Shown piece after piece: positions 1-64,000 of a stretch of DNA of 64,000 nt. Positions within the stretch are counted from its first letter, which is position 1, and every line of letters begins with the position of its first letter. The position numbers and the translations under genes were made by a program. The stretch lies in NCBI RefSeq assembly GCF_001412085.1, contig NZ_LKEV01000006.1, positions 124,001 to 188,000 of the forward strand, read 5' to 3'. Under the pieces are notes generated by a model. The model was not told the origin of the DNA. It did no database searches and saw only the letters and a list, made by a program, of their open reading frames with translations. The stretch comes from Corynebacterium lowii. GTDB taxonomy: Bacteria; Actinomycetota; Actinomycetes; Mycobacteriales; Mycobacteriaceae.

Positions 1-1338
1 CGCCATCGCGTCGGCCTCGTCGATACCGCGGCTCATCAGGTAGAAGAGCTGTTCCTCGGAGACCTGGGAGACGGTGGCCTCGTGGCCCAGGGTCACGTGG
101 TCATTGCGGATGTCGTTGTAGGGGTAGGTGTCCGAGCGCGAGATGTTATCCACTAGCAGGGCATCGCACTCCACGTTGGCGGTGCAGTGGTGCGCATTGG
201 CGTTGATCTGCACCAGGCCGCGGTAGGCGGCTCGGCCACCGGAGCGGGCCACGGACTTGGAGACGATATTGGAGGAGGTGTACGGGGCCATGTGCACCAT
301 CTTGGCGCCGGTGTCCTGGAACTGTCCCTCACCGGCAAAGGCGGCGGAGAGCACCTCGCCCTTGGCGTAGGGGCCGGTCATCCACACGGCCGGGTACTTC
401 ATGTTCACCTTGGAACCGATGTTGCCATCGATCCACTCCATCGTGGCGCCCTCTTCTGCCTTGGCGCGCTGGGTGACCAGGTTATACACGTTGTTCGACC
501 AGTTTTGGATCGTGGTGTAACGGCAGCGGCCGCCCTTCTTCACCACGATCTCCACCACGGCGGCGTGGAGGGAATCGGACTTATAAATCGGGGCGGTGCA
601 GCCCTCCACGTAGTGAACATAGGCGTCCTCGTCCACGATGATGAGGGTGCGCTCGAACTGGCCCATGTTCTCCGTGTTGATGCGGAAGTAGGCCTGCAAG
701 GGAATATCCACGTGCACGCCCTTGGGCACGTAGATGAAGGAGCCGCCCGACCACACGGCGGCGTTGAGCGCGGAGAACTTATTATCGCCGGCCGGAACCA
801 CGGAGCCGAAGTATTCCTTGAACAGTTCCGGGTACTTGCGCACGGCGGTATCGGTGTCCACGAAGATCACGCCCTGCTCCTCCAGATCCTCGCGGATCTG
901 GTGGTAAACCACCTCGGACTCGTACTGAGCGGCCACGCCCGCCACGAGGCGCTGCTTTTCCGCCTCGGGGATACCCAGGCGGTCATAGGTGGTGCGAATA
1001 TCGTCCGGGAGATCATCCCACGAGGTCGCCTGGGACTCCGTGGAGCGCACGAAGTATTTAATGCTATCGAAGTCGATGTTGCTCAGATCCGCACCCCAGG
1101 TGGGCACGGGCTTCTTATCAAAGATATTGAGGGCCTTGAGGCGCTGCTCCAGCATCCACTCGGGCTCGTTCTTCTGCGCGGAGATGTCACGGACAACCTC
1201 CTCGCTCAGGCCTCGCCGGGCCGCGGAGCCCGCGGCATCCGAATCGTGCCAGCCGTAGTTATAGCCGCCCATTGACTCGATGATCTCGTCATCGTTCATG
1301 GGCCGCTGCGCATCAAGGTTCTGCGTCGCCTGGGTCAT
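1..1338 (-). CDS. sufB: Fe-S cluster assembly scaffold SufB (3' end beyond window)
   Basis: SufB works with SufC and SufD as the scaffold on which iron-sulfur clusters are assembled in the cytoplasm. The reading frame is open for 446 codons from ATG at 1338 and runs off the left edge; full SufB is about 480 residues, so roughly the last 35 are missing. The N-terminus has the family pattern with [10 protein letters not shown] and the core contains [15 protein letters not shown] and [11 protein letters not shown], which carries a conserved cysteine. The start overlaps the sufR stop as ATGA, so sufR and sufB are probably translated together from one suf operon transcript. SufD, SufC and the desulfurase should follow outside the window. 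Identity is secure. Confidence 0.96.
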
Positions 1339-2003
1339 GAACCGCTCCTTTCCTCAGGAGAATTGGTGGGGTTAAGGGGAATATTCGTGGTGCAGATACC
1401 GTGACCACCGGCGATGGAGGCCAAGGGCTGCACGTGAGTGTTGAGGAGTTCCGAGATTACCTCGTGTTCTACCTCGCATAATTCCGGGTATTGCGCTGCC
1501 ACCTGGGAAACCGGGCAGTGGTGTTGGCAAATCTGAATGCCGCCGCCCGCGCTGTGCACGGTGGCGGCATAGCCGTGGTCGTCGAACGCCTTTGCCAGAG
1601 CGTACGCCGTCTCCTCGGTTGAATCGGGCGCGCTCTCGCGCACCTGGGCCACGATGGATTCCGTGCGCGCCCGCGCCAGATCGCGGACGGCCTGCCTACC
1701 CCCGTTGCGGCTGAGCGCCTCAAGGGCCAGGGCGGCCAGGGAATCGTAGTCGTGCCCAAAGTGCTCGCGCCCGCGAGGGGTAAGCCGGAAGTGCTTTGCC
1801 GGCCGGCCCCGCGTGGGAGACCGATGCGACTCCGCAGAGGCCAGTCCTTCTTCAAGGAGAATGTCCAGGTGCCTTCTCACGCCGGTGGCGGAAAGGCCAA
1901 GACGCTCGCCCAGAGCGCTCGCGGTCAGGGGGCCGTCGGTAAGCAGGCTGCGCATGATGGCATGGCGGGTATCGCCTTCTACAGACTGCGTAGAACGCAT
2001 CAT
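1335..2003 (-). CDS. sufR: Fe-S responsive transcriptional repressor SufR
   Basis: Predicted DNA-binding repressor of the suf operon that senses Fe-S cluster status. The 222-residue protein has an N-terminal winged helix-turn-helix (residues about 12-80, with [18 protein letters not shown] as recognition region) and a C-terminal cluster-binding part with cysteines 159, 163, 176 and 204 ([19 protein letters not shown]), the set expected in actinobacterial SufR. An upstream in-frame GTG at 2012 is possible, but ATG at 2003 lies 8 bases after a perfect AGGAGG and is preferred. The stop overlaps sufB by ATGA. A 12-base palindrome 64 bases upstream is a candidate operator. Confidence in the family is high. 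Confidence 0.92.
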
Positions 2004-2066
2004 GAGTATCACCTCCTGCTTCGGCTGTGCTCACGGATACTACCGGGACGATCGTCTCTTTTAGAC

Positions 2067-2078
2067 AACACTAGTGTT
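2067..2078. promoter_or_regulatory. 12-bp palindrome between sufR and mptB, candidate SufR operator
   Basis: The sequence AACACTAGTGTT is a perfect 12-base palindrome halfway between the divergent sufR and mptB genes, in a locally AT-rich stretch. Flanking TTAG and CTAA extend the dyad with a one-base offset. On the minus strand it overlaps a plausible promoter (TTGCGC, 16 bases, TAACAC) for sufR. Autoregulation by SufR through a palindrome at its own promoter is known in other bacteria. That SufR binds here is inference. Confidence 0.5.
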
Positions 2079-2143
2079 ACTAAAATTATTCCCCGGCGCA
2101 AAAAGTCCCCTCTTTTCTCGCACTGTGGCGCACACTGGTTACG

Positions 2144-3811
2144 ATGAACCCCGTGAGGCAACAACCATCCGCGCTGTGGCAGGCGCTCACTCGGGATCTC
2201 CCGCGCTTGGGCACAGCGGGATCGCGCTCCGCGGGACTCCACCGCGATAGCGACGCCGCGCAACAGCCACAGCACTCCGCCACGCAGCGCCACCGGGCGC
2301 TGGTGCGCTTTGCTTTGTTGCGGTGGATTGGCACCACCGGGGCCTTGCTGTTGGCCTTTGGAGCCCTGGGCGGCGGAGCCCTCCCCGTGGTAGATAACCC
2401 CTATCAGTCCTTCCCCGGTGGCACCACGCTCGGCCAGATGATGCAAACCTCCTCCTCCATCGTCCTGGTGGGCACCGCGCTCGTCGTTGTGGCGTGGATA
2501 GGCATGGCTCCCCTCGTGGGGGTCTCGCTGTGGCGGCGTAGCGGCTTTCCCCGCGTGGTGAGCACGGGGGCTCTGTGGCGCACCTGGATAGCGTGGCTGC
2601 TGCCCTTGCTTTTTACCGCCCCGATCTTTACCCAGGATATTTATTCCTATCTGGCGCAGGGGGCCATCGTCCGCGAGGGAATGGACCCTTATTCTGCGGG
2701 GCCGATTGATCTCCTAGGCACGGATCATCACCTGGCGCGTTCCGTTCCTTTTATCTGGGCGCACTCCCCCTCCCCTTATGGCCCGGTGGCGATGGGCCTT
2801 TCCGCCCTCATCAGCACCCTGACCGGAGATTCCATCGTGTTAGGGGTGCTCGCCCACCGCATACTCAGCGTGCTCATGCTGACGGCGGCGGGCTGGGCGC
2901 TGCTGCACCTGGCGCGACGGTGCCGCGTGTATCCCCCCGCCGCATTGTGGTTGGGCCTGCTCAATCCCCTGGTGCTGCTGCACCTGGTGGGAGGCATCCA
3001 CAATGAGGCCATCATGCTGGGCTTCATGCTCGTGGGGCTGGAAGTGGGCATGCGCGGATTAGAAAAAACGGGTGCACAGGCGGTCGGCTTGCTGGGGCTT
3101 TCCGGGGTGCTCCTTTCCTGCGCGGGCATGGTCAAGGTCACGGCTTTTCTCTCCCTGGGATTCATCGGCATGGCTGTGGCCCGCCAATTGCACCTTCGCG
3201 GTCGTCGCCCCTGGTGGGCCATCGCCCTCGCCGGGTCCTTCTTTCTCGCCGTGCTGTTGGCCACCATCGCGGTGGTGTCACTCCTCAGCGGCATTGGCCT
3301 GGGGTGGATGACGGGGCAGGGCGGGGCGGCCACGATCCGCAGTTGGATGTCTATTACTACCGACGTCGGGGTCATCACCGGGGCGCTCGGCATGCAGCTG
3401 GGACTGGGTGATCACACCACGGCGATCCTCACCTGTACCCGACTCGCGGGGCTTTTCGTGGCAGGTGTTTTCACCCTGCGCATGTTACTGGCCACTTTCC
3501 TGGGGCGGATACACCCGGTGGGGGCTCTCGGCGTGGCTACCTTCGTGCTCGTGGTGCTCTTCCCCGTGGTTCACCCCTGGTATGTGCTGTGGGCTGTGGT
3601 GCCCTTGGCCGCCTGGGCTAATCGCCCGCTGTTTCGGATCGCCGTGGTGGGCTACTGCGCGGCCTTTAGTTTCTTCGTCTTGCCGCGCGGATTGGCCCTG
3701 CCCCCCGGCGCGGTGCTCAATATCTATGTGGGGGCGGCCGCGTCCCTGGCTGTGATTCTTCCCCTGTGCTGGTGGTGGTTCCGGCGTTCGGGATTGGTTG
3801 GCCTCGATTAA
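2144..3811 (+). CDS. mptB: alpha-(1->6)-mannopyranosyltransferase, MptB-like (GT-C fold membrane enzyme)
   Basis: Polytopic membrane protein of 555 residues with more than ten hydrophobic segments and a loop carrying FTQDIYSYLAQG after the second or third helix, the acidic motif site of polyprenyl-phosphate-mannose dependent GT-C enzymes. In Corynebacterineae MptB builds the early mannan backbone of lipomannan and lipoarabinomannan; a gene of this type sits beside sufR in C. glutamicum, which supports the assignment. The first about 65 residues are polar and poorly conserved in appearance. No Shine-Dalgarno precedes ATG 2144; a TACGAT box at 2140-2145 would place transcription start at the in-frame GTG 2153, so a leaderless start there is possible. 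MptA is the main alternative name. Confidence 0.8.
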   Translation: MNPVRQQPSALWQALTRDLPRLGTAGSRSAGLHRDSDAAQQPQHSATQRHRALVRFALLRWIGTTGALLLAFGALGGGALPVVDNPYQSFPGGTTLGQMMQTSSSIVLVGTALVVVAWIGMAPLVGVSLWRRSGFPRVVSTGALWRTWIAWLLPLLFTAPIFTQDIYSYLAQGAIVREGMDPYSAGPIDLLGTDHHLARSVPFIWAHSPSPYGPVAMGLSALISTLTGDSIVLGVLAHRILSVLMLTAAGWALLHLARRCRVYPPAALWLGLLNPLVLLHLVGGIHNEAIMLGFMLVGLEVGMRGLEKTGAQAVGLLGLSGVLLSCAGMVKVTAFLSLGFIGMAVARQLHLRGRRPWWAIALAGSFFLAVLLATIAVVSLLSGIGLGWMTGQGGAATIRSWMSITTDVGVITGALGMQLGLGDHTTAILTCTRLAGLFVAGVFTLRMLLATFLGRIHPVGALGVATFVLVVLFPVVHPWYVLWAVVPLAAWANRPLFRIAVVGYCAAFSFFVLPRGLALPPGAVLNIYVGAAASLAVILPLCWWWFRRSGLVGLD

Positions 3812-3830
3812 GGCCCTAAACTAAGGCGCT

Positions 3831-4757
3831 GTGCCTGTCCAAAACGCTTTAGAACTGCGTGGTGTGGTCAAATCCTTTGGTTCGATCACCGCCGTTAAAG
3901 AGCTATCGCTCAGCGCCCAGCGCGGGGAAATCCTGGCGCTCCTGGGCCCCAACGGAGCCGGTAAAACCACCACCATTGATATGTGCGTGGGCTTTCAGCG
4001 TCCCACCTCGGGGAGCATGAGGGTTTTGGGCTATGACCCGGCCAAGGAACCCGAGCGGGTACGCGAGCGCATTGGGATCATGCTGCAAGGCGGCGGCTCC
4101 TATTCCGGCATCAAGGTAGAAGAAATGCTGCGGCTCAGCGCGGCCTATAGCGCCAATCCCCTTGACCCCGAATGGCTCATAGAGGTGGTGGGCCTAGAGG
4201 GCGTGCGACGCCGCACCTACCGCCGCCTCTCCGGCGGACAGCAGCAGCGCCTTTCCCTGGCCCTGGCCCTCATTGGCCGCCCGGAGCTGGTATTCCTCGA
4301 TGAGCCCACCGCAGGAATGGACGCCCAATCTCGCCTGGCGGTGTGGGAACTCATGCGGGTGCTGCGCCGCGATGGCGTGACGGTGGTGCTCACCACGCAC
4401 CTCATGGATGAGGCTGAGGCCCTGGCCGATCGTGTGGTCATCATGGATCGCGGGCGCGCGGTGGCCACCGGGACGCCGGAAGAACTCACCACGGGTTCCG
4501 ACCCGCACCTGCGGCTGCGCACGGCGAGCGAGGTGGACGTCGATACGCTAGAGCGCAGCGCCGGACTCCCGGAAGGCTCCTGCACCGCGCTGCGCCCGCT
4601 GCACTACGTGATCCGGGTGCGGCCCACCCCCGAGGTTGTGGCCGCCGTGGCGCAGGCGGCGGCGGATCAGGGCGTGCTGCTGCGCGGCATTGACGTGGAA
4701 CACCGCAGTTTGGAAGATGCCTTCTTGGAAATCACTGGCCGCGAGTTAAGGAGTTAA
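3831..4757 (+). CDS. ABC transporter ATP-binding protein (ABC-2 type exporter)
   Basis: ATPase of a two-gene ABC-2 exporter. Residues 39-46 form Walker A (GPNGAGKT), the signature LSGGQQQR is near residue 133, Walker B LVFLDEPTAGMD near 153, and the switch histidine lies in VLTTHLMDEAEAL. The about 80-residue C-terminal extension resembles the extra domain of drug and lipid exporter ATPases. GTG 3831 is preceded by AAGG. The permease gene starts 2 bases after the stop, so the pair is co-translated. The substrate is unknown; placement after the mannosyltransferase hints at cell-envelope export, which is only inference. 308 residues is normal for the family. Confidence 0.92.
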   Translation: MPVQNALELRGVVKSFGSITAVKELSLSAQRGEILALLGPNGAGKTTTIDMCVGFQRPTSGSMRVLGYDPAKEPERVRERIGIMLQGGGSYSGIKVEEMLRLSAAYSANPLDPEWLIEVVGLEGVRRRTYRRLSGGQQQRLSLALALIGRPELVFLDEPTAGMDAQSRLAVWELMRVLRRDGVTVVLTTHLMDEAEALADRVVIMDRGRAVATGTPEELTTGSDPHLRLRTASEVDVDTLERSAGLPEGSCTALRPLHYVIRVRPTPEVVAAVAQAAADQGVLLRGIDVEHRSLEDAFLEITGRELRS

Positions 4758-4759
4758 CT

Positions 4760-5521
4760 ATGAGCACCTATCCTCTTGGAACTTTTGCTCCGGCTCCTCG
4801 GCCTGCGCCGAAGGCGGCGCTGGTGGCCGCGCAGGGGCGCATTGAGACGCTGCTCTTCCTGCGCCACGGCGAGCAGCAGTTGCTCAGCCTCATCATCCCG
4901 CTCGGCCTGCTCATCGGCATCTCCCAGGTGCCGATCCTCGATGACCCCGATCCCCTGCGCCAGGGCTTTCCCATGATGCTGGCCATTGCCACGACCTCCT
5001 CCGGCTTTACCGGCCAGGCCATCTCCCTGGCCTTTGACCGCCGTTACGGGGCGCTGAAACGCACGGGAGCCTCCGGGGTTCCCTCCTGGGCGATCATCAT
5101 GGGAAAGATCATCGCCGTGGCCGCGATGGTGCTGCTGCAAACCGTGGTGCTGGGGGGCGTCGCCCTCGTGCTCGGCTGGCATGTGTCCTTCCTCGGGCTC
5201 ATTCTCGGCGTGCTCACCTTGATACTGGGGGCCGCCACCTTTACCTCTATGGGCCTGCTCATGGGCGGAACCTTAAGCTCGGAGTTGGTGCTGGCGCTGG
5301 CCAACCTGATTTGGGTGCTCATGGTGGGGCTGGTGGGACTGGTGATGTACCACTCGGGGCTGGCTGGCACGAGTTGGTGGGATCTCATCCCCTCCGTGGC
5401 ACTGGCTAGCGGATTAACGGACGCCTTCGCCGGGCATATTCCCTGGGCGCAGTGGCTCATCCTCGTGGCCTGGTTGGCACTGGTCTCCGCCGCTACCCGC
5501 CGCTGGTTCCGCTTCTCCTGA
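4760..5521 (+). CDS. ABC-2 type transporter permease
   Basis: 253-residue integral membrane protein with about six hydrophobic helices, starting around residues 41-57 (LLSLIIPLGLLIGIS) and ending near residue 245. The cytoplasmic loop with AFDRRYGALKRTGASG after the second helix is typical of ABC-2 permeases, where it contacts the ATPase. It follows the ATPase gene by 2 bases and is surely its partner. The proline/alanine-rich N-terminus (TFAPAPRPAPKAA) is probably cytoplasmic. The exported compound cannot be told from sequence. Confidence 0.9.
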   Translation: MSTYPLGTFAPAPRPAPKAALVAAQGRIETLLFLRHGEQQLLSLIIPLGLLIGISQVPILDDPDPLRQGFPMMLAIATTSSGFTGQAISLAFDRRYGALKRTGASGVPSWAIIMGKIIAVAAMVLLQTVVLGGVALVLGWHVSFLGLILGVLTLILGAATFTSMGLLMGGTLSSELVLALANLIWVLMVGLVGLVMYHSGLAGTSWWDLIPSVALASGLTDAFAGHIPWAQWLILVAWLALVSAATRRWFRFS

Positions 5522-5583
5522 GCCGCCTTCCCGGCGTTAAGGTACCGTGGGTGCGTATCTGTTTTCTTTTAAAGGAGTGCCCC

Positions 5584-6600
5584 ATGAAGGCCACCTTCAT
5601 TCACGGTTCCGGCGATATTCGCGTTGCCGAGATAGAAAAGCCCAGCGTGATCGAGCCCACCGATGCCATCATCAAGATCACGGCCACCTGCGTGTGCGGC
5701 TCCGATCTGTGGCCTTATCGCGGAATCCAGGAGACCAGCGAACCGCACCAGATGGGCCACGAGTACGTGGGCGTGGTGGAAGAAGTAGGCGAGCAGGTAA
5801 GCACGGTATCCCCCGGCGATTTCGTGGTGGGCTCCTTCTGCCTTTCCGATAACACCTGCGAGATCTGCACCGATGGTTACCCCTCTCGCTGCGTCAACGG
5901 TGGCTTCGTGGGCGAGGCCCAGGCGGAGTACCTGCGCGTGCCCCTGGCCGATGGCACCCTGGTGGCCACCCCCGGCCAGCCCGAGGAGGACCTGATTCCC
6001 TCCTTGCTCGCCGCCTCTGACGTCCTGGGCACCGGCTGGTTTGCCGCCGATGAGGCCCAGGCGGGGCCGGGCAAGACCGTGGTGGTCGTGGGTGACGGCG
6101 CCGTGGGCCTGCTGGGTATCCTCTCCGCCAAGCAGATGGGTGCCGAGCGGATCATCGCCATGAGCCGCCACGCTGATCGCCAGGCGCTGGCCCGTGAGTT
6201 CGGCGCCACCGACATCGTGGAGGAGCGCGGTGAAGAGGGCGTGGCCAAGATCAAGGAACTCACTGGCGGACTGGGCGCGCACAGCGTGATCGAGGCCGTG
6301 GGTACCCAGCAGTCCATGAAGCAGGCCATCGCCTCCTGCCGCCCCGGTGAGCACGTGGGCTTTGTGGGCGTGGCTCACGGGGTTTCCCTGCCCGGCGATG
6401 AACTCTTTGGCGCCGAGGTACACCTCATGGGCGGCCCGGCCCCGGTGCGCAAGTACCTGCCGGAGTTGATCCGACTCATCTTTGATCGCGCTATCGAGCC
6501 CGGCAAGGTGTTCACCAAGGAGGTGGCCCTGGACGATATTGCCGAGGGCTACCGCGCTATGGATCAGCGCGAGGCCATTAAGGTTTTGGTCCGTCCTTAA
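5584..6600 (+). CDS. zinc-dependent alcohol dehydrogenase family protein (MDR superfamily)
   Basis: 338-residue medium-chain dehydrogenase. Catalytic zinc ligands are seen in VCGSDLWPYRG and MGHEYVGVVEE; the structural-zinc lobe has DNTCEICTDGYPSRC, the C-x2-C-x7-C pattern of this subfamily. The NAD(P) Rossmann motif is VVVGDGAVGLLG. ATG 5584 follows AAAGGAG by 7 bases, which rules out longer in-frame starts. The gene stands alone with a strong terminator behind it, and I do not recall it at this place in the C. glutamicum layout, so it looks like an accessory insertion into the mptB-ABC-ctaA region. The substrate is unknown; alcohol, polyol or S-conjugate oxidation are all possible. Confidence 0.88.
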   Translation: MKATFIHGSGDIRVAEIEKPSVIEPTDAIIKITATCVCGSDLWPYRGIQETSEPHQMGHEYVGVVEEVGEQVSTVSPGDFVVGSFCLSDNTCEICTDGYPSRCVNGGFVGEAQAEYLRVPLADGTLVATPGQPEEDLIPSLLAASDVLGTGWFAADEAQAGPGKTVVVVGDGAVGLLGILSAKQMGAERIIAMSRHADRQALAREFGATDIVEERGEEGVAKIKELTGGLGAHSVIEAVGTQQSMKQAIASCRPGEHVGFVGVAHGVSLPGDELFGAEVHLMGGPAPVRKYLPELIRLIFDRAIEPGKVFTKEVALDDIAEGYRAMDQREAIKVLVRP

Positions 6601-6695
6601 AGTTCGTCCCTACAGCACACCTCTAAAACGCACCTCTCAAGGGTAGATCGCGCGAAGGCCTCGTGGCACTCGCGCGGTGATTGTGTGGCTGTCGT

Positions 6696-6736
6696 GTGGC
6701 CCCGGAGGAAAGTTCCCCCGGGGCCACGTGTTTTTT
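6696..6736 (+). terminator. intrinsic terminator after the alcohol dehydrogenase gene
   Basis: A 10-base perfect stem GTGGCCCCGG (6696-6705) / CCGGGGCCAC (6718-6727) is followed within three bases by TTTTTT (6731-6736). This is a textbook Rho-independent terminator on the plus strand, about 95 bases after the stop. It separates the dehydrogenase from ctaA. Confidence 0.9.
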
Positions 6737-6800
6737 CTAACGGTACGCTCCCCGGAGTCAGATGGTGTTTCTGCTAAATGGAGCATTAGGCTAGAAGGCT

Positions 6801-7730
6801 GTGAGTAGCGTGCTGACCCCTCCCCAAAATCTCGCGGCGCCTTCCCTGCGCACGCAGCGTATCGTGGCCCTCATCCTCCTGATATGTCAGGGGGGCATCA
6901 CGGTTACGGGTTCTATCGTGCGCGTGACCGGCTCCGGTCTGGGGTGCAATACCTGGCCGCAGTGCCACGAGGGTTCGCTGGTCCCGGTGGAGGGGGCCGC
7001 TCCCCTGGTGCACCAGGCCATTGAGTTTGGCAATCGCCTGCTCACCTTCGTGCTCGTGGCCGCCGTGGTGGCCATGTTTATCACTCTGCGGCTGGCTCAA
7101 CGACGCCGGGAATTGATGATCTACGTGCTGATCTCCGGGTTGGGCGTGGTTCTTCAAGCCGTTATCGGCGGCATATCCGTTCTCGTGGACCTTCAATGGT
7201 GGTCCGTGGCTATCCACTTCCTGCCCTCCATGTTCCTGGTGTGGGTGGCGGCCCTGCTGTATGTCCGCGTGGCGGAACCGGATGAGGGTGTTCCCGAGCG
7301 CACCTATCCCCGCGCCGTGCGGGTGAGCGCGGTGATTGCGACCTGCGCGCTCATGGTGGTGTTGGTGACCGGCACGATGGTCACGGGAGCCGGGCCGCAC
7401 GCGGGCGACGCCGAGGCAGGAATGTCCGGGCGCTTGGAGGTGGATATTGACCTCATGGCGCATATCCACGGGTACCTCATGTACGTGTACCTCCTGTGTA
7501 CCTTCATCACCGTGGTGCTTCTCCACCTGCGCAAGGCTCCCGAGGCAGCCAAACGCACGGGCCTGGTGCTCATCGCCATGATCGTGGTGCAGGCCGGGAT
7601 CGGGATTATGCAGTATCGCCTGGGGGTGCCGCGCTGGTCCGTGCCCATCCACATCGCCATGTCCTCGGTGGTGGTGGCCTTTACCGCCTTCCTCTACGCC
7701 CACGGCCTCAAGCGCACCGTCCGATCATGA
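6801..7730 (+). CDS. ctaA: heme A synthase CtaA (COX15 family)
   Basis: Membrane enzyme that oxidises heme O to heme A for cytochrome aa3 oxidase. The 309-residue protein has eight predicted helices in two halves. The extracellular loop has the paired cysteines C49 and C54 (GCNTWPQC), and candidate heme-ligand histidines occur in PLVHQAIEFGNR, VAIHFLPSM, MAHIHGYLM and VPIHIAMSS. GTG 6801 is directly downstream of a TAGGCT box (6787-6792), so the transcript may be almost leaderless; AGAAGG two bases before GTG is too close for a good ribosome site. The stop overlaps the next gene as ATGA. ctaB lies just beyond on the other strand. Confidence 0.95.
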   Translation: MSSVLTPPQNLAAPSLRTQRIVALILLICQGGITVTGSIVRVTGSGLGCNTWPQCHEGSLVPVEGAAPLVHQAIEFGNRLLTFVLVAAVVAMFITLRLAQRRRELMIYVLISGLGVVLQAVIGGISVLVDLQWWSVAIHFLPSMFLVWVAALLYVRVAEPDEGVPERTYPRAVRVSAVIATCALMVVLVTGTMVTGAGPHAGDAEAGMSGRLEVDIDLMAHIHGYLMYVYLLCTFITVVLLHLRKAPEAAKRTGLVLIAMIVVQAGIGIMQYRLGVPRWSVPIHIAMSSVVVAFTAFLYAHGLKRTVRS

Positions 7731-8629
7731 GGGCGCTGCTCGCCGGGCCGCGCGGCCTCCCACACCTTAGCGACGTCGCGGAGCCCGAGCCCGGTCCCGG
7801 AGAGGTTCTGGTGGAGGTGCAGTGCGCGGGGCTGAGCCAGGAGAATAACTCGGGAGCGATCCTCGGTGCTCAGGGCACTGGACGGATTATCGCTGATCCC
7901 GACTCCGCCTTTCCCGAGGGCACTCTCGTGGCCTGGGCGGCGGTTCCAGGGGCCTGCGCGCAACGAGTATGCGTGCCTCGCCACCGAATCGTGGCCGGGC
8001 CGCAGGGAATCGCCCCCGAGGTGGCGGCCACGATGTTGCTGCCCGCCATGATGGCCCACGTTCTTCTTCATTCCCTGCACCCCATCGAGGCCGGGAGCAC
8101 CGTGCTCATCAACCCCGCCGATGATCCCGTGGGGCTGCTCAGTGCGCAGTGGGCCCACGCGCTGGGCGCTCGGGTGATCGCGGTATCGCCCTCGGGGGAG
8201 GTCACTCCCCACCTAGAGGGCACCACCGTGGTGAAAAGAGCACATGTGGCTCCCCGCCGCGCCGCCGAGACGGAGGGAATCGACCTCGCGCTGCACGGCG
8301 CCGGAAAACCAGGACTGGAACACGCCATATCTAGCCTCCGACGCCGCGGCATGCTCTGCCTTTATGGCAACCCCGAGCAACCGGTCAAACGCCTCTCCCC
8401 CACGGATTTGGCCGCCCAAGGTTCACTCAGCCTGGCCTGCCCGGTGCTGGAGGATTACTTGGAGGAACCCGATGGATTCCGAACGCGCTCGCAAGCGGTC
8501 ACCCAGGCGATCGCGGAGGAGATTCTCACCATTCCGTTAAACGAGGTGGTGAGCCCCGAGGAGGCCGTGGAACGCTGGGATCTTCTCTCCGCTGAGATGA
8601 AAACCGGGCTCGTGGCCGTGCGGTTCTAG
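7727..8629 (+). CDS. Qor-like zinc-independent MDR protein with degenerate cofactor motif
   Basis: 300-residue relative of NADPH:quinone oxidoreductase (QOR/Qor), in the place that qor has between ctaA and ctaB in C. glutamicum. The fold is recognisable: VLVEVQCAGLS near the N-terminus, GAQGTGRI, and a C-terminal helix with SPEEAVERWDLLSAEMKTG. But the glycine-rich nucleotide site, normally like AAGGVG, reads INPADDPVG (residues 128-136), and the N-terminal segment between CAGLS and GAQGTG is about ten residues shorter than usual. The reading frame is intact and starts by ATGA overlap with ctaA, so it is translated with heme A synthase. Redox activity is doubtful; a structural or regulatory role is possible. 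Confidence 0.75.
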   Translation: MRALLAGPRGLPHLSDVAEPEPGPGEVLVEVQCAGLSQENNSGAILGAQGTGRIIADPDSAFPEGTLVAWAAVPGACAQRVCVPRHRIVAGPQGIAPEVAATMLLPAMMAHVLLHSLHPIEAGSTVLINPADDPVGLLSAQWAHALGARVIAVSPSGEVTPHLEGTTVVKRAHVAPRRAAETEGIDLALHGAGKPGLEHAISSLRRRGMLCLYGNPEQPVKRLSPTDLAAQGSLSLACPVLEDYLEEPDGFRTRSQAVTQAIAEEILTIPLNEVVSPEEAVERWDLLSAEMKTGLVAVRF

Positions 8630-8641
8630 CTGCGGCTTCCT

Positions 8642-9577
8642 TTAAGAGAAGGCCGCGCTGCTCCACCCGAGCATCTGGCCGAAGGTATCCCACCCCAAGA
8701 TGGCGTCCGCCGAGAGCGCCACGAAGAGCACCGCCAGATAGTTATTGGAGAGGATAAAGAGCTTCAACGGCTTAACCTTCTCTCCCTTGCGTACGCCCTG
8801 GTGCAGCTGAGTGGCCATAGCCAGGAATACCGCACCAGAGACCACCGCGCCGATCAGGTAGATCCACGAGGCCGCGGGCACCAGCAGCAGGGATACCCCC
8901 ACGGTGATCCAGCTGTACCAGAGGATCTGGCGGGTAACCTCCACGGGCGTGCGTACCACCGGCAGCATTGGCACGCCGGCGCGCTCATAATCGTCCCGGT
9001 ACTTCATCGCCAGAGCCCAGGTGTGCGGGGGCGTCCAGAAGAAGATGATGAGCCACAGCACCAGGGCCTGCCACCAGCCCCACAGGGAGGCGTCGGGAGT
9101 GTTATCGGTGATAACGGCCCAGCCCACCACCACCGGCATGCAGCCTGCCGCGCCGCCCCACACGATGTTCATGTGCGTGCGCCGCTTGAGGTATTTGGTG
9201 TACACCACGATGTAGAACCAGATGGTAAACATCACGAATACCGCCGCGAGCAGGGAGCCGCAGAGCAGCCAGAGCCAGAAGAAACTCACCACGGTGAGTG
9301 TCCAGGCAAAGATGGTGGCATCGCGGTTGGATACTGTGTGCCGCACGAGCGGCCGGGCGCGGGTGCGGCCCATTTTCTGGTCGATGTCGGAATCGGCCAC
9401 CATGTTGAAGGTATTGGCCGCCGCCGCGCCCATCCAGCCACCAATGAGGGTGAGCAGGATGAGCACGATGTTGTTTTCACCACGATCGGCCTGGAGCATC
9501 GCGGGGATGGTGGCCACGAGGAGCAGTTCAATCACTCGTGGCTTCGTCAACGCGATGTACGCCTTGATCGTGTTCAA
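8642..9577 (-). CDS. ctaB: protoheme IX farnesyltransferase (heme O synthase) CtaB
   Basis: Integral membrane UbiA-family prenyltransferase that converts heme B to heme O, the substrate of CtaA. The first aspartate-rich motif [12 protein letters not shown] followed by RTRARPL and the second acidic loop with [14 protein letters not shown] are clear; about nine hydrophobic helices. A longer frame begins at TTG 9595, but TTG at 9577 (giving [15 protein letters not shown]) sits 8 bases after GGAGG and matches the usual N-terminus, so 311 residues is preferred. It faces qor convergently with a 12-base gap, and an interrupted GCGGCTT/AAGGCCGC hairpin (8632-8656) spans the junction. Confidence 0.95.
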
Positions 9578-9619
9578 GGAAGATTCCTCCAGCAATCTCG
9601 TGGTGTTATCAGTCGCCCC

Positions 9620-9625
9620 ATAATA
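9620..9625 (-). promoter_or_regulatory. candidate -10 box of ctaB
   Basis: TATTAT on the minus strand, 43 bases upstream of the TTG start, matches the sigma-A -10 consensus at five of six positions. The region 17 bases upstream has only a weak -35. The 252-base ctaB-tkt spacer must also hold the tkt promoter on the other strand; no tkt promoter there is convincing. Confidence 0.4.
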
Positions 9626-9829
9626 GTCGGGTCAGGCTACCCGATAGTTCCCGCCGCGAGCATATCTCTCAGCGGATCGCCGGTGGCGCACAATCCCTCT
9701 CACTCTATCGCGCCCACCTACTTTGGTGTACATCGGTGGAGGGGTGGCGGATGCGGCCCTACGAGAGCGAGAAAAACACTAGGGTGGTACTCACACATTT
9801 TGTTGATGCGAACGTGAGGAATAATTACC

Positions 9830-11923
9830 GTGTCTCTTTCCCCGGAATTGCAGGCCCTAACCACTCCCCGGTATCCCGAGGGATGGTCTGAGGTAGATAC
9901 CCAGGCGGTAGATACCGCTCGCGTGCTGGCTGCCGACGCCGTGGAACGCTGCGGCAGCGGGCACCCCGGCACCGCGATGAGCCTGGCTCCCCTGGCCTAC
10001 ACCCTCTACCAGCGCGTACTGCGCCACGATCCCGCCGATCCCACCTGGGTGGGCCGGGATCGCTTTGTTCTTTCGGCCGGGCACTCCTCCCTCACCCAGT
10101 ACATCCAGCTCTACCTGGGCGGCTTTGGCCTGGAATTGGACGATCTCAAGGCGCTGCGCACCTGGGATTCCCTTACCCCCGGTCACCCCGAATACGGCCA
10201 CACCAAGGGAGTGGAAATGACCACCGGCCCGCTGGGCCAGGGTTTGGCCTCCTCGGTGGGCATGGCGATGGCGGCCCGCCGCGAGCGTGGGCTCTTCGAT
10301 CCCGAGGCTGCCCCCGGAGACTCCCCCTTCGACCACTACATTTACGTGATCGCCTCCGATGGTGACCTGGAAGAGGGCGTGACCGCCGAGGCCAGCTCCC
10401 TGGCTGGCACCCAGCAGCTGGGCAACCTCATCGTGTTCTGGGACGATAACCGCATCTCCATCGAGGACGATACCCAGATCGCCTTCACCGAGGACGTGGT
10501 GGCCCGCTACCGCGCCTACGGCTGGCAGACCCTAGAAATCGAGGGTGGCGAGGATGTGGCCGCCCTTGAGGAGGCCGTGGCCCAGGCCAAGGCCGAGACC
10601 TCGCGCCCCACCTTCATTCGCGTGCGCACGGTGATCGGCTACCCCGCGCCCACCCTGGCCAATACCGGCAAGGTGCACGGCGCGGCTCTGGGTGCGGAGG
10701 AGGTGGCCGGGGTCAAGAAGGCCCTCGGCTTTGATCCCGAGGCGCATTTTGCCGTTTCCGAGGAGGTCATTGCCCACACCCGAGCACTGACCGAACGCGG
10801 CGCCCAGACCCACCAGGAATGGCAGCAGAGCTTCGAGCGCTGGGCCGAGGCCAACCCCGAGCGCCATGCCCTCTTTGAGCGCCTGCACGCCGGGGAGTTC
10901 CCCGAGGCCTGGGACGCCGAACTGCCCGCCTGGGAGGCAGACGAGAAGGGCGTGGCCACCCGCAAGGCCTCCGAGGCCGTCCTTCAGGCCCTGGGCGCTA
11001 CCCTGCCGGAGCTGTGGGGTGGCTCGGCCGACCTCGCCGGTTCCAATAACACCGTGATTAAGGGCTCGCCCTCCTTCGGCCCGGAGACGATCTCCACCGG
11101 AGCCTTCCAGGCCGAGCCCTATGGCCGCAACCTGCACTTTGGTATCCGCGAGCACGCGATGGGCTCCATCCTCAACGGCATCGCCCTGCACGGCCCCACC
11201 CGCCCCTACGGCGGTACCTTCCTCATCTTCTCCGATTACATGCGCCCCGCCGTGCGCCTGGCCGCCCTCATGGGCACCAACGTGTATTACGTGTGGACCC
11301 ACGATTCCATCGGTCTGGGCGAGGATGGCCCCACCCACCAGCCGGTAGAAACCCTGGCCGCCCTGCGCGCCATTCCCAACCTCGCGGTGCTGCGCCCGGC
11401 CGACGCCAACGAGACGGCCGCCGCCTGGCGCGCCGCGCTGCTCAACGAGCAGAACGGCCCCAAGGCCTTCGCCCTTACTCGCCAGAATGTACCCGTGCTG
11501 GAAGGCACCAAGGATCGTGCCACCGAGGTCGTGGCGCGTGGCGGCTACGTGCTGGTGAAGGGCTCCAAGGCCACCCCGGACGTCATTCTCATGGGCTCGG
11601 GCTCCGAGGTGCAGCTCGCCGTGGAGGCCGCCCAGCAGCTAGAGGAGCAGGGAATCGCCGCCCGCGTGGTGTCCATGCCCAGCCTGGATTGGTTCTCCCA
11701 GCAGGATCAGGCCTATATCGACGAGGTGCTTCCCCCGGAGGTCAGCGCGAGGGTATCCGTGGAAGCCGGAATCGCTATGCCGTGGTACCGCTTCCTGGGT
11801 ACCCAGGGCCGCGCGGTATCCCTAGAGCACTTCGGTGCCTCGGCGGACTATCAGCGCCTTTACCAGGAGTTCGGCATCACCGCGGAGGCCGTGGTGGCCG
11901 CCGCCAAGGAATCCCTCGCCTAA
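9830..11923 (+). CDS. tkt: transketolase
   Basis: Thiamine-diphosphate enzyme that moves two-carbon units in the non-oxidative pentose phosphate pathway. The 697-residue protein has CGSGHPGTAMSLAP, the ThDP/Mg motif SDGDLEEG with the downstream DDN (about residues 174-205), GSADLAGSNNT, FGIREHAMGSI, DSIGLGEDGPTHQP and the C-terminal SVEAGIAMPWYRFLG. GTG 9830 is preceded by GAGG 10 bases upstream. It is the first gene of the operon tkt-tal-zwf-opcA-pgl, 38 bases before tal. Identity is beyond doubt. Confidence 0.98.
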   Translation: MSLSPELQALTTPRYPEGWSEVDTQAVDTARVLAADAVERCGSGHPGTAMSLAPLAYTLYQRVLRHDPADPTWVGRDRFVLSAGHSSLTQYIQLYLGGFGLELDDLKALRTWDSLTPGHPEYGHTKGVEMTTGPLGQGLASSVGMAMAARRERGLFDPEAAPGDSPFDHYIYVIASDGDLEEGVTAEASSLAGTQQLGNLIVFWDDNRISIEDDTQIAFTEDVVARYRAYGWQTLEIEGGEDVAALEEAVAQAKAETSRPTFIRVRTVIGYPAPTLANTGKVHGAALGAEEVAGVKKALGFDPEAHFAVSEEVIAHTRALTERGAQTHQEWQQSFERWAEANPERHALFERLHAGEFPEAWDAELPAWEADEKGVATRKASEAVLQALGATLPELWGGSADLAGSNNTVIKGSPSFGPETISTGAFQAEPYGRNLHFGIREHAMGSILNGIALHGPTRPYGGTFLIFSDYMRPAVRLAALMGTNVYYVWTHDSIGLGEDGPTHQPVETLAALRAIPNLAVLRPADANETAAAWRAALLNEQNGPKAFALTRQNVPVLEGTKDRATEVVARGGYVLVKGSKATPDVILMGSGSEVQLAVEAAQQLEEQGIAARVVSMPSLDWFSQQDQAYIDEVLPPEVSARVSVEAGIAMPWYRFLGTQGRAVSLEHFGASADYQRLYQEFGITAEAVVAAAKESLA

Positions 11924-11961
11924 GCCGCGCGTATTGACCGCGTATTGAAGGAGCACAGCAG

Positions 11962-13044
11962 ATGAGCAACAGCATTGAAAAACTCGCCGCCCTGGGCACG
12001 ATGACCTGGTTGGACGATCTCTCCCGGGAGCGCATTACCTCGGGCAACCTCGCGGAGATGATAAACGCGGCGTCGATAGCCGGTGTGACCACCAACCCTG
12101 CAATCTTTGCCGCCGCGATGTCCAAGGGCACCGCCTACGATGAGCAGATCGCCAGCCTGCGCGAGGACGGAGTCAGCGCCGATACCGCCGTGTACGCAAT
12201 GAGCATCGACGATGTGCGCGCAGCCTGCGATATTTTTGCCGAGGTATTCCGCGCCACTGAGGGCCGCGATGGGCGCGTGTCCATCGAGGTGGACCCGCGC
12301 ATCTCCGAAGACGCCCAGGCCACCCTGGAACAGGCCCGCGAGCTGTGGCAGAAGGTGGATCGCCCCAATGCAATGATTAAGATTCCGGCCACGGAGGGCT
12401 CCCTGCCCGCCATTGCCGACGCCCTGGCCGAGGGCATCAGCGTGAACGTCACCCTCATCTTCTCCGTGGAGCGCTACCGCCGCGTGATTGAGGCCTATAA
12501 GGACGGTATTCGCCGCGCGGAGCAGGCGGGCCACGATGTCTCGCAGATTTTCTCCGTGGCCTCCTTCTTTGTTTCCCGCATGGATACCGAGGTGGACAAG
12601 CGCCTAGAGGCCCTGGGTACCGAGGAAGCCCTGGCGCTGCGTGGAAAGGCAGGCGTGGCCAATGCCCGCCGCGCCTACGCCCTATTCCGCCAGGAGTTCG
12701 AGGGGGCGGACCTGCCCGCCGGTGCCACGGTGCAACGCCCCCTGTGGGCCTCCACCGGAGTGAAGAACCCTGCCTACTCCGCCACGCTCTACGTCACGGA
12801 GCTGGCCGGACCGGACACAGTGAACACCATGCCCCAGGCCACCATCGACGCCGTGCTCAGCGCCGATGATCTGCGCGGAGATACCCTGACGGGCACGTTG
12901 GACGAGGCTGAGGAGACCTTTGCCGCCTTGGAGAAGGTGGGCATTGACCTCAACGATGTCTTTGCGGTGTTGGAAAAGGAAGGCGTGGACAAGTTCGTCA
13001 CCGCCTGGGAGGAACTGCTGGCCTCCATGAGTCAGCGGCTTTAA
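11962..13044 (+). CDS. tal: transaldolase
   Basis: Transfers dihydroxyacetone units between sugar phosphates, linking the pentose phosphate pathway to glycolysis. The 360-residue length and TTNPAIFAAAMSKG near residue 34 mark the long transaldolase class of Actinobacteria and plants. The Schiff-base lysine lies in MIKIPATEG (about residue 140), followed by ISVNVTLIFSVERY and ASFFVSRMDTEVD. ATG 11962 has AAGGAG 8 bases upstream. It is followed by an 88-base spacer with a strong hairpin before zwf. Confidence 0.97.
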   Translation: MSNSIEKLAALGTMTWLDDLSRERITSGNLAEMINAASIAGVTTNPAIFAAAMSKGTAYDEQIASLREDGVSADTAVYAMSIDDVRAACDIFAEVFRATEGRDGRVSIEVDPRISEDAQATLEQARELWQKVDRPNAMIKIPATEGSLPAIADALAEGISVNVTLIFSVERYRRVIEAYKDGIRRAEQAGHDVSQIFSVASFFVSRMDTEVDKRLEALGTEEALALRGKAGVANARRAYALFRQEFEGADLPAGATVQRPLWASTGVKNPAYSATLYVTELAGPDTVNTMPQATIDAVLSADDLRGDTLTGTLDEAEETFAALEKVGIDLNDVFAVLEKEGVDKFVTAWEELLASMSQRL

Positions 13045-13064
13045 GCGCCCCATCGGGGACGTTA

Positions 13065-13101
13065 AGCCGGGGCCGCGATTACTATGATCGCAGCCCCGGC
13101 T
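13065..13101 (+). other. intra-operon hairpin between tal and zwf, with a -10-like box in its loop region
   Basis: AGCCGGGGC-C-GCGAT (13065-13079) pairs with ATCGC-A-GCCCCGGCT (13087-13101): 14 of 15 positions pair with one C-A mismatch, loop of seven bases. No U-run follows, so it is not a classical terminator; it may cause partial termination, RNA processing or mRNA protection. TATGAT (13083-13088), a five-of-six match to the -10 consensus, overlaps the loop and the right arm and could be a zwf promoter, though no good -35 is visible. Confidence 0.6.
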
Positions 13102-13132
13102 AGTGCTCTTAATTGTGCGAAAGGGAGAAAAC

Positions 13133-14650
13133 GTGACCAACCCGCTCCGCGACCCGCGAGATAAGCGATTGCCCCTCATAGCGGGGCCCTCGGGCATGGT
13201 GATCTTCGGCGTCACCGGAGACCTCGCCCGCAAGAAGCTCTTGCCCGCCATCTATGACCTTGCCAATAGGGGGCTTCTCCCCGCTGGTTTTACCCTCGTG
13301 GGCTATGGCCGCCGACAGTGGAGCAAGGAGGACTTTGAAGAGTACGTCCTCGCCGCGGTTAAGGAGAAGGCCCGCACCGAGTTCCACGAGAACGTGTGGC
13401 GCCGCCTGGCCGAGGGCATGCACTTTGTCACCGGCGACTTTGACGATGACGCCGCCTTTGATCGCCTGGCGGAAACCCTGGCGCAGATGGATCGCACCCG
13501 CGGCACCGCGGGTAACTGGGCGCTGTATCTTTCCGTGCCCCCGGATTTCTTCTCCACGGTGTGCCACCAGCTAGAGCGCAGCGGGGTGGCCGAGGCTCCC
13601 GAACACTCCTGGCGGCGCGTGATTATTGAAAAGCCCTTTGGCCACGATCAAGAATCCGCCGAGGAGCTAAACAGGGTGGTCAATGCGGTGTTCCCGGAAT
13701 CCTCCGTGTTCCGCATCGACCACTACCTTGGCAAGGAAACGGTGCAGAACATCATGGCGCTGCGCTTTGCCAATCAGCTCTTTGAGCCTTTCTGGAACGC
13801 CCACTACATCGACCACGTGCAGATCACGATGGCCGAGGATATTGGCGTGGGCGGCCGGGCCGGGTACTACGACACGATTGGTGCCGCCCGGGACGTTATT
13901 CAAAACCACCTCATTCAGCTTCTTGCGCTGGTGGCTATGGAGGAACCCATCTCCTTTTCTCCCCAGCAGTTGCGGGCGGAAAAGATCAAGGTGCTGCGTT
14001 CCACCAAGCCCGTCTATCCCCTGGAAGAGACCACCGCGCGCGGCCAGTACACCGCCGGATGGCAGGGCTCCACGCACGTCAAGGGCCTGCGCGAGGAGGA
14101 GGGCTTTGATCCCGAGTCCACCACGGAGACCTATGCCGCCTGCACCCTAGAGATCGCCTCGCGCCGCTGGGCGGGCGTGCCCTTCTACCTGCGCACGGGC
14201 AAGCGCCTGGGGCGCCGGGTCACCGAGATCGCCCTGGTGTTCAAGTCCACCCCCCACCAGCTCTTTGGCGATCAGGGCTCCAACCCCCTGGAACAAAACG
14301 CCGTGGTGATCCGTATTCAGCCCGATGAGGGCGTGCTCATGCGCTTTGGCTCCAAGGTTCCCGGCTCCGCGATGGAGGTGCGCGATGTGAACATGGACTT
14401 CTCCTATGCAGAGGCCTTCACCGAGGAATCCCCCGAGGCCTACGAGCGCCTGATCCTCGACGCGCTGCGCGACGAGTCCAGCCTCTTCCCCACCAACTCC
14501 GAGGTGGAATTGAGCTGGAAGATCCTTGACCCGGTGCTCAATCACTGGGCGGCCTCCGGGCACCCCGATGACTACAAGGCCGGGACGTGGGGGCCGGAAT
14601 CGGCCGATCATATGCTCACCCGAACCGGGCGCGCCTGGCGGCGGCCCTAG
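13133..14650 (+). CDS. zwf: glucose-6-phosphate 1-dehydrogenase
   Basis: Oxidises glucose 6-phosphate to 6-phosphogluconolactone with NADP+, the entry step of the pentose phosphate pathway. The nucleotide motif GVTGDLARKK is near residue 27, the substrate and catalytic motif RIDHYLGKE near 194, and VPFYLRTGKRL near 350. GTG 13133 is preceded by AAGGGAG with 5 bases spacing; a longer frame from 13103 lacks a ribosome site, so 505 residues is preferred. opcA follows 15 bases later and its product is a known activator partner of this enzyme in corynebacteria. Confidence 0.97.
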   Translation: MTNPLRDPRDKRLPLIAGPSGMVIFGVTGDLARKKLLPAIYDLANRGLLPAGFTLVGYGRRQWSKEDFEEYVLAAVKEKARTEFHENVWRRLAEGMHFVTGDFDDDAAFDRLAETLAQMDRTRGTAGNWALYLSVPPDFFSTVCHQLERSGVAEAPEHSWRRVIIEKPFGHDQESAEELNRVVNAVFPESSVFRIDHYLGKETVQNIMALRFANQLFEPFWNAHYIDHVQITMAEDIGVGGRAGYYDTIGAARDVIQNHLIQLLALVAMEEPISFSPQQLRAEKIKVLRSTKPVYPLEETTARGQYTAGWQGSTHVKGLREEEGFDPESTTETYAACTLEIASRRWAGVPFYLRTGKRLGRRVTEIALVFKSTPHQLFGDQGSNPLEQNAVVIRIQPDEGVLMRFGSKVPGSAMEVRDVNMDFSYAEAFTEESPEAYERLILDALRDESSLFPTNSEVELSWKILDPVLNHWAASGHPDDYKAGTWGPESADHMLTRTGRAWRRP

Positions 14651-14665
14651 AGAAAGGCGCAGGAC

Positions 14666-15577
14666 GTGATAATCGACCTTCCCAATACCACCACCCGCGA
14701 TATTGCCGCCTCCCTCCAACACATTCACGAGACGACGGCGCAAACCACCGGGCGCGTGCTCACCCTCATCGTCATGGCCGGGCGCGGCGACGATCTCCCC
14801 GAGATTATCCACGCAACCACCGATGCCTCCTGGGAGCACCCCTCCCGCGTGCTCGTGCTTATCGACGGCGGCTCGGCCCCTACCGCAGGGGTGGACGCGG
14901 AAATACGGGTGGGTGGCACGGTGGGAGCCAGCGAGTTCGTCATCATGACGCTGCGCGGCGAGGTGGCGGCCCACGCCAATGCCGTGGTTACTCCCCTCCT
15001 CCTGCCGGATACCCCCATCGTGGTGTGGTGGCCCTCGGAGGCCCCGGAGTGCCCCTCCCAGCACCCCGTGGGGCGCCTGGCGCAGCGGCGCATTACCGAC
15101 GCCCCCTTGCGCCCGGAGAGCTATGCCCCTGGGGATTCCGACCTAGCCTGGGCGCGCATCACTCAATGGCGCGGAATCGTCGCCTCCTCGTTGGATTCCT
15201 ACCCGCAGGAGGAGGTCAGCGCCGTGGAGATTAAGGGGCCAAAGCACAGCCCCAGCATTGACCTCGCCGCAGGCTGGCTGGCCTGCCGCCTGGGGGTTCC
15301 CGTGCATCGCGGGGTATCCACCCACGAGATTTCCGGTGATCTAGAGCCCTGCGAACTGCGGTTGGAGCGCGTCAGCGGCCCCATCACTATCCATAACCGT
15401 AGCCATTCCACGGTATCGGTGCGCATGCCTCAGCTGCCGGAATCCCTGGTGGCGATGAATCATCGCTCCGTGGCGGACTGCCTGGCCGAGGAACTGCGCC
15501 ACCTGGACCCGGACGTCACCTATGCCGAGGCCTTGGAGGGAATCAGCTCGGTGATCTTTGAGGAGGAAGAAAAATGA
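14666..15577 (+). CDS. opcA: glucose-6-phosphate dehydrogenase assembly protein OpcA
   Basis: OpcA binds Zwf and is needed for full enzyme activity in cyanobacteria and actinobacteria. The 303-residue protein has the family features VLTLIVMAGRGDDLPEII, LPDTPIVVWWPSEAPE, DSDLAWARITQWRG and DLAAGWLACRLGVPVHR. GTG 14666 lies 15 bases after zwf, and the stop overlaps pgl as ATGA. The genetic position between zwf and pgl is the conserved actinobacterial one and fits a protein acting on the zwf product. Confidence 0.95.
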   Translation: MIIDLPNTTTRDIAASLQHIHETTAQTTGRVLTLIVMAGRGDDLPEIIHATTDASWEHPSRVLVLIDGGSAPTAGVDAEIRVGGTVGASEFVIMTLRGEVAAHANAVVTPLLLPDTPIVVWWPSEAPECPSQHPVGRLAQRRITDAPLRPESYAPGDSDLAWARITQWRGIVASSLDSYPQEEVSAVEIKGPKHSPSIDLAAGWLACRLGVPVHRGVSTHEISGDLEPCELRLERVSGPITIHNRSHSTVSVRMPQLPESLVAMNHRSVADCLAEELRHLDPDVTYAEALEGISSVIFEEEEK

Positions 15578-16284
15578 CGGAGATTCGCCGCTACGCAGAC
15601 CTTGATTCCTTGGTGGAGGCCGCCGCCGAGGGGGTAACCACGGTGATTGCCCAGGCACAGCAGCAGGGCGACGGCTTTGCCCGCCTCGTGCTCACCGGGG
15701 GCGGGGCCGGAATCGCGCTGCTGCGCAGCTTGGCCCAGCGCAGTGATATTAACTGGCAGCGCGTGCACGTCTTTTTTGGCGACGAGCGCAACGTGCCGCT
15801 GGATGACCCGGAATCGAATGAGGGCCAGGCCCGGGAGGCACTATTGGATTCCGTGCCCATCCCCGCCGAGCAGATTCACGGCATGGGCCTCGATGGGCAG
15901 ATTCCCCTCGACCAGGCCGCCGAGCGCTACGAGGAGATTCTGCGGCGCTACGCCCCGGAGGGCTTCGACCTCCACCTTTTGGGTATGGGCGGCGAGGGAC
16001 ACATTAACTCCCTCTTCCCCTATTCCGCCGCCACGGCTGAGCGGGAACGCCTCGTGGTGGGGGTGCATGATTCCCCCAAGCCCCCCGCCCAGCGCCTTAC
16101 GTTGACCCTGCCGGCCGTCGGCAAGGCGCAACGGGTGTGGCTGCTGGTGGCCGGTGCCGCCAAGGCCGAGGCCGCCGCGGCAGTGGCGGAAAAGAAAGAC
16201 GCCGCGCTCTGGCCCGCAGCGGGGGCACAGGGCGCGGCGGAGACGGTGATCTTCCTCGATGAAGAGGCCGCCAGGGCGCTCTAG
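15574..16284 (+). CDS. pgl: 6-phosphogluconolactonase
   Basis: Hydrolyses 6-phosphogluconolactone, the product of Zwf, to 6-phosphogluconate. The 236-residue protein belongs to the DevB/SOL family: LVLTGGGAGIALLRSL, VHVFFGDERNVPLDDPESN and FDLHLLGMGGEGHINSLFP are the conserved stretches. It starts by ATGA overlap with opcA and is the last gene of the operon, ending three bases from the convergent secG stop. No clear terminator is visible in that tiny gap. Confidence 0.95.
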   Translation: MTEIRRYADLDSLVEAAAEGVTTVIAQAQQQGDGFARLVLTGGGAGIALLRSLAQRSDINWQRVHVFFGDERNVPLDDPESNEGQAREALLDSVPIPAEQIHGMGLDGQIPLDQAAERYEEILRRYAPEGFDLHLLGMGGEGHINSLFPYSAATAERERLVVGVHDSPKPPAQRLTLTLPAVGKAQRVWLLVAGAAKAEAAAAVAEKKDAALWPAAGAQGAAETVIFLDEEAARAL

Positions 16285-16287
16285 CTT

Positions 16288-16521
16288 TTAAGCGTATGCC
16301 TGGATGAGGTTCAGGGCGATGACGCAGAGAAGCCAAATCAGCATCACTATCACGGTGTAGCGATCGAGGTTCTTCTCCACCACGGTGGAACCCGAAAGGT
16401 TAGACTGCACGCCGCCGCCGAAGAGGCTGGACAGGCCGCCGCCCTTACCCTTGTGCAACAGCACCAGCACCGTCATCAGCACGGCGGAGAGCACGAGGAT
16501 AATCTCAAATGCAAGAACCAT
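16288..16521 (-). CDS. secG: preprotein translocase subunit SecG
   Basis: Small subunit of the SecYEG channel. The 77-residue protein has two hydrophobic helices (about residues 1-20 and 53-73) joined by a loop with KGKGGGLSSLFGGG, the SecG signature. It lies downstream of ppc as in other corynebacteria. ATG 16521 is preceded by AGAAGGAATAAC. It is short but length and motif are normal. Confidence 0.95.
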   Translation of the reverse strand: MVLAFEIILVLSAVLMTVLVLLHKGKGGGLSSLFGGGVQSNLSGSTVVEKNLDRYTVIVMLIWLLCVIALNLIQAYA

Positions 16522-16558
16522 GTTATTCCTTCTAGGGGGATATATCGGGGTGAACTTT

Positions 16559-16582
16559 CCCCACCCTACACCACGGGTGGGG
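16559..16582 (-). other. hairpin in the ppc-secG spacer
   Basis: CCCCACCC (16559-16566) and GGGTGGGG (16575-16582) form an 8-base perfect stem with an 8-base loop between the ppc stop and the secG start. There is no U-run on the minus strand, so it may slow or partly stop transcription, or stabilise the ppc 3' end, rather than end it fully. Confidence 0.45.
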
Positions 16583-16602
16583 AATCTGAGCGAAAGCGCG
16601 CC

Positions 16603-19368
16603 CTAACCGGAGTTGCGCAGCGCGGTGGCCAAACCATTCATGGTGAGCTGGATGCCCGCGGCCACGCTATCGCGCTGGTCGCCCGCGCGGTAACGGCGCA
16701 GCAACTCCACCTGAATGATGTTCAGCGGCAGCAGATAGGGGTAGCGCGAACGCACGGAGCGCGCCAGGGAGGGGTTATCCGCCAGCAACTTCTCCCTGCC
16801 GGTCACCCGCTCGAACATCTCCAAGGTGAGGTCGTACTCCTCCTTGATGGTGCCGTAGATGCGGGCGGCCACCTCCTCATCGCCGATGAGATCGGCATAC
16901 AGGCGGGCCAGGCTCATCTCCGCCTTGCTCATCACCTGAGCCATGTTGGAGAGCACGGAGTTGAAGAAGGGCCAGGATTCGTTGAGAGCACGCAATTCCT
17001 GAATCCGCGCCTCCGGGTCCTCCCCGGCCTCTACCCACTGGTGCAGGGCGGTGCCCACGCCGAACCAACCCGGAAGCATGACGCGAGATTGCGACCACGA
17101 GAGCACCCAGGGAATAGCGCGCAGGTCGCCCAAGGTCTCCGTCTGCTTACGCGAGGAAGGCCGGGAACCGATATTGAGCGCGCCGATCTCCTGAAGCGGG
17201 GTGGACTCGGTGAAGTACTGAATAAAGCCGGGGTCCTCGTGGGCTAGCGCGGCGTACTTATCCTGGCTGGCCTTGGAAAGCCAGGCCATGATCTCGTAGG
17301 CGCGCTGGGGATCATCAAGATCATTGACGTCGAGCACGCTGGCCTCCAGGGTGGCCGATACCAGGGCTTCCAGATTCCAGCGGGCGGTATCCCTGGCGCC
17401 GTACTTGGCGGAGATGATCTCACCCTGCTCGGTGATGCGCACGGAACCGGTCACGGCCCCCTGCGGCTGAGCCAGGATGGCGTCGTAAGAAGGGCCACCG
17501 CCGCGGCCCACGGTGCCGCCGCGGCCGTGGAAGAGGCGCAGGCGCACGCCATTGCTGCGGCACACGCGCACCAGGTCCATCTCTCCGCTGTAGAGCGCCC
17601 AGTTGGCGGCAAAGTAACCGCCATCCTTGTTGGAATCGGAGTAGCCGAGCATGACCTCCTGGGTATCGCCGCGCTGGCGCAGGTACTCGCGGTAGAGCGG
17701 GATCTTCCAGAGTTCTTCAAGGATGCTCGCGCCCGCGTTGAGGTCGTCAATGGTCTCAAAGAGCGGAATCACGTCCACTGTGCCGGTGGGTGCGTCTCCC
17801 CCGGCCTGAATCAGGCCCACCTCCTTGAGCAACACCATCGGCTCCAAGATGTCGCTCACCGATTCCGCCATCGAGATGATGCAGTGCGGCACCATCTCCG
17901 CGCCGAAGCGCTCCACGGCGGCCGCGGCCTGGCGGAAGATACCCAACTCGCGGTTGGTCACCTCCCCGTAGCCCTGGTAGCCGGTGGGCACGAGCGGGCG
18001 CGGGGTTTCTAGTTCCTTGACCAGGAGGGCAATCTTCTCCTCCTCGCCCAGGGAGCGGTAATCCTCTGCCACGCGGGCCACGGAGAAGATCTCGGTAAGT
18101 ACGTCCTCGTAGCTCTCGGAGTTCTGGCGAATATCCATCGAGTAGAGGTGGAAACCAAAACTCTGCACGGCCGAGCGCAGGCGGGCCAGACGATCATCAG
18201 CAATGATGTCATCGCGGCTGGCGCGCAGGGAGGCATCCACCACGGCGAGATCGGTGGCGAACTCCTCGGCGCTGCCATAGGGCTGATGGGCACGGTGCCA
18301 CTTGCCCTCCACCACGTCCGGACCGATGAGGTGGGTGATGGTGGCCAGCATGCGGCCCCGGATACCGTGAATGGCCCGGCGATAGGGCTCGTCCACGCGG
18401 CTGGGCACGTCGTTATAACCCAATTCCGCCAGGGCGTAGAGGTCCACGCTGACCTCGCTCATGCGGTCGGAAATGCTCAGCTCGTGCTCCAACTTGTGCA
18501 GCTCGGAGCAGTAATGTTGCAGCACCGTGGAGGCGGCGCGGCTGGTGGCATAATCCAGGGTCTCGGCGGTGACGTAGGGGTTGCCGTCGTGATCGCCGCC
18601 GATCCAGGAACCGGGGCGGATGATCGCGTGCGGCTCCACCTCACGGCCCAGGGCCTGCCGCAGGCGGGCCACCACGTCGAGGTTGATGCGCGGGATCTCT
18701 TCGAGCAGGCTGATCTTGTAGTAGCGTAGCCCCACCTCAATCTCGTCCTCGATGCGGGGACGAGCCACGCGGATCAGGGCGGTCTGCCACAGCACGGTCA
18801 GGCGGCGGCGAATATCGGCGTCGATAGCCTCCAGGTCGCGCTCGGTATAGGCGTTCTGGGGCGCGCCGAGCAGCCGATGGCGACGTCGCATGGCCTTGGC
18901 GATGTGCTTCTGGGCGTCAAAGACGGTGCGACGCCGCGTTTCGGTGGGGTGCGCCGTGAGCACCGGGGCCACGAGGGTATGCGGAAGTTCCTCGGCCAGG
19001 GTCTCGGCGGCCACGCTGGCCTCCTTGAACTTGGCCCAGGTGGCCTCCAGGGTGGAATCGGGGGCCGGGGCGCCGCTGTGACGGTGTTCCAGGCGGGTCT
19101 GCTCATCGTGCAGATCCTCTGCCAGGTTGGCCATGAGGGCAAAGTGGCTAAAGGCGCGGATCACGGGCTCGGCGCGGTCAGGGTCAATATCCCGAAACAT
19201 CTCCACGAGGGCGGACATCTCCGCCTTCTGGCCCGCGACGTCGAATGCGCGGCGGCGGGCGGACTCCACGAGGTCAAAGACCTCCGAGCCCTCCTGCTGG
19301 GCGATGACCTGACCCAGGATGCGGCCGAGGTAGCGAATATCGTCTTGAAGGGTGATGGGTTGGTCCAC
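16603..19368 (-). CDS. ppc: phosphoenolpyruvate carboxylase
   Basis: Anaplerotic enzyme making oxaloacetate from phosphoenolpyruvate and bicarbonate. The 921-residue protein has the catalytic segments VLTAHPTETRRRT (about residue 145), MLGYSDSNKDGGY and LFHGRGGTVGRGGGPSYD. The C-terminus reads ALRNSG, where most PEP carboxylases end in NTG, a conservative Thr-to-Ser change in a catalytically important tail. GTG 19368 is preceded by AGGAAGG at a long 13-base spacing. It is last but one in the gapA-pgk-tpiA-ppc-secG series, separated from tpiA by a large RNA hairpin. Confidence 0.97.
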   Translation of the reverse strand: MDQPITLQDDIRYLGRILGQVIAQQEGSEVFDLVESARRRAFDVAGQKAEMSALVEMFRDIDPDRAEPVIRAFSHFALMANLAEDLHDEQTRLEHRHSGAPAPDSTLEATWAKFKEASVAAETLAEELPHTLVAPVLTAHPTETRRRTVFDAQKHIAKAMRRRHRLLGAPQNAYTERDLEAIDADIRRRLTVLWQTALIRVARPRIEDEIEVGLRYYKISLLEEIPRINLDVVARLRQALGREVEPHAIIRPGSWIGGDHDGNPYVTAETLDYATSRAASTVLQHYCSELHKLEHELSISDRMSEVSVDLYALAELGYNDVPSRVDEPYRRAIHGIRGRMLATITHLIGPDVVEGKWHRAHQPYGSAEEFATDLAVVDASLRASRDDIIADDRLARLRSAVQSFGFHLYSMDIRQNSESYEDVLTEIFSVARVAEDYRSLGEEEKIALLVKELETPRPLVPTGYQGYGEVTNRELGIFRQAAAAVERFGAEMVPHCIISMAESVSDILEPMVLLKEVGLIQAGGDAPTGTVDVIPLFETIDDLNAGASILEELWKIPLYREYLRQRGDTQEVMLGYSDSNKDGGYFAANWALYSGEMDLVRVCRSNGVRLRLFHGRGGTVGRGGGPSYDAILAQPQGAVTGSVRITEQGEIISAKYGARDTARWNLEALVSATLEASVLDVNDLDDPQRAYEIMAWLSKASQDKYAALAHEDPGFIQYFTESTPLQEIGALNIGSRPSSRKQTETLGDLRAIPWVLSWSQSRVMLPGWFGVGTALHQWVEAGEDPEARIQELRALNESWPFFNSVLSNMAQVMSKAEMSLARLYADLIGDEEVAARIYGTIKEEYDLTLEMFERVTGREKLLADNPSLARSVRSRYPYLLPLNIIQVELLRRYRAGDQRDSVAAGIQLTMNGLATALRNSG

Positions 19369-19392
19369 GGTAGTGGCTAATCCTTCCTAGCA

Positions 19393-19436
19393 ATGCCGCG
19401 ACGCCACCCTTTTTAAGCAGGGCGACGCCGCGGCAT
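19393..19436 (-). other. 18-bp RNA hairpin between tpiA and ppc (processing or attenuation element)
   Basis: Read on the minus strand, 19436-19419 and 19410-19393 form an 18-base stem in which every position pairs, three of them as G-U wobbles, with loop GCUUAAAA. On the plus strand the same three positions would be A-C mismatches, so the structure favours the minus-strand transcript. No U-run follows. It is placed to separate tpiA from ppc expression, as partial terminator or 3' end protector. Confidence 0.7.
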
Positions 19437-19446
19437 CGAATGATTC

Positions 19447-20229
19447 TTAGTTCAGCGGACCGGCGGCGGAGGCCGCCAACTTGGCAAAGGCCTGCCCGTC
19501 CAGGGAGGCGCCGCCGACGAGCCCGCCGTCCACGTCCGGCTGGCTGACGATCTCGGCCACGGTCTCGGCCTTGACCGAACCACCGTAGAGGATGCGAATG
19601 GACTCGGCCACCTCTTCACCGGCGAGTTCGCGGATGAGGTTGCGCAGGGCGTGGCACACCTCCTGGGCGTCGGCAGCGGAGGCCACCTTGCCCGTGCCGA
19701 TGGCCCACACCGGCTCGTAGGCGATGACGGTGCGGGAAAGCTCCTCGCTGCTCAGACCCGCAAGCGAAGCCTTGGTCTGCTCCACCACGTAATCCACGTG
19801 GGTGCCCTTCTCGCGGATCTCCAGGGGCTCGCCCACGCACACGATGGGCGAGATGCCCTTATCCAGGGCGGCCTTGGACTTCGCGGCCACCTGGGCATCG
19901 GTCTCGTGGTGGTACTGGCGGCGCTCAGAGTGGCCGGTGACCACCCAGGTGCAGCCCAGCTTAGCCAGCATGGAGGCGGAAACCTCGCCGGTATAAGCGC
20001 CGGACTCGTGCTCGGAGACGTCCTGAGCACCGTAGGTGATGAGCAACTTATCGCCCTCCACCAGGGTTTGTACGGAGCGCAGGTCGGTGAAGGGAACCGT
20101 CACCGCCACGTCTACCTTCTCGTAGTATTCCTTGGGCAGTGCAAAGGCGAGCTTTTGCACGGTGGCGATGGCCTCAAGGTGATCGAGGTTCATCTTCCAG
20201 TTGCCGGCGATTAAGGGGGTACGTGCCAT
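19447..20229 (-). CDS. tpiA: triose-phosphate isomerase
   Basis: Interconverts dihydroxyacetone phosphate and glyceraldehyde 3-phosphate. The 260-residue barrel has the N-terminal GNWKMN, the catalytic histidine in [13 protein letters not shown], the catalytic glutamate in [12 protein letters not shown], and the phosphate site [11 protein letters not shown] and [13 protein letters not shown] 20229 follows AAAGG. It lies 27 bases behind pgk and is likely cotranscribed with it. Confidence 0.97.
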
Positions 20230-20256
20230 GAGAAAACCTTTCTTGGTGGGGATCTT

Positions 20257-21474
20257 TTAGGCGTTGAGAACAGCCACGCCGGGGAGTTCCTTGCCCTCAA
20301 GGAACTCCAGGGAGGCGCCGCCGCCGGTGGAGATGTGGGAGAAGCCCTCCTCGTCCAGGCCCAGGGCGCGCACGGAGGCCGCAGAATCGCCGCCGCCGAC
20401 CACGGAGAAGGAACCGTTCTTGGCGGTGGCATCGATAATGGCCTGCGCCACGCCCGCGGTGCCCTTGGAGAAGGCCTCGAACTCGAACACACCCATCGGG
20501 CCGTTCCAGAACACGGTCTTGGAATCGGCCAGCACCTCGGCAAACTTCTTCACGGACTCCGGGCCGATGTCCAGGGACTGCCAGCCTTCCGGGATAGCAT
20601 CGAGTGCCACAATCTTATTTTCTGCGTCCGCAGCAAACTCCTTGGCGGCCACCAGATCCACGGGGAGCACGATCTTATCGCCAAAGCGCCCCAGCAGATC
20701 GGCGCAGGTATCCACCATCTCCTCCTGGAGGAGGGACTGCTGCACGTTGTAGCCCTGGGCGGCCAGGAAGGTGTAGCACATGCCGCCGCCGATGATGAGG
20801 CGATCGGCCTTGTTTGCCAGGGCCTCGATCACGCCGAGCTTATCGGAGACCTTGGAGCCGCCGAGCACCACCACGTAGGGGTGCTCCGGGTTCGCGGCCA
20901 CCTTTTCCAGCACGTCTACCTCCTTGCCCACCAGGTAACCGGCGTAGGCGGGCAGCGCCTTGGCGACGTCGTACACCGAGGCCTGGGCGCGGTGCACCAC
21001 GCCGAAGCCATCGGAAACAAAGGCACCGTTATCGGCCGCCAGGGCCGCCAGCTCGGCGGCGAAAGCCGCGCGCTCGGCCTCATCCTTGGAGGTTTCGCGC
21101 GGGTCAAAGCGCACGTTCTCCACCAGGAGTACGTCGCCCTCATTGAGACCATTGGCACGCTCGTGGGCGTCCTCCCCCACCACGTCGCTGGCCAGGGCCA
21201 CGTACTGACCCAGGGCCTCGGAGAGAGCCTCGGCCACCGGGGCCAGGGAGTACTTGGGATTGACCTCGCCCTTGGGGCGGCCCAGGTGGGCGGTCACGAT
21301 AACCTTGGCACCGCCTTCTAGCAGGGCCTTGAGGGTGGGCAAGGAGGCATTGATGCGGCCGGGATCGGTGATCTCGCCGGCCTCGTTGAGCGGCACGTTA
21401 AAGTCCGAGCGCACGAGGACGTGGCGGCCCTCGACGCCTTCGGCAAGCAGATCATCAATGGTCTTGATAGCCAT
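20257..21474 (-). CDS. pgk: phosphoglycerate kinase
   Basis: Makes ATP from 1,3-bisphosphoglycerate. The 405-residue protein has [11 protein letters not shown] near residue 18, [34 protein letters not shown] and the C-terminal nucleotide site [11 protein letters not shown] longer frame opens at 21528, but ATG 21474 gives the family N-terminus [10 protein letters not shown] and has GAAAGGAAG upstream. A terminator lies between gapA and pgk, so pgk needs read-through or its own start. Confidence 0.97.
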
Positions 21475-21496
21475 GTAAAAAATCTTCCTTTCGGAT

Positions 21497-21540
21497 AAAG
21501 AAAACGCGGCCCCGGTGTGCCGAGGCACACCCCGGGCCGC
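21497..21540 (-). terminator. intrinsic terminator between gapA and pgk
   Basis: On the minus strand the arm 21540-21524 pairs with 21521-21506 (GCGGCCC...GTGTGCC with one bulged base), and the hairpin is followed by UUUUCUUU. This is a strong Rho-independent terminator 20 bases after gapA. It predicts an abundant gapA-only transcript and lower, read-through expression of pgk-tpiA-ppc. Confidence 0.85.
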
Positions 21541-21560
21541 AGGGCAATCGGATTAAAGCC

Positions 21561-22577
<1,017 letters not shown>

Positions 22578-22641
22578 CTAGGTTGTCAGTGGTGTCCAAA
22601 GCGCTCGGTGCTTCACCAAGGCACTTTGCCTCACACCGACG

Positions 22642-22647
22642 AGTGTA
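22642..22647 (-). promoter_or_regulatory. second candidate -10 box of gapA
   Basis: TACACT on the minus strand, about 77 bases before the gapA start, matches the -10 pattern but lacks a good -35 at normal spacing. It could be a second, proximal start; gap genes of corynebacteria often have more than one. Confidence 0.35.
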
Positions 22648-22673
22648 CCCACCTGTGCCCACCTCCGCAGGAA

Positions 22674-22702
22674 CTCATACAAAACCTATCCCACAGAATC
22701 AA
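22674..22702 (-). promoter_or_regulatory. sigma-A type promoter of gapA
   Basis: Minus-strand TTGATT (22702-22697), exactly 17 bases, then TATGAG (22679-22674). Transcription would start near 22666, leaving a leader of about 100 bases before GTG 22565. The match is good for an actinobacterial housekeeping promoter. Confidence 0.55.
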
Positions 22703-22772
22703 AAGCCATACCGGACTCATACGGCGGATAAACCGGGAAAGCACAAACTGTCCACATAATCGCCGCTCAACA

Positions 22773-22786
22773 CCCCATATATGGGG
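22773..22786. promoter_or_regulatory. 14-bp palindrome upstream of gapA
   Basis: CCCCATATATGGGG is a perfect 14-base palindrome, about 70 bases upstream of the predicted gapA -35 and 35 bases past the whiA terminator. It is G/C-flanked with an AT centre, like a regulator site. I do not recognise the regulator. Confidence 0.4.
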
Positions 22787-22820
22787 GTGCACACGACGAT
22801 CCATCCCCACCCTTCCCCCG

Positions 22821-22844
22821 AAAAGGTGATACTCCTCACCTTTT
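22821..22844 (-). terminator. terminator after whiA
   Basis: AAAAGGTGA (22821-22829) and TCACCTTTT (22836-22844) form a perfect 9-base stem with a 6-base loop; the arms themselves supply A and U runs on both strands. It lies ten bases after the whiA stop and ends the long metK-to-whiA series before gapA. Confidence 0.8.
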
Positions 22845-22853
22845 ATTCCTCGT

Positions 22854-23867
22854 CTATTCCTCGCCGTCGAGCATCTCCTCGGGAATGGCAGAACGGGTAT
22901 CTTCCAGCCCCTCTTCCTCCGCCTTCTTATCCGCCATAGAGAGCAAGCGGCGGATGCGCCCCGCAATGGCGTCCTTCGTCATGGGGGGATCGGCCAGGCG
23001 GCCCAGCTCTTCTAGGGAGGCCTGCCGGTATTCCACCCGCAGATGCCCGGCCTCGGCCAGGTGCTCGGGCACGTCATCGCCCAAAAGCTCCATCGCGCGT
23101 TCCACCCGCGCGGCGGCGGCCACTGCGGCTCGTGCGGAACGCCGCAGGTTGGCATCGTCAAAGTTCGCCAGCCGATTCGTTCCGGTGGTCTCCTCCCGCT
23201 CCTGGCGGGCGGCGTCCCACTCCAAGCGAGTGCGCTGCGCCCCCATGCGCGTGAGCAGGGCGCCGATGGCATCGGCCTCGCGCAGCGCCACGCGGTGCGT
23301 TCCGCGCGTCTCCTTGGTCTTGGCGGTCATGCCCAATCTGCGGGCGCATCCCACCAGGGCCAGGCTGGCCTCCTCCCTGGGACACACCACCTCTAGGGAC
23401 ACCGCGCGCCCTGGGGCGGCGAGAATCCCGCGCGCCAGAAAGGCTCCCCGCCAGGCGGCCTCAATATCGCTGATGGTTCCCGATACCACCTGGGGCGGCA
23501 ACCCCACCACGATCACTCCCGTGGGGCCCACCAAACCGGTGCGGCGCACTACCTCCATCGCTCCCCTGCCAATGCGCACCACGTGGCGGGGGGACTTACG
23601 CCCACTGCCCGGGTGCAGGGTGCGCACATGGGCCTGGGCATCAAAGAGGTCCTCGATTTCTCCGCGGAGGCGGTGCGCCCCGGATAAGGTGTCTAGCTCC
23701 GCCTCCACCACGAGGCTGCCCCCGGAGTTCTCCATCGTGGAACTGCACCGCAGCATGGCCGCGACCTCCGCAATGCGGGCGCTCGTTCCGCGTGTTTCCA
23801 CCGCCGCGAGTTCCGCCTTGGCCTTAGCCGTGAGCGTGGTGGCCTCGGATTCCTTTTGCCTTTCCAT
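22854..23867 (-). CDS. whiA: DNA-binding protein WhiA
   Basis: Actinobacterial WhiA is a sporulation or cell-division regulator; in corynebacteria it is conserved beside yvcK and rapZ. The 337-residue protein has the LAGLIDADG-like N-terminal half ([33 protein letters not shown]) and a C-terminal helix-turn-helix with [24 protein letters not shown] split over residues about 280-305. ATG 23867 has no good ribosome site and no better in-frame start was found. It ends the operon, followed by a terminator. Confidence 0.93.
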
Positions 23868-23881
23868 AACGCCGAGTCAGT

Positions 23882-24841
23882 TTAATCGTCGCCGGCCAGG
23901 GCACGTAATGCGCAGGCGAGCTTCACCGGATCGTGCCGGTTAGTCCGCCTGCCGCCTTCCTCAACACATTCCACGTCCACGAACTCCACCGTGGCGCCCA
24001 ACCGTGCGGCGGCGCGTTCGATGTGGGCGCGCTCCCCGCTCGTGGGGATGGAATAGGAATCAATCAAGATGCGGTCCACGCGCAGCGAGGGCGCGTGCTG
24101 GGAGAGCATATGGAGATGGCGCTCCGAGGAAAAGCCCTGGGTCTCCCCCGGCTCGGCGGAGAGATTGAGCACCACGACCTTCTTCGCGGAGGTCTCATTG
24201 AGGGCTTCCACGATGCCGGGGACGAGGAGGTGCGGAATCACGCTGGAAAACCACGATCCCGGCCCCAACGTCACCACGTCGGCCTCAGCGATGGCCCGCT
24301 GCGCCTCGGGGTTAGCATCCGGGGCCTCCGGGAGGAGGCGCACCCGCCGCACCGAGCCGGGGGTGGAGGCCACCGCCACCTGGCCGCGCACGGGACGCAT
24401 GATGCGGGGGTCGTCGTCAAGCCCGGAAACATCGGCCTCGATGTCGAGGGGCTGGAGGCACATGGGTAACACCCGGCCCTGGGAATTGGTCAGCCGGGCC
24501 ACCGCGTCCAAGGCCTGCTGGGTGGACCCCAACACCTCTTCCAGGCCGGAGATGAGCAGGTTGCCCACCGCGTGCCCGGCCAGGGCGCCGTGCCCGCCGA
24601 ATCGGTGTTGCAGGGCGCGTGCCCACATCTGGCCGTCCTCGTCGCTGCCGGCCAGGGCGGCCAGCGCCATGCGCAGGTCACCGGGGGGAATCATTTGCAG
24701 CTCCCGGCGAATACGCCCAGAAGAGCCACCATCGTCGGCCACCGTCACGATCGCCGTGATCGTCTCCGGCTCGCAGAGCCGATCCGCCCGCAGGGTTTGA
24801 AAAAGGCCGTGACCGCCACCAAGGCTCACAATATGTCGCAT
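23882..24841 (-). CDS. yvcK: gluconeogenesis factor YvcK/CofD-like protein
   Basis: 319-residue protein of the YvcK family, whose members bind UDP-sugars and affect cell wall and carbon balance. The N-terminal SLGGGHGLFQTLRA and TVADDGGSSGRIR, the GDLRMALAAL stretch and VTLGPGSWFSSVIPHLLVPG are typical. It starts ten bases before the rapZ stop region and is part of the rapZ-yvcK-whiA trio seen in most Gram-positives. Confidence 0.93.
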   Translation of the reverse strand: MRHIVSLGGGHGLFQTLRADRLCEPETITAIVTVADDGGSSGRIRRELQMIPPGDLRMALAALAGSDEDGQMWARALQHRFGGHGALAGHAVGNLLISGLEEVLGSTQQALDAVARLTNSQGRVLPMCLQPLDIEADVSGLDDDPRIMRPVRGQVAVASTPGSVRRVRLLPEAPDANPEAQRAIAEADVVTLGPGSWFSSVIPHLLVPGIVEALNETSAKKVVVLNLSAEPGETQGFSSERHLHMLSQHAPSLRVDRILIDSYSIPTSGERAHIERAAARLGATVEFVDVECVEEGGRRTNRHDPVKLACALRALAGDD

Positions 24842-24850
24842 TACGGCCCC

Positions 24851-25738
24851 TTAATCCCGCGCAATATCGCGGTGGACGATGTTCACGTTCAAATCCTCGC
24901 GCCCGCCCAACCGGCGGCCGATCTCCTCCGCGATGGCCACCGAGCGGTGATGCCCGCCGGTACAACCAATGGAGACCGTGACGAAGTTCTTGCCTTCGTG
25001 GCGGTATCCCTCCTGCATGGAATCGAACATGCGCAGGAAGTTCTCCACGAAGGGCTGGGCGTCACGCTGCCCCAGCACGTACTGGGACACCGGGGCGTCG
25101 GTACCGCGATAGGCGCGCAGTTCCGGCTGCCAGTAGGGATTGGGCAGGAAGCGCACGTCCACCGTGATGTCCGAATCGCGGGGCACGCCGTGTTTAAAGC
25201 CAAAGGATTGCACCGTCACATGGCGGCGCTTATCGACGATCCTCCCGAAGGTTTCCTCGATCCTGCGGCGCAGATCGTGCACGGAGAGATCGGAGGTATC
25301 GAGGGTGACGTCGGCGTCCTCCTTGATCTCGCTGAGCACGCTGCGCTCCCTGGCGATGCCCTCCGCCAGGGTGTCCTCCCCCTGGAGCGGGTGGGTGCGG
25401 CGCACGCTATCGAAGCGCTTGATGAGCACGTCATCGCGGGCGTCCAGGAATAAAATGGTGGGCGCCAGGCCGCGAGCCCGCAGCTCTTCTAGGGTTTGGA
25501 GCATATTGCCCCGGAACATGCGAGCCCGCACATCGGTGACCATTGCCACCTTGCTCACCGGGGAATCCTCCGCATCGCACAGGGAAGCCAACTGCAAAAT
25601 CAGCTCCGGGGGAAGGTTATGTGCCACGTACCAATCCCGGTCCTCAAAAACCTTGGCCGCCGTGGAGAGGCCGGCCCCGGACATTCCCGTAATGAGCATG
25701 GGAGGCTGCACAAGATGGTGGAGGTTCATGGCGGCCAT
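24851..25738 (-). CDS. rapZ: RapZ/YvcJ family nucleotide-binding protein, altered Walker A
   Basis: 295-residue RapZ homologue, in E. coli an RNA adaptor controlling GlmS synthesis, in Gram-positives a nucleotide-binding protein of unclear role. The C-terminal RNA-binding type domain is intact ([35 protein letters not shown]). The P-loop is GMSGAGLST at residues 18-26, so the lysine expected before Ser/Thr is Leu24 (codon CTC). Start is uncertain: ATG 25738 and ATG 25729 both lack a ribosome site. ATP use is doubtful. Confidence 0.9.
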
Positions 25739-25765
25739 TGTACGTCAGGCGTGCTGGACGTCAGG

Positions 25766-27832
25766 CTACGAGCGCAACCCCTCAAACACCGCCTGCGCCA
25801 GCGCCGGGCCAAAACCTTTGACCTCCGCGATCTCCTCCACGCTGGCTTCTTTGAGCTTTTTCAGGGAGCCAAAGTGGCGCACCAACTCCGTGCGCCGAGC
25901 CTGGCCCAGGCCCCGAATGTTATCGAGCTCGGAGTGCCGCATCCGCTTGGAGCGCTGCTGGCGGTGATAGGTGATGGCAAAGCGGTGGGCCTCGTCACGC
26001 ACCTGTTGGAGCAGGTAAAGCCCCTGGGAATTGCGCGGCAGAATCACCGGGTCCTCCTCGCCGGGCACCCACAGTTCCTCTAAGCGCTTGGCCAGGCCCA
26101 CCAGGGTGACGTCGATAATGCCCAACTCATCAAAGACCTTCTGGGCGGCGGCCACCTGCGGGGCACCACCATCGACGATGAAGAGCTGCGGCGGGTAGGC
26201 AAAGCGCTTGGTATCGGTGCTCATCTCCTCCACCTTTTCATCGCTGAAGGTGGAACCATCGAACTCCTCGGCCTCGGGCACCTCGCGCTGGGTGTGATGG
26301 CGCAGGAATCGACGCCGCGTGACCTCCGCGATCGAGCCCACGTCATCGCTGCGCCCCTCGCCCGCGGCCTCCTTAATGCGATAACGGCGGTAATCGGACT
26401 TCTTTGGCAAGCCATCCTCAAAGACCACCAGGGAGGCCACCACATCGGTGCCCTGAAGATGGGAAATATCCGTGCACTCGATGCGCAGCGGAGCCACCTC
26501 CATGCCCAAGGCATCCTGAATATCCTGGATTGCCGCCGAGCGCGCGGTGAGATCGCCCACCCGCTTGAGTTTGTGCTGGCGCAGCGCCTCCTTGGCGTTG
26601 CGCTCCACGGTCTCCGCTAGGGCGCGCTTGTCCCCGCGCTGGGGCACGCGAATCTCCACCGGGCCGCCACGCAATTCTTGCAGCGCTCGGGTGGTCTCCT
26701 CCGGGTCCTCGGGCAGGGATTGCACCAAGATCTGCCGGGGAATGGCCCGGTTGGCCTGGCTGCGGCTGGGGCCGGATTGGTGGGAGAACTGGTCCACGCC
26801 GCGGCGTCGAATCCGCTCCGCGTCCTCCTTTTCCTCCTGCTCGGCGCGCTCGGCGGCATCGCCGTAGAACTGCACCAGGAAGTTCTGCATGAGGGCGGGA
26901 AGGGCGGAATCCGGCTGGCCCTCCTCGATGGGCTCGATTCCTCCGGCCTGGTCACCGGCCTTTTCCACCACCCAGCCGCGCTGCCCGCGTACCCGTCCGC
27001 TGCGCACGTGGAATACCTGCACGGCGGCCTCTAATTCATCGGTGGCAAAGGCAATGATGTCGGCGTCTGTGCCGTCGCCCAGCACCACGGATTGCTGCTC
27101 CATGAGCTTGTCGATGGCACCTAAGTCATCGCGCAGCCGCGCGGCGCGCTCGAACTCTAGGTCCTCGGCGGCGGCCTCCATCTGCTTTTCTAGGCGGGAG
27201 CGCACGGCGTCGGTATGGCCCTGCATGAAGGAGCAGAAGCCCTCCGAGATGTCCCGATGTTCCTCCTCGCTCACGCGGCCGATGCAGGGGGCCGCGCACT
27301 TGTCGATGTAGCCCAAAAGGCAGGGCCGGCCCAGTTGCTCGTGGCGGTTAAAGACCCCCTTGGAACAGGTGCGCATGGGGAAAATGCGGGTGAGGAGGTC
27401 AAGGGTTTCGCGCACCGCCCAGGCGTGGGAATAGGGGCCGAAGTAGCGCACTCCCTTGCGGCGCGGGCCGCGGTAGAAGAAGGCGCGGGGGAAGCGCTCA
27501 TTCATGGATACCGCGAGCATGGGGTACGTTTTATCGTCCCGGTACATCACGTTAAAGCGCGGGTCAAAGCGCTTAATCCAGGTGTATTCCAGCTGTAGCG
27601 CCTCGACCTCGCTGCCCACCACCGTCCATTCCACGGCGGAGGCGCTGAGCACCATCTGCCGGGTGCGCGGGTGGAGCTGGGTGATGTCCTGGAAGTAATT
27701 GGACAGGCGGGAACGCAGGTTCTTTGCCTTGCCCACGTAGAGCACCCGGCCATGGTCTCCCCGGAACTTATACACGCCGGGATCGGTGGGAATGGTGCCC
27801 GGGGCAGGACGATAGGTGATGGGATCAGCCAC
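25766..27832 (-). CDS. uvrC: excinuclease ABC subunit UvrC
   Basis: Makes both incisions in nucleotide excision repair. The 688-residue protein has an N-terminal GIY-YIG nuclease ([20 protein letters not shown] near residue 18), a UVR motif ([21 protein letters not shown], residues about 215-235 approx.), an RNase H-like C-terminal nuclease with [16 protein letters not shown] and [10 protein letters not shown], and tandem helix-hairpin-helix motifs at the end ([18 protein letters not shown]). GTG 27832 follows GAGG by five bases. It precedes rapZ by 27 bases. Confidence 0.97.
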
Positions 27833-27855
27833 GGATACCTCGGTTACCTCAGTGC

Positions 27856-28407
27856 TTAGTCTTGGGGCATGTACTGCGCCTCAAGGGCGCGGAAAGCCTC
27901 GACATCGCGCACGATGCTGGCGCGGTCGGCGGCCTGCATGGCCCACATGGGCACGTACTCAAAATCGGGAAGTTCCAGGCGTGCCATGCGCGAACCACGG
28001 GGAAAGGCCAGGCCATAGACCACGGACCAGTGATAAAAGCGGGTGCCTATGAAATTGCGCACCTCCACGCCATCGGCATTGACGCGCACGCGAGGGCGGT
28101 TGAGCCCGATGAACACCACAATGGCAATCACCACGCCCACCCCAAAGAAAGCGAACTTATCAATGGTGGTGACCGCAGCGCCGGTATCCCCCACCCCCAC
28201 CACGGCGGACATAAAAATGTGGACGGCCAGAATAACCACCACGGCTATCCAAGAAATAAGGCGCAAACGCGGCGAGGTGACCTCTAGCTCCCAGGGCTTA
28301 GTGCTGACCATCGCGGTGGGATCGGCGGCGTTATAGCGCTGAAAATCCGCCTCGCTCAGGCCGCCGCCCTGGAGCTGCTGCTCGCCCGGTTGCTTGCTCG
28401 TATCCAC
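27856..28407 (-). CDS. PH domain-containing membrane protein
   Basis: 183-residue protein with a polar N-terminus, two hydrophobic helices (near residues 48-72 and 83-103) and a C-terminal bacterial PH-like domain with [15 protein letters not shown] and [15 protein letters not shown]. Function is unknown; relatives near ribH in mycobacteria are called low-molecular-weight antigen type proteins. The frame is open far upstream inside ribH, but GTG 28407 with GAGG eight bases before it starts the recognisable part. It sits between ribH and uvrC and may be cotranscribed with the rib genes. Confidence 0.75.
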
Positions 28408-28447
28408 CTTCGCCTCGTCTTTCTGGCCGTGCTCCAACTCTCTGATT

Positions 28448-28927
28448 CTAGCCGGTGATACCGCGCAGCACCACGGCGGTATGCAGGGCGGCCACGGCGG
28501 CCTCCGCGCCCTTATCTTCCAGGGCACCCTCCCCACCGGCGCGCTTCTTGGCCTGCTGATAGGTGTGCGTGGTGAGCACGCCATTGCCCACCGGGGTGCT
28601 CTCATTGAGGGCAATCTGGCTGAGGCCGCGCATCACGGAATCGCACACATAATCAAAGTGCGGGGTACCGCCCTCAATGACGCAGCCCAGGGCCACCACC
28701 GCATCGAAGCGGCGGGCCAATTCCTGGGCCACCACGGGTATTTCCAGGGCCCCCACCACGCGGAACTCCTCCACGGTGGCGCCGGCCTCCTGGGCCGTGC
28801 TCACCGCCCGGGAATGTAGCAGATCGCAGATCTCCTCGTTCCAGGTGGAGGTGACCACGGCCACCTTCATTCCGGTGGCGTCCAAGTTTCCCGCCACGCC
28901 CACGGTGGGCAGACCTTCCTTAGCCAT
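28448..28927 (-). CDS. ribH: 6,7-dimethyl-8-ribityllumazine synthase
   Basis: Penultimate riboflavin enzyme; joins the butanone phosphate from RibBA with the ribitylamino-uracil. The 159-residue protein shows [41 protein letters not shown] and [12 protein letters not shown], all standard for lumazine synthase. ATG 28927 follows AAGGAG by ten bases; longer upstream frames are not used. It starts six bases after ribBA. Confidence 0.97.
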
Positions 28928-28932
28928 GATCT

Positions 28933-30219
28933 CTATTCTCCTTCCAGGAGACCATGATGGGCCTCCCACGCAGCAACATCGGGTAAATCGTGCCCCATGC
29001 GATCCCGCTTGGTTTTGAGGTATCGCACGTTTTCCTCATTCACGGAGACGGGCACGGTCACGCGGCCGGTAATGCTCAGGCCGTGCCCCTCTAGGGTCTC
29101 GCACTTACTGGGGTTATTGCTCATAATAGAGACGGATTGCACACCCAGATTCCGCAAAATCTGCGCGGCGGTATCGTACTCCCTGGCATCGGCGGGCTGG
29201 CCCAGGGCGAGGTTGGCGTCCACGGTATCCATGCCCTCGTCTTGAAGGGCATAGGCCTTGAGCTTCTCGATGAGCCCGATACCGCGCCCCTCCTGGCCGC
29301 GCAGGTAGAGCACGATGCCGCGCCCTGCTTCTTGCACCATCTTCATGGAATTGTGCAGTTGCTGGCCGCAATCGCAGCGCTGGGAGCCGAATACGTCTCC
29401 GGTCAGGCACTCGGAGTGAATGCGCACCATCACGTTCTCCCCACCATCGCGGTCCGGTTCCCCCACCACCAGGGCGATGTGCTCCTGGCCGCTGATGGTA
29501 TTGACGAAACCCATCGAGCGGAAGAAACCGTAGTCGGTGGGCAGGCGGGTCTCCACGGTGCGCTCGATGAGGTTATCGCGGTGGCGGCGCCAGTCGATGA
29601 GCTGGTCAATGGAAATCATGCGCAGCCCGTGGGCGTCGGCAAAGCGGCGCAGCTCGGGGGCGCGCGCCATGTCCGTGGGGTCCTCCTCCGAGACGATCTC
29701 GCAGAGGACGCCGGCCGGGCGCAGGCCCGCCGCGCGCGCGAGGTCGATGGCGGCCTCGGTGTGCCCATCGCGCACCAGCACCCCGCCATCGCGGGCGCGC
29801 AGGGGCACCACGTGGCCGGGACGCGTGAACTGTTCCGGGGTGGACTGGGGATCGGCCAGGCGCAGAATGGTCTCCGCCCGCGAGGTGGCGGAGATGCCGG
29901 TGGTACCGGTGGCGGCGTCCACCGTCACGGTATAGGCGGTGCCGCGAGCGTCCTCGTTTTGGCTGACCATCGGGGGCAGCCCCAGGCGGTCGGCATCGGC
30001 GTTGGTCAGCGGGGCGCAGATATACCCCGAGGTGTAGCGCACCATGAAGGCCATGAGCTCCGGGGTCGCCTTTTCTGCGGCAAAGATGAGGTCGCCCTCG
30101 TTTTCCCTGTCCTCGTTATCCACCACCACCACGGCCTTACCCGCCGCGATGTCCGCGATAGCCTCGTCCACGCTATCGAGGGGAATCTTTTGATCCGCAT
30201 TCACAGTCATGTCGATCAC
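28933..30219 (-). CDS. ribBA: bifunctional 3,4-dihydroxy-2-butanone-4-phosphate synthase / GTP cyclohydrolase II
   Basis: Supplies both precursors of riboflavin. Residues about 10-205 are the butanone phosphate synthase ([46 protein letters not shown]), and the rest is GTP cyclohydrolase II with the zinc cysteines in [15 protein letters not shown] and then [12 protein letters not shown]. The start is either GTG 30219, five bases after GAAGG, or ATG 30210. It lies one base from the ribE stop. Confidence 0.97.
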
Positions 30220-30220
30220 T

Positions 30221-30835
30221 TTAGCCTTCCCGCGTCCCCGCGCCGGACGTAGGGGCTACCAACCTTTCCACGTATTTAGCCAGCACGTCCACCTCCACGT
30301 TCACCCGGTCACCCACCGCGAGATTCCCGTGGGTGGTTTCCGTCAGGGTGGTGGGAATCAGCGATACCTCAAACCAGTCCGCGCCCAGGGCGGAGACCGT
30401 CAGCGAGGTGCCGTTGAGGGTGATCGAACCCTTCTCCACCACGTAGCGGGCCACAGATTCGGGGAGCGTAAAGCGCAGCACGTCCCAATGCTCGGAGTGC
30501 TGGCGGCTCAGCAACTCCACGGTGCTATCCACGTGTCCCTGCACAATGTGCCCGCCCAGGCGCTCGCCCACGGCCAGGGCGCGCTCCAGGTTCACCGGGG
30601 AGCCCTCCCGGAGTGTTCCCAGGTTGCTGCGGTTAAGCGATTCTTGCATCACGTCCGCGGCAAAACCCGCCTCATCCTGGGAGGCCACCGTCAGGCATAC
30701 CCCATTGACACTAATGGAATCGCCCAGCCGCGTACCCCCCAGGGCCACGGAGGCGTCGATAGTAATGCGCACGGCGTCGCCCTGCTCCTCTAGGCTGCGC
30801 ACCTTGCCTATTTCTTCCACAATTCCGGTAAACAT
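30221..30835 (-). CDS. ribE: riboflavin synthase alpha chain
   Basis: Dismutates two lumazines to riboflavin. The 204-residue protein has the duplicated barrel: [10 protein letters not shown] at the N-terminus, [12 protein letters not shown] and [13 protein letters not shown] in the first half, [14 protein letters not shown] and [15 protein letters not shown] in the second. ATG 30835 shares its A with the ribD stop (TGATG), so the two are translationally coupled. Called ribC in some corynebacteria and ribE in others. Confidence 0.96.
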
Positions 30836-31824
30836 CACGAGCCTCTTTCCATTTCTATGAGCGTATCCGGCCCCAGGCGGCGCACCGCGCGGGTGTGCCA
30901 GCGCCGCGCCGCGCTCAGGGTATCCACCAGGGGCTTATCGACGACCCCGAGCCCCCCGCCCAGCAGCACCGGGGCGAGGTAGGCGTGAATCGCATCCACC
31001 TCATCGGCGGCGAGCACCGAGCGGGCGAGCCCGGCTCCGCCCTCGATGAGCACGTCCCGGTCTCCTTTTTCCCATAACGCGGCCAGGGCTTGTTCGATTC
31101 CGGGGTATTGTTCAAAGCCCTGTTCATACATGTAGTCGGGTAATTCCCGGCGGCCAATGACCACGCGGCGCGGCTGATGGGGGTACAAACCCGTGGCGTG
31201 GCGTGCGGTGAGCGCCGGACGATCCGCCCAGGCCGTGCCGGTGCCGATGAGAATGGCATCGCGCTGGGAGCGGTCCCGGTGCACCCAGGCGCGGGCTTGG
31301 TCTCCGGTGATCCACTGGCTGCTGCCATCGAGGGCGGCGGTAAAACCATCGAGTGTCTGGGCGAACTTGAGGGTCACGTGCGGGCGGCCCTTAGCTACCG
31401 CGCGCAGCCAGGGCCGCAGGGGGGCCACGGCGGTATCCAGGCACCCCACCTCCACCCCGTGCTGACGCAGATAGGCCGCTCCCCCGCCCTCCTTCTTTCC
31501 GGGGTCGGGGTGCGCGTAGATCACGCGAGAAACACCGGCTGCTAATAGCGCGTGGGAGCAGGGGCCGGTGCGCCCGGTGTGGTTGCAGGGTTCCAGGGTG
31601 ACCACGGCGGTGCCCCCGTGGGCCGCGCTACCCCCCTGGGCCAGGGCCATAACCTCCGCGTGAGGGCCGCCAGGAGGCTGGGTGGCCCCCACCCCCGCCA
31701 CCTCGCCGTGGGGGGAGAGAATCACCGCCCCCACCGGGGGGTTGGGGCTGGTGGTGCCTTTGACCTCCCAGGAGGCCGCCACCGCGAGGTCGAGGGCGCG
31801 GGTTATCGCCGGATCGCCGTGCAT
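30835..31824 (-). CDS. ribD: bifunctional diaminohydroxyphosphoribosylaminopyrimidine deaminase / reductase RibD
   Basis: First committed steps after GTP opening in riboflavin synthesis. The N-terminal deaminase has the zinc site GGPHAEVMAL and LEPCNHTGRTGPCSH; the C-terminal reductase has VTLKFAQTLDG, SQWITGDQARAWVHRDRS and DVLIEGGAGLARS. 329 residues is normal. ATG 31824 follows the rpe stop directly (TAAATG). No FMN riboswitch was recognised upstream in rpe, so riboflavin genes here are probably driven from further upstream. Confidence 0.96.
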   Translation of the reverse strand: MHGDPAITRALDLAVAASWEVKGTTSPNPPVGAVILSPHGEVAGVGATQPPGGPHAEVMALAQGGSAAHGGTAVVTLEPCNHTGRTGPCSHALLAAGVSRVIYAHPDPGKKEGGGAAYLRQHGVEVGCLDTAVAPLRPWLRAVAKGRPHVTLKFAQTLDGFTAALDGSSQWITGDQARAWVHRDRSQRDAILIGTGTAWADRPALTARHATGLYPHQPRRVVIGRRELPDYMYEQGFEQYPGIEQALAALWEKGDRDVLIEGGAGLARSVLAADEVDAIHAYLAPVLLGGGLGVVDKPLVDTLSAARRWHTRAVRRLGPDTLIEMERGS

Positions 31825-32490
31825 TTAGCGTCGGGCGAGGGTGCGCAGGGAATCCACCACTGCGGCGGGATCGTCGGCCTTGTACACCGCCGAACCGGCC
31901 ACGAAGGCATCGCAGCCCGCCTCGGCCGCCTGGGCGATGGTGGACTCGGAGATGCCGCCGTCGATCTCGATGAGGGTATCCAGGCCGCGCTCGTCGATGG
32001 TGCGGCGCAGGGTGCGCACCTTCTCTAGCTGTTCCGGCATGAAGGACTGCCCGCCAAAGCCCGGCTCCACGGACATCACCAGCACCTCATCGAAGTGTTC
32101 CAGGTGCTCCAGGTAGGGCTCGATGGGCGTGCCTGGCTTGACGGAGAAGGCGGCGCGCACCCCCAGGGCGCGAATCTGGCGGGCCAGGGCCACCGGATCG
32201 GCGGTGGCCTCCACGTGGAAGATCAAGGTGTGCGCCCCGGCCTGGGCATAGCGCTCTACCCAGCGCTCGGGTTCCTCGATCATCAGGTGCACGTCCAGGG
32301 GCTTGTCCGTGAGCCGGTGCACCGTGGCGGCGATGTCCGGGCCAAAAGAGAGATTGGGCACAAAGTGGCCGTCCATGATGTCCACGTGCACCCAATCGGC
32401 GTTGTGAATCCGCGCGATCTCCTCACCCAGGCGGGAGAAGTCTGCGGCCAGAATCGAGGGAGCAATAATCGGAGCGTGCTGCATAGCCAT
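31825..32490 (-). CDS. rpe: ribulose-phosphate 3-epimerase
   Basis: Interconverts ribulose 5-phosphate and xylulose 5-phosphate; its substrate ribulose 5-phosphate is also the precursor for RibBA next door. The 221-residue barrel has APSILAADF, VHVDIMDGHFVPNLSFGP, LDVHLMIEEPE, VMSVEPGFGGQSF and IEIDGGI, which carry the metal and catalytic residues. ATG 32490 lies five bases after rsmB. Confidence 0.97.
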   Translation of the reverse strand: MAMQHAPIIAPSILAADFSRLGEEIARIHNADWVHVDIMDGHFVPNLSFGPDIAATVHRLTDKPLDVHLMIEEPERWVERYAQAGAHTLIFHVEATADPVALARQIRALGVRAAFSVKPGTPIEPYLEHLEHFDEVLVMSVEPGFGGQSFMPEQLEKVRTLRRTIDERGLDTLIEIDGGISESTIAQAAEAGCDAFVAGSAVYKADDPAAVVDSLRTLARR

Positions 32491-32495
32491 TCAGT

Positions 32496-33944
32496 CTAGG
32501 CCTTGCGCAGCACCGCGAAGAACATGGCGTCCGTGCCGTGGCGGTGCGGCCACATCTGCACCGAGGGGTACTCCCCCACCCGTTCCATTCCCGGCACGAG
32601 GCCGTGGGCATTGATCTCGCTCGCACCAAGCTCGGCTATGGCCTTATCGACGATCCCGCGCGTCTCCCGCAGATCCGGGGAACAGGTGGAATACACCACA
32701 ATCCCGCCGGGCCGAGTGAGTTCCAAAGCCGAGCGCAGCAGCTCGAATTGCAGGGCGTTGAGCTCCGCGATGTCGGATTCCTGCTTGCGCCAGCGGGCCT
32801 CGGGGCGGCGTCGCAAAGCACCCAGCCCGGAACAGGGGGCATCCACCAGGACGCGGTCATAGCCCGGTTCCAGGCCGGGGGCGCGACCATCGGCAACGTG
32901 CACCTTTACCGGCAGATCGCGGGTGGCTTTGCGCACCAACTCCGCGCGGTGCTCGGCCGGCTCCACGGCGTCCACCTGGGCCTTTTCTATCCGCGCCAGG
33001 GCACCCATGAGCGCGGCCTTGCCACCCGGCCCCGCGCACAGGTCCAGCCAGCGGCCCCCATCGGGGCCGTCCAGCGCGGCCTCGGTGAGGGCGCGGGCGA
33101 TCAATTGGCTGCCCTCGTCCTGCACCGCCGCCAGGCCGCTGCGCACCGGCTCTAACTCCGCCGGGGACCCCGATTCCAGGTACACCGCATAGGGGGAATA
33201 GCGCCCCTCCTCCCCGCCGGTCACCAGCGCCAGTTCCTCCGCGCTGATCTCTCCGGGGCGGGCCACCAGGTGCACGATGGGGCGCTGCGAATCGGCCTCC
33301 AAGGCGGCCTCTAGCTCCTCCCTGTTGCCCTCCTTGCCCAGCGCGAGGGCGAAGGAACGCGCGATCCACTCCGGGTGCGCGTGCCGGAAGGCCACCCCGG
33401 CGATCTCTTCTGTGGGGGTGAGCTGCTCAATCCACTCCTGGGTGGGCGTGCGCGTAATGGTGCGCAAGATGGCATTGGCAAAGCCCTTGGCCTTCTCCTG
33501 GCCCGCCTCCACCACCAGTTGCACGCTGGTATCCACCGCCGCGTGAGGCTCCACCCTGGTATAGAGCAACTGATAGGCCCCCAGGCGCAGAACGTCCAGC
33601 ACCTCCGGGGCAATGGCCTCAAGGCCCCGCGAGGAGCACCGCTCAATCACGGCATCGAGCACCCCCTGGGTGCGCAGGGTGCCGTAGGTGATCTCCGTGG
33701 TAAAGGCGGCGTCGCGCCCGCGCCCCCGGCGCTCCCTGAGCGCCTTGGGCAGCACGAGGTTGGCGTAAGCCCCCTTGGCCCGCACCGCGCCCAGCACCTC
33801 GTAGGCCACCTGGCGGGGCACATCCACGCGGGATTGAGTTTTAGGCCTCGGCTGCTTCTTGGGGGCCTTGGCTGGCTTGGCAGGCTTAGTGTGCGCGGCG
33901 GCCTTAGCCGATTTGGAACGGGAACGGAAACCTCCGGTGCTCAC
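32496..33944 (-). CDS. rsmB: 16S rRNA cytosine-C5 methyltransferase RsmB (Fmu)
   Basis: Uses SAM to methylate cytosine 967 of 16S rRNA (E. coli numbering). The 482-residue protein has a NusB-like N-terminal domain and a C-terminal methyltransferase with the SAM site WLDLCAGPGGKAALMGA, the motif DAPCSGLGALRRRPEARW and the second cysteine in YSTCSPDLRETRG. A Lys/Ala/Pro-rich basic tail of about 40 residues (KPAKPAKAPKK) precedes the conserved part. GTG 33944 overlaps the fmt stop (GTGA) and has GGGGGAA seven bases upstream. Confidence 0.94.
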   Translation of the reverse strand: MSTGGFRSRSKSAKAAAHTKPAKPAKAPKKQPRPKTQSRVDVPRQVAYEVLGAVRAKGAYANLVLPKALRERRGRGRDAAFTTEITYGTLRTQGVLDAVIERCSSRGLEAIAPEVLDVLRLGAYQLLYTRVEPHAAVDTSVQLVVEAGQEKAKGFANAILRTITRTPTQEWIEQLTPTEEIAGVAFRHAHPEWIARSFALALGKEGNREELEAALEADSQRPIVHLVARPGEISAEELALVTGGEEGRYSPYAVYLESGSPAELEPVRSGLAAVQDEGSQLIARALTEAALDGPDGGRWLDLCAGPGGKAALMGALARIEKAQVDAVEPAEHRAELVRKATRDLPVKVHVADGRAPGLEPGYDRVLVDAPCSGLGALRRRPEARWRKQESDIAELNALQFELLRSALELTRPGGIVVYSTCSPDLRETRGIVDKAIAELGASEINAHGLVPGMERVGEYPSVQMWPHRHGTDAMFFAVLRKA

Positions 33945-34882
33945 TGAAAGATTCCCCCTTCCGGTTGTGCACCCCGCGCCCAATCGGCGGCCGCCATCAT
34001 CTTCTTACCCGGAGGTTGCAGGCGGCTCAGGCGCACCACGCGGCTGCCCGTGCCCACCAGCACCTCCCTCTTGGTGGCGGCAATCTCCCCCGGTGCTAAG
34101 CCGTGGACCTCGGTATCCAGCGGGATCTCCACCGGGGCGATCTTAAAACGCTCACCATCCAAGGTGGTCCAGGCACCGGGGCCGGGGGTATAGGCGCGGA
34201 TGGCGCGGCTGATCTCCTCTGCCGGGGCGGCCCAATCCACGCGGGCATCCTCCGTGCTGATCTTGGGGGCATAGGTGGCGGGCCCCTCCTGCGGCAGCGG
34301 CTGTAGGGAGCCCACCTCTAGGCCCGTCATGGTGTCCACCAGGAGGTCCGCTCCGGAATAGGCCAGGCGGGTGAGCAGATCATCGGCGGTATCGGTGGCC
34401 CGAATCTCCTCATTGCGGCTGGCCAAGATCACCCCGGTATCCAAGCCCTCATCAATGCGGAAGGTGGTGGCGCCGGTGACCTTATCCCCCGCGCGAATAG
34501 CCGCCTGCACCGGGGCCGCACCCCGCCACGCGGGCAGCAGAGAAAAATGCAGGTTCACCCAGCCGTGCGGGGCTACATCGAGCAAATCGGGGGTGATGAG
34601 GTTGCCATAGGCCACCACGGGGATGGCCTCCGGTGCGATCTCGCGCAGCCGGTCGCGCAGCGCCTCCCCATCCTCGGTGCCCGGCTTCAAGGTGACCGGA
34701 GTAAGCACCTCAATGCCGTGTTCCAGGGCCAGTTCCTTCACCGGCGAGGGGTGCAACTTGCGCCCGCGCCCCCGCGGAGCGTCCGGGCGGGTGAGCACGG
34801 CGGCTACCTCGTGAGGTGAATCGAGCAGTGCCTTTAAAGCCACCACGGCGGGTTCCGGGGTTCCGGCAAAAACGATCTTCAT
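33941..34882 (-). CDS. fmt: methionyl-tRNA formyltransferase
   Basis: Formylates initiator Met-tRNA; the product is later deformylated by Def, encoded just upstream. The 313-residue protein has MKIVFAGTPEPAVVAL, VLTRPDAPRGRG, the formyl-tetrahydrofolate/catalytic segment VNLHFSLLPAWRGAAPVQ and the C-terminal tRNA-binding domain. A longer frame begins at 34960, but ATG 34882 directly follows the def stop and is preceded by GGAGGGAAGGAAG, so it is the start. Confidence 0.97.
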   Translation of the reverse strand: MKIVFAGTPEPAVVALKALLDSPHEVAAVLTRPDAPRGRGRKLHPSPVKELALEHGIEVLTPVTLKPGTEDGEALRDRLREIAPEAIPVVAYGNLITPDLLDVAPHGWVNLHFSLLPAWRGAAPVQAAIRAGDKVTGATTFRIDEGLDTGVILASRNEEIRATDTADDLLTRLAYSGADLLVDTMTGLEVGSLQPLPQEGPATYAPKISTEDARVDWAAPAEEISRAIRAYTPGPGAWTTLDGERFKIAPVEIPLDTEVHGLAPGEIAATKREVLVGTGSRVVRLSRLQPPGKKMMAAADWARGAQPEGGIFQ

Positions 34883-34883
34883 T

Positions 34884-35402
34884 TTACTTCCTTCCCTCCT
34901 GAAACCACGCGGCTGCACGGATCTGCGCCATCGCCTCCTTGCGCTCCTGGGCCTGCGCATGCTTGAGGTAGAGCACCCCGTCCAGGTGGTCCGTCTCGTG
35001 CTGAATACAGCGCGCCAGCAGCCCCGAGGCCGTGATCGCCAGCGGATTGCCCTCCATATCGGTGCCGCGCAGCCGCACGCTGCGATAGCGCGGAATGGAC
35101 AGGGAAATATCGGGAATAGAAAGGCAGCCCTCTATCCCCTCTTCTTTTTCCTCCCCCTCCGGCTCCCACACGGGGTTAATCACGTGCCCGCTCAAACCTC
35201 CCGGCACATGCGAGCAATCAAAAACGAATACCCGGCGCAGCACGCCCACCTGATTAGCGGCCAGGCCCACGCCACCGGCGTGCTTCATCGTCTCCGTCAT
35301 ATCCGCCACGAGGGTACGCAGGGAATCGTTGTACTCCGTGAGCTCGCTGGCGCGGGTGCTCAACACCGGATCGCCAAAGAGGCGAATGGGCAAAACAGTC
35401 AT
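34884..35402 (-). CDS. def: peptide deformylase
   Basis: Metalloenzyme removing the N-formyl group from new proteins. All three motifs are present: GGVGLAANQVG (near residue 44), EGCLSIP with the metal cysteine, and QHETDHLDG with the two metal histidines and catalytic glutamate. 172 residues is normal. The gene order priA-def-fmt-rsmB is conserved widely. Confidence 0.97.
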   Translation of the reverse strand: MTVLPIRLFGDPVLSTRASELTEYNDSLRTLVADMTETMKHAGGVGLAANQVGVLRRVFVFDCSHVPGGLSGHVINPVWEPEGEEKEEGIEGCLSIPDISLSIPRYRSVRLRGTDMEGNPLAITASGLLARCIQHETDHLDGVLYLKHAQAQERKEAMAQIRAAAWFQEGRK

Positions 35403-35421
35403 GGTGCCCCATTGTATCGGC

Positions 35422-37479
35422 TTAACCGATATGCACAGGGTCCACCCTCACCCGCAGCGGCAAATCCTCGCGCCGAGCAATCCGGGCCACCATCGCCGCC
35501 TTCAACGCCGCCCCCAACTCCCCGCGCGGCCCCAAAGGTGTGCGCACCAACACCCGCTGGGCGGGCCCAAAGCGCTCCTCATCGTATTCCCCCGGAATAT
35601 GCTCGCCCGCGGGCAAATCCACCGGGCCCAGAATATCCGCGTGTTCCGGCAGGCGCGCCTCCTTCAACAGGCTATCGACGCCCGCCGCCGCGCCGTCGAT
35701 AGCCGCCATGTGCACCGCCGGAGGAAAACGCACCTCGCGGCGTTGCTCCAATTCCCGCGCCGCGGCCCCCGGCATATCCCAGCGGATGAGGTGCTGCACC
35801 ACCGCGAGACCGGGATCGGCCACCACGACCACCTGGCCGCCCCGGCGGTGCGGCTCCACCAGCGTGGCCACCGCCGCCCACTTGGCCAGGGTCTCCTCCG
35901 TGGCACGCAAATCCTGGCGACCCAGCAGCGCCCAAGTATCCAGCAGCACGGCCGCCCCGTAGCGCCCGCCACCGGCTACCCGAGGCTCCGCCCCCGGGGT
36001 GGCTACCACCAGGGCCGGGGCGTCGGGCACCTCCCGGTGCAACTGATTGCCCCCTGAAGAAATCACCCGCACCGAGGCAAAGGCGCGGCCCAGTTCCTCC
36101 GCCGTGCGCTGATTGCCCAGCACCACCGCGCGCAAGGAGGGGGAACCGCAATGGGTGCAGCGGTGGTGGGTATCGGGGCGTCCGCACCACCGGCAGGTGG
36201 GCACCGAGGCCTCTTGAACATGGCCCGTGGGCGCTCCCGTAGATAATCCTCCCGTGGGTAGCCCGACCGGGCCGTTGCAGTGGCGGCAGCGCGCCGGGTT
36301 GCGGCACTTTCCACAGGCTAGCGTGGGAATATACCCCTTTCGGGGGGTGTGTACCAGCACCGGACGGCCGGCCTCCAGCCCCTCGCGCAGGGCGCGGAAG
36401 GCCACGGCGGGAATACGCGCCGAGCCCGCCCGGGGATCGCGGCTGAGCTCAAAATCGGAATCGGCGGAGGCCTGAATGCGGGGCATGCGCACGCGCAGGG
36501 TCTCCCTGCTGGCCGTCAGGCTGTGCGCCCAACCCGATTCAACGAGCAGCTGCGCCTCCGCCGTGCGGGCGTGACCCGCGATGATGAGCGAGGATTCCTC
36601 CGAGGCCACCCGGGTGGTGAGCACCTCGCGGGTGTGGGCGTAGGGGGCGCGGGGGTCCACGTGGTTCTCATCGCCATCGAAGAGCACCACCGCCAATTCC
36701 AGATTCTCCACCGGGGCGAAGGCCGCCGAGCGGGTACCAATCACCACGCGACCTTGCCCATGCAGGATGGAAAGAAAACGCCGGTAGCGCCCCTGCGGCC
36801 CCAGGGAGGCGCCCAAAACCGTGATCTGTTTGGGGCCCATATGCTCCTTGAGGGCGGCCTCTAGGGTGTCCACATCGGCCTGATCCGGGGCCACGATGAG
36901 CACCCCGCCACCGCCGAGAGCCACCTTGGCGGCCAGGGCGGCCAGGGCCGCCGCCCAATCGTCCCCGGGGGCGATCTGCCAGGCCACTCGCGCGCGGCGG
37001 CGCTCCAGCACTGCGTCCACAAAGGATTCCCCGTGCTCGTAGGCGGACCACGCCGAAAGATCCGGCTCCTGGGCTCGGCCCAGCTCCTCCCAGGGGGTGT
37101 TCGTATCGGACTGCTCGGCGCCCGCGTGACGGGCCGGTATGGCCGAGCGAATGAGATCGGAGCGCGTACCGGCATAGCGGGCGCACAGCGAGTCCACCAA
37201 GCGGCGGGTGGACTCCGGGTACACCACCTCCGGGGAAATCACCCGCTCGATATAGCGCAGCTGGCCGGGGTGCTGGGTCTCCTCGCTGCGCTCGATGAGC
37301 ATGGCGTCCACCAAACGCCCGGCAAAGCGAATACGCACCCGCACCCCCGGCTGGGCCTGCTCCGATTGATCCTCGGATACCTGATAATCAAAAAGACGAT
37401 CTAAATGCGCCAGCCCCAGAAGCGGCAAAACCCGCGCCACCGGCTGCTGAGCAGCGGGAACGCGGGAAGAGGTGGCCAT
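35422..37479 (-). CDS. priA: PriA-like primosomal protein, ATPase motifs degenerate
   Basis: 685-residue relative of the replication restart helicase PriA (primosomal protein N'). The zinc-binding part is retained: CGKCRNPARCRHC and CRWCGRPDTHHRCTHCG (residues about 390-440), and the N-terminal 3' DNA-end binding domain begins ARVLPLLGLAHLDRLFDYQV. But no Walker A GxxGxGKT is present where it should be, and the DEAH-box region reads VVLFDGDENHVDP. Actinobacterial PriA proteins commonly lack these motifs, so this is probably a non-helicase adaptor. No ribosome site is evident at ATG 37479. It sits between metK and def. Confidence 0.88.
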   Translation of the reverse strand: MATSSRVPAAQQPVARVLPLLGLAHLDRLFDYQVSEDQSEQAQPGVRVRIRFAGRLVDAMLIERSEETQHPGQLRYIERVISPEVVYPESTRRLVDSLCARYAGTRSDLIRSAIPARHAGAEQSDTNTPWEELGRAQEPDLSAWSAYEHGESFVDAVLERRRARVAWQIAPGDDWAAALAALAAKVALGGGGVLIVAPDQADVDTLEAALKEHMGPKQITVLGASLGPQGRYRRFLSILHGQGRVVIGTRSAAFAPVENLELAVVLFDGDENHVDPRAPYAHTREVLTTRVASEESSLIIAGHARTAEAQLLVESGWAHSLTASRETLRVRMPRIQASADSDFELSRDPRAGSARIPAVAFRALREGLEAGRPVLVHTPRKGYIPTLACGKCRNPARCRHCNGPVGLPTGGLSTGAPTGHVQEASVPTCRWCGRPDTHHRCTHCGSPSLRAVVLGNQRTAEELGRAFASVRVISSGGNQLHREVPDAPALVVATPGAEPRVAGGGRYGAAVLLDTWALLGRQDLRATEETLAKWAAVATLVEPHRRGGQVVVVADPGLAVVQHLIRWDMPGAAARELEQRREVRFPPAVHMAAIDGAAAGVDSLLKEARLPEHADILGPVDLPAGEHIPGEYDEERFGPAQRVLVRTPLGPRGELGAALKAAMVARIARREDLPLRVRVDPVHIG

Positions 37480-37508
37480 GCTGGCCGATTCTACAACCCC
37501 GGCGGGAC

Positions 37509-38732
37509 TCAGAGCCCCGCGGCCTCACGCAGCAGCGACGCCCGCTGGGTGCTCTCCCAGGGAAACTCAACGTCCGTGCGGCCAAAGTGCCCGTAGGCGG
37601 CGGTGGGAGCATAGATGGGGCGCAGCAGGTCGAGCTCCCGGATAATCGCGGCCGGGCGCAGATCAAAGACCTCGCTCACGGCGCGCTGAATATCCACGTC
37701 GCTCAGCCCCTCCTTGGCGGTGCCGAAGGTCTCCACGTAGAGCCCCACCGGGGTGGCCCGCCCGATGGCATAGGCCACCTGCACCTCGGCGCGGTCGGCC
37801 AGGCCCGCCGCCACGATGTTCTTGGCCACCCAGCGCATGGCGTAGGCCCCGGAGCGATCCACCTTGCTCGGGTCCTTGCCGGAGAAGGCGCCGCCGCCGT
37901 GGCGAGCCATGCCGCCGTAGGTATCCACGATGATCTTGCGGCCGGTAAGCCCGGCATCGCCCATCGGGCCGCCCAGGGTAAAGGAGCCGGAGGGATTAAT
38001 GAGCAGCGTCAGATCATCGGTGAGGTAGTTGCCCAAGCCCGCGTCCTGGATCACCCAGTCCAGCACGTGCGGGCGCAGTTGGGTTTCTAGCCAAACGGAA
38101 TCCACCTCGGGATCGTGCTGGGTGGAAATCACCACGGTATCCAGATAAAGGGGTTTGCCCGCCTCGTCATAGGCAAAGGTCACCTGCGTTTTACCATCCG
38201 GGCGCAGGTGGGGAACGATGCCCTCCTTGCGCACCTGGGAGAGGCGTCGAGAAAGCCTATGCGCCAGGGCGATGGGCAGCGGCATGTACTCGGCGGTCTC
38301 GTTGCTGGCGTAGCCGAACATCAGGCCCTGGTCACCGGCACCGGCCTGGTCATCGTCCTCGTAGTGGCCCCCCGAGCGCATCTCGTGGGAGGTATCCACC
38401 CCGTGCCCAATCTCCGCGGATTGCTCTCCGATGGCGATATTGACCCCGCAGGTGGTGCCGTCAAAGCCCACGTCCGAGGAGGTAAAGCCGATGCGCACGA
38501 GGGTGGAGCGCACGAGTGCCGGAATATCGACGTAGCCGGTGGTACGGACCTCCCCCACCACGTGCACCTGTCCGGTGGTCACCAGCGTTTCCACCGCCAC
38601 GTGGGCATGGGAATCCTCCCTCAAGATGGCGTCCAGGATGGTGTCAGAAACGGCATCGCAGATTTTGTCCGGGTGCCCCTCCGTCACGGATTCGCTGGTA
38701 AAAAGCCGCACGGAGCGCGGGGATAGTGCCAC
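37509..38732 (-). CDS. metK: S-adenosylmethionine synthetase
   Basis: Makes SAM from methionine and ATP. The 407-residue protein has [20 protein letters not shown] at the N-terminus, [12 protein letters not shown], the P-loop-like [16 protein letters not shown] and [16 protein letters not shown] 38732 is preceded by AAAGG eight bases upstream. A McbR-type operator lies inside a good promoter just upstream, so it is expected to be repressed when sulfur amino acids are sufficient, separately from the coaBC genes upstream. Confidence 0.98.
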
Positions 38733-38748
38733 GGATTTTTCCTTTGCT

Positions 38749-38758
38749 ACAACGTTGT
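38749..38758. repeat. 10-bp palindrome in the metK leader
   Basis: ACAACGTTGT is a perfect palindrome in the 5' leader of metK, 17 bases before its start codon and downstream of the predicted transcription start. It may form a second protein site or a small RNA stem. No known regulator is recognised. Confidence 0.3.
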
Positions 38759-38772
38759 CGAGATACTTGCTT

Positions 38773-38802
38773 AGGATAGACCAAGCGGTCTATCCATGTA
38801 AA
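38773..38802 (-). promoter_or_regulatory. metK promoter with McbR operator in the spacer
   Basis: Minus-strand -35 TTTACA (38802-38797), 18 bases, and -10 TATCCT (38778-38773). The spacer and the -10 edge contain TAGAC-N6-GTCTA (38777-38792), the exact binding consensus of the TetR-type regulator McbR of C. glutamicum, embedded in a 9-base inverted repeat GGATAGACC/GGTCTATCC. The -35 box lies inside the last codons of coaBC. metK is a known McbR target, so repression by steric block of RNA polymerase is predicted. Confidence 0.85.
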
Positions 38803-40040
38803 GAGCGCTGGTCTAGGGCGCGGAGCACCTGGCTCAGGTACGCCCCCGCTATCTCGTACTTGCTGCCATCCGGCACCTCGGTCACCTCGGGTTCTCCCTC
38901 CCCGGCCCGCAGCAACCAGCCTCGGTTGTGCCGCTCCCCAAAGACCTTCCCCACTCCCACCTCGTTGCACATCAGCAGATCACAGCCCTTGCGCTCCAAC
39001 TTCGCCAACCCATATTCCAGGGCGGAATGGCGTTCATCGCCCGTCTCTGCGGCAAAACCGGCAATCGCCATGCCCGCTTTCAGCTCTCCGCGCTCGCGCG
39101 CCAGCACCGCGGTCCGCAAAATATCGGGGTTTTCCACCAACTTGATGCTGTTCAACGCGGCCTCGTCCTGCCCCTTCTTCATCTTCGCACCGGCCCGGGA
39201 GGCGGGGCGGAAGTCCGCTACCGCGGCGGCCATGATGAGGGCGTCGGCCTGCGGGGCGTGTTCGGCCACGGCCTGAGCCATCTCCTCGGTTGAGGTCACG
39301 CGCACCACCTGCGCCCCGGCGGGGGTGGGCAGCTCCTCGGTGGCCCCGGCCACCACGCACACGCGAGCCCCGCGCTGCGCCGCCACCTCCGCCAGGGCAA
39401 AACCCTGCCTACCCGAGGAACGATTACCCAGGTAACGCACCGGATCGAGATTTTCCTGGGTGCCCCCGGCCGTGATGAGCACGCTCTTGCCCTCCCAATC
39501 GCGCGGCAGCTTCTGCCCCGCGATGACCATGCGCGCCAGGTCCGCGATCTGTTCCGGTTCCAGCAATCTCCCCGGCCCACTATCGACGCCCGTGAGCCTC
39601 CCCGAGGCAGGTTCTAATACCGTGACCCCACGGCTGCGCAGGGTATGAACGTTGGCCTGGGTGGCGGGGTTAAGCCACATCTCCGTGTGCATGGCGGGGG
39701 CCACGATCACCGGGCAGGTGGCCACCAAGACGGTGGCGCTGAGCAGATCATCCGCCCGGCCCGCCGCCAGACGCGCGAGGAGATCGGCGGTGGCCGGGGC
39801 GATCACCACGGCGTCGGCCTCCTGGCCCAGGCGCACGTGCTGTACCTCGTCCACCCCCTCAAAGACGCTGGTGCTCACCGAATTGCCGGAAAGAGCCTCG
39901 AAGGTGGCCGCCCCAATGAAGTTCAGGGCGCTCGGGGTGGGAATCACCCGAACCTCGTCTCCGGCTTCTTTAAAGTTCCGCACGAGGTGGCAGGCCTTAT
40001 AGGCCGCGATTCCCCCCGCCACACCCACGATTACCTTCAC
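38790..40040 (-). CDS. coaBC: bifunctional phosphopantothenoylcysteine decarboxylase / phosphopantothenate-cysteine ligase CoaBC
   Basis: Two consecutive steps of coenzyme A synthesis. Residues about 1-185 are the flavin-dependent decarboxylase (GVAGGIAAYKACHLVR, the active histidine in VDEVQHVRL, VIAPATADLLA, PAMHTEMWLN), the rest the ligase (ITAGGTQENLDPVRYLGNRSSG split, AAVADFRP, KLVENPDIL). A longer frame opens at 40133, but GTG 40040 with AAAGGAG seven bases upstream gives the family start. The metK promoter overlaps its 3' end. Confidence 0.96.
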   Translation of the reverse strand: MKVIVGVAGGIAAYKACHLVRNFKEAGDEVRVIPTPSALNFIGAATFEALSGNSVSTSVFEGVDEVQHVRLGQEADAVVIAPATADLLARLAAGRADDLLSATVLVATCPVIVAPAMHTEMWLNPATQANVHTLRSRGVTVLEPASGRLTGVDSGPGRLLEPEQIADLARMVIAGQKLPRDWEGKSVLITAGGTQENLDPVRYLGNRSSGRQGFALAEVAAQRGARVCVVAGATEELPTPAGAQVVRVTSTEEMAQAVAEHAPQADALIMAAAVADFRPASRAGAKMKKGQDEAALNSIKLVENPDILRTAVLARERGELKAGMAIAGFAAETGDERHSALEYGLAKLERKGCDLLMCNEVGVGKVFGERHNRGWLLRAGEGEPEVTEVPDGSKYEIAGAYLSQVLRALDQRSLHG

Positions 40041-40098
40041 CTGCCGGCTCCTTTTCTTTCCTGCTTGCTCTGCCGCTTCGACCTTACTGATCGCATAC

Positions 40099-40128
40099 GA
40101 AAAGCCGCCACCCAGAGCGGGTAGCGGC
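40099..40128 (-). terminator. terminator after rpoZ
   Basis: Minus-strand GCCGCTACCC (40128-40119) pairs over ten positions with GGGTGGCGGC (40113-40104), one G-U included, and UUUU follows. It ends the mihF-gmk-rpoZ unit 20 bases after the rpoZ stop; coaBC then needs its own start in the next 60 bases. Confidence 0.85.
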
Positions 40129-40147
40129 CTCATTGATCGGAGCGGAC

Positions 40148-40438
40148 CTAGCGGCCTTCCTCGTGCTCCAAGAGATCGCCGTCAATCTCACGCAGCGCGA
40201 TGGACAGCGGCTTTTCACCGGCTTCCGGGGTAACGAGCGGGCCGATGAACTCAAACACACCCTCGTCGGCCTGCTGATAGTAGCTGTTGATCTGGCGCGC
40301 ACGCTTGGCGGCAAAGATCACGAGGGCATACTTCGAGGAGACCTTTTCCAAAAGGCGGTCAATCGGCGGGTCCGTAATGCCCACCGGCGGATCAAACACC
40401 GGTTGCTTCTTCTCGGTCTCGTTACTCACGTTTGTCAC
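40148..40438 (-). CDS. rpoZ: DNA-directed RNA polymerase omega subunit
   Basis: Small RNA polymerase subunit that helps assemble beta-prime. The 96-residue protein shows [30 protein letters not shown] and [20 protein letters not shown], the actinobacterial omega pattern. Three GTG codons compete for the start (40444, 40438, 40429); 40438 has AAGG five bases upstream and is chosen. It follows gmk and ends at a terminator. Confidence 0.96.
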
Positions 40439-40498
40439 TTGCACCTTATTCTTCGGTAGAGAAACTTCCTGGCCGCGCCATAAGAACGCAGCCGCGCA

Positions 40499-41071
40499 CT
40501 ACTCGCCCCGCAGGATACCACCGATGGAGGCCACAGCGGTATCAACGTCATCGTTGACCACCACTCGATCGAACTCTTCCTTGGCTGCCAATTCCTCACG
40601 CGCCGTATCCAAGCGGCGAGCAATGACATCCTCTGGCTCCGTTCCCCTTCCCGTGAGGCGCTCTACGAGCACCTCCCAGGAGGGCGGGGCTAGGAAAACC
40701 GTGGTGGCCTCCGGCATCATGGCCTTGACGTTGCGGGCTCCTTCGAGATCCACCTCAACGAGCACGGGCCGCCCCTCAGAGAGGGCCTGATGCACCGGAG
40801 CTGCCGGGGTACCGGAGCGTTGCAGGCCGCCATGAATCTCGGCCCATTCCAGCATCTCTCCCTTATCAATGCGCTCCTGAAAGACCTCCGGGGTGACATA
40901 AAAATAATCCACCCCGTCCACCTCACCCGGGCGCGGGTTACGGGTGGTCATGGAGACGCTAAAGTACAGATCGCTGATGCTCCGGCGGAGGCGATGAACC
41001 ACCGTGGACTTTCCCACGGCAGACGGGCCAGCCAGCACTACCAGCCGACCCCGGGGGTTCTCGCCAGCCAT
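40499..41071 (-). CDS. gmk: guanylate kinase
   Basis: Phosphorylates GMP to GDP. The 190-residue protein has the P-loop [10 protein letters not shown] (residues 14-23), the GMP-site [19 protein letters not shown] region and [17 protein letters not shown]. It starts three bases after mihF and is followed by rpoZ, a conserved arrangement. Confidence 0.97.
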
Positions 41072-41074
41072 GAA

Positions 41075-41398
41075 TTATTCCTCGGTGTAACCGAAGCGAT
41101 CCAGCAGAGCACGGCGCTGACGCTCGCCCAGACCGCGCAGACGGCGCGTGGGGGCGATCTCCAGCTCTTCCATGATTTCCTTGGCCTTGACCTTGCCCAC
41201 CTTCGGCAGCGCCTCAAGAAGCGCAGATACCTTGGTCTTACCCACGATCTCATCGTCCTGGGCCTTATCCAGAACTTCCTTCAGGGTCATGTCACCGCGC
41301 TTGAGCTTCTCCTTGAGCTCAGCACGGGCCTTGCGAGCCTCGGCAGCCTTAGCAAGGGCTTCCTTGCGCTGCTCGTCAGTCAACTTCGGAAGGGCCAC
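41075..41398 (-). CDS. mihF: integration host factor MihF, actinobacterial type
   Basis: Nucleoid-associated DNA-binding protein of actinobacteria, unrelated to HU-type IHF. The 107-residue protein has a charged N-terminal helix (EQRKEALAKAAEARKARAEL) and a C-terminal helix-two-turn-helix with LEALPKVGKVKAKEIME and the end RLRGLGERQRRALLDRFG. GTG 41398 follows GGAGG by six bases. It heads the mihF-gmk-rpoZ operon. Confidence 0.96.
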   Translation of the reverse strand: MALPKLTDEQRKEALAKAAEARKARAELKEKLKRGDMTLKEVLDKAQDDEIVGKTKVSALLEALPKVGKVKAKEIMEELEIAPTRRLRGLGERQRRALLDRFGYTEE

Positions 41399-41481
41399 GG
41401 GGTTCCTCCAGTTCGTTTTGTTTTTTCTTTATTCGGCGGTGCGCCTGGAATGGCATCGCTACTTCACGCCGATGTTCGCTC

Positions 41482-41487
41482 AGTGTA
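41482..41487 (-). promoter_or_regulatory. candidate -10 box of mihF
   Basis: TACACT on the minus strand about 84 bases before the mihF start. A TTGCGG lies 20 bases upstream, longer than the usual spacing. The 204-base pyrF-mihF spacer holds nothing else I can name besides a short GGAGC/GCTCC dyad near 41555 without a U-run. Confidence 0.4.
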
Positions 41488-41602
41488 ACACCGCCAAGAG
41501 CACGCTACCGCAATCAGTGCAGGGCAGAAGGCCTATCTGACCAGGAGCCCAAGCGCAGCTCCCACTAAAATAGCAGGAAAAGCGGGCCTGGCCTCATAGC
41601 GG

Positions 41603-42418
41603 TCACCTTTTTAGCTCATCGGCAAAGGAAGCAGCGGCTTTACGCAGCTTAGCTACCCCAGGCCCCGCGCTCAGTACCGCGCGGGAAACATTAGGATAAG
41701 CCAAGTCTGTTCGGTCGCCCATGATCTGTGCCACGTCGTTCGCACTACCGCCCTGCGCACCCACTCCGGGCAGCAAAACGGGGCCGTTGAGGAGGTGGCA
41801 ATCCGGGGCCTGCTCCACGGTTGCCCCCACCACCACGCCGAGGTTGCCGAGGCCCGAATGGGTGGCATTGCGGCGGGCCACCTCATCGACGATCTGCTGA
41901 GCGATGCTGCGCCCGTCGACGCCCCGGTGGCCCTGTAGCTCGCGGGCCTCCGGGTTAGAGGTGGCCGCGAGCACAAACACACCCCTGCCCTTTTCTTCCG
42001 CAAGAGCAAAGACGGGTTCTAGGGACCCCACGCCGAGATAGGGCGATACCGTCACAGCATCGCTGCATAGCGGGGAGGCGTCGTCAAGCCAGGCGGCGGC
42101 ATAACCGGCCATCGTGGAGCCAATATCGCCCCGCTTGGCATCGGCCACCACCAGCGCACCACCGGCGCGCAGGCCGGCGATGGTTTCTTCCAGCACGGCA
42201 AAGCCCGCCGAGCCAAAACGCTCATAGAAGGCCACCTGGGGCTTGACCAGCGAGGCCGTGGTGGCAAAGGCCTCCACGCAACGGCGGGAAAACTCCGCCA
42301 GGCCTGCAATATCATCTCCCAAGCCCCACGATTCTAAGAGGCTCGAATGAGGATCAATCCCCACGCAGAGATTTCCCCGCTCGGCGCTCAGGCGCGCTAA
42401 TTGCTCGCCAAAGGTCAC
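41603..42418 (-). CDS. pyrF: orotidine 5'-phosphate decarboxylase (type 2)
   Basis: Last step of UMP synthesis. The 271-residue length and [16 protein letters not shown] at the N-terminus mark the mycobacterial type 2 enzyme; the catalytic set is in [18 protein letters not shown], and [10 protein letters not shown]-like [12 protein letters not shown] near the C-terminus binds phosphate. GTG 42418 overlaps the carB stop (GTGA), so it is translationally coupled to carB. Confidence 0.96.
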
Positions 42419-45400
42419 TGATTCACCGCCTTAGCAGCCGTGGTGTGCTCTAGTTCTTGGAGGGCGCGCACGGCGAAGCCCTCGCCGCGCAGGGCCTCAA
42501 TGCCCTGCACCGCGGCGGTCACACCCTGGACGGTAGTCACCGCGGGAACACCCACGCTCACCGCCGAGGCACGAATGTCGTAGCCGTCGTGGCGAGCGCC
42601 CGAGGAGCCCGCGGGCGTGTTGAGGATGAGGTCTACTTCCCCAGCCCGAATCCGATCCAGGATGGATACCCCCTCGGCACCGGCGCGCACATCCGACCCC
42701 TTGAGCACCTCCTCGCACTCGATGCCATTGCGGCGCAGCATGCTGGCGGTACCGGCGGTGGCCAGGATCTTAAAGCCCAGGGAGGCCAGGCGTTGAATGG
42801 GGAAGATCAGGGTGCGCTTATCGTGGTTAGCCACGGAAACGAACACCGTGCCTTCGGTAGGCAGGCCGCCAAAGGCGGCGGACTCGGCCTTGGCGTAGGC
42901 GGCACCGAAGTTGGTAGCCACGCCCATCACCTCGCCGGTGGACTTCATCTCCGGACTCAGCAGGGTATCGAGCATGGTGCCGTCGGGGCGTCGGAAGCGG
43001 TTGAAGGGCAGCACCGCCTCCTTAACGGCGATGGGGGCATCCATCGGCAGCGAACCGCCGTCATAAGTGGTAGGAATCATGCCCTCGGCGCGCAGTTCCT
43101 CCAGGGTGGCCCCCATCATGATCCGGGAGGCGGCCTTGGCCAAGTGCACGCCGGTGGCCTTGGAAACGAAGGGCACCGTGCGCGAGGCGCGCGGATTGGC
43201 CTCGATGACGTAGAGAACATCGTCCTTGAGCGCGTACTGCACGTTCATCAGGCCCTTGACGCCGATGCCGCGGGCCAGGGCCGCCGTGGAGCGGCGCACG
43301 TTCTCAATATCCTCCGGCCCCAGGGTCATGGGCGGCAGCGCGCAGGCGGAATCACCGGAGTGAATACCGGCCTCCTCGATGTGCTCCATCACGCCGGCCA
43401 GGTACACCTCCTCTCCATCGGAGAGGGCGTCCACGTCAATCTCGATGGCATTATCCAGGAAGCGATCCACCAGCACCGGGTGATCGGCGGTGAGCTCCGT
43501 GGCCCGCTCGATATACCCCTGCAAGGAGGCCTCGTCGTAGACGATCTCCATGCCGCGCCCGCCCAGCACGTAGGAGGGGCGCACCAGCACCGGATAGCCA
43601 ATGCCGGCGGCCACGTCCCGGGCCTCGCTAAACGACGTCGCGGTGCCGAAGGCCGGGGCAGGCAACTGCGCGCGGCGCAGCACCTCACCGAACTCGCCGC
43701 GATCCTCGGCCAGGTTGATGGACTCCGGCGTGGTGCCCACCACCGGAACACCGGCGGCCTCCAGGCGCTCGGCCAGGCCCAGCGGGGTCTGGCCGCCCAA
43801 CTGCACGATGACCCCGGCCACGGTGCCGGATTGCGACTCCGCGTGATAGACCTCCATGACGTCCTCAAAGGTCAGCGGCTCGAAGTAGAGGCGATCGGCG
43901 GTGTCGTAGTCGGTGGAGACGGTCTCCGGGTTGCAATTGACCATTACCGTCTCATAGCCCACCCGGGAAAGCTCCAGGGCCGCGTGCACGCAGGAGTAAT
44001 CGAACTCGATGCCCTGGCCGATGCGGTTCGGCCCCGAGCCTAGGATGATGACCTTTTCCTTCTCCCGCTGCTCGCGCACCTCGGACTCGGCGGCCGGGTC
44101 CAGCTCATAGGCGGAGTAGTGATACGGGGTGCGGGCCTCGAACTCGGCGGCGCAGGTATCCACCGTCTTGAATACCGGGCGGATTCCCAGCGACCAGCGC
44201 AGGCGGCGCACGCCCTCTTCCCCGGCGAACTCGGGGCGCAGCACGGCGATCTGGGCGTCGGAAAGGCCAAACACCTTGGCCCGGCGCAGCAGGTCCTCGG
44301 TGAGCACCTGGGCCTCCATAAGCTCGGTGCGGAAGGCCACCAGTTGCTCCAACTCCGCCAGGAACCAGGGGTCAATGCCGGAGGCCTCGTAGACCTCCTC
44401 CACGCTGGCACCCCAACGCAGGGCCAACTCGGCGTCGTACATGCGGCCCTCGGTGGGGCGCTTGAGGTCCTCCAAGACCTCCGCCACAGAACCGAACTCG
44501 GGATCGGGGGCCGTCCAGAAACCGGCCTGCTTCTGCTCCAGGGAGCGCATGACCTTGTTCAGGCCCGCAATGTAGTTGCGCCCAATACCCATCGCCTCAC
44601 CCACGGACTTCATGGTGGTGGTCAGGGTGTCATCGGAGCCCACGAACTTCTCAAAGGCAAAGCGCGGGGCCTTGACGATCACGTAATCCAGGGTGGGCTC
44701 GAAGGCCGCGGGGGTCACCCCCGTGATGTCATTGGTGATCTCATCGAGGGTATAGCCGATAGCCAGCTTGGCCGCGATCTTGGCGATCGGGAAACCCGTG
44801 GCCTTGGAGGCCAGGGCCGAGGAGCGCGAAACGCGCGGGTTCATCTCGATAGTGATGAGGCGGCCATCGCGCGGGTTGAGGGCAAACTGAATATTGCAGC
44901 CGCCGGTATCCACGCCCACCTCGCGGATGATGGCAATGCCTTGATCGCGCATCTTCTGATACTCGCGGTCGGTGAGCGTCATAGCCGGGGCCACCGTCAC
45001 GGAATCGCCGGTGTGCACGCCCAGGGCGTCCACGTTCTCGATGGAGGCGATCACCACCACGTTATCGTCCCCATCGCGCATGAGCTCCAGCTCATATTCC
45101 TTCCAGCCAAGAATGGACTCCTCGATGAGCACATTGGCCTCTGGGGAGGCGGCCAGGCCGCCTCCAGCGATGCGTTCCAGATCGGCCTCATCATAGGCCA
45201 GGCCGGAACCCAGGCCACCCATCGTGAAGCTGGGACGCACCACCACCGGCAGGCCCAGCTCGGCCACCGTCTCGTGCACCTCCTCCATGCTGTGACACAC
45301 GCGGGAACGCGCGGACTCGCCGCCGATGGAAGCCACGATGTCCTTGAACTTCTGGCGATCCTCACCGCGCTCAATGGCCTCAATATCCGCGCCGATGAGT

Positions 45401-45756
45401 TCCACACCGTACTTATCCAGGATTCCCTGGCGGTCGAGCTGAATCGCGGCGTTGAGCGCCGTTTGACCACCGAGAGTCGCCAGCACCGCGTCGATGGGGT
45501 GGCCCTGAGCGGCCTCCTTGGCAAAGATCTTGTCGATGTACTCCGGGGTGATGGGCTCCACGTAGGTGTGATCGGCAAACTCCGGATCCGTCATAATCGT
45601 GGCCGGATTGGAGTTGATGAGGGTAACCCGCAGGCCCTCCTCCTTGAGCACGCGGCAGGCCTGGGTGCCTGAGTAATCGAACTCGCAGGCCTGTCCAATC
45701 ACAATGGGGCCGGAGCCGATAACCAGGACGTGATTAATGTCGTTGCGCTTGGGCAT
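42415..45756 (-). CDS. carB: carbamoyl-phosphate synthase large chain
   Basis: Makes carbamoyl phosphate for arginine and pyrimidines. The 1113-residue protein has two ATP-grasp halves ([17 protein letters not shown] near residue 14 and [17 protein letters not shown] near residue 570) and a C-terminal MGS-like allosteric domain with [16 protein letters not shown]. It lies between carA and pyrF in the expected order. The antisense strand is also open for long stretches, which reflects high GC only. Confidence 0.98.
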
Positions 45757-45788
45757 GAGATTCCTTAATTTACCTTCCTGGTGCGGCT

Positions 45789-46979
45789 TTACTTGTGGGC
45801 GTCCATGAGATCAATGAACTGGTCAAAGAGCGGGTTCGCATCGCGGGGGCCAGCGGCGGCCTCCGGGTGATACTGCACCGAATAAGCCAGGCCGCTTTCC
45901 AGGGCCACGCCCTCCACCACGTCATCGTTGAGGCACACGTGGGTCACCTTGGCCGGGCCGAAGTCCGTATCAAAGCTCTCCCCCGCCTTGCCCTTGAGGG
46001 CAAAGCCGTGGTTTTGGGAGGTGATGTCGATTTTCCCCGTGGTCACGTTCAGCACCGGCACGTTGATACCCCGGTGACCAAACTTCATCTTGTAGGTCTC
46101 CATGCCCAGGGCACGGCCCAGAATCTGGTTACCAAAGCAGATACCAAAGAAAGGAATCTTGCGTCCCAGCACCTCGCGCACCACGGCCACCATGTCATCG
46201 GCCGTGGCGGGGTCGCCCGGGCCATTGGACACGAATACGCCGTCCGGGTTGTACTGCTCAATATCCGCCCAGGTGGAGGTGGAGGGCACCACCACGGTGC
46301 GCACCCCGCGGGCGGCGAAATTACGCGGGGTATTGGTCTTAATGCCCATGTCAAAGGCCACCACCGTGTAGCGGTGCTCCCCCTCCGGCTCCACCACGTA
46401 GGGCTCGGTGGTGCTCACCTGGGCGGAAAGATCGGCCCCAGCCATCGAATCCTGGGCGGCCACAATTTGCACTAGCTCCTCCACCGGACGCGCGGCCTCC
46501 TCTCCGGAGAAAATGCCCGCGGCCACAGAGCCTTGGTCGCGCAGGTGACGCACCAGGGTGCGGGTATCCACGCCGCGGATACCCACCACGCCCTGCTTCT
46601 TCATCTCTTCGTCCAGGCTGCGCTTGGCGCGCCAGTTGGATACCCGCGCAGAGAGGTCACGGATCACCAGCCCGGCCACCCAGATGCCGTTATCGCGGGA
46701 CTCATCGTCCTCATCGTTCCAGCCGGTATTGCCGATCTGCGGGGCCGTGGCCACCACGATCTGACGATGATAGGAAGGATCGGTCATCGTCTCCTGATAG
46801 CCGGTCATGCCGGTGGTGAATACGGCCTCACCCAGGGTGGAACCCACCGCACCCAGGCTGTGTCCGTGGAAGGAGCGACCGTCGGCAAGCACCAAAACGG
46901 CGGGAATCGGGGGCGTAGACGTCACTGTATCGACCTTTCGGTTAGGCGTGCTGGGCTGCTTGAATGTGGGATTATTCAT
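45789..46979 (-). CDS. carA: carbamoyl-phosphate synthase small chain
   Basis: Glutamine amidotransferase subunit that feeds ammonia to CarB. The N-terminal domain begins [18 protein letters not shown]; the class I amidotransferase part has [15 protein letters not shown] with the catalytic cysteine and [10 protein letters not shown] with the histidine. Two starts are plausible. ATG 46979 overlaps the stop of a 38-codon ORF as ATGA and gives 396 residues; GTG 46925 has GAAAGG eight bases upstream and gives 378 residues that begin eight residues before the conserved part. The usual pyrC neighbour upstream is missing. Confidence 0.95.
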
Positions 46980-47092
46980 CTGCCTTGTCCCCCATATGCT
47001 AACCCTCCCCCGTGATATACCGCTGCTACCTGGCAGCCGGTGTCCTGGTGCGCGACGCGCGCGACGACACTGCGTGTGATCGCCTCACTCAT
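46976..47092 (-). CDS. 38-codon ORF upstream of carA (leader peptide or pyrR deletion scar)
   Basis: ATG 47092 lies five bases behind a perfect AAAGGAGGT and the frame ends by ATGA overlap with the upstream carA start, so it is very likely translated. The peptide begins MSEAITRSVVARVAHQ; the run R-V-A-H-Q with an arginine five residues before resembles the first conserved helix of PyrR (RTIxRIAHQ), with one residue extra. The rest ([11 protein letters not shown]) looks like no domain and uses the rare codons TTA and AGA. In corynebacteria I know, pyrR, pyrB and pyrC stand here. A scar of a pyrR-pyrC deletion or a regulatory leader are the two readings. Confidence 0.6.
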   Translation of the reverse strand: MSEAITRSVVARVAHQDTGCQVAAVYHGGGLAYGGQGR

Positions 47093-47138
47093 CGTGACCT
47101 CCTTTCCCGCCTCTCTGTGCGGCCCTTAAAGGATGTCC

Positions 47139-47166
47139 ATTGATTAACCGTGACTCTCAAATCAAT
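47139..47166. repeat. inverted repeat in the carA leader
   Basis: ATTGATT (47139-47145) and AATCAAT (47160-47166) form a 7-base inverted repeat with 14 bases between, overlapped by CTCAA/TTGAG (47156-47170). It lies between the candidate carA-operon -10 and the 38-codon ORF. It could be an operator or an RNA stem; no regulator is recognised. Confidence 0.35.
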
Positions 47167-47180
47167 TGAGGATCGCAGCA

Positions 47181-47186
47181 AGCATA
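47181..47186 (-). promoter_or_regulatory. candidate extended -10 of the car-pyrF operon
   Basis: TATGCT on the minus strand preceded by TGC forms an extended -10 (TGCTATGCT). Transcription would start near 47174 and leave about 80 bases before the 38-codon ORF. No strong -35 is seen, which fits an extended -10. Confidence 0.4.
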
Positions 47187-47246
47187 GCACCGCCACTTAG
47201 CTACAGTGGTGTAAAGACCGCTCTTTCAGACAAACCAAGGAGATGC

Positions 47247-47738
47247 GTGACTACCCCCGAACACGACACCCCCGCCTCGGCCGTCACCGAGCAATCCGTG
47301 GTGGACATTCTTGAGGCCGAAAACCTCGATTACCGGCTCCACGAGGACCCCGCCCCCATGGTGCGCACGGGCTTTTATAACGCCGCCATATCCTTTGCCA
47401 TCGAGGGGGATTATCTGCTGTGCGATTCCATGTGGCGCGGCCAGGTAGATAGTCAGCGCGCCGCCACGGCCCTCACGGCCGTCAATGAGTGGAACCTCAC
47501 GCAGCTGACCCCCACCCTGCGCTTCTTCGAGTCCGCCCCCGGCCAGCTCACCTTTTCTGCTTGCCGACGCCTCCACATCGCCCAGGGACTCAGCCGCAAC
47601 CAAACCGGGGCCTTTGTGATGTCCACCCTGGACGCCATCGTGGCCTGCTACCAATGGATCGAGGCGCAGTTCCCCGAGGCGATCACCTGGGAGGACCCCC
47701 ACGCTGCTGACTCCCACGCTGCCGAGGAGGAGAAGTAA
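47247..47738 (+). CDS. YbjN domain-containing protein, first of tandem pair
   Basis: 163-residue soluble protein with the alpha/beta pattern of the YbjN / type III chaperone-like family: VDILEAENLDYRL, FYNAAISFAIEGDYLLCDS, ATALTAVNEWNLTQLTPT and a C-terminal helix MSTLDAIVACYQWIEAQFPE. GTG 47247 follows AAGGAG by four bases. The next gene begins directly after the stop (TAAATG) and is a likely paralogue, so the two may form a heteromer. Function is unknown; YbjN proteins have been linked to stress responses. It is transcribed away from carA. Confidence 0.75.
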   Translation: MTTPEHDTPASAVTEQSVVDILEAENLDYRLHEDPAPMVRTGFYNAAISFAIEGDYLLCDSMWRGQVDSQRAATALTAVNEWNLTQLTPTLRFFESAPGQLTFSACRRLHIAQGLSRNQTGAFVMSTLDAIVACYQWIEAQFPEAITWEDPHAADSHAAEEEK

Positions 47739-48173
47739 ATGAGCGAGAACCTCATCACCACGCTGACCTTTGAGCGCGTGACCCAGGCCATGAAGAGCTT
47801 TAACATCACGCTCTGGCCCACCGAGGACCCCAACGTGGCCACCGCCAACCTCAACGGCTTCCGCGTGACCTTTGCCCTGCTGAACTCCGTGCTCATCGTG
47901 CGCGCGGATAAGCCCACCGACCTCGCCTCCGATTCCGGCATTCCCACCCTGCACCTGGCGGCCAATCAGGTGAATTGCTCCGGCTTTGGGGTCAAGGCCG
48001 TGGTGTCTGACCGCGAGGAAAACCTGGTGGTGCGCACCGAGTGCGATCTTCCTATCGCGGCGGGTATCTCCGATGAACAACTACGCCCCGCACTAGGCGG
48101 GGCTGTTGACGAGGTGCTCGCGGGCCAAGATCGCGTGGCCCGCGCGGCGGAAGAGCTTATTGAGCAGTCTTAG
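47739..48173 (+). CDS. YbjN-like protein, second of tandem pair
   Basis: 144-residue soluble protein with the same general layout as its upstream neighbour: [37 protein letters not shown], and a C-terminal helix that here contains [19 protein letters not shown]. It starts immediately after the first gene and ends by a four-base convergent overlap with nusB (TAG/TAA at 48170-48173). No catalytic motif is visible. Function unknown. Confidence 0.7.
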
Positions 48174-48742
48174 TTCTGCTGCTCTGGCTCTTCTTGGGCC
48201 GGTTCTTCTACTGTGGCTTCTGCTGCTTCCTCCGCAGAAGCAGCCAGGGCCACCACGGCCTCTGCCGCTATCTCGGCACGGATCTCCTGAAGATTCTCCG
48301 CCACATCATCGAGCACCGCGTGGATATAGGGAGCAGCCTGATCCCCCGAATACTCGCTGGCGATCTCCACGCCCTCCACCACGGCGGTGGCCTTGGGCAC
48401 CTCCGGGTTGAAGAGCAATTCCCACACGGACATGCGCAAAATGGCGCGATCCACGGCGGGAATACGTCCTAGTTCCCACTGCTCGTTGAGGAAGCGAGCG
48501 ATGGTGGTATCCACCGCGTCCAATTCCTCTGCCGCTCCCAGCACGATCTGGCGGGTGTATTCCGCGATCGGGGGAACCTGATTCTGCGGAACGCGGGCCA
48601 GCTCCGTGCGGTCCTCGACGATGCTCATGGGATCGACGTCGCGGGCTTCCGCCTCAAAGAGCACGTCTACCGCGCGACGGCGCGCCTTGTAGCGGGCGCC
48701 GTGGCGGCGCCACTTCTCTTGCCGTTGCGTCACAGTGGCCAC
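48170..48742 (-). CDS. nusB: transcription antitermination factor NusB
   Basis: Binds boxA RNA with NusE in rRNA antitermination. Residues about 15-150 are the NusB fold ([63 protein letters not shown] in parts). The about 35-residue C-terminal tail is acidic and Ala/Glu-rich ([20 protein letters not shown]), longer than in most NusB. GTG 48742 shares a base with the efp stop (TAGTG). Confidence 0.95.
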
Positions 48743-49305
48743 TAGTTGTTCACGCGGGAAAGATACTCACCCGAGCGAGTATCCACCTTGAGCACGTTGC
48801 CCGTCTCGATGAACAGCGGAACCTGAATCTCCGCGCCGGTCTCCAAGGTAGCGGGCTTGGTGCCGCCGGTGGAACGATCGCCCTGAAGGCCCGGATCGGT
48901 ATGCTCCACCTTGAGGTCCACGGATACCGGCAGTTCTGCAAACAGCGGCTCCTCGTCATGGAAGGAAACCTGCACGCGCATGTTCTCTAGCAGGAAGCGG
49001 GCGGCGTCGCCAAACTTATCCTCGCTGAGCTCCACCTGCTCGAAGGTCTTATCATCCATCACCACGTAGCTGCTGCCATCGTGGTACAGGTAGGTCATAT
49101 CGCGGCGGTCCACATTAGCGGTTTCCACCTTCACGCCGGCGTTCCAGGTCTTATCCACGGTCTTGCCGGAAACAACGTCCTTGAGCTTGGTGCGCACAAA
49201 GGCCGGGCCCTTGCCGGGCTTGACGTGCTGGAACTCAATGATCTGCTGCAATTTGCCGTCGATCTTGAGCACAAGACCGTTCTTGAAATCAGCGGTGGTT
49301 GCCAC
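48742..49305 (-). CDS. efp: elongation factor P
   Basis: Rescues ribosomes stalled at proline runs. The 187-residue protein has three barrel domains; the tip loop is KPGKGPAFV with Lys32 between P30-G31 and G33-P34. This PGKGP loop is the actinobacterial type that works without lysine modification. The end reads [12 protein letters not shown], typical of EF-P. Start GTG 49305. It lies between pepQ and nusB, the conserved actinobacterial order. Confidence 0.97.
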
Positions 49306-49349
49306 TTAGCGATTCTCCCTCGTGTGATCGAGTATCTAACTGTGCAAGT

Positions 49350-50441
49350 CTACAACACCATGAGATCCTTGCTCACCTGAGTAATCACTTCCGGGGCTCC
49401 GGGAGTGATGATGAGCGTATCTTCAATGCGCACCCCGCCCCGCCCTGGCACGTAAATACCCGGCTCGATGGTCAGGGTCATTCCCTCGCGCAGCACGCCC
49501 TCGGCCCCCGAGGCCGCAGCAGGCCCCTCGTGTACCTCTAGTCCCACGCCATGTCCCGTGGAATGTACGTAGTATTCGCCGTAGCCCGCCTCCTCGATGA
49601 TCTCGCGAGTGGCGCGGTCCACATCGGCCAGGGCGGTACCCACCGTGGAGGCTTCCACTCCGGCTGCTTGGGCGCGCTTAACCACCTCATAAATCTCGGC
49701 AGAGAACTCATCGGCCTTGCCCATCACCACGGTGCGCGTCATATCGGAGTTGAAGCCCCCCACGTGGGCTCCAAAGTCCACGGTCACCAGGTCACCCTCG
49801 CGCAGCACGCGATCCCCCGCACCGTGGTGCGGCTTCGCGGAGTTCACCCCAGAGGCCACGATGGTGTCAAAGCTCGTGCGCTCCGAACCCGCCTTGCGCA
49901 TACGATATTCCAGATCGGCGGCAATATCGCGCTCCGAGCGGCCCACGGCCAACTCGCCTGCAGCCAGCAAATCCTCGAATGCCTGGGAGGCCAGGGCCGC
50001 CACGCTGCGCAGGCTCTCTAGCTCCTGAGAATCCTTGACCAGACGCAGTTCCTCCACCACGCCGCGCACCGGCACCAAGGTGACGTCCTCGCCCGCGGCC
50101 TTCTGCAAACCCTCCCATTGGGCCAGGCTGAGGTGATCGGCCTCTACGCCTACGCGGCGCGGGCCTTCCAGGCGAGAAAGCAATGCCGTGGCGCAGGAGC
50201 GCTCGATGAGTGCCTCAATATCGGGAACTTCCTCTGCCACCTGCGTGGTGTAGCGCCCATCGGTGGCGATCTGGGGGTTGAGGTCCTTGGAGAGCATGAG
50301 GGCGGCATTGGAGCCGCTAAAACCAGAAAGGTACTGCACATGGATAAGGTTGGTTACCAACATCATGTCAATGCGCTGCCCCGCCAAGCGGGCGGACAAA
50401 GCACGGCGACGGTTGGAATAACGGGTATCGGCCAAGGCCAT
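49350..50441 (-). CDS. pepQ: Xaa-Pro aminopeptidase / proline dipeptidase (M24 family)
   Basis: Metallopeptidase cleaving X-Pro bonds. The 363-residue protein has the creatinase-like N-terminal domain (IHVQYLSGFSGSNAALML) and the pita-bread domain with metal ligands in VTVDFGAHVGGFNSDMTRT, HSTGHGVGLEVHEGP, LTIEPGIYVPG and VRIEDTLII. ATG 50441 lies five bases after GGAGG; an upstream ATG at 50453 lacks a ribosome site. PepP or PepQ specificity cannot be settled from sequence. Confidence 0.93.
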   Translation of the reverse strand: MALADTRYSNRRRALSARLAGQRIDMMLVTNLIHVQYLSGFSGSNAALMLSKDLNPQIATDGRYTTQVAEEVPDIEALIERSCATALLSRLEGPRRVGVEADHLSLAQWEGLQKAAGEDVTLVPVRGVVEELRLVKDSQELESLRSVAALASQAFEDLLAAGELAVGRSERDIAADLEYRMRKAGSERTSFDTIVASGVNSAKPHHGAGDRVLREGDLVTVDFGAHVGGFNSDMTRTVVMGKADEFSAEIYEVVKRAQAAGVEASTVGTALADVDRATREIIEEAGYGEYYVHSTGHGVGLEVHEGPAAASGAEGVLREGMTLTIEPGIYVPGRGGVRIEDTLIITPGAPEVITQVSKDLMVL

Positions 50442-50486
50442 AACATCCTCCATTCAGTACGTTGTTCCTTCTGCTTTACCTTAGCC

Positions 50487-50927
50487 CTATGCGCTGGTGC
50501 GGCGGGCAAAAAACGTCAGCGCCGCGCGGTATCCCTCTATCCCCAGACCCGCAATAACGGCCAGGGCTATGGGCGAAAGGTAACTGTGGTGCCGGAATGG
50601 CTCTCGGGCATGCACATTAGAAATGTGCACCTCGATAAAGCCCGGACCATCGGCCACCTCCGCCAGGGCATCGCGCAGGGCCACAGAAGTATGCGTGAGG
50701 CCCCCTGGGTTAATGATGATCGCCCAACCCTCATCCGCGGCCTCATGCACCCATTCGATGAGTTCGTGCTCCGCATTGGATTGGCGGCACTCCACCTCCA
50801 CCCCAAGGCCCTGGGCATCGGCGGCGATACGAGCCTCCACCTCGCTCAAAGTGGTAGAACCATAAATCTGCGGCTGGCGCTTACCCAGCCGGTTCAGATT
50901 TGGCCCGTTGAGCACCAGAATCTTCAT
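50487..50927 (-). CDS. aroQ: 3-dehydroquinate dehydratase (type II)
   Basis: Third shikimate pathway enzyme. The 146-residue protein has [18 protein letters not shown] with the catalytic Arg and Tyr, the loop [30 protein letters not shown] and [15 protein letters not shown] with the catalytic histidine. It lies four bases behind aroB. In C. glutamicum the main dehydratase gene is elsewhere, so this may be one of two. Confidence 0.96.
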
Positions 50928-50931
50928 TGCC

Positions 50932-51990
50932 CTAAGCCTCCTCGCTGATCGCCCGATAGGCCGCGCGCAGTTCCTCCACGCTGGGGCCTTCCAACCGGGT
51001 CACCGAACCCACGGCACCATCGAGGGTCACGAAGCGAATCACGCCATCTCGGTTTTTCTTGTCTCGCGTCATGCCCTCGTAGAGGGAATCGAAGCGACCG
51101 GGGGTGTAACGGGTGGGCAGGCCCACCGACTCCAAGATGGCGCGGTGCCGGTGGAGCAAGGGGGCGTCGATAAGCCCCCGGGCATGGGAGAGATGAGCCA
51201 CGAACATCATGCCTACCGCCACGGCGGCGCCGTGGCGCCAGCGATATTCCTCGCAGAGCTCCACGGCGTGACCAAAGGTATGCCCGTAATTGAGTATTTC
51301 TCGCAGCCCCGATTCCTTGAGGTCCTGGCTCACCACCTCGGCCTTCACGCGCACGGAGCGCTCGATCAATTCCGGCAGGAACCCCTGCGGGTCGAGAGCT
51401 GCGGCGGGGTTTTCCTCGTAGCGTTCCAGGATCACCGGGTCCGCGATGAAGCCGGTTTTAATGATCTCGGCGGAGCCCGCCACGATCTCCTCGTGGGGCA
51501 GGGTGCGCAGATAATCGACGTCGATGAGTACCGCGCCCGGCTCATGGAAGGCTCCCACCAGGTTCTTACCCGCTGCGGTATTGATGCCGGTCTTGCCCCC
51601 CACGGCGGCGTCCACCATCGCTAACAAGGTGGTGGGCACCTGCACCACGCGGATACCGCGCATCCAGGTGGCGGCGGCAAAACCCGCGACGTCGGTAACG
51701 GCCCCACCGCCCAGCCCCACCACGGTATCGCGGCGGGTCCATCCGGCGGCCCCGAGCCGATCCCAGATCGCTCCCACGCTCTCTAGGGTTTTACCGGCCT
51801 CCGCATCCGGAACCTCGATGGTGAGGCTCTCCGGCCCACAGGCCTGTGCTAGCGCGCGGGCCTCCTCGACCAGCACGGGCTGGTGCACGATCGCCGCGCG
51901 CCCGCGCACCTCCTCCCCCACGCGCTCGCGCAGCGTCGAGCCGATCGTCACGGTATAGGGGTGCGGGCCTTGAACGTCAATGCTCGGCAT
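50932..51990 (-). CDS. aroB: 3-dehydroquinate synthase
   Basis: Second shikimate pathway enzyme, NAD- and metal-dependent. The 352-residue protein has [39 protein letters not shown], the metal site with [14 protein letters not shown] and HGAAVAVGM. It lies 18 bases after aroK within aroC-aroK-aroB-aroQ. Confidence 0.97.
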
Positions 51991-52008
51991 GGTTTTCTCC
52001 TTAGCCCT

Positions 52009-52518
52009 TTAAGATTCTACGTCGAGGATTCCCAGTATCACGGCCACTACCTGCGCCGGAGTGCGCCCATCCGTGCGCACCCGGTGCGTGGATACCTCCT
52101 TATACCAGGGCTCGCGCTGGGTAAGAAGCTCTTGGTATCGCTGCGCGGGATCGTCGGTTTCCAGCAAGGGGCGGCCCCCTTCGGCGCTGGCTCGGCGTAT
52201 TCCCTCCGGGGCACTCACATCCACCCATACCACCACGTGCTCTTGCAAGGCCACGCGGGTCTCCGGGTGCGTGATGGCTCCGCCACCAAGGCATAGCACC
52301 CCCGCGTGTTTCAAGGCCTCAGCCACATGACTCGCCTCTACGTCCCTGAACGCGGGTTCTCCCAACTCCTTAAGAACCTCTCCGCAGGGCTTGCCGTACT
52401 CCTGGGCGATACTCTCATCCGTATCACGGACCGGAAGATTCAAGGCGTTGCCCAGGCGGCGAGCCACCGTGGACTTCCCGGCACCGGGTGGCCCTACCAA
52501 TACCACCGTGGGGGTCAT
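52009..52518 (-). CDS. aroK: shikimate kinase
   Basis: Phosphorylates shikimate. The 169-residue protein has the P-loop GPPGAGKST (residues 9-17), the shikimate site with [23 protein letters not shown] and [21 protein letters not shown] as lid (in parts). ATG 52518 overlaps the aroC stop as ATGA. Confidence 0.97.
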
Positions 52519-53747
52519 GCGTTCCCCCCTCCCTGCGTGGATTGCCCAGGAAAGGAAAGGCGCTGCTCTACTTCTTCCAGATATGCCTGGGCATTGCGGC
52601 GGGTTTCGGCCAGGGAATCACCGCCGAACTTATGCAGCACCGCGCGGGCTAAAACAAGGGCCACCATAGCCTCGGCCACCACGGCCCCGGCTGGCACCGC
52701 GCACACATCGGAGCGTTGGTGAATGGCCGAGGCCGCCTGCCCCGTGCGCATATCCACCGTGCGCAGCGCGCGCGGCACCGTGGAGATGGGCTTCATCGCG
52801 GCGCGCAGGCGCAGCACCTGCCCGTTGGTCATGCCGCCCTCTAAGCCGCCGGCCCTATTGCTGGTGCGTTCCACGCCTTCATCACCGCGCACCATCTCAT
52901 CGTGGGCCTCACTGCCCCGGCGGCGAGCCTCCTCGAAGCCATCGCCTACTTCCACGCCCTTTACGGATTGAATACCCATGAGGGCCGCGGCGAGCTGCGC
53001 GTCCAGGCGATCATCCCCGGAAATGTGAGAGCCCAGGCCGATCGGCAGGCCGTGGACCACCACTTCCACGATTCCGCCCAGAGTATCGCCAGCCTTCTTT
53101 GCGGCCTCAATCTCCGCGATCATGGATTCCTGTGCCTGATCGTCAAAGGCGCGCACCGGGGAGGCGTCGATAGCCTCAATATCGGTGGCCTGCGGCTGCC
53201 CCTGGGAGGGCTGCGAGGCACCGATGGAAATAACGTGTGAGATCACCTCGACGCCCAGGACCTCCCGCAGGAAGTTCCGCGCCAAGGTGGCAGCGGCCAC
53301 GCGGGCGGCTGTCTCCCTGGCCGAGGAGCGCTCCAACACGGGGCGGGCCTCGTCAAAGCCGTACTTGACCATGCCCGCAAAGTCCGCGTGCCCAGGGCGC
53401 GGGCGGGTAAGGGCGGCTCCGCGCCCGGAGTTCATCGCTGAGGCTACCTCGGGATCGGAAAGGTCTACTGGGTCGGCAGACATGATGGTGGTCCACTTGG
53501 GCCATTCCGTATTGCCGATCATCACAGAGACCGGGCTGCCGAGGGTGTAGCCGTGGCGCACCCCACCCAGGATGGTCACCTCATCGGCCTCGAACTTCAT
53601 TCGAGCCCCGCGCCCATAGCCCAGCCGACGCCTAGCCAACTGCGCAGCAATATCCTCACGAGTCAGCGGAACGCCAGCCGGCATATGCTCCACCAATGCG
53701 ATGAGCGCCTGCCCGTGCGATTCCCCTGATGTAGTCCATCGAAGCAT
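52515..53747 (-). CDS. aroC: chorismate synthase
   Basis: Last common step to aromatic amino acids, FMN-dependent. The 410-residue protein has the signatures [60 protein letters not shown] and [17 protein letters not shown] 53747 gives the family start [12 protein letters not shown] and GAAAG lies ten bases upstream; ATG 53756 is a less likely alternative. Confidence 0.98.
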
Positions 53748-53760
53748 AGGAACCATTCTT

Positions 53761-54159
53761 TCACATCACCGTGGCGCACAGGGTAGATAGAATCATAGAC
53801 GGCCCGTGCGGCACCCTCTGCCGCCGCAGCAGCACCATGACGAGCAGGGATGCTATCGACGCCCCCGCTACCGCCACGAACCACCCCACCTCACCGTTAC
53901 CGGCGCTCGCCAATACCCCGAGGCTCGCCGCCAATTTCACGTCTCCCCCTCCTATCCCGCCCAGGCCGAGCCCCAGAATCAGGTACAACAGCGCCCAGGC
54001 GATACCGCCCAGGAGCCACCACGGCTCTACCCAGGCGGCCCACCCCCATGAAAGCGCGATTCCCGGCACCGTGAGCGCATTGGGCAATAACCCAAAGCGC
54101 AGGTCGTATGCCGAGAGTGCCAGCAGCCAGGCACCAACCCCCAGATAGATCCCCCACAT
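53761..54159 (-). CDS. small prepilin peptidase-like protein (A24 family)
   Basis: 132-residue membrane protein with about five hydrophobic segments. The two aspartates of A24 aspartic peptidases are present: D19 in [12 protein letters not shown] and D73 in [12 protein letters not shown]. It lacks the N-terminal methylase domain of full-length PilD. It sits between aroE and aroC with 11-14 base spacings, so it is cotranscribed with shikimate genes. No pilin-like gene is in the window; its substrate must be encoded elsewhere (Flp/Tad pili or competence-type pseudopili are candidates). Confidence 0.88.
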
Positions 54160-54170
54160 GGCAGGAGATT

Positions 54171-54986
54171 CTATCCCAGGTGCTCCTCTAGCGCCCGCCT
54201 CATTGCGGTGCGGGGGGCCGCCACCCCGGTGAACTGCTCAAACTGGCTATAGGCCTGGTAGGCCAGCATCACGTGCCCACCTACCGTGTTGAATCCATTG
54301 GCGGCGGCCTGCTTGCACAGGGGCGTGGGGCGGGGATCGTAGATCACGTCGAATACCGGGGCGTGGGCCAGGGCCTCCACGTGCCCCTCTAAGGCCGCGC
54401 TGGGCACGGTGGAAAGAATCAGATCCGCGCGATGGGCCAGTGAGCTGAGGTCCGCATCAAAGCCGTGAGCATGCAGCGCACAAGAGGTACCCTCCACCAG
54501 CGGGCGCAATTCCTCAAGACGATTACTGCGGTTGAGCACGTCCACGTGCTCAACACCCCACCGCGCCAGCGTATAAAGGGCGGGCCGGGCGGTGCCTCCG
54601 GCTCCGATGAGCAGGGCACGGGTCGCAGAGCGCACCCTCAGTTCTCCCAAAGCACCCTCGATACCCTCTACGTCGGTGTTATCGGCGCGCCAACCGCCCT
54701 CAATGCGCACCAGGGTATTGGCCGCTCCGATGCGGGTGGCTCGCTCGGTGGCCTCGGTGGCTTCTTCCAGGGCGGCGAACTTACCCGGCATGGTCACGGA
54801 GAAACCCACGTACTCCGGCCCGGCCTGGGCCAGCACCTCGGGTAGCTCCTCTGCGCTACATTCCTGGCGGTGGTATCCCCAGCCCTCCAACTCTGCGGCG
54901 GCATAGCCCGCCTGGTGGAGTACCGGGGAGAGCGAATGGTCAATGGGGCTGCCCAGAACCGCCGCGAGCCGGATGGTATCACTCAT
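54171..54986 (-). CDS. aroE: shikimate dehydrogenase
   Basis: NADPH-dependent shikimate pathway enzyme. The 271-residue protein has GSPIDHSLSPVLH, VTMPGKFAAL with the catalytic lysine, GAANTLVRIEGGWRADNTD, the nucleotide site LIGAGGTARPALY and the C-terminal GHVMLAYQAYSQFEQFTG. It overlaps mltG by ATGA. The family usually has 270-290 residues. Confidence 0.95.
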   Translation of the reverse strand: MSDTIRLAAVLGSPIDHSLSPVLHQAGYAAAELEGWGYHRQECSAEELPEVLAQAGPEYVGFSVTMPGKFAALEEATEATERATRIGAANTLVRIEGGWRADNTDVEGIEGALGELRVRSATRALLIGAGGTARPALYTLARWGVEHVDVLNRSNRLEELRPLVEGTSCALHAHGFDADLSSLAHRADLILSTVPSAALEGHVEALAHAPVFDVIYDPRPTPLCKQAAANGFNTVGGHVMLAYQAYSQFEQFTGVAAPRTAMRRALEEHLG

Positions 54987-56173
54987 CGGTTGCTATCGAG
55001 CACTCCGCTACCCATCGCGTCCTCCACGGAGCGCTGGTGGGAATCGAAATCATCGTTGAACACGGTGGTGCCCTGCTGATCCACGGTCACGAAGAAGAGC
55101 CAGTTGCCTTCCGCCGGGTTCTCCATCGCCTCGATGGCCTCATCCGAGGGAGCGGCGATGGGGGTGGCGGGCAGACCATCCTTGGCGTAGGTATTCCACG
55201 GGGTCACGCGGGAGCGGTCGGCATCCGTAGTGGCCACCTCTTGCTCGGAAAGTCCGTAGTTCACGGTGGAATCGAACTCTAGGCGCATGGGCTCTTGGAG
55301 GCGGTTGAGAATCACCCGCGCCACCTTGTCAAAGTCACCCGCCGGAGCCTCGCGCTCCACCAGAGAGGCGGCCGTGAGCAGTTCATAGGGGGTCAGGCCC
55401 GTGGCCTCGGCGCGCTGCTCAATGCCCGTGGAGTTGTAGTACTCCGCAGAACGAGTAATCAGATCCGTGAGAATATCCTTGGCGTCCATGCCCGGATCAA
55501 TCACGTACTGGCCGGGGCGGATAAGCCCTTCAATGCGGCGGGGGTCGTCGCCACGCTCTAGCACGGCGGAGATCGCCCAGCTGGGCACGCCCAGTTCCTG
55601 CGGCGCGGTCTTGGCCGCTACCTGGTGCAGCTGATCCACCGTCACGCAGTTGCCCTGGCCGCTCTCCGCGCAGGAGACCTCGGAGATCATCGTGAAGATG
55701 CCCTTGCGGGTATCGCCCGCCACCACCTTGACGTCCATGAGAGTGGAGCCGCCCTGCACGTCCAGCATTTCCACCCTATTGCTCGGATCGAGCAGAGCCG
55801 CCACGGCGGAGGACGCGCTCATCTCCTCTTGGAGGCGGTAAAAGCCGGGCTGGATGCTGCTGGCGTTGGGGTTGCTAAAGGCTGCGGTCTGATAGGCGGC
55901 GTCCGTCTTAACGATTCCGCGCTCTTCGAGTTCCTGGCCGAGTTCGGAGACGGAGGAACCCTCCGGTACCTGCACCAGCTGCACCACGCCATTGCCCTCG
56001 CCCTCGTAGTCATTGCCGCCCACGGCTCCTACCACGTTCAGGGCGATCCACACCAGGGCGCCAAAGATCAAGATGATGGCAGCGGCCAATACGGCGGCAC
56101 CACGCTGGCGGCGTTTGACGTATTTGGGGTCCATCCGACGCCCCTTGGGCGAGCGGCGCGGTTTCTTAGTCAT
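54983..56173 (-). CDS. mltG: endolytic murein transglycosylase MltG
   Basis: Membrane-anchored lytic transglycosylase thought to cut new glycan strands. The 396-residue protein has a basic N-terminus, one helix (about residues 26-50), then the YceG domain with [12 protein letters not shown] carrying the catalytic glutamate, [11 protein letters not shown] and [20 protein letters not shown]. Gene order ruvX-mltG-aroE is conserved. It starts by ATGA overlap with ruvX. Confidence 0.95.
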
Positions 56174-56688
56174 TGGGACTTCTCCTCGTCGTCGGCAATG
56201 GCGTGAGCACGGCCATCGAGCCAGGTCTGCAAAATCTGCACTGCGGCAGCCTGGTCAATGAATGCTCGCCCTTTCTTGGCGCTCACCCCCGAGGCTTGGA
56301 GGGCATGGGTGGCGGCAACGGTGGTCAGGCGCTCGTCGGCAAGGCGTACGGGCGCCTTTCTTCCGGTTCTGCGCAGCCGCCGCTTGAGGCGGAAAGCGAT
56401 GTCTTTTGCATGCTTTACGCTCTTCGAGCCGTTTCCTTTGAGATCGCGGGGCAGGCCCACGATGATCTCCACGGCCTCATATTCCTCGATGATGTCCAGA
56501 AGGCGATCAATGTCACCCTGGTCTCGGCCCTTGAGTTCCGTTTCCCTGGGTACTGTCTCCACCGGGGTGGCCAGCATGGCACCGCGATCGCTCACGGCTA
56601 CGCCTATGCGGACAGTGCCTACGTCGATCCCCACGCGTCTACCGGCGCCGGGATCATCGAGGCCGGGTGTGTCCACTCTGACCACCAT
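56170..56688 (-). CDS. ruvX: putative pre-16S rRNA nuclease / Holliday junction resolvase-like protein (YqgF)
   Basis: 172-residue RNase H-fold protein of the YqgF/RuvX family. The acidic site is in [17 protein letters not shown], then [31 protein letters not shown] and [19 protein letters not shown] 56688 is preceded by GAGAGG 13 bases upstream; CATAAT five bases before the ATG could instead be a -10 for a near-leaderless transcript. It heads ruvX-mltG-aroE. Confidence 0.93.
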
Positions 56689-56777
56689 GAACGATTATGT
56701 ACCTCTCTGCTGGACTCGTATAGGAAACTGAAAAACAAGGGGGTAATGCTACTCGCCAAGATCACAAACAGTGTAAC

Positions 56778-56815
56778 GAAATGGTCACGGAACACCTAAC
56801 GCCCGTGACCTTTTC
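56778..56815 (-). terminator. dyad after alaS, likely terminator
   Basis: CGAAA-T-GGTCACGG (56778-56790 with one mismatch) pairs with CCGTGACC-T-TTTCG (56803-56815), a 13-position stem with one mismatch and a 12-base loop. On the minus strand only AUUUCGUU follows, so termination may be partial. A TACACT box (56775-56770) begins three bases past it and could be a ruvX promoter, so the dyad might alternatively be an operator. Confidence 0.5.
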
Positions 56816-56860
56816 GTAATATACGGTAACACCGCAAATAATGCGAGCGATATAGCAAAG

Positions 56861-59542
56861 TTATAGAGAATCAAGCTCCCTCTTGACGGCCTCGAAGCCC
56901 TCGGGCAAGCCTGCCTCCTTAGAGCCGGAGCCCTGAGCCATGTCAGCCTTGCCGCCGCCGCGGCCGTCCACGTACTGCCCCAGCAGCTTCACCAGGGCAC
57001 CCGCGTTCACACCGCGATCCACGGCGGGCTTGGTGGCCGCCACGATGAAGGGAACGTTGCCCTTCTCCTCGTTCTCCGTGGCGAGCAGAATCACCGCCTC
57101 CTCATTACTCAGGCGCTGGCGGGCCTCCGTGGCCAGCACGCGCAGATCCCCGGGGGCGCTGTTCTTGGGCAGGCGGGCCGTAACCACGCGGAAGCCGTTA
57201 ATGGTGGCTGCCGCCGCCGCGAACTCCGCCGATTGCGCCGCCAGCTGCGCGCGGTGCAGGCGCTCGATGGCCTTCTCCGATTCCTTCAACTTGGCGGTGA
57301 GCTGGGCAATGCGCTCCGGCAGGTCATCGCTGGGGGCCTTGAGCATGGTAGCCAGGTTTGCCGCCAGGGCGGTCTCCTTGGACATGTAGCGGAAGGCATC
57401 CATGCCTGAGTAGGCCTCGATGCGGCGCGCGCCGGAGCCTACGGAAGACTCACCAAGCACGGAAACCGGGCCGATCTGGGAGGAATGAGCCACGTGGGTA
57501 CCGCCGCACAGTTCCATAGAGAAGGGGCCGCCGATCTCTACCACGCGCACCACGTGGCCGTAGTTCTCGCCAAAGAGGGCCATCGCTCCCATCTTCTTGG
57601 CCTCCTCCAGGGAGGTCTCGATGGTATTGACCTGCCAATCGGCATCCACCGCCTGATTGGCAATGGCCTCGATCTCGCGCACCTGCTCCGGGGAGAGCTG
57701 ATCGGTGTAGTTGAAGTCAAAGCGCAGGTAACCAGGGCGATTCAGGGAGCCCGCCTGCACCGCCGTGGGGCCAAGCACCTGGCGCAGAGCCGCGTGGATG
57801 AGGTGAGTGGCCGAGTGCGCTTGACGCGCTCCGTGGCGCCAAGCACCATCCACGGTGGAGGTCACGGCGCTGCCCACATCGAGGCCGCCCTTGGTCACCA
57901 CGGCCTTGTGCACCCAGAGCTTCTTTCCGATCTTTTGCACATCGCGCACCTCTAGCAGGGCGTCGCCAGTGCTGATCTGCCCGCGATCGCCCATCTGTCC
58001 GCCGGCCTCGGCGTACATGGGGGTGGAGTCGAGGATGACCTCTACCTCCTCGCCCTCGTGCGCCTGGCCCACCAGGGAACCGTCGCGCAACAAACCAAGC
58101 ACGGTGCCGGGGGCCTCCAGCTCGCTATGACCCACGAACTCCGTGGGGTGATTATCCACGAACTCGCGGTACACGGAAAGATCCGCGTGCCCATGCTTCT
58201 TGGCTCGGTTATCGGCCTTGGCGCGGGACTTCTGCTCCGCCATCGCGGCCTCGAAGCCGTGCATATCCACCTCTAGCCCGGCCTCGCTCGCCATCTCTAG
58301 AGTGAGGTCGATGGGGAAACCGTAGGTATCGTGCAGCACAAAGGCCTGTTCACCGCTCACGGTGGTGGATTGCTGCCCCTTGAGGCCCTTCACGGTCTGC
58401 TCAAAGAGGTGGGTACCGGATTCGAGGGTCTTGAGGAAGGCGGTTTCCTCCGCCACGGCCACCTTGAGGATGCGCTCGCGGTTCTGCGCGATCTCCGGGT
58501 AGGAGGGCGTCATGGTGTCCATGATGGTGTTCATAAAGGATTCCATCGTGGTGCCGGTGGCCCCGAGCAGGCGGGCCGAGCGCACGATGCGGCGCAGCAG
58601 GCGGCGCAGAATGTAGCCGCGCCCCTCGTTGGAGGGGGTCACGCCGTCGAGAATAATCATCATGGCGGTGCGCGAGTGATCCGCGATCACGCGGAAGCGC
58701 ACGTCATTGGCTCGATCGGTCTTGGGGTCCTCGTAGGTGGTGCCGGTAATCTTCTCGGCGGCCTCGATCACCGGGCGCAGCAGATCCGTCTCATAGACGT
58801 TATCCACGCCCTGCAAGATGCAGGCCACGCGCTCCACGCCCAGGCCGGTATCAATGTTCTTCTTGGGCAGGGGGCCAAGAATCTCAAAGTTCCCCTTGCC
58901 GGTGCCCTCCCCGCGCTCATTCTCCATGAACACGAGGTTCCAGATCTCCATGTAGCGGTTATCATCCGCTACCGGGCCGCCCTCCTTGCCGTGCTCGGGG
59001 CCGCGGTCATAATAAATCTCCGAGGAGGGGCCACAGGGGCCGGGAATCCCCATTGACCAGTAATTATCCTCCATACCCAGGCGCTGAATACGCTCGCGGG
59101 GCACGCCCATCTTCTCGTGCCAGATGTCCGCGGCCTCATCATCGTCCAGGTACACGGTCACCCACAGGCGCTCCGGGTCCAGCCCGTAGCCGCCATTTTC
59201 CACCGAGCCGGTGAGCAGCGTCCAGGCGTGCCGGATCGCGCCCTCCTTGAAGTACTGGCCAAAGGAAAAGTTGCCCGCCATCTGGAAGAAGGTGTTGTGG
59301 CGGGTGGTGATACCCACCTCCTCGATGTCCAGGGTGCGCACGCACTTTTGGATGGAGGTGGCGGTGCCCTGCTCAAAGGGCGGGTTCTGTTGACCCAGGA
59401 AGTAGGGCTTGAAGGGCACCATGCCGGCGTTGACGAACAACAGGTTCGGATCGTCCAGAATCAGTGAGGCGCTGGGTACCTCGGTGTGACCGGCTGCCAC
59501 AAAGTGGTTGATAAACCTCTCCCGGATCTCATGGGTCTGCAC
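56861..59542 (-). CDS. alaS: alanyl-tRNA synthetase
   Basis: Charges tRNA-Ala. The 893-residue protein has the class II catalytic core ([46 protein letters not shown]), the editing domain with [13 protein letters not shown] and [13 protein letters not shown], and a C-terminal domain including [17 protein letters not shown] 59542 is the start. A weak CCACT/AGTGG dyad lies in the 75-base spacer to rarA. Confidence 0.98.
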
Positions 59543-59617
59543 GAGCGTGTATTCCTTACTATTCGTCCACTACTACGGGTGGATACTCTACCCCAGTGGT
59601 GCTTGGCGACGCCGCCC

Positions 59618-60973
59618 CTACCGCCGCTTGGTTCCTCGCACCATGCGCCGCAGCCGCCCGAGGTAATCGCCAATCCGCTTTTCCACCCCGTGATCGCTGG
59701 GCTGGTAGTACACCGCCTCCTCCAATTCCTCCGGGATATAGCGCTGTTCCACCACCCCGCGCGGGTCATCGTGCGGATAGCGATAGCCCACGGCGTTGCC
59801 CAGTTTCTTCGCCCCGGCGTAATGCCCATCGCGCAGGTGCGGGGGTACGTGCCCGATCTTGCCGGAGCGTATGTCGGCCAGGGCGGCGTCGATAGCCATG
59901 ACTACCGCGTTGGACTTCGGCGCGGTGGCTAGGTGAATGGTGGCCTGGGCCAGCACGATCCGCCCCTCGGGCAGGCCGATCTTTTGCACCGCCTCGGCGG
60001 CGGCCACCGCTACCTGGAGGCCGGTGGGATCGGCCATGCCGATGTCCTCGCTGGCCAAGATGATGAGTCTGCGGGCGATGAAGCGGGGGTCCTCCCCGGC
60101 GTCGATCATGCGGGCGAGGTAGTGCAGCGCGGCGTCCACGTCGGAGCCGCGCACGGATTTGATGAAGGCGCTGGTGACGTCGTAGTGCTGGTCGCCATCG
60201 CGGTCATAGCGCACCACCGCGCGATTCACGTTGGCCTGCACGGTGGCGGCGTCTAGTTCCTCGCCATCGGGCACGGCCTCGGCGGCGGCCTCCACGTAGG
60301 TGAGTACGCGGCGCGCGTCTCCCCCGGCCAGGCGCACCAGTTGGGCGATGGCCTCCTCGCTGACCGTGATGCGGCCGTCGAGCCCACGCGGGTCAGTCAC
60401 GGCGCGCTCCACCACCACGCGCAGATCCTCCTCGCTCAGCGGTTGCAATTGGAGGAGCAGCGAGCGCGAGAGCAGCGGGGATACCACGGAAAAGGAGGGG
60501 TTCTCCGTGGTGGCCGCCACCAGAAGCACCGTGCGATTTTCCACCGCGGCCAGCAGAGCATCCTGCTGGGTCTTGGAAAAGCGGTGCACCTCGTCGATAA
60601 AAAGCACGGTGCGTTGACCACGAGCCAGGTCGCGGCGGGCCTGAGTGATGACCTCGCGCACCTGCTTGACCCCGGCGCTGAGTGCGGAGAGTCCCACGAA
60701 GTTCTGGCCGGTGGCCGCGCTAATCAAGGAGGCCACCGTGGTTTTCCCCGTGCCCGGTGGCCCGTAGAGAATCACCGAGGCCTCGCCCGAGCCCTGAATG
60801 AGCCGCCGCAGCGGAGTTCCCGGCCCCAAAACGTGTTGCTGGCCCACCATCTCTTCCAGGCTGCGCGGGCGCATCCTGGCCGCAAGAGGGGCGGCAGCGG
60901 AGACCTCAAAGTAATCCTCGGGTTTCTCCCCCGCTGGATCTGAGGACGCGCCAAAGAGCGATTCCTGGGCCAT
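59618..60973 (-). CDS. rarA: replication-associated recombination protein RarA (MgsA)
   Basis: AAA+ ATPase acting at stalled replication forks, related to clamp-loader subunits. The 451-residue protein has Walker [11 protein letters not shown] near residue 70, Walker [19 protein letters not shown], sensor 1 ATTENPSF, sensor 2 [11 protein letters not shown] and the C-terminal tetramer domain with [15 protein letters not shown] and [13 protein letters not shown]. It lies five bases after the next gene upstream. Confidence 0.96.
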
Positions 60974-60978
60974 GCCGC

Positions 60979-62172
60979 TTAGGCCTCCTCGTTGAGGCGC
61001 CCCACAACCTCGCGGGCGAACTCCGCCACCGGGCCACCCTCGCGGGCGGAATAACGGTGGAGGGCATCGAAGGTCTCGTAGAGATCCCGGCGAATCATCG
61101 CCTCATCCCGGTCAAAGTCATCGTGGCAGGCCGGGCGCAGCAGCCGCTCCACGGGGAGCACCTGATCTTCTTCCAGGCCGATGGAGGAATCCCCCGCCGC
61201 CAGCGCCACCTCGTGAACGAGGTTGTGCGAGGTGCCCAGGTGCATGGCGGTGACCTCGCCCAGGGCCAGTCCCACCAGGGCCGTGACCAGGCGGGATCGC
61301 AGCGCCGCCTCATCGCGCACCTCGGGCCAGAGTTCGGAGACCTCCCGCGCCCAGGCGTCGATGAAGGCATCGGCCTCATCATCGGAGATCGGCCGGGCGG
61401 AGAGGAACTGCGGGAATCCCGCGACCACGCTGGCGAGGTCAAAGGCCGTATCCCGGAAGTCTGCCCACTCGTAATCGAGGAAGTGTGTGCGCTCGGCCAC
61501 GATGATGTTATCCGGGGAGAGGTCAAAGGGGGTAAAGGCCCGTTGCCCACCGCGCAGGCGCTTCATCGCCTGGCGCGCGGTTTTCTCCACCGCATCGGGC
61601 ACCGTGATTCCGGCCTGACGCAGCAGTTCCAGGCCCCTTCTGATGCCGTGCTCCTGCGAGGCCACCCGGTACTGGTTAATCTGCGCGGCCGCAGGATGGG
61701 AGCGCGCCATGCGGGAACGCAGGGAGAGAAAATCCTGCTCGCGCTTGGCCGTGGCGGCGTGCATGAGGCCCAGGGCTTGGCCGAGGTTGTGCAGGATATT
61801 GATTCTGCGTTCCTCATCGCCCGTGCGCAGCAGATCCGCGAAGGTATCGCCGTTGCCGGAATCGGAGATTACGATGATTCGCTGCTCAACGTCGTAGGCC
61901 AGCAGCACCGGGCCGGGGCGCACCTCCTCGCTCAGGGAGGTGGTGAACTGATAGGCCACCACCTCCCGCACCAGGGCGGCGTCGCTCAGCGGAATGTACT
62001 TCACCACCGCCGTGCGCTCCTGCAAGAAGGGGTTGGGGCTTAGCCTCACCCGCTGCACGACGGCGTTGCCGCCACCCGTGAGCAATTCCGCATCCGTGCA
62101 GCGCTGCGTGCCGCCGAAGCGCTTGGATAACAAGGCTTCTGCGCGGTCAAGAATCTCCTGACTACTCGGCAC
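60979..62172 (-). CDS. APH-like (aminoglycoside phosphotransferase fold) protein, unknown substrate
   Basis: 397-residue protein with the outline of an APH/choline-kinase fold. The N-lobe has [13 protein letters not shown] and the lysine in TAVVKYIPL; the catalytic loop reads [12 protein letters not shown], in which the usual HGD is PFD but Asp and Asn are kept, and the metal aspartate follows in [17 protein letters not shown]. Relatives are annotated only as phosphotransferases. GTG 62172 is the likely start, with GGGGAG upstream. It stands between aspS and rarA; no resistance role should be assumed. Confidence 0.75.
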
Positions 62173-62195
62173 CAGCTCATCACTCCCCTTGTTCT

Positions 62196-63986
62196 TTAAC
62201 CCTGCTGCTTCTTTTCCGGCTTGGCATCAATGCCCGATTCCTTGCGCTGCTGCGCGGTAATCGCGGCCGGAGCCTCGGTGAGCGGATCGACGCCGCCGCC
62301 GGACTTGGGGAAGGCAATCACATCGCGGATGGAATCAAACCCGCCCAGCAGGGAGACGATGCGATCCCAACCGAAGGCGATGCCGCCGTGCGGCGGGGCG
62401 CCGAAGGCAAAGGCATCGAGCAGGAAGCCGAACTTCTCGCGGGCCTCCTCCTCGGCAATACCCATCACCTTGAACACGCGCTCCTGCACGTCGCGGCGGT
62501 GAATACGGATGGAACCGCCGCCGATCTCGTTGCCGTTGCACACGATGTCGTAGGCATAGGCGGTGGCCTCGCCCGGGTTCTCATCGAAGGTATCCATCCA
62601 CTCCGGCTTGGGAGAGGTAAAGGCGTGGTGCACGGCCGTCCAGGCGGAGTTGCCCAGGGCGACGTCGCCGGAGGCGGTGGCGTCGGCAGCGGGCTCGAAG
62701 AGCGGGGCATCGACTACCCAGGTAAAGGCCCAGTCGCCCTCCTTAATCAGGCCGAGCTTGTTGGCGATCTCGCCGCGCGCGGCACCCAGCAAGGCGCGGG
62801 AGGACTTGGTATCGCCCGCGGCAAAGAAGATGCAATCGCCCGGCTGGGCACCCACGTGGGCGGCGATGCCAGCGCGCTCTTCCTCGGTGATGTTCTTGGC
62901 CACCGGGCCGGAGAGTTCGCCGTCCTCGCCCACCAGGATGTAGGCCAGGCCCTTGGCACCGCGCTGCTTGGCCCATTCCTGCCAGGCGTCGAGCTGGCGG
63001 CGCGGCTGGGAGGCCCCACCGGCCATCACCACGGCGCCCACGTACTCGTTCTGGAATACGCGGAAGGTGGTGTTCTTAAAGAAGTCGGTGCACTCGGTGA
63101 TCTGAATATCAAAGCGCAGATCGGGCTTATCCGAGCCGTACTTTTCCATCGCCTCCGCATAGGTGATGCGCGGGATGGGGGTGGTGATCTCGTAGCCGAT
63201 GAGCTTCCACAGCTCCGCCACGATCTCCTCGGCCAGGGCGATCACGTCCTCCTGGTCCACAAAGCTCATCTCCACGTCGAGCTGAGTGAACTCCGGCTGG
63301 CGGTCGGCGCGGAAATCCTCATCGCGGTAGCAGCGCGCAATCTGGTAGTAGCGCTCCATGCCCGCCACCATGAGCAACTGCTTGAAGAGCTGCGGGGATT
63401 GCGGCAGAGCGTAGAAAGTGCCGGGTTTGAGGCGAGCGGGAACCAGGAAGTCACGCGCGCCCTCCGGGGTGGAGCGGGTGAGCGTGGGGGTCTCGATCTC
63501 GGTGAACTCGTGGGAATCGAGCACCTTGCGGGCCGCACGGTTGGCCGCAGAGCGCAGGCGCAGCGCCTCACCCTGTTCCTTGCGGCGCAGATCCAGGTAG
63601 CGGTAGCGCAGGCGGGTTTCCTCGCCCACCTCGCCGTTCGCGGCGGGATCATCGATCTGGAAAGGCAAGGGTGCGGATTCGTTGAGCACCTCAAGATCGG
63701 TCACGTTGATCTCGATGTCACCGGAGGGCAGGTTCGGGTTCTCCGAGCCTGCGGGGCGGGCCTCCACCACGCCGGTGACTTTCACCACGTATTCGCTGCG
63801 CAGATCGTGGGCACGTTCGGCCACCTCGGAATCGCGGAATACCACCTGCGCCACCCCGGAGCGATCGCGCAGATCAATAAAGATCACGCCGCCGTGATCG
63901 CGCCGCCGGGCCACCCAGCCCGTGAGGGTAACAGTTTGACCGGCATTTTCTTTGCGGAGTTCCCCCGCAAGGTGAGTACGCAGCAC
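62196..63986 (-). CDS. aspS: aspartyl-tRNA synthetase, probably non-discriminating
   Basis: Charges tRNA-Asp and probably also tRNA-Asn. The 596-residue bacterial-type protein has the anticodon-binding OB fold ([20 protein letters not shown], residues 23-42), class II motifs with [32 protein letters not shown] and the end [18 protein letters not shown]. Residue 31 is His, the state found in non-discriminating enzymes of Pseudomonas and mycobacteria; discriminating enzymes have Leu. GTG 63986 is 14 bases from the window edge. Confidence 0.97.
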
Positions 63987-64000
63987 GAAGCCTCGGTTCC

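Follow-up and report, generated by a model that had tools for sequence, protein, structure and literature searches.

The leader of carA in Corynebacterium lowii, together with the 38-codon open reading frame (ORF) that follows it, is very probably the remnant of the native pyrR gene, still in its ancestral place and retained as a working element of translational control that responds to PyrR. That a PyrR-type element stands before carA is well supported; we infer that PyrR acts on it and that translation of the ORF is coupled to that of carA. All coordinates refer to the window, i.e. the whole 64,000-nucleotide stretch of DNA that was analysed, and the genes and leader parts located in it lie on the reverse (-) strand.

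The ancestral pyr site and the ORF ahead of carA

The genes carA (45789..46979), carB (42415..45756) and pyrF (41603..42418) were named via NCBIfam equivalogs (TIGR01368, 465 bits; NF003671, 1590 bits; and TIGR02127, 278 bits, respectively). The preliminary description of this DNA had stated that only a 38-codon ORF with AAAGGAGG, an ATGA overlap and rare TTA and AGA codons precedes carA, and the sequence bears this out. The ORF, hereafter the minicistron (46976..47092, ATG at 47092), is a remnant of the 5’ end of pyrR; it contains both TTA and AGA codons, is preceded by the ribosome-binding site AAAGGAGG at 47098..47105, and ends in a TGA. This stop and the ATG at 46979 that opens the carA frame overlap as ATGA. 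That ATG may not be the main start of carA, since an alternative start (46923..46939), made up of a GAAAGG site and a GTG at 46925, 54 nt 3’ of the overlapping ATG, is also found in many of the printed outgroup loci; for the same reason, stop/start coupling may be partial. Upstream of the element, the -10-like hexamer TATGCT (47181..47186), conserved in the five-species alignment, marks a putative promoter. A consensus scan for a sigma-70-like site found none at the carA leader.

Four genes, efp-nusB-YbjN-YbjN, precede the carA locus here, and they precede pyrR or a pyrR remnant in three other loci (L159, L161 and L167); the names of nusB, efp, pyrC, argR and the arc genes were tested by NCBIfam. 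Thus, with this flank retained, the carA locus is the ancestral pyr site. Between carA and the YbjN genes there is no ORF of PyrC size. The preliminary description had envisaged a deletion that fused carA to the retained operon promoter and to the ribosome site and start codon of pyrR. The flank, the leader and the codons agree with this for the ribosome site, the start and the junction, while the operon promoter remains presumptive. A visual match had also suggested that the tail of the ORF comes from pyrC, an origin that is not claimed here: of 20 comparisons with pyrC ends, a single one reached a shuffle fraction under 0.05 (0.035), the number expected by chance, and the other 19 failed to beat shuffles.

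Two predicted hairpins and their conservation

Compared with the pyrR leader of the same genome, the carA leader agrees closely from CATCCTTTAA to the start codon. A second stretch of agreement covers the RIAHQ codons of pyrR, so that the likeness to the start of PyrR that had been seen earlier in R-V-A-H-Q holds at the level of codons. Within the leader, we predict an RNA hairpin of the PyrR-binding type, P1 (47096..47138), based on a covariance model match, pairing and conservation in five species. Its hexaloop is CAGAGA (47117-47112), and in its lower stem CATCCTTT pairs with AAAGGAGG, so that the ribosome site (47105-47098) forms the 3’ strand. The covariance model, R1, was made from an alignment, A4, of 87 distinct leaders out of 192 pattern matches in Corynebacterium, Mycobacterium, Nocardia and Gordonia loci; the structure was assigned manually, following the RF00515 alignment. 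Both R1 and A4 omit on purpose the carA leaders and the pyrR leaders of the split clade to which this genome belongs. The window leader matches R1 at 64.2 bits (E 3.6e-14), as do the carA leaders of G063, C. oculi and C. mastitidis (64.2 bits each), with that of zg-331 at 63.0 bits. Elements of single-copy genomes score 48.6-72 bits, which places the window leader at the level of true pyrR leaders, and the check for nucleotide similarity of the leader and ORF start to pyrR 5’ ends was thus positive. Judged from this agreement, the carA leader is by descent a pyrR leader.

Across the 87 leaders, 92.6% of P1 cells are paired, versus 41-66% when the partners are slid. Five P1 pairs show change on both sides, a number reached by none of 500 shuffles. 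Other statistics were weaker, the shuffles doing as well in 101 of 500 cases for the covariation score, in 176 of 500 for further pair types and in 16 of 500 for cells with change on both sides (only six cells), because most pairs never vary. The loop follows the pattern CNGNGA in 114 of 118 pyrR leaders, and the window loop fits it; the remaining four comprise one TCGTGA and three leaders in which the pattern fell on neighbouring letters. The Bacillus-type attenuator family RF00515 aligns to the window leader at 20.8 bits (E 1), compared with a gathering score of 54, and at that gathering score it has no match in the window nor in the genome’s own pyrR locus (L002). Taken as the sole support for the window hairpin, the thermodynamic fold z-score is unconvincing: for the leader alone it is an ordinary -0.99, and -2.24 for the pyrR leader of this genome.

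One could suppose that the stretch is conserved only because it gives carA a promoter and a strong site of translation initiation, with no part played by PyrR, given that it holds a perfect ribosome site and a start codon and that PyrR binding is a prediction. However, the loop and the 5’ strand of the stem, needless for initiation alone, are also conserved, and across the genus the loop varies as CNGNGA, matching the CaGaGA loop of the RF00515 alignment. We therefore regard this explanation as improbable.

A second hairpin, P2, is predicted at the start codon. Its arm CGATG (47090..47094) contains the start codon, and P2 forms in each of the five carA leaders when folded by prediction; here the arm pairs with positions 47057-47053, inside a block CGC-GTC-GCG-CAC (47048..47059) that is the counterpart of CGC-ATC-GCG-CAC in pyrR. 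The codons of the pyrR block are frozen. Among 27 full pyrR genes from outside the clade, we considered the columns in which 26 or more genes agree on the amino acid, leaving out M and W; only four of these 102 columns use one codon in 100% of cases, namely those of the block, with 0.93 for the next column and a mean of 0.56. In 118 of 121 pyrR leaders (the clade’s three were left out), CGAUG, which includes the start codon, can pair with CAUCG of the block, in five positions in 114 leaders and in four positions in the other four, one of which (L103) regains all five when the register is moved by two. In the carA leaders, 10 of the 12 columns of the block are invariant while the surrounding codons have changed (p 0.022, weak on its own). 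The pyrR stub of another genome, G181, retains CATCGCG, which in the predicted fold likewise pairs with the start codon. We read the frozen block and the start codon as together forming a start-codon hairpin, presumably with a function. To our knowledge, no codon-frozen start-codon hairpin inside pyrR has been described.

Conservation among the five species separates the RNA from the peptide. The block that starts with GGACATCC and runs to the ATG is invariant in 47 of 48 columns, versus 122 of 240 in the other segments of leader and minicistron (four pooled), a difference with a binomial probability of 3.7e-13 if columns are treated as independent. In carA, dS among the same five species is 0.38-0.74, which means that sites free of constraint have had many changes. 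The middle and the tail of the minicistron have 56% and 51% invariant columns, and over its first 29 codons dN/dS is 0.69-2.54 (ten pairs, five species), versus 0.05-0.11 for carA. The stop/start overlap with carA is present in all five species; four have ATGA, and the fifth, whose sequence is different, has TAATG. Since the block is held at 47 of 48 columns while the peptide drifts at a dN/dS of about 1, selection, as read from these substitution patterns, is keeping the RNA element and not the peptide that it encodes.

These results bear on two other explanations. The first, which the preliminary description had offered as its alternative, is a de novo leader peptide that regulates carA through ribosome stalling or attenuation. 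The ORF, being short, strongly primed by its ribosome site and in overlap with a carA start, has the right appearance, but neither a conserved peptide nor the regulatory codons that an attenuator of this kind would need were found in the minicistron, the dN/dS values being those given above. Moreover, the only terminator-like site matched between 46700 and 47400 lies upstream, at 47239-47258, with none between the ORF and carA, and the leader is of pyrR descent. We consider this possibility very remote. Instead, the evidence favours a minicistron that would be translated but content-free and that would feed carA. The second explanation is that promoter, leader and pyrR start are undecayed remnants in a functionless deletion scar. 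The free drift of the ORF middle and tail is as expected of such a scar, but 47 invariant columns in the block are not, given the carA dS. Of the earlier proposal that the ORF is the scar of a deletion, the part that stands is its origin as a pyrR remnant; that it is a mere scar does not, as a PyrR-type RNA element is conserved there.

Relocated pyrRBC sets and recurrence of the element

The preliminary description had treated the absence of pyrR, pyrB and pyrC beside carA as a possible loss. A deletion at this locus is supported, yet a search of the rest of the genome found all three on contig C5, on the same strand and after arcD, arcA, arcB, arcC and argR, i.e. next to arginine-deiminase genes. 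Matches to PyrR and PyrB in this genome are confined to C5, where PyrR scores 293 bits with NF003547 (cut-off 230), and the relocated set carries its own copy of the PyrR element. Arginine deiminase (arcA; NF002381, 544.5 bits, cut-off 414), carbamate kinase (arcC; TIGR00746, 361.5, cut-off 358.25) and the arginine repressor (argR; TIGR01529, 131.1, cut-off 130.45) pass their thresholds, while the antiporter arcD falls just under its equivalog cut-off (589.6 vs 591).

Such a separation is rare in the genus. CarA was found in 115 of 121 genomes and PyrR in 120 of 121; among the 114 with both, pyrR lies within 4 kb of carA (2.5-3.8 kb) in 111, the exceptions being this genome, G063 and C. oculi (G064). 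The six genomes in which CarA was missed are not counted as lacking it, because CarB is present in all six; divergence, a frameshift or a strict cut-off may explain the misses.

The PyrR element was found in 241 of 242 genus genomes and in two copies in 12 of them. In eight of these 12, one element stands upstream of carA and no intact pyrR goes with it; these are the clade’s five, G181, C. tapiri (G228) and G232, which represent about four lineages with different deletion ends. The same ORF as here precedes carA in C. mastitidis DSM 44356 (G173), Corynebacterium sp. zg-331 (G205) and C. oculi, and when it was looked for ahead of an intact pyrR, none of the five carA-side copies was so placed. 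G181 has the element and a 45-codon ORF containing the start-codon block, which overlaps a GTG in the pyrC frame (GTGA). In C. tapiri, the element is followed by a pyrR that breaks off near codon 88 and continues as pyrC, starting at residue 256 of the latter, and then by carA. In G232, the element lies 337 nt before the carA GTG and no pyrR-like minicistron is left in the carA leader, so that not every orphan element keeps the full arrangement. The remaining two-copy genomes comprise G096, G141 and G156, each with a second, near-full-length pyrR, and G095, which has a truncated second pyrR away from carA.

The hairpin of the carA leader is shared by pyrR leaders across the genus as well as by those of Mycobacterium, Nocardia and Gordonia, and the pattern is found in 74 of the 77 loci L165-L241 (seven from Corynebacterium, the others mostly from Mycobacterium and Nocardia). 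In a family sample of 121 genomes, eight of them from this genus, the element occurs in 119 genomes and in all 31 genera. Besides this genome, three of the sample have two copies, all of which were inspected. In G247 and G276, the second element precedes a carB that is separated from carA, with a 41-codon ORF that resembles the start of CarB by eye and ends on carB as TGATG; in G252, the second element lies 8 nt before the carA ATG, in an operon that is otherwise intact. A functionless scar could be reconciled with the eroded version in G232, but not easily with orphan copies that keep the element in several lineages with different deletion ends, nor with extra copies before carA and carB outside the genus too. 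We accordingly give that explanation little credence, and retain the reading of the stretch as a kept PyrR-type element.

The neighbourhood of the second set also recurs in part. In 11 of the 12 two-element genomes, G095 being the exception, the sequence fetched around the relocated or second pyrR also holds an arcB-like gene: arcB together with arcA in six (this genome, G063, G064, G181, G228 and G232), arcB with arcC in G141, and arcB only in C. mastitidis, zg-331, G096 and G156. No ArcA was found in G096, G141 or G156 at E<=1e-40. A general linkage of arginine deiminase to pyrR was considered and rejected, ArcA being present in 17 of 121 genomes and within 4 kb of pyrR in the clade’s three only.

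Trees were computed with quick searches from hand-chosen loci, with one row per distinct sequence (PyrB 47, CarA 45, PyrR 47 and PyrC 48 rows); the second PyrR of G096 and of G156, which fell below the length cut, was left out. They bear on whether the pyrRBC set at the arginine-deiminase locus is a horizontally acquired replacement or, with the element itself explained in the same way, the native set moved there. In the PyrB tree, all relocated copies cluster with G172 (SH-aLRT 91), and in the PyrC tree they do so likewise (81) except for G181, which sits on a very long branch; both groupings argue against a moved native set. The PyrR tree, in which G232, G181, G141 and G172 cluster (87) to the exclusion of this clade and C. 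tapiri, speaks for it in separating the clade from other relocated copies. In the CarA tree (without G141 and G156), the hosts of relocated sets are not grouped and inner support is weak. Forcing the clade’s PyrB together with G094/G003, which are among its CarA neighbours, was rejected (p-AU 0.005, for a group picked after seeing the trees), a point against a native origin, whereas forcing it together with G119/G062/G041 was not (p-AU 0.185), a point for it. The second PyrB of G141 is clearly not the sister of the native one, a simple duplication being rejected (p-AU 7e-61), which again weighs against moved native sets. On these trees, horizontal transfer of pyrRBC is likely for some genomes and possible for this clade; a moved native set is plausible, though we do not think it probable.

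Proposed PyrR control of carA and its implications

We propose the following model. When UMP is plentiful, PyrR made from the other locus would bind the hairpin before carA and hide the minicistron’s ribosome site and start codon. Occlusion of the minicistron would lower translation of carA-carB-pyrF, the effect being passed on because its stop overlaps a carA start. P2, made of former pyrR codons and the start codon, probably helps to hold initiation low. As to history, a pyrRBC set would have arrived at, or moved to, the arginine-deiminase locus, possibly by horizontal transfer, and the 3’ part of native pyrR, pyrB and pyrC would have been deleted afterwards. In this way, carbamoyl-phosphate synthesis would have stayed under pyrimidine control after pyrRBC came to adjoin the arginine-deiminase operon.

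The closest known system is that of Mycobacterium smegmatis, where, reportedly (Fields and Switzer, 2007, J Bacteriol 189:6236), PyrR with uracil represses the pyr operon by occluding its first ribosome-binding site. The carA leader resembles it in having a PyrR-loop hairpin at the operon’s first ribosome-binding site, with the ribosome site inside the hairpin, a PyrR encoded in the genome and no intrinsic terminator between leader and gene. It differs in that the first cistron there is said to be an intact pyrR, whereas here a pyrR stub precedes carA and the regulator would come from another locus. With RF00515, it shares a lower stem UCCUUU/AAAGGA, an internal bulge and the CAGAGA loop, but it lacks an antiterminator/terminator and, as described above, scores far below the gathering threshold. 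In Bacillus and its relatives, several PyrR sites per genome are served by one PyrR. There is likewise more than one site and one PyrR here, but the second site was made by deletion and keeps a remnant of pyrR coding sequence.

According to passages of PMC13260591, carbamoyl phosphate is a product of the arginine-deiminase pathway too, and in Thermococcus the carbamoyl phosphate from ArcE and ArcB feeds pyrimidines. Among the titles and abstract openings covered by our literature search, and in passages of PMC3766115, PMC12369341, PMC13328217 and PMC13260591, we recognised no description of the present arrangement.

More broadly, breaks in the pyr operon of myco- and corynebacteria may have been repaired repeatedly by a second PyrR element, often with a short, dispensable cistron that overlaps, at its stop, the gene that follows (a pyrR stub before carA or pyrC, a carB-like stub before carB). 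In Corynebacterium, this would have gone alongside a horizontally spreading pyrR-pyrB(-pyrC) module with arginine-catabolic genes, bringing carbamoyl phosphate from arginine and from CarAB under one PyrR control. We advance this generalisation tentatively, its chances falling just short of even. If the reading of the carA leader given above is true, a regulatory RNA can outlive its destroyed gene, with leader, start codon and a few codons serving as a cis-element for the same regulator encoded elsewhere. As the outcome is alike in several lineages with different deletion ends, it would amount to a natural experiment on which parts a PyrR switch needs. The codon-frozen start-codon hairpin in pyrR would be one such part that can be tested. 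Finally, the association with genes of arginine catabolism suggests that this corynebacterial group may have a route from arginine to pyrimidines.

Neighbourhood of the pyr operon

Next to the C. lowii pyr operon, and in the opposite orientation to it, lie two neighbouring YbjN-family genes (47166-48173, forward strand; PF10722, 28.3 and 31.4 bits). Of 16 loci compared at this position, 13 have the pair as well, and the remaining three (L292, L166 and L171) gave no match.

carA and carB in other arrangements

In the outgroup loci L006-L008 and L025, the region upstream of carA has a TAnnnT-like motif, judged by eye, about 7-8 nt 5' of an ATG in the carA frame; it suggests that carA is transcribed there from an internal promoter and may be leaderless. 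In two genomes of genus g7, carA and carB are separated, by about 13 kb in G247 (L302) and about 4.8 kb in G276 (L304), and carB is preceded in both by a PyrR element, i.e. the PyrR-binding-type RNA hairpin, with a 41-codon CarB-like stub.

Additional pyrR copies and the arginine-deiminase genes

G141 carries, besides its native pyrR locus, a second cluster on contig C8 (L296), ordered pyrR-pyrB-pyrC-arcB-arcC on one strand and with its own PyrR element. In G096 (L159, L273) and G156 (L297), a pyrB is found with a diverged second pyrR, adjoining an arcB-like gene; the native locus of G096 reads pyrR-pyrC-carA, without pyrB. A C. senegalense contig (G095, L272, 4528-4841) bears an additional PyrR element followed by a pyrR truncated at about codon 89, located away from carA and with no arc gene matched in the 8 kb covered.

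In G172 (L298, C1:1916000-1926000), where pyrRBC lies about 18 kb from arginine deiminase, no PyrR element was found, and searches returned neither CarA (E<=1e-60) nor CarB (E<=1e-100). G172 is thus a candidate for making pyrimidines out of arginine-derived carbamoyl phosphate.
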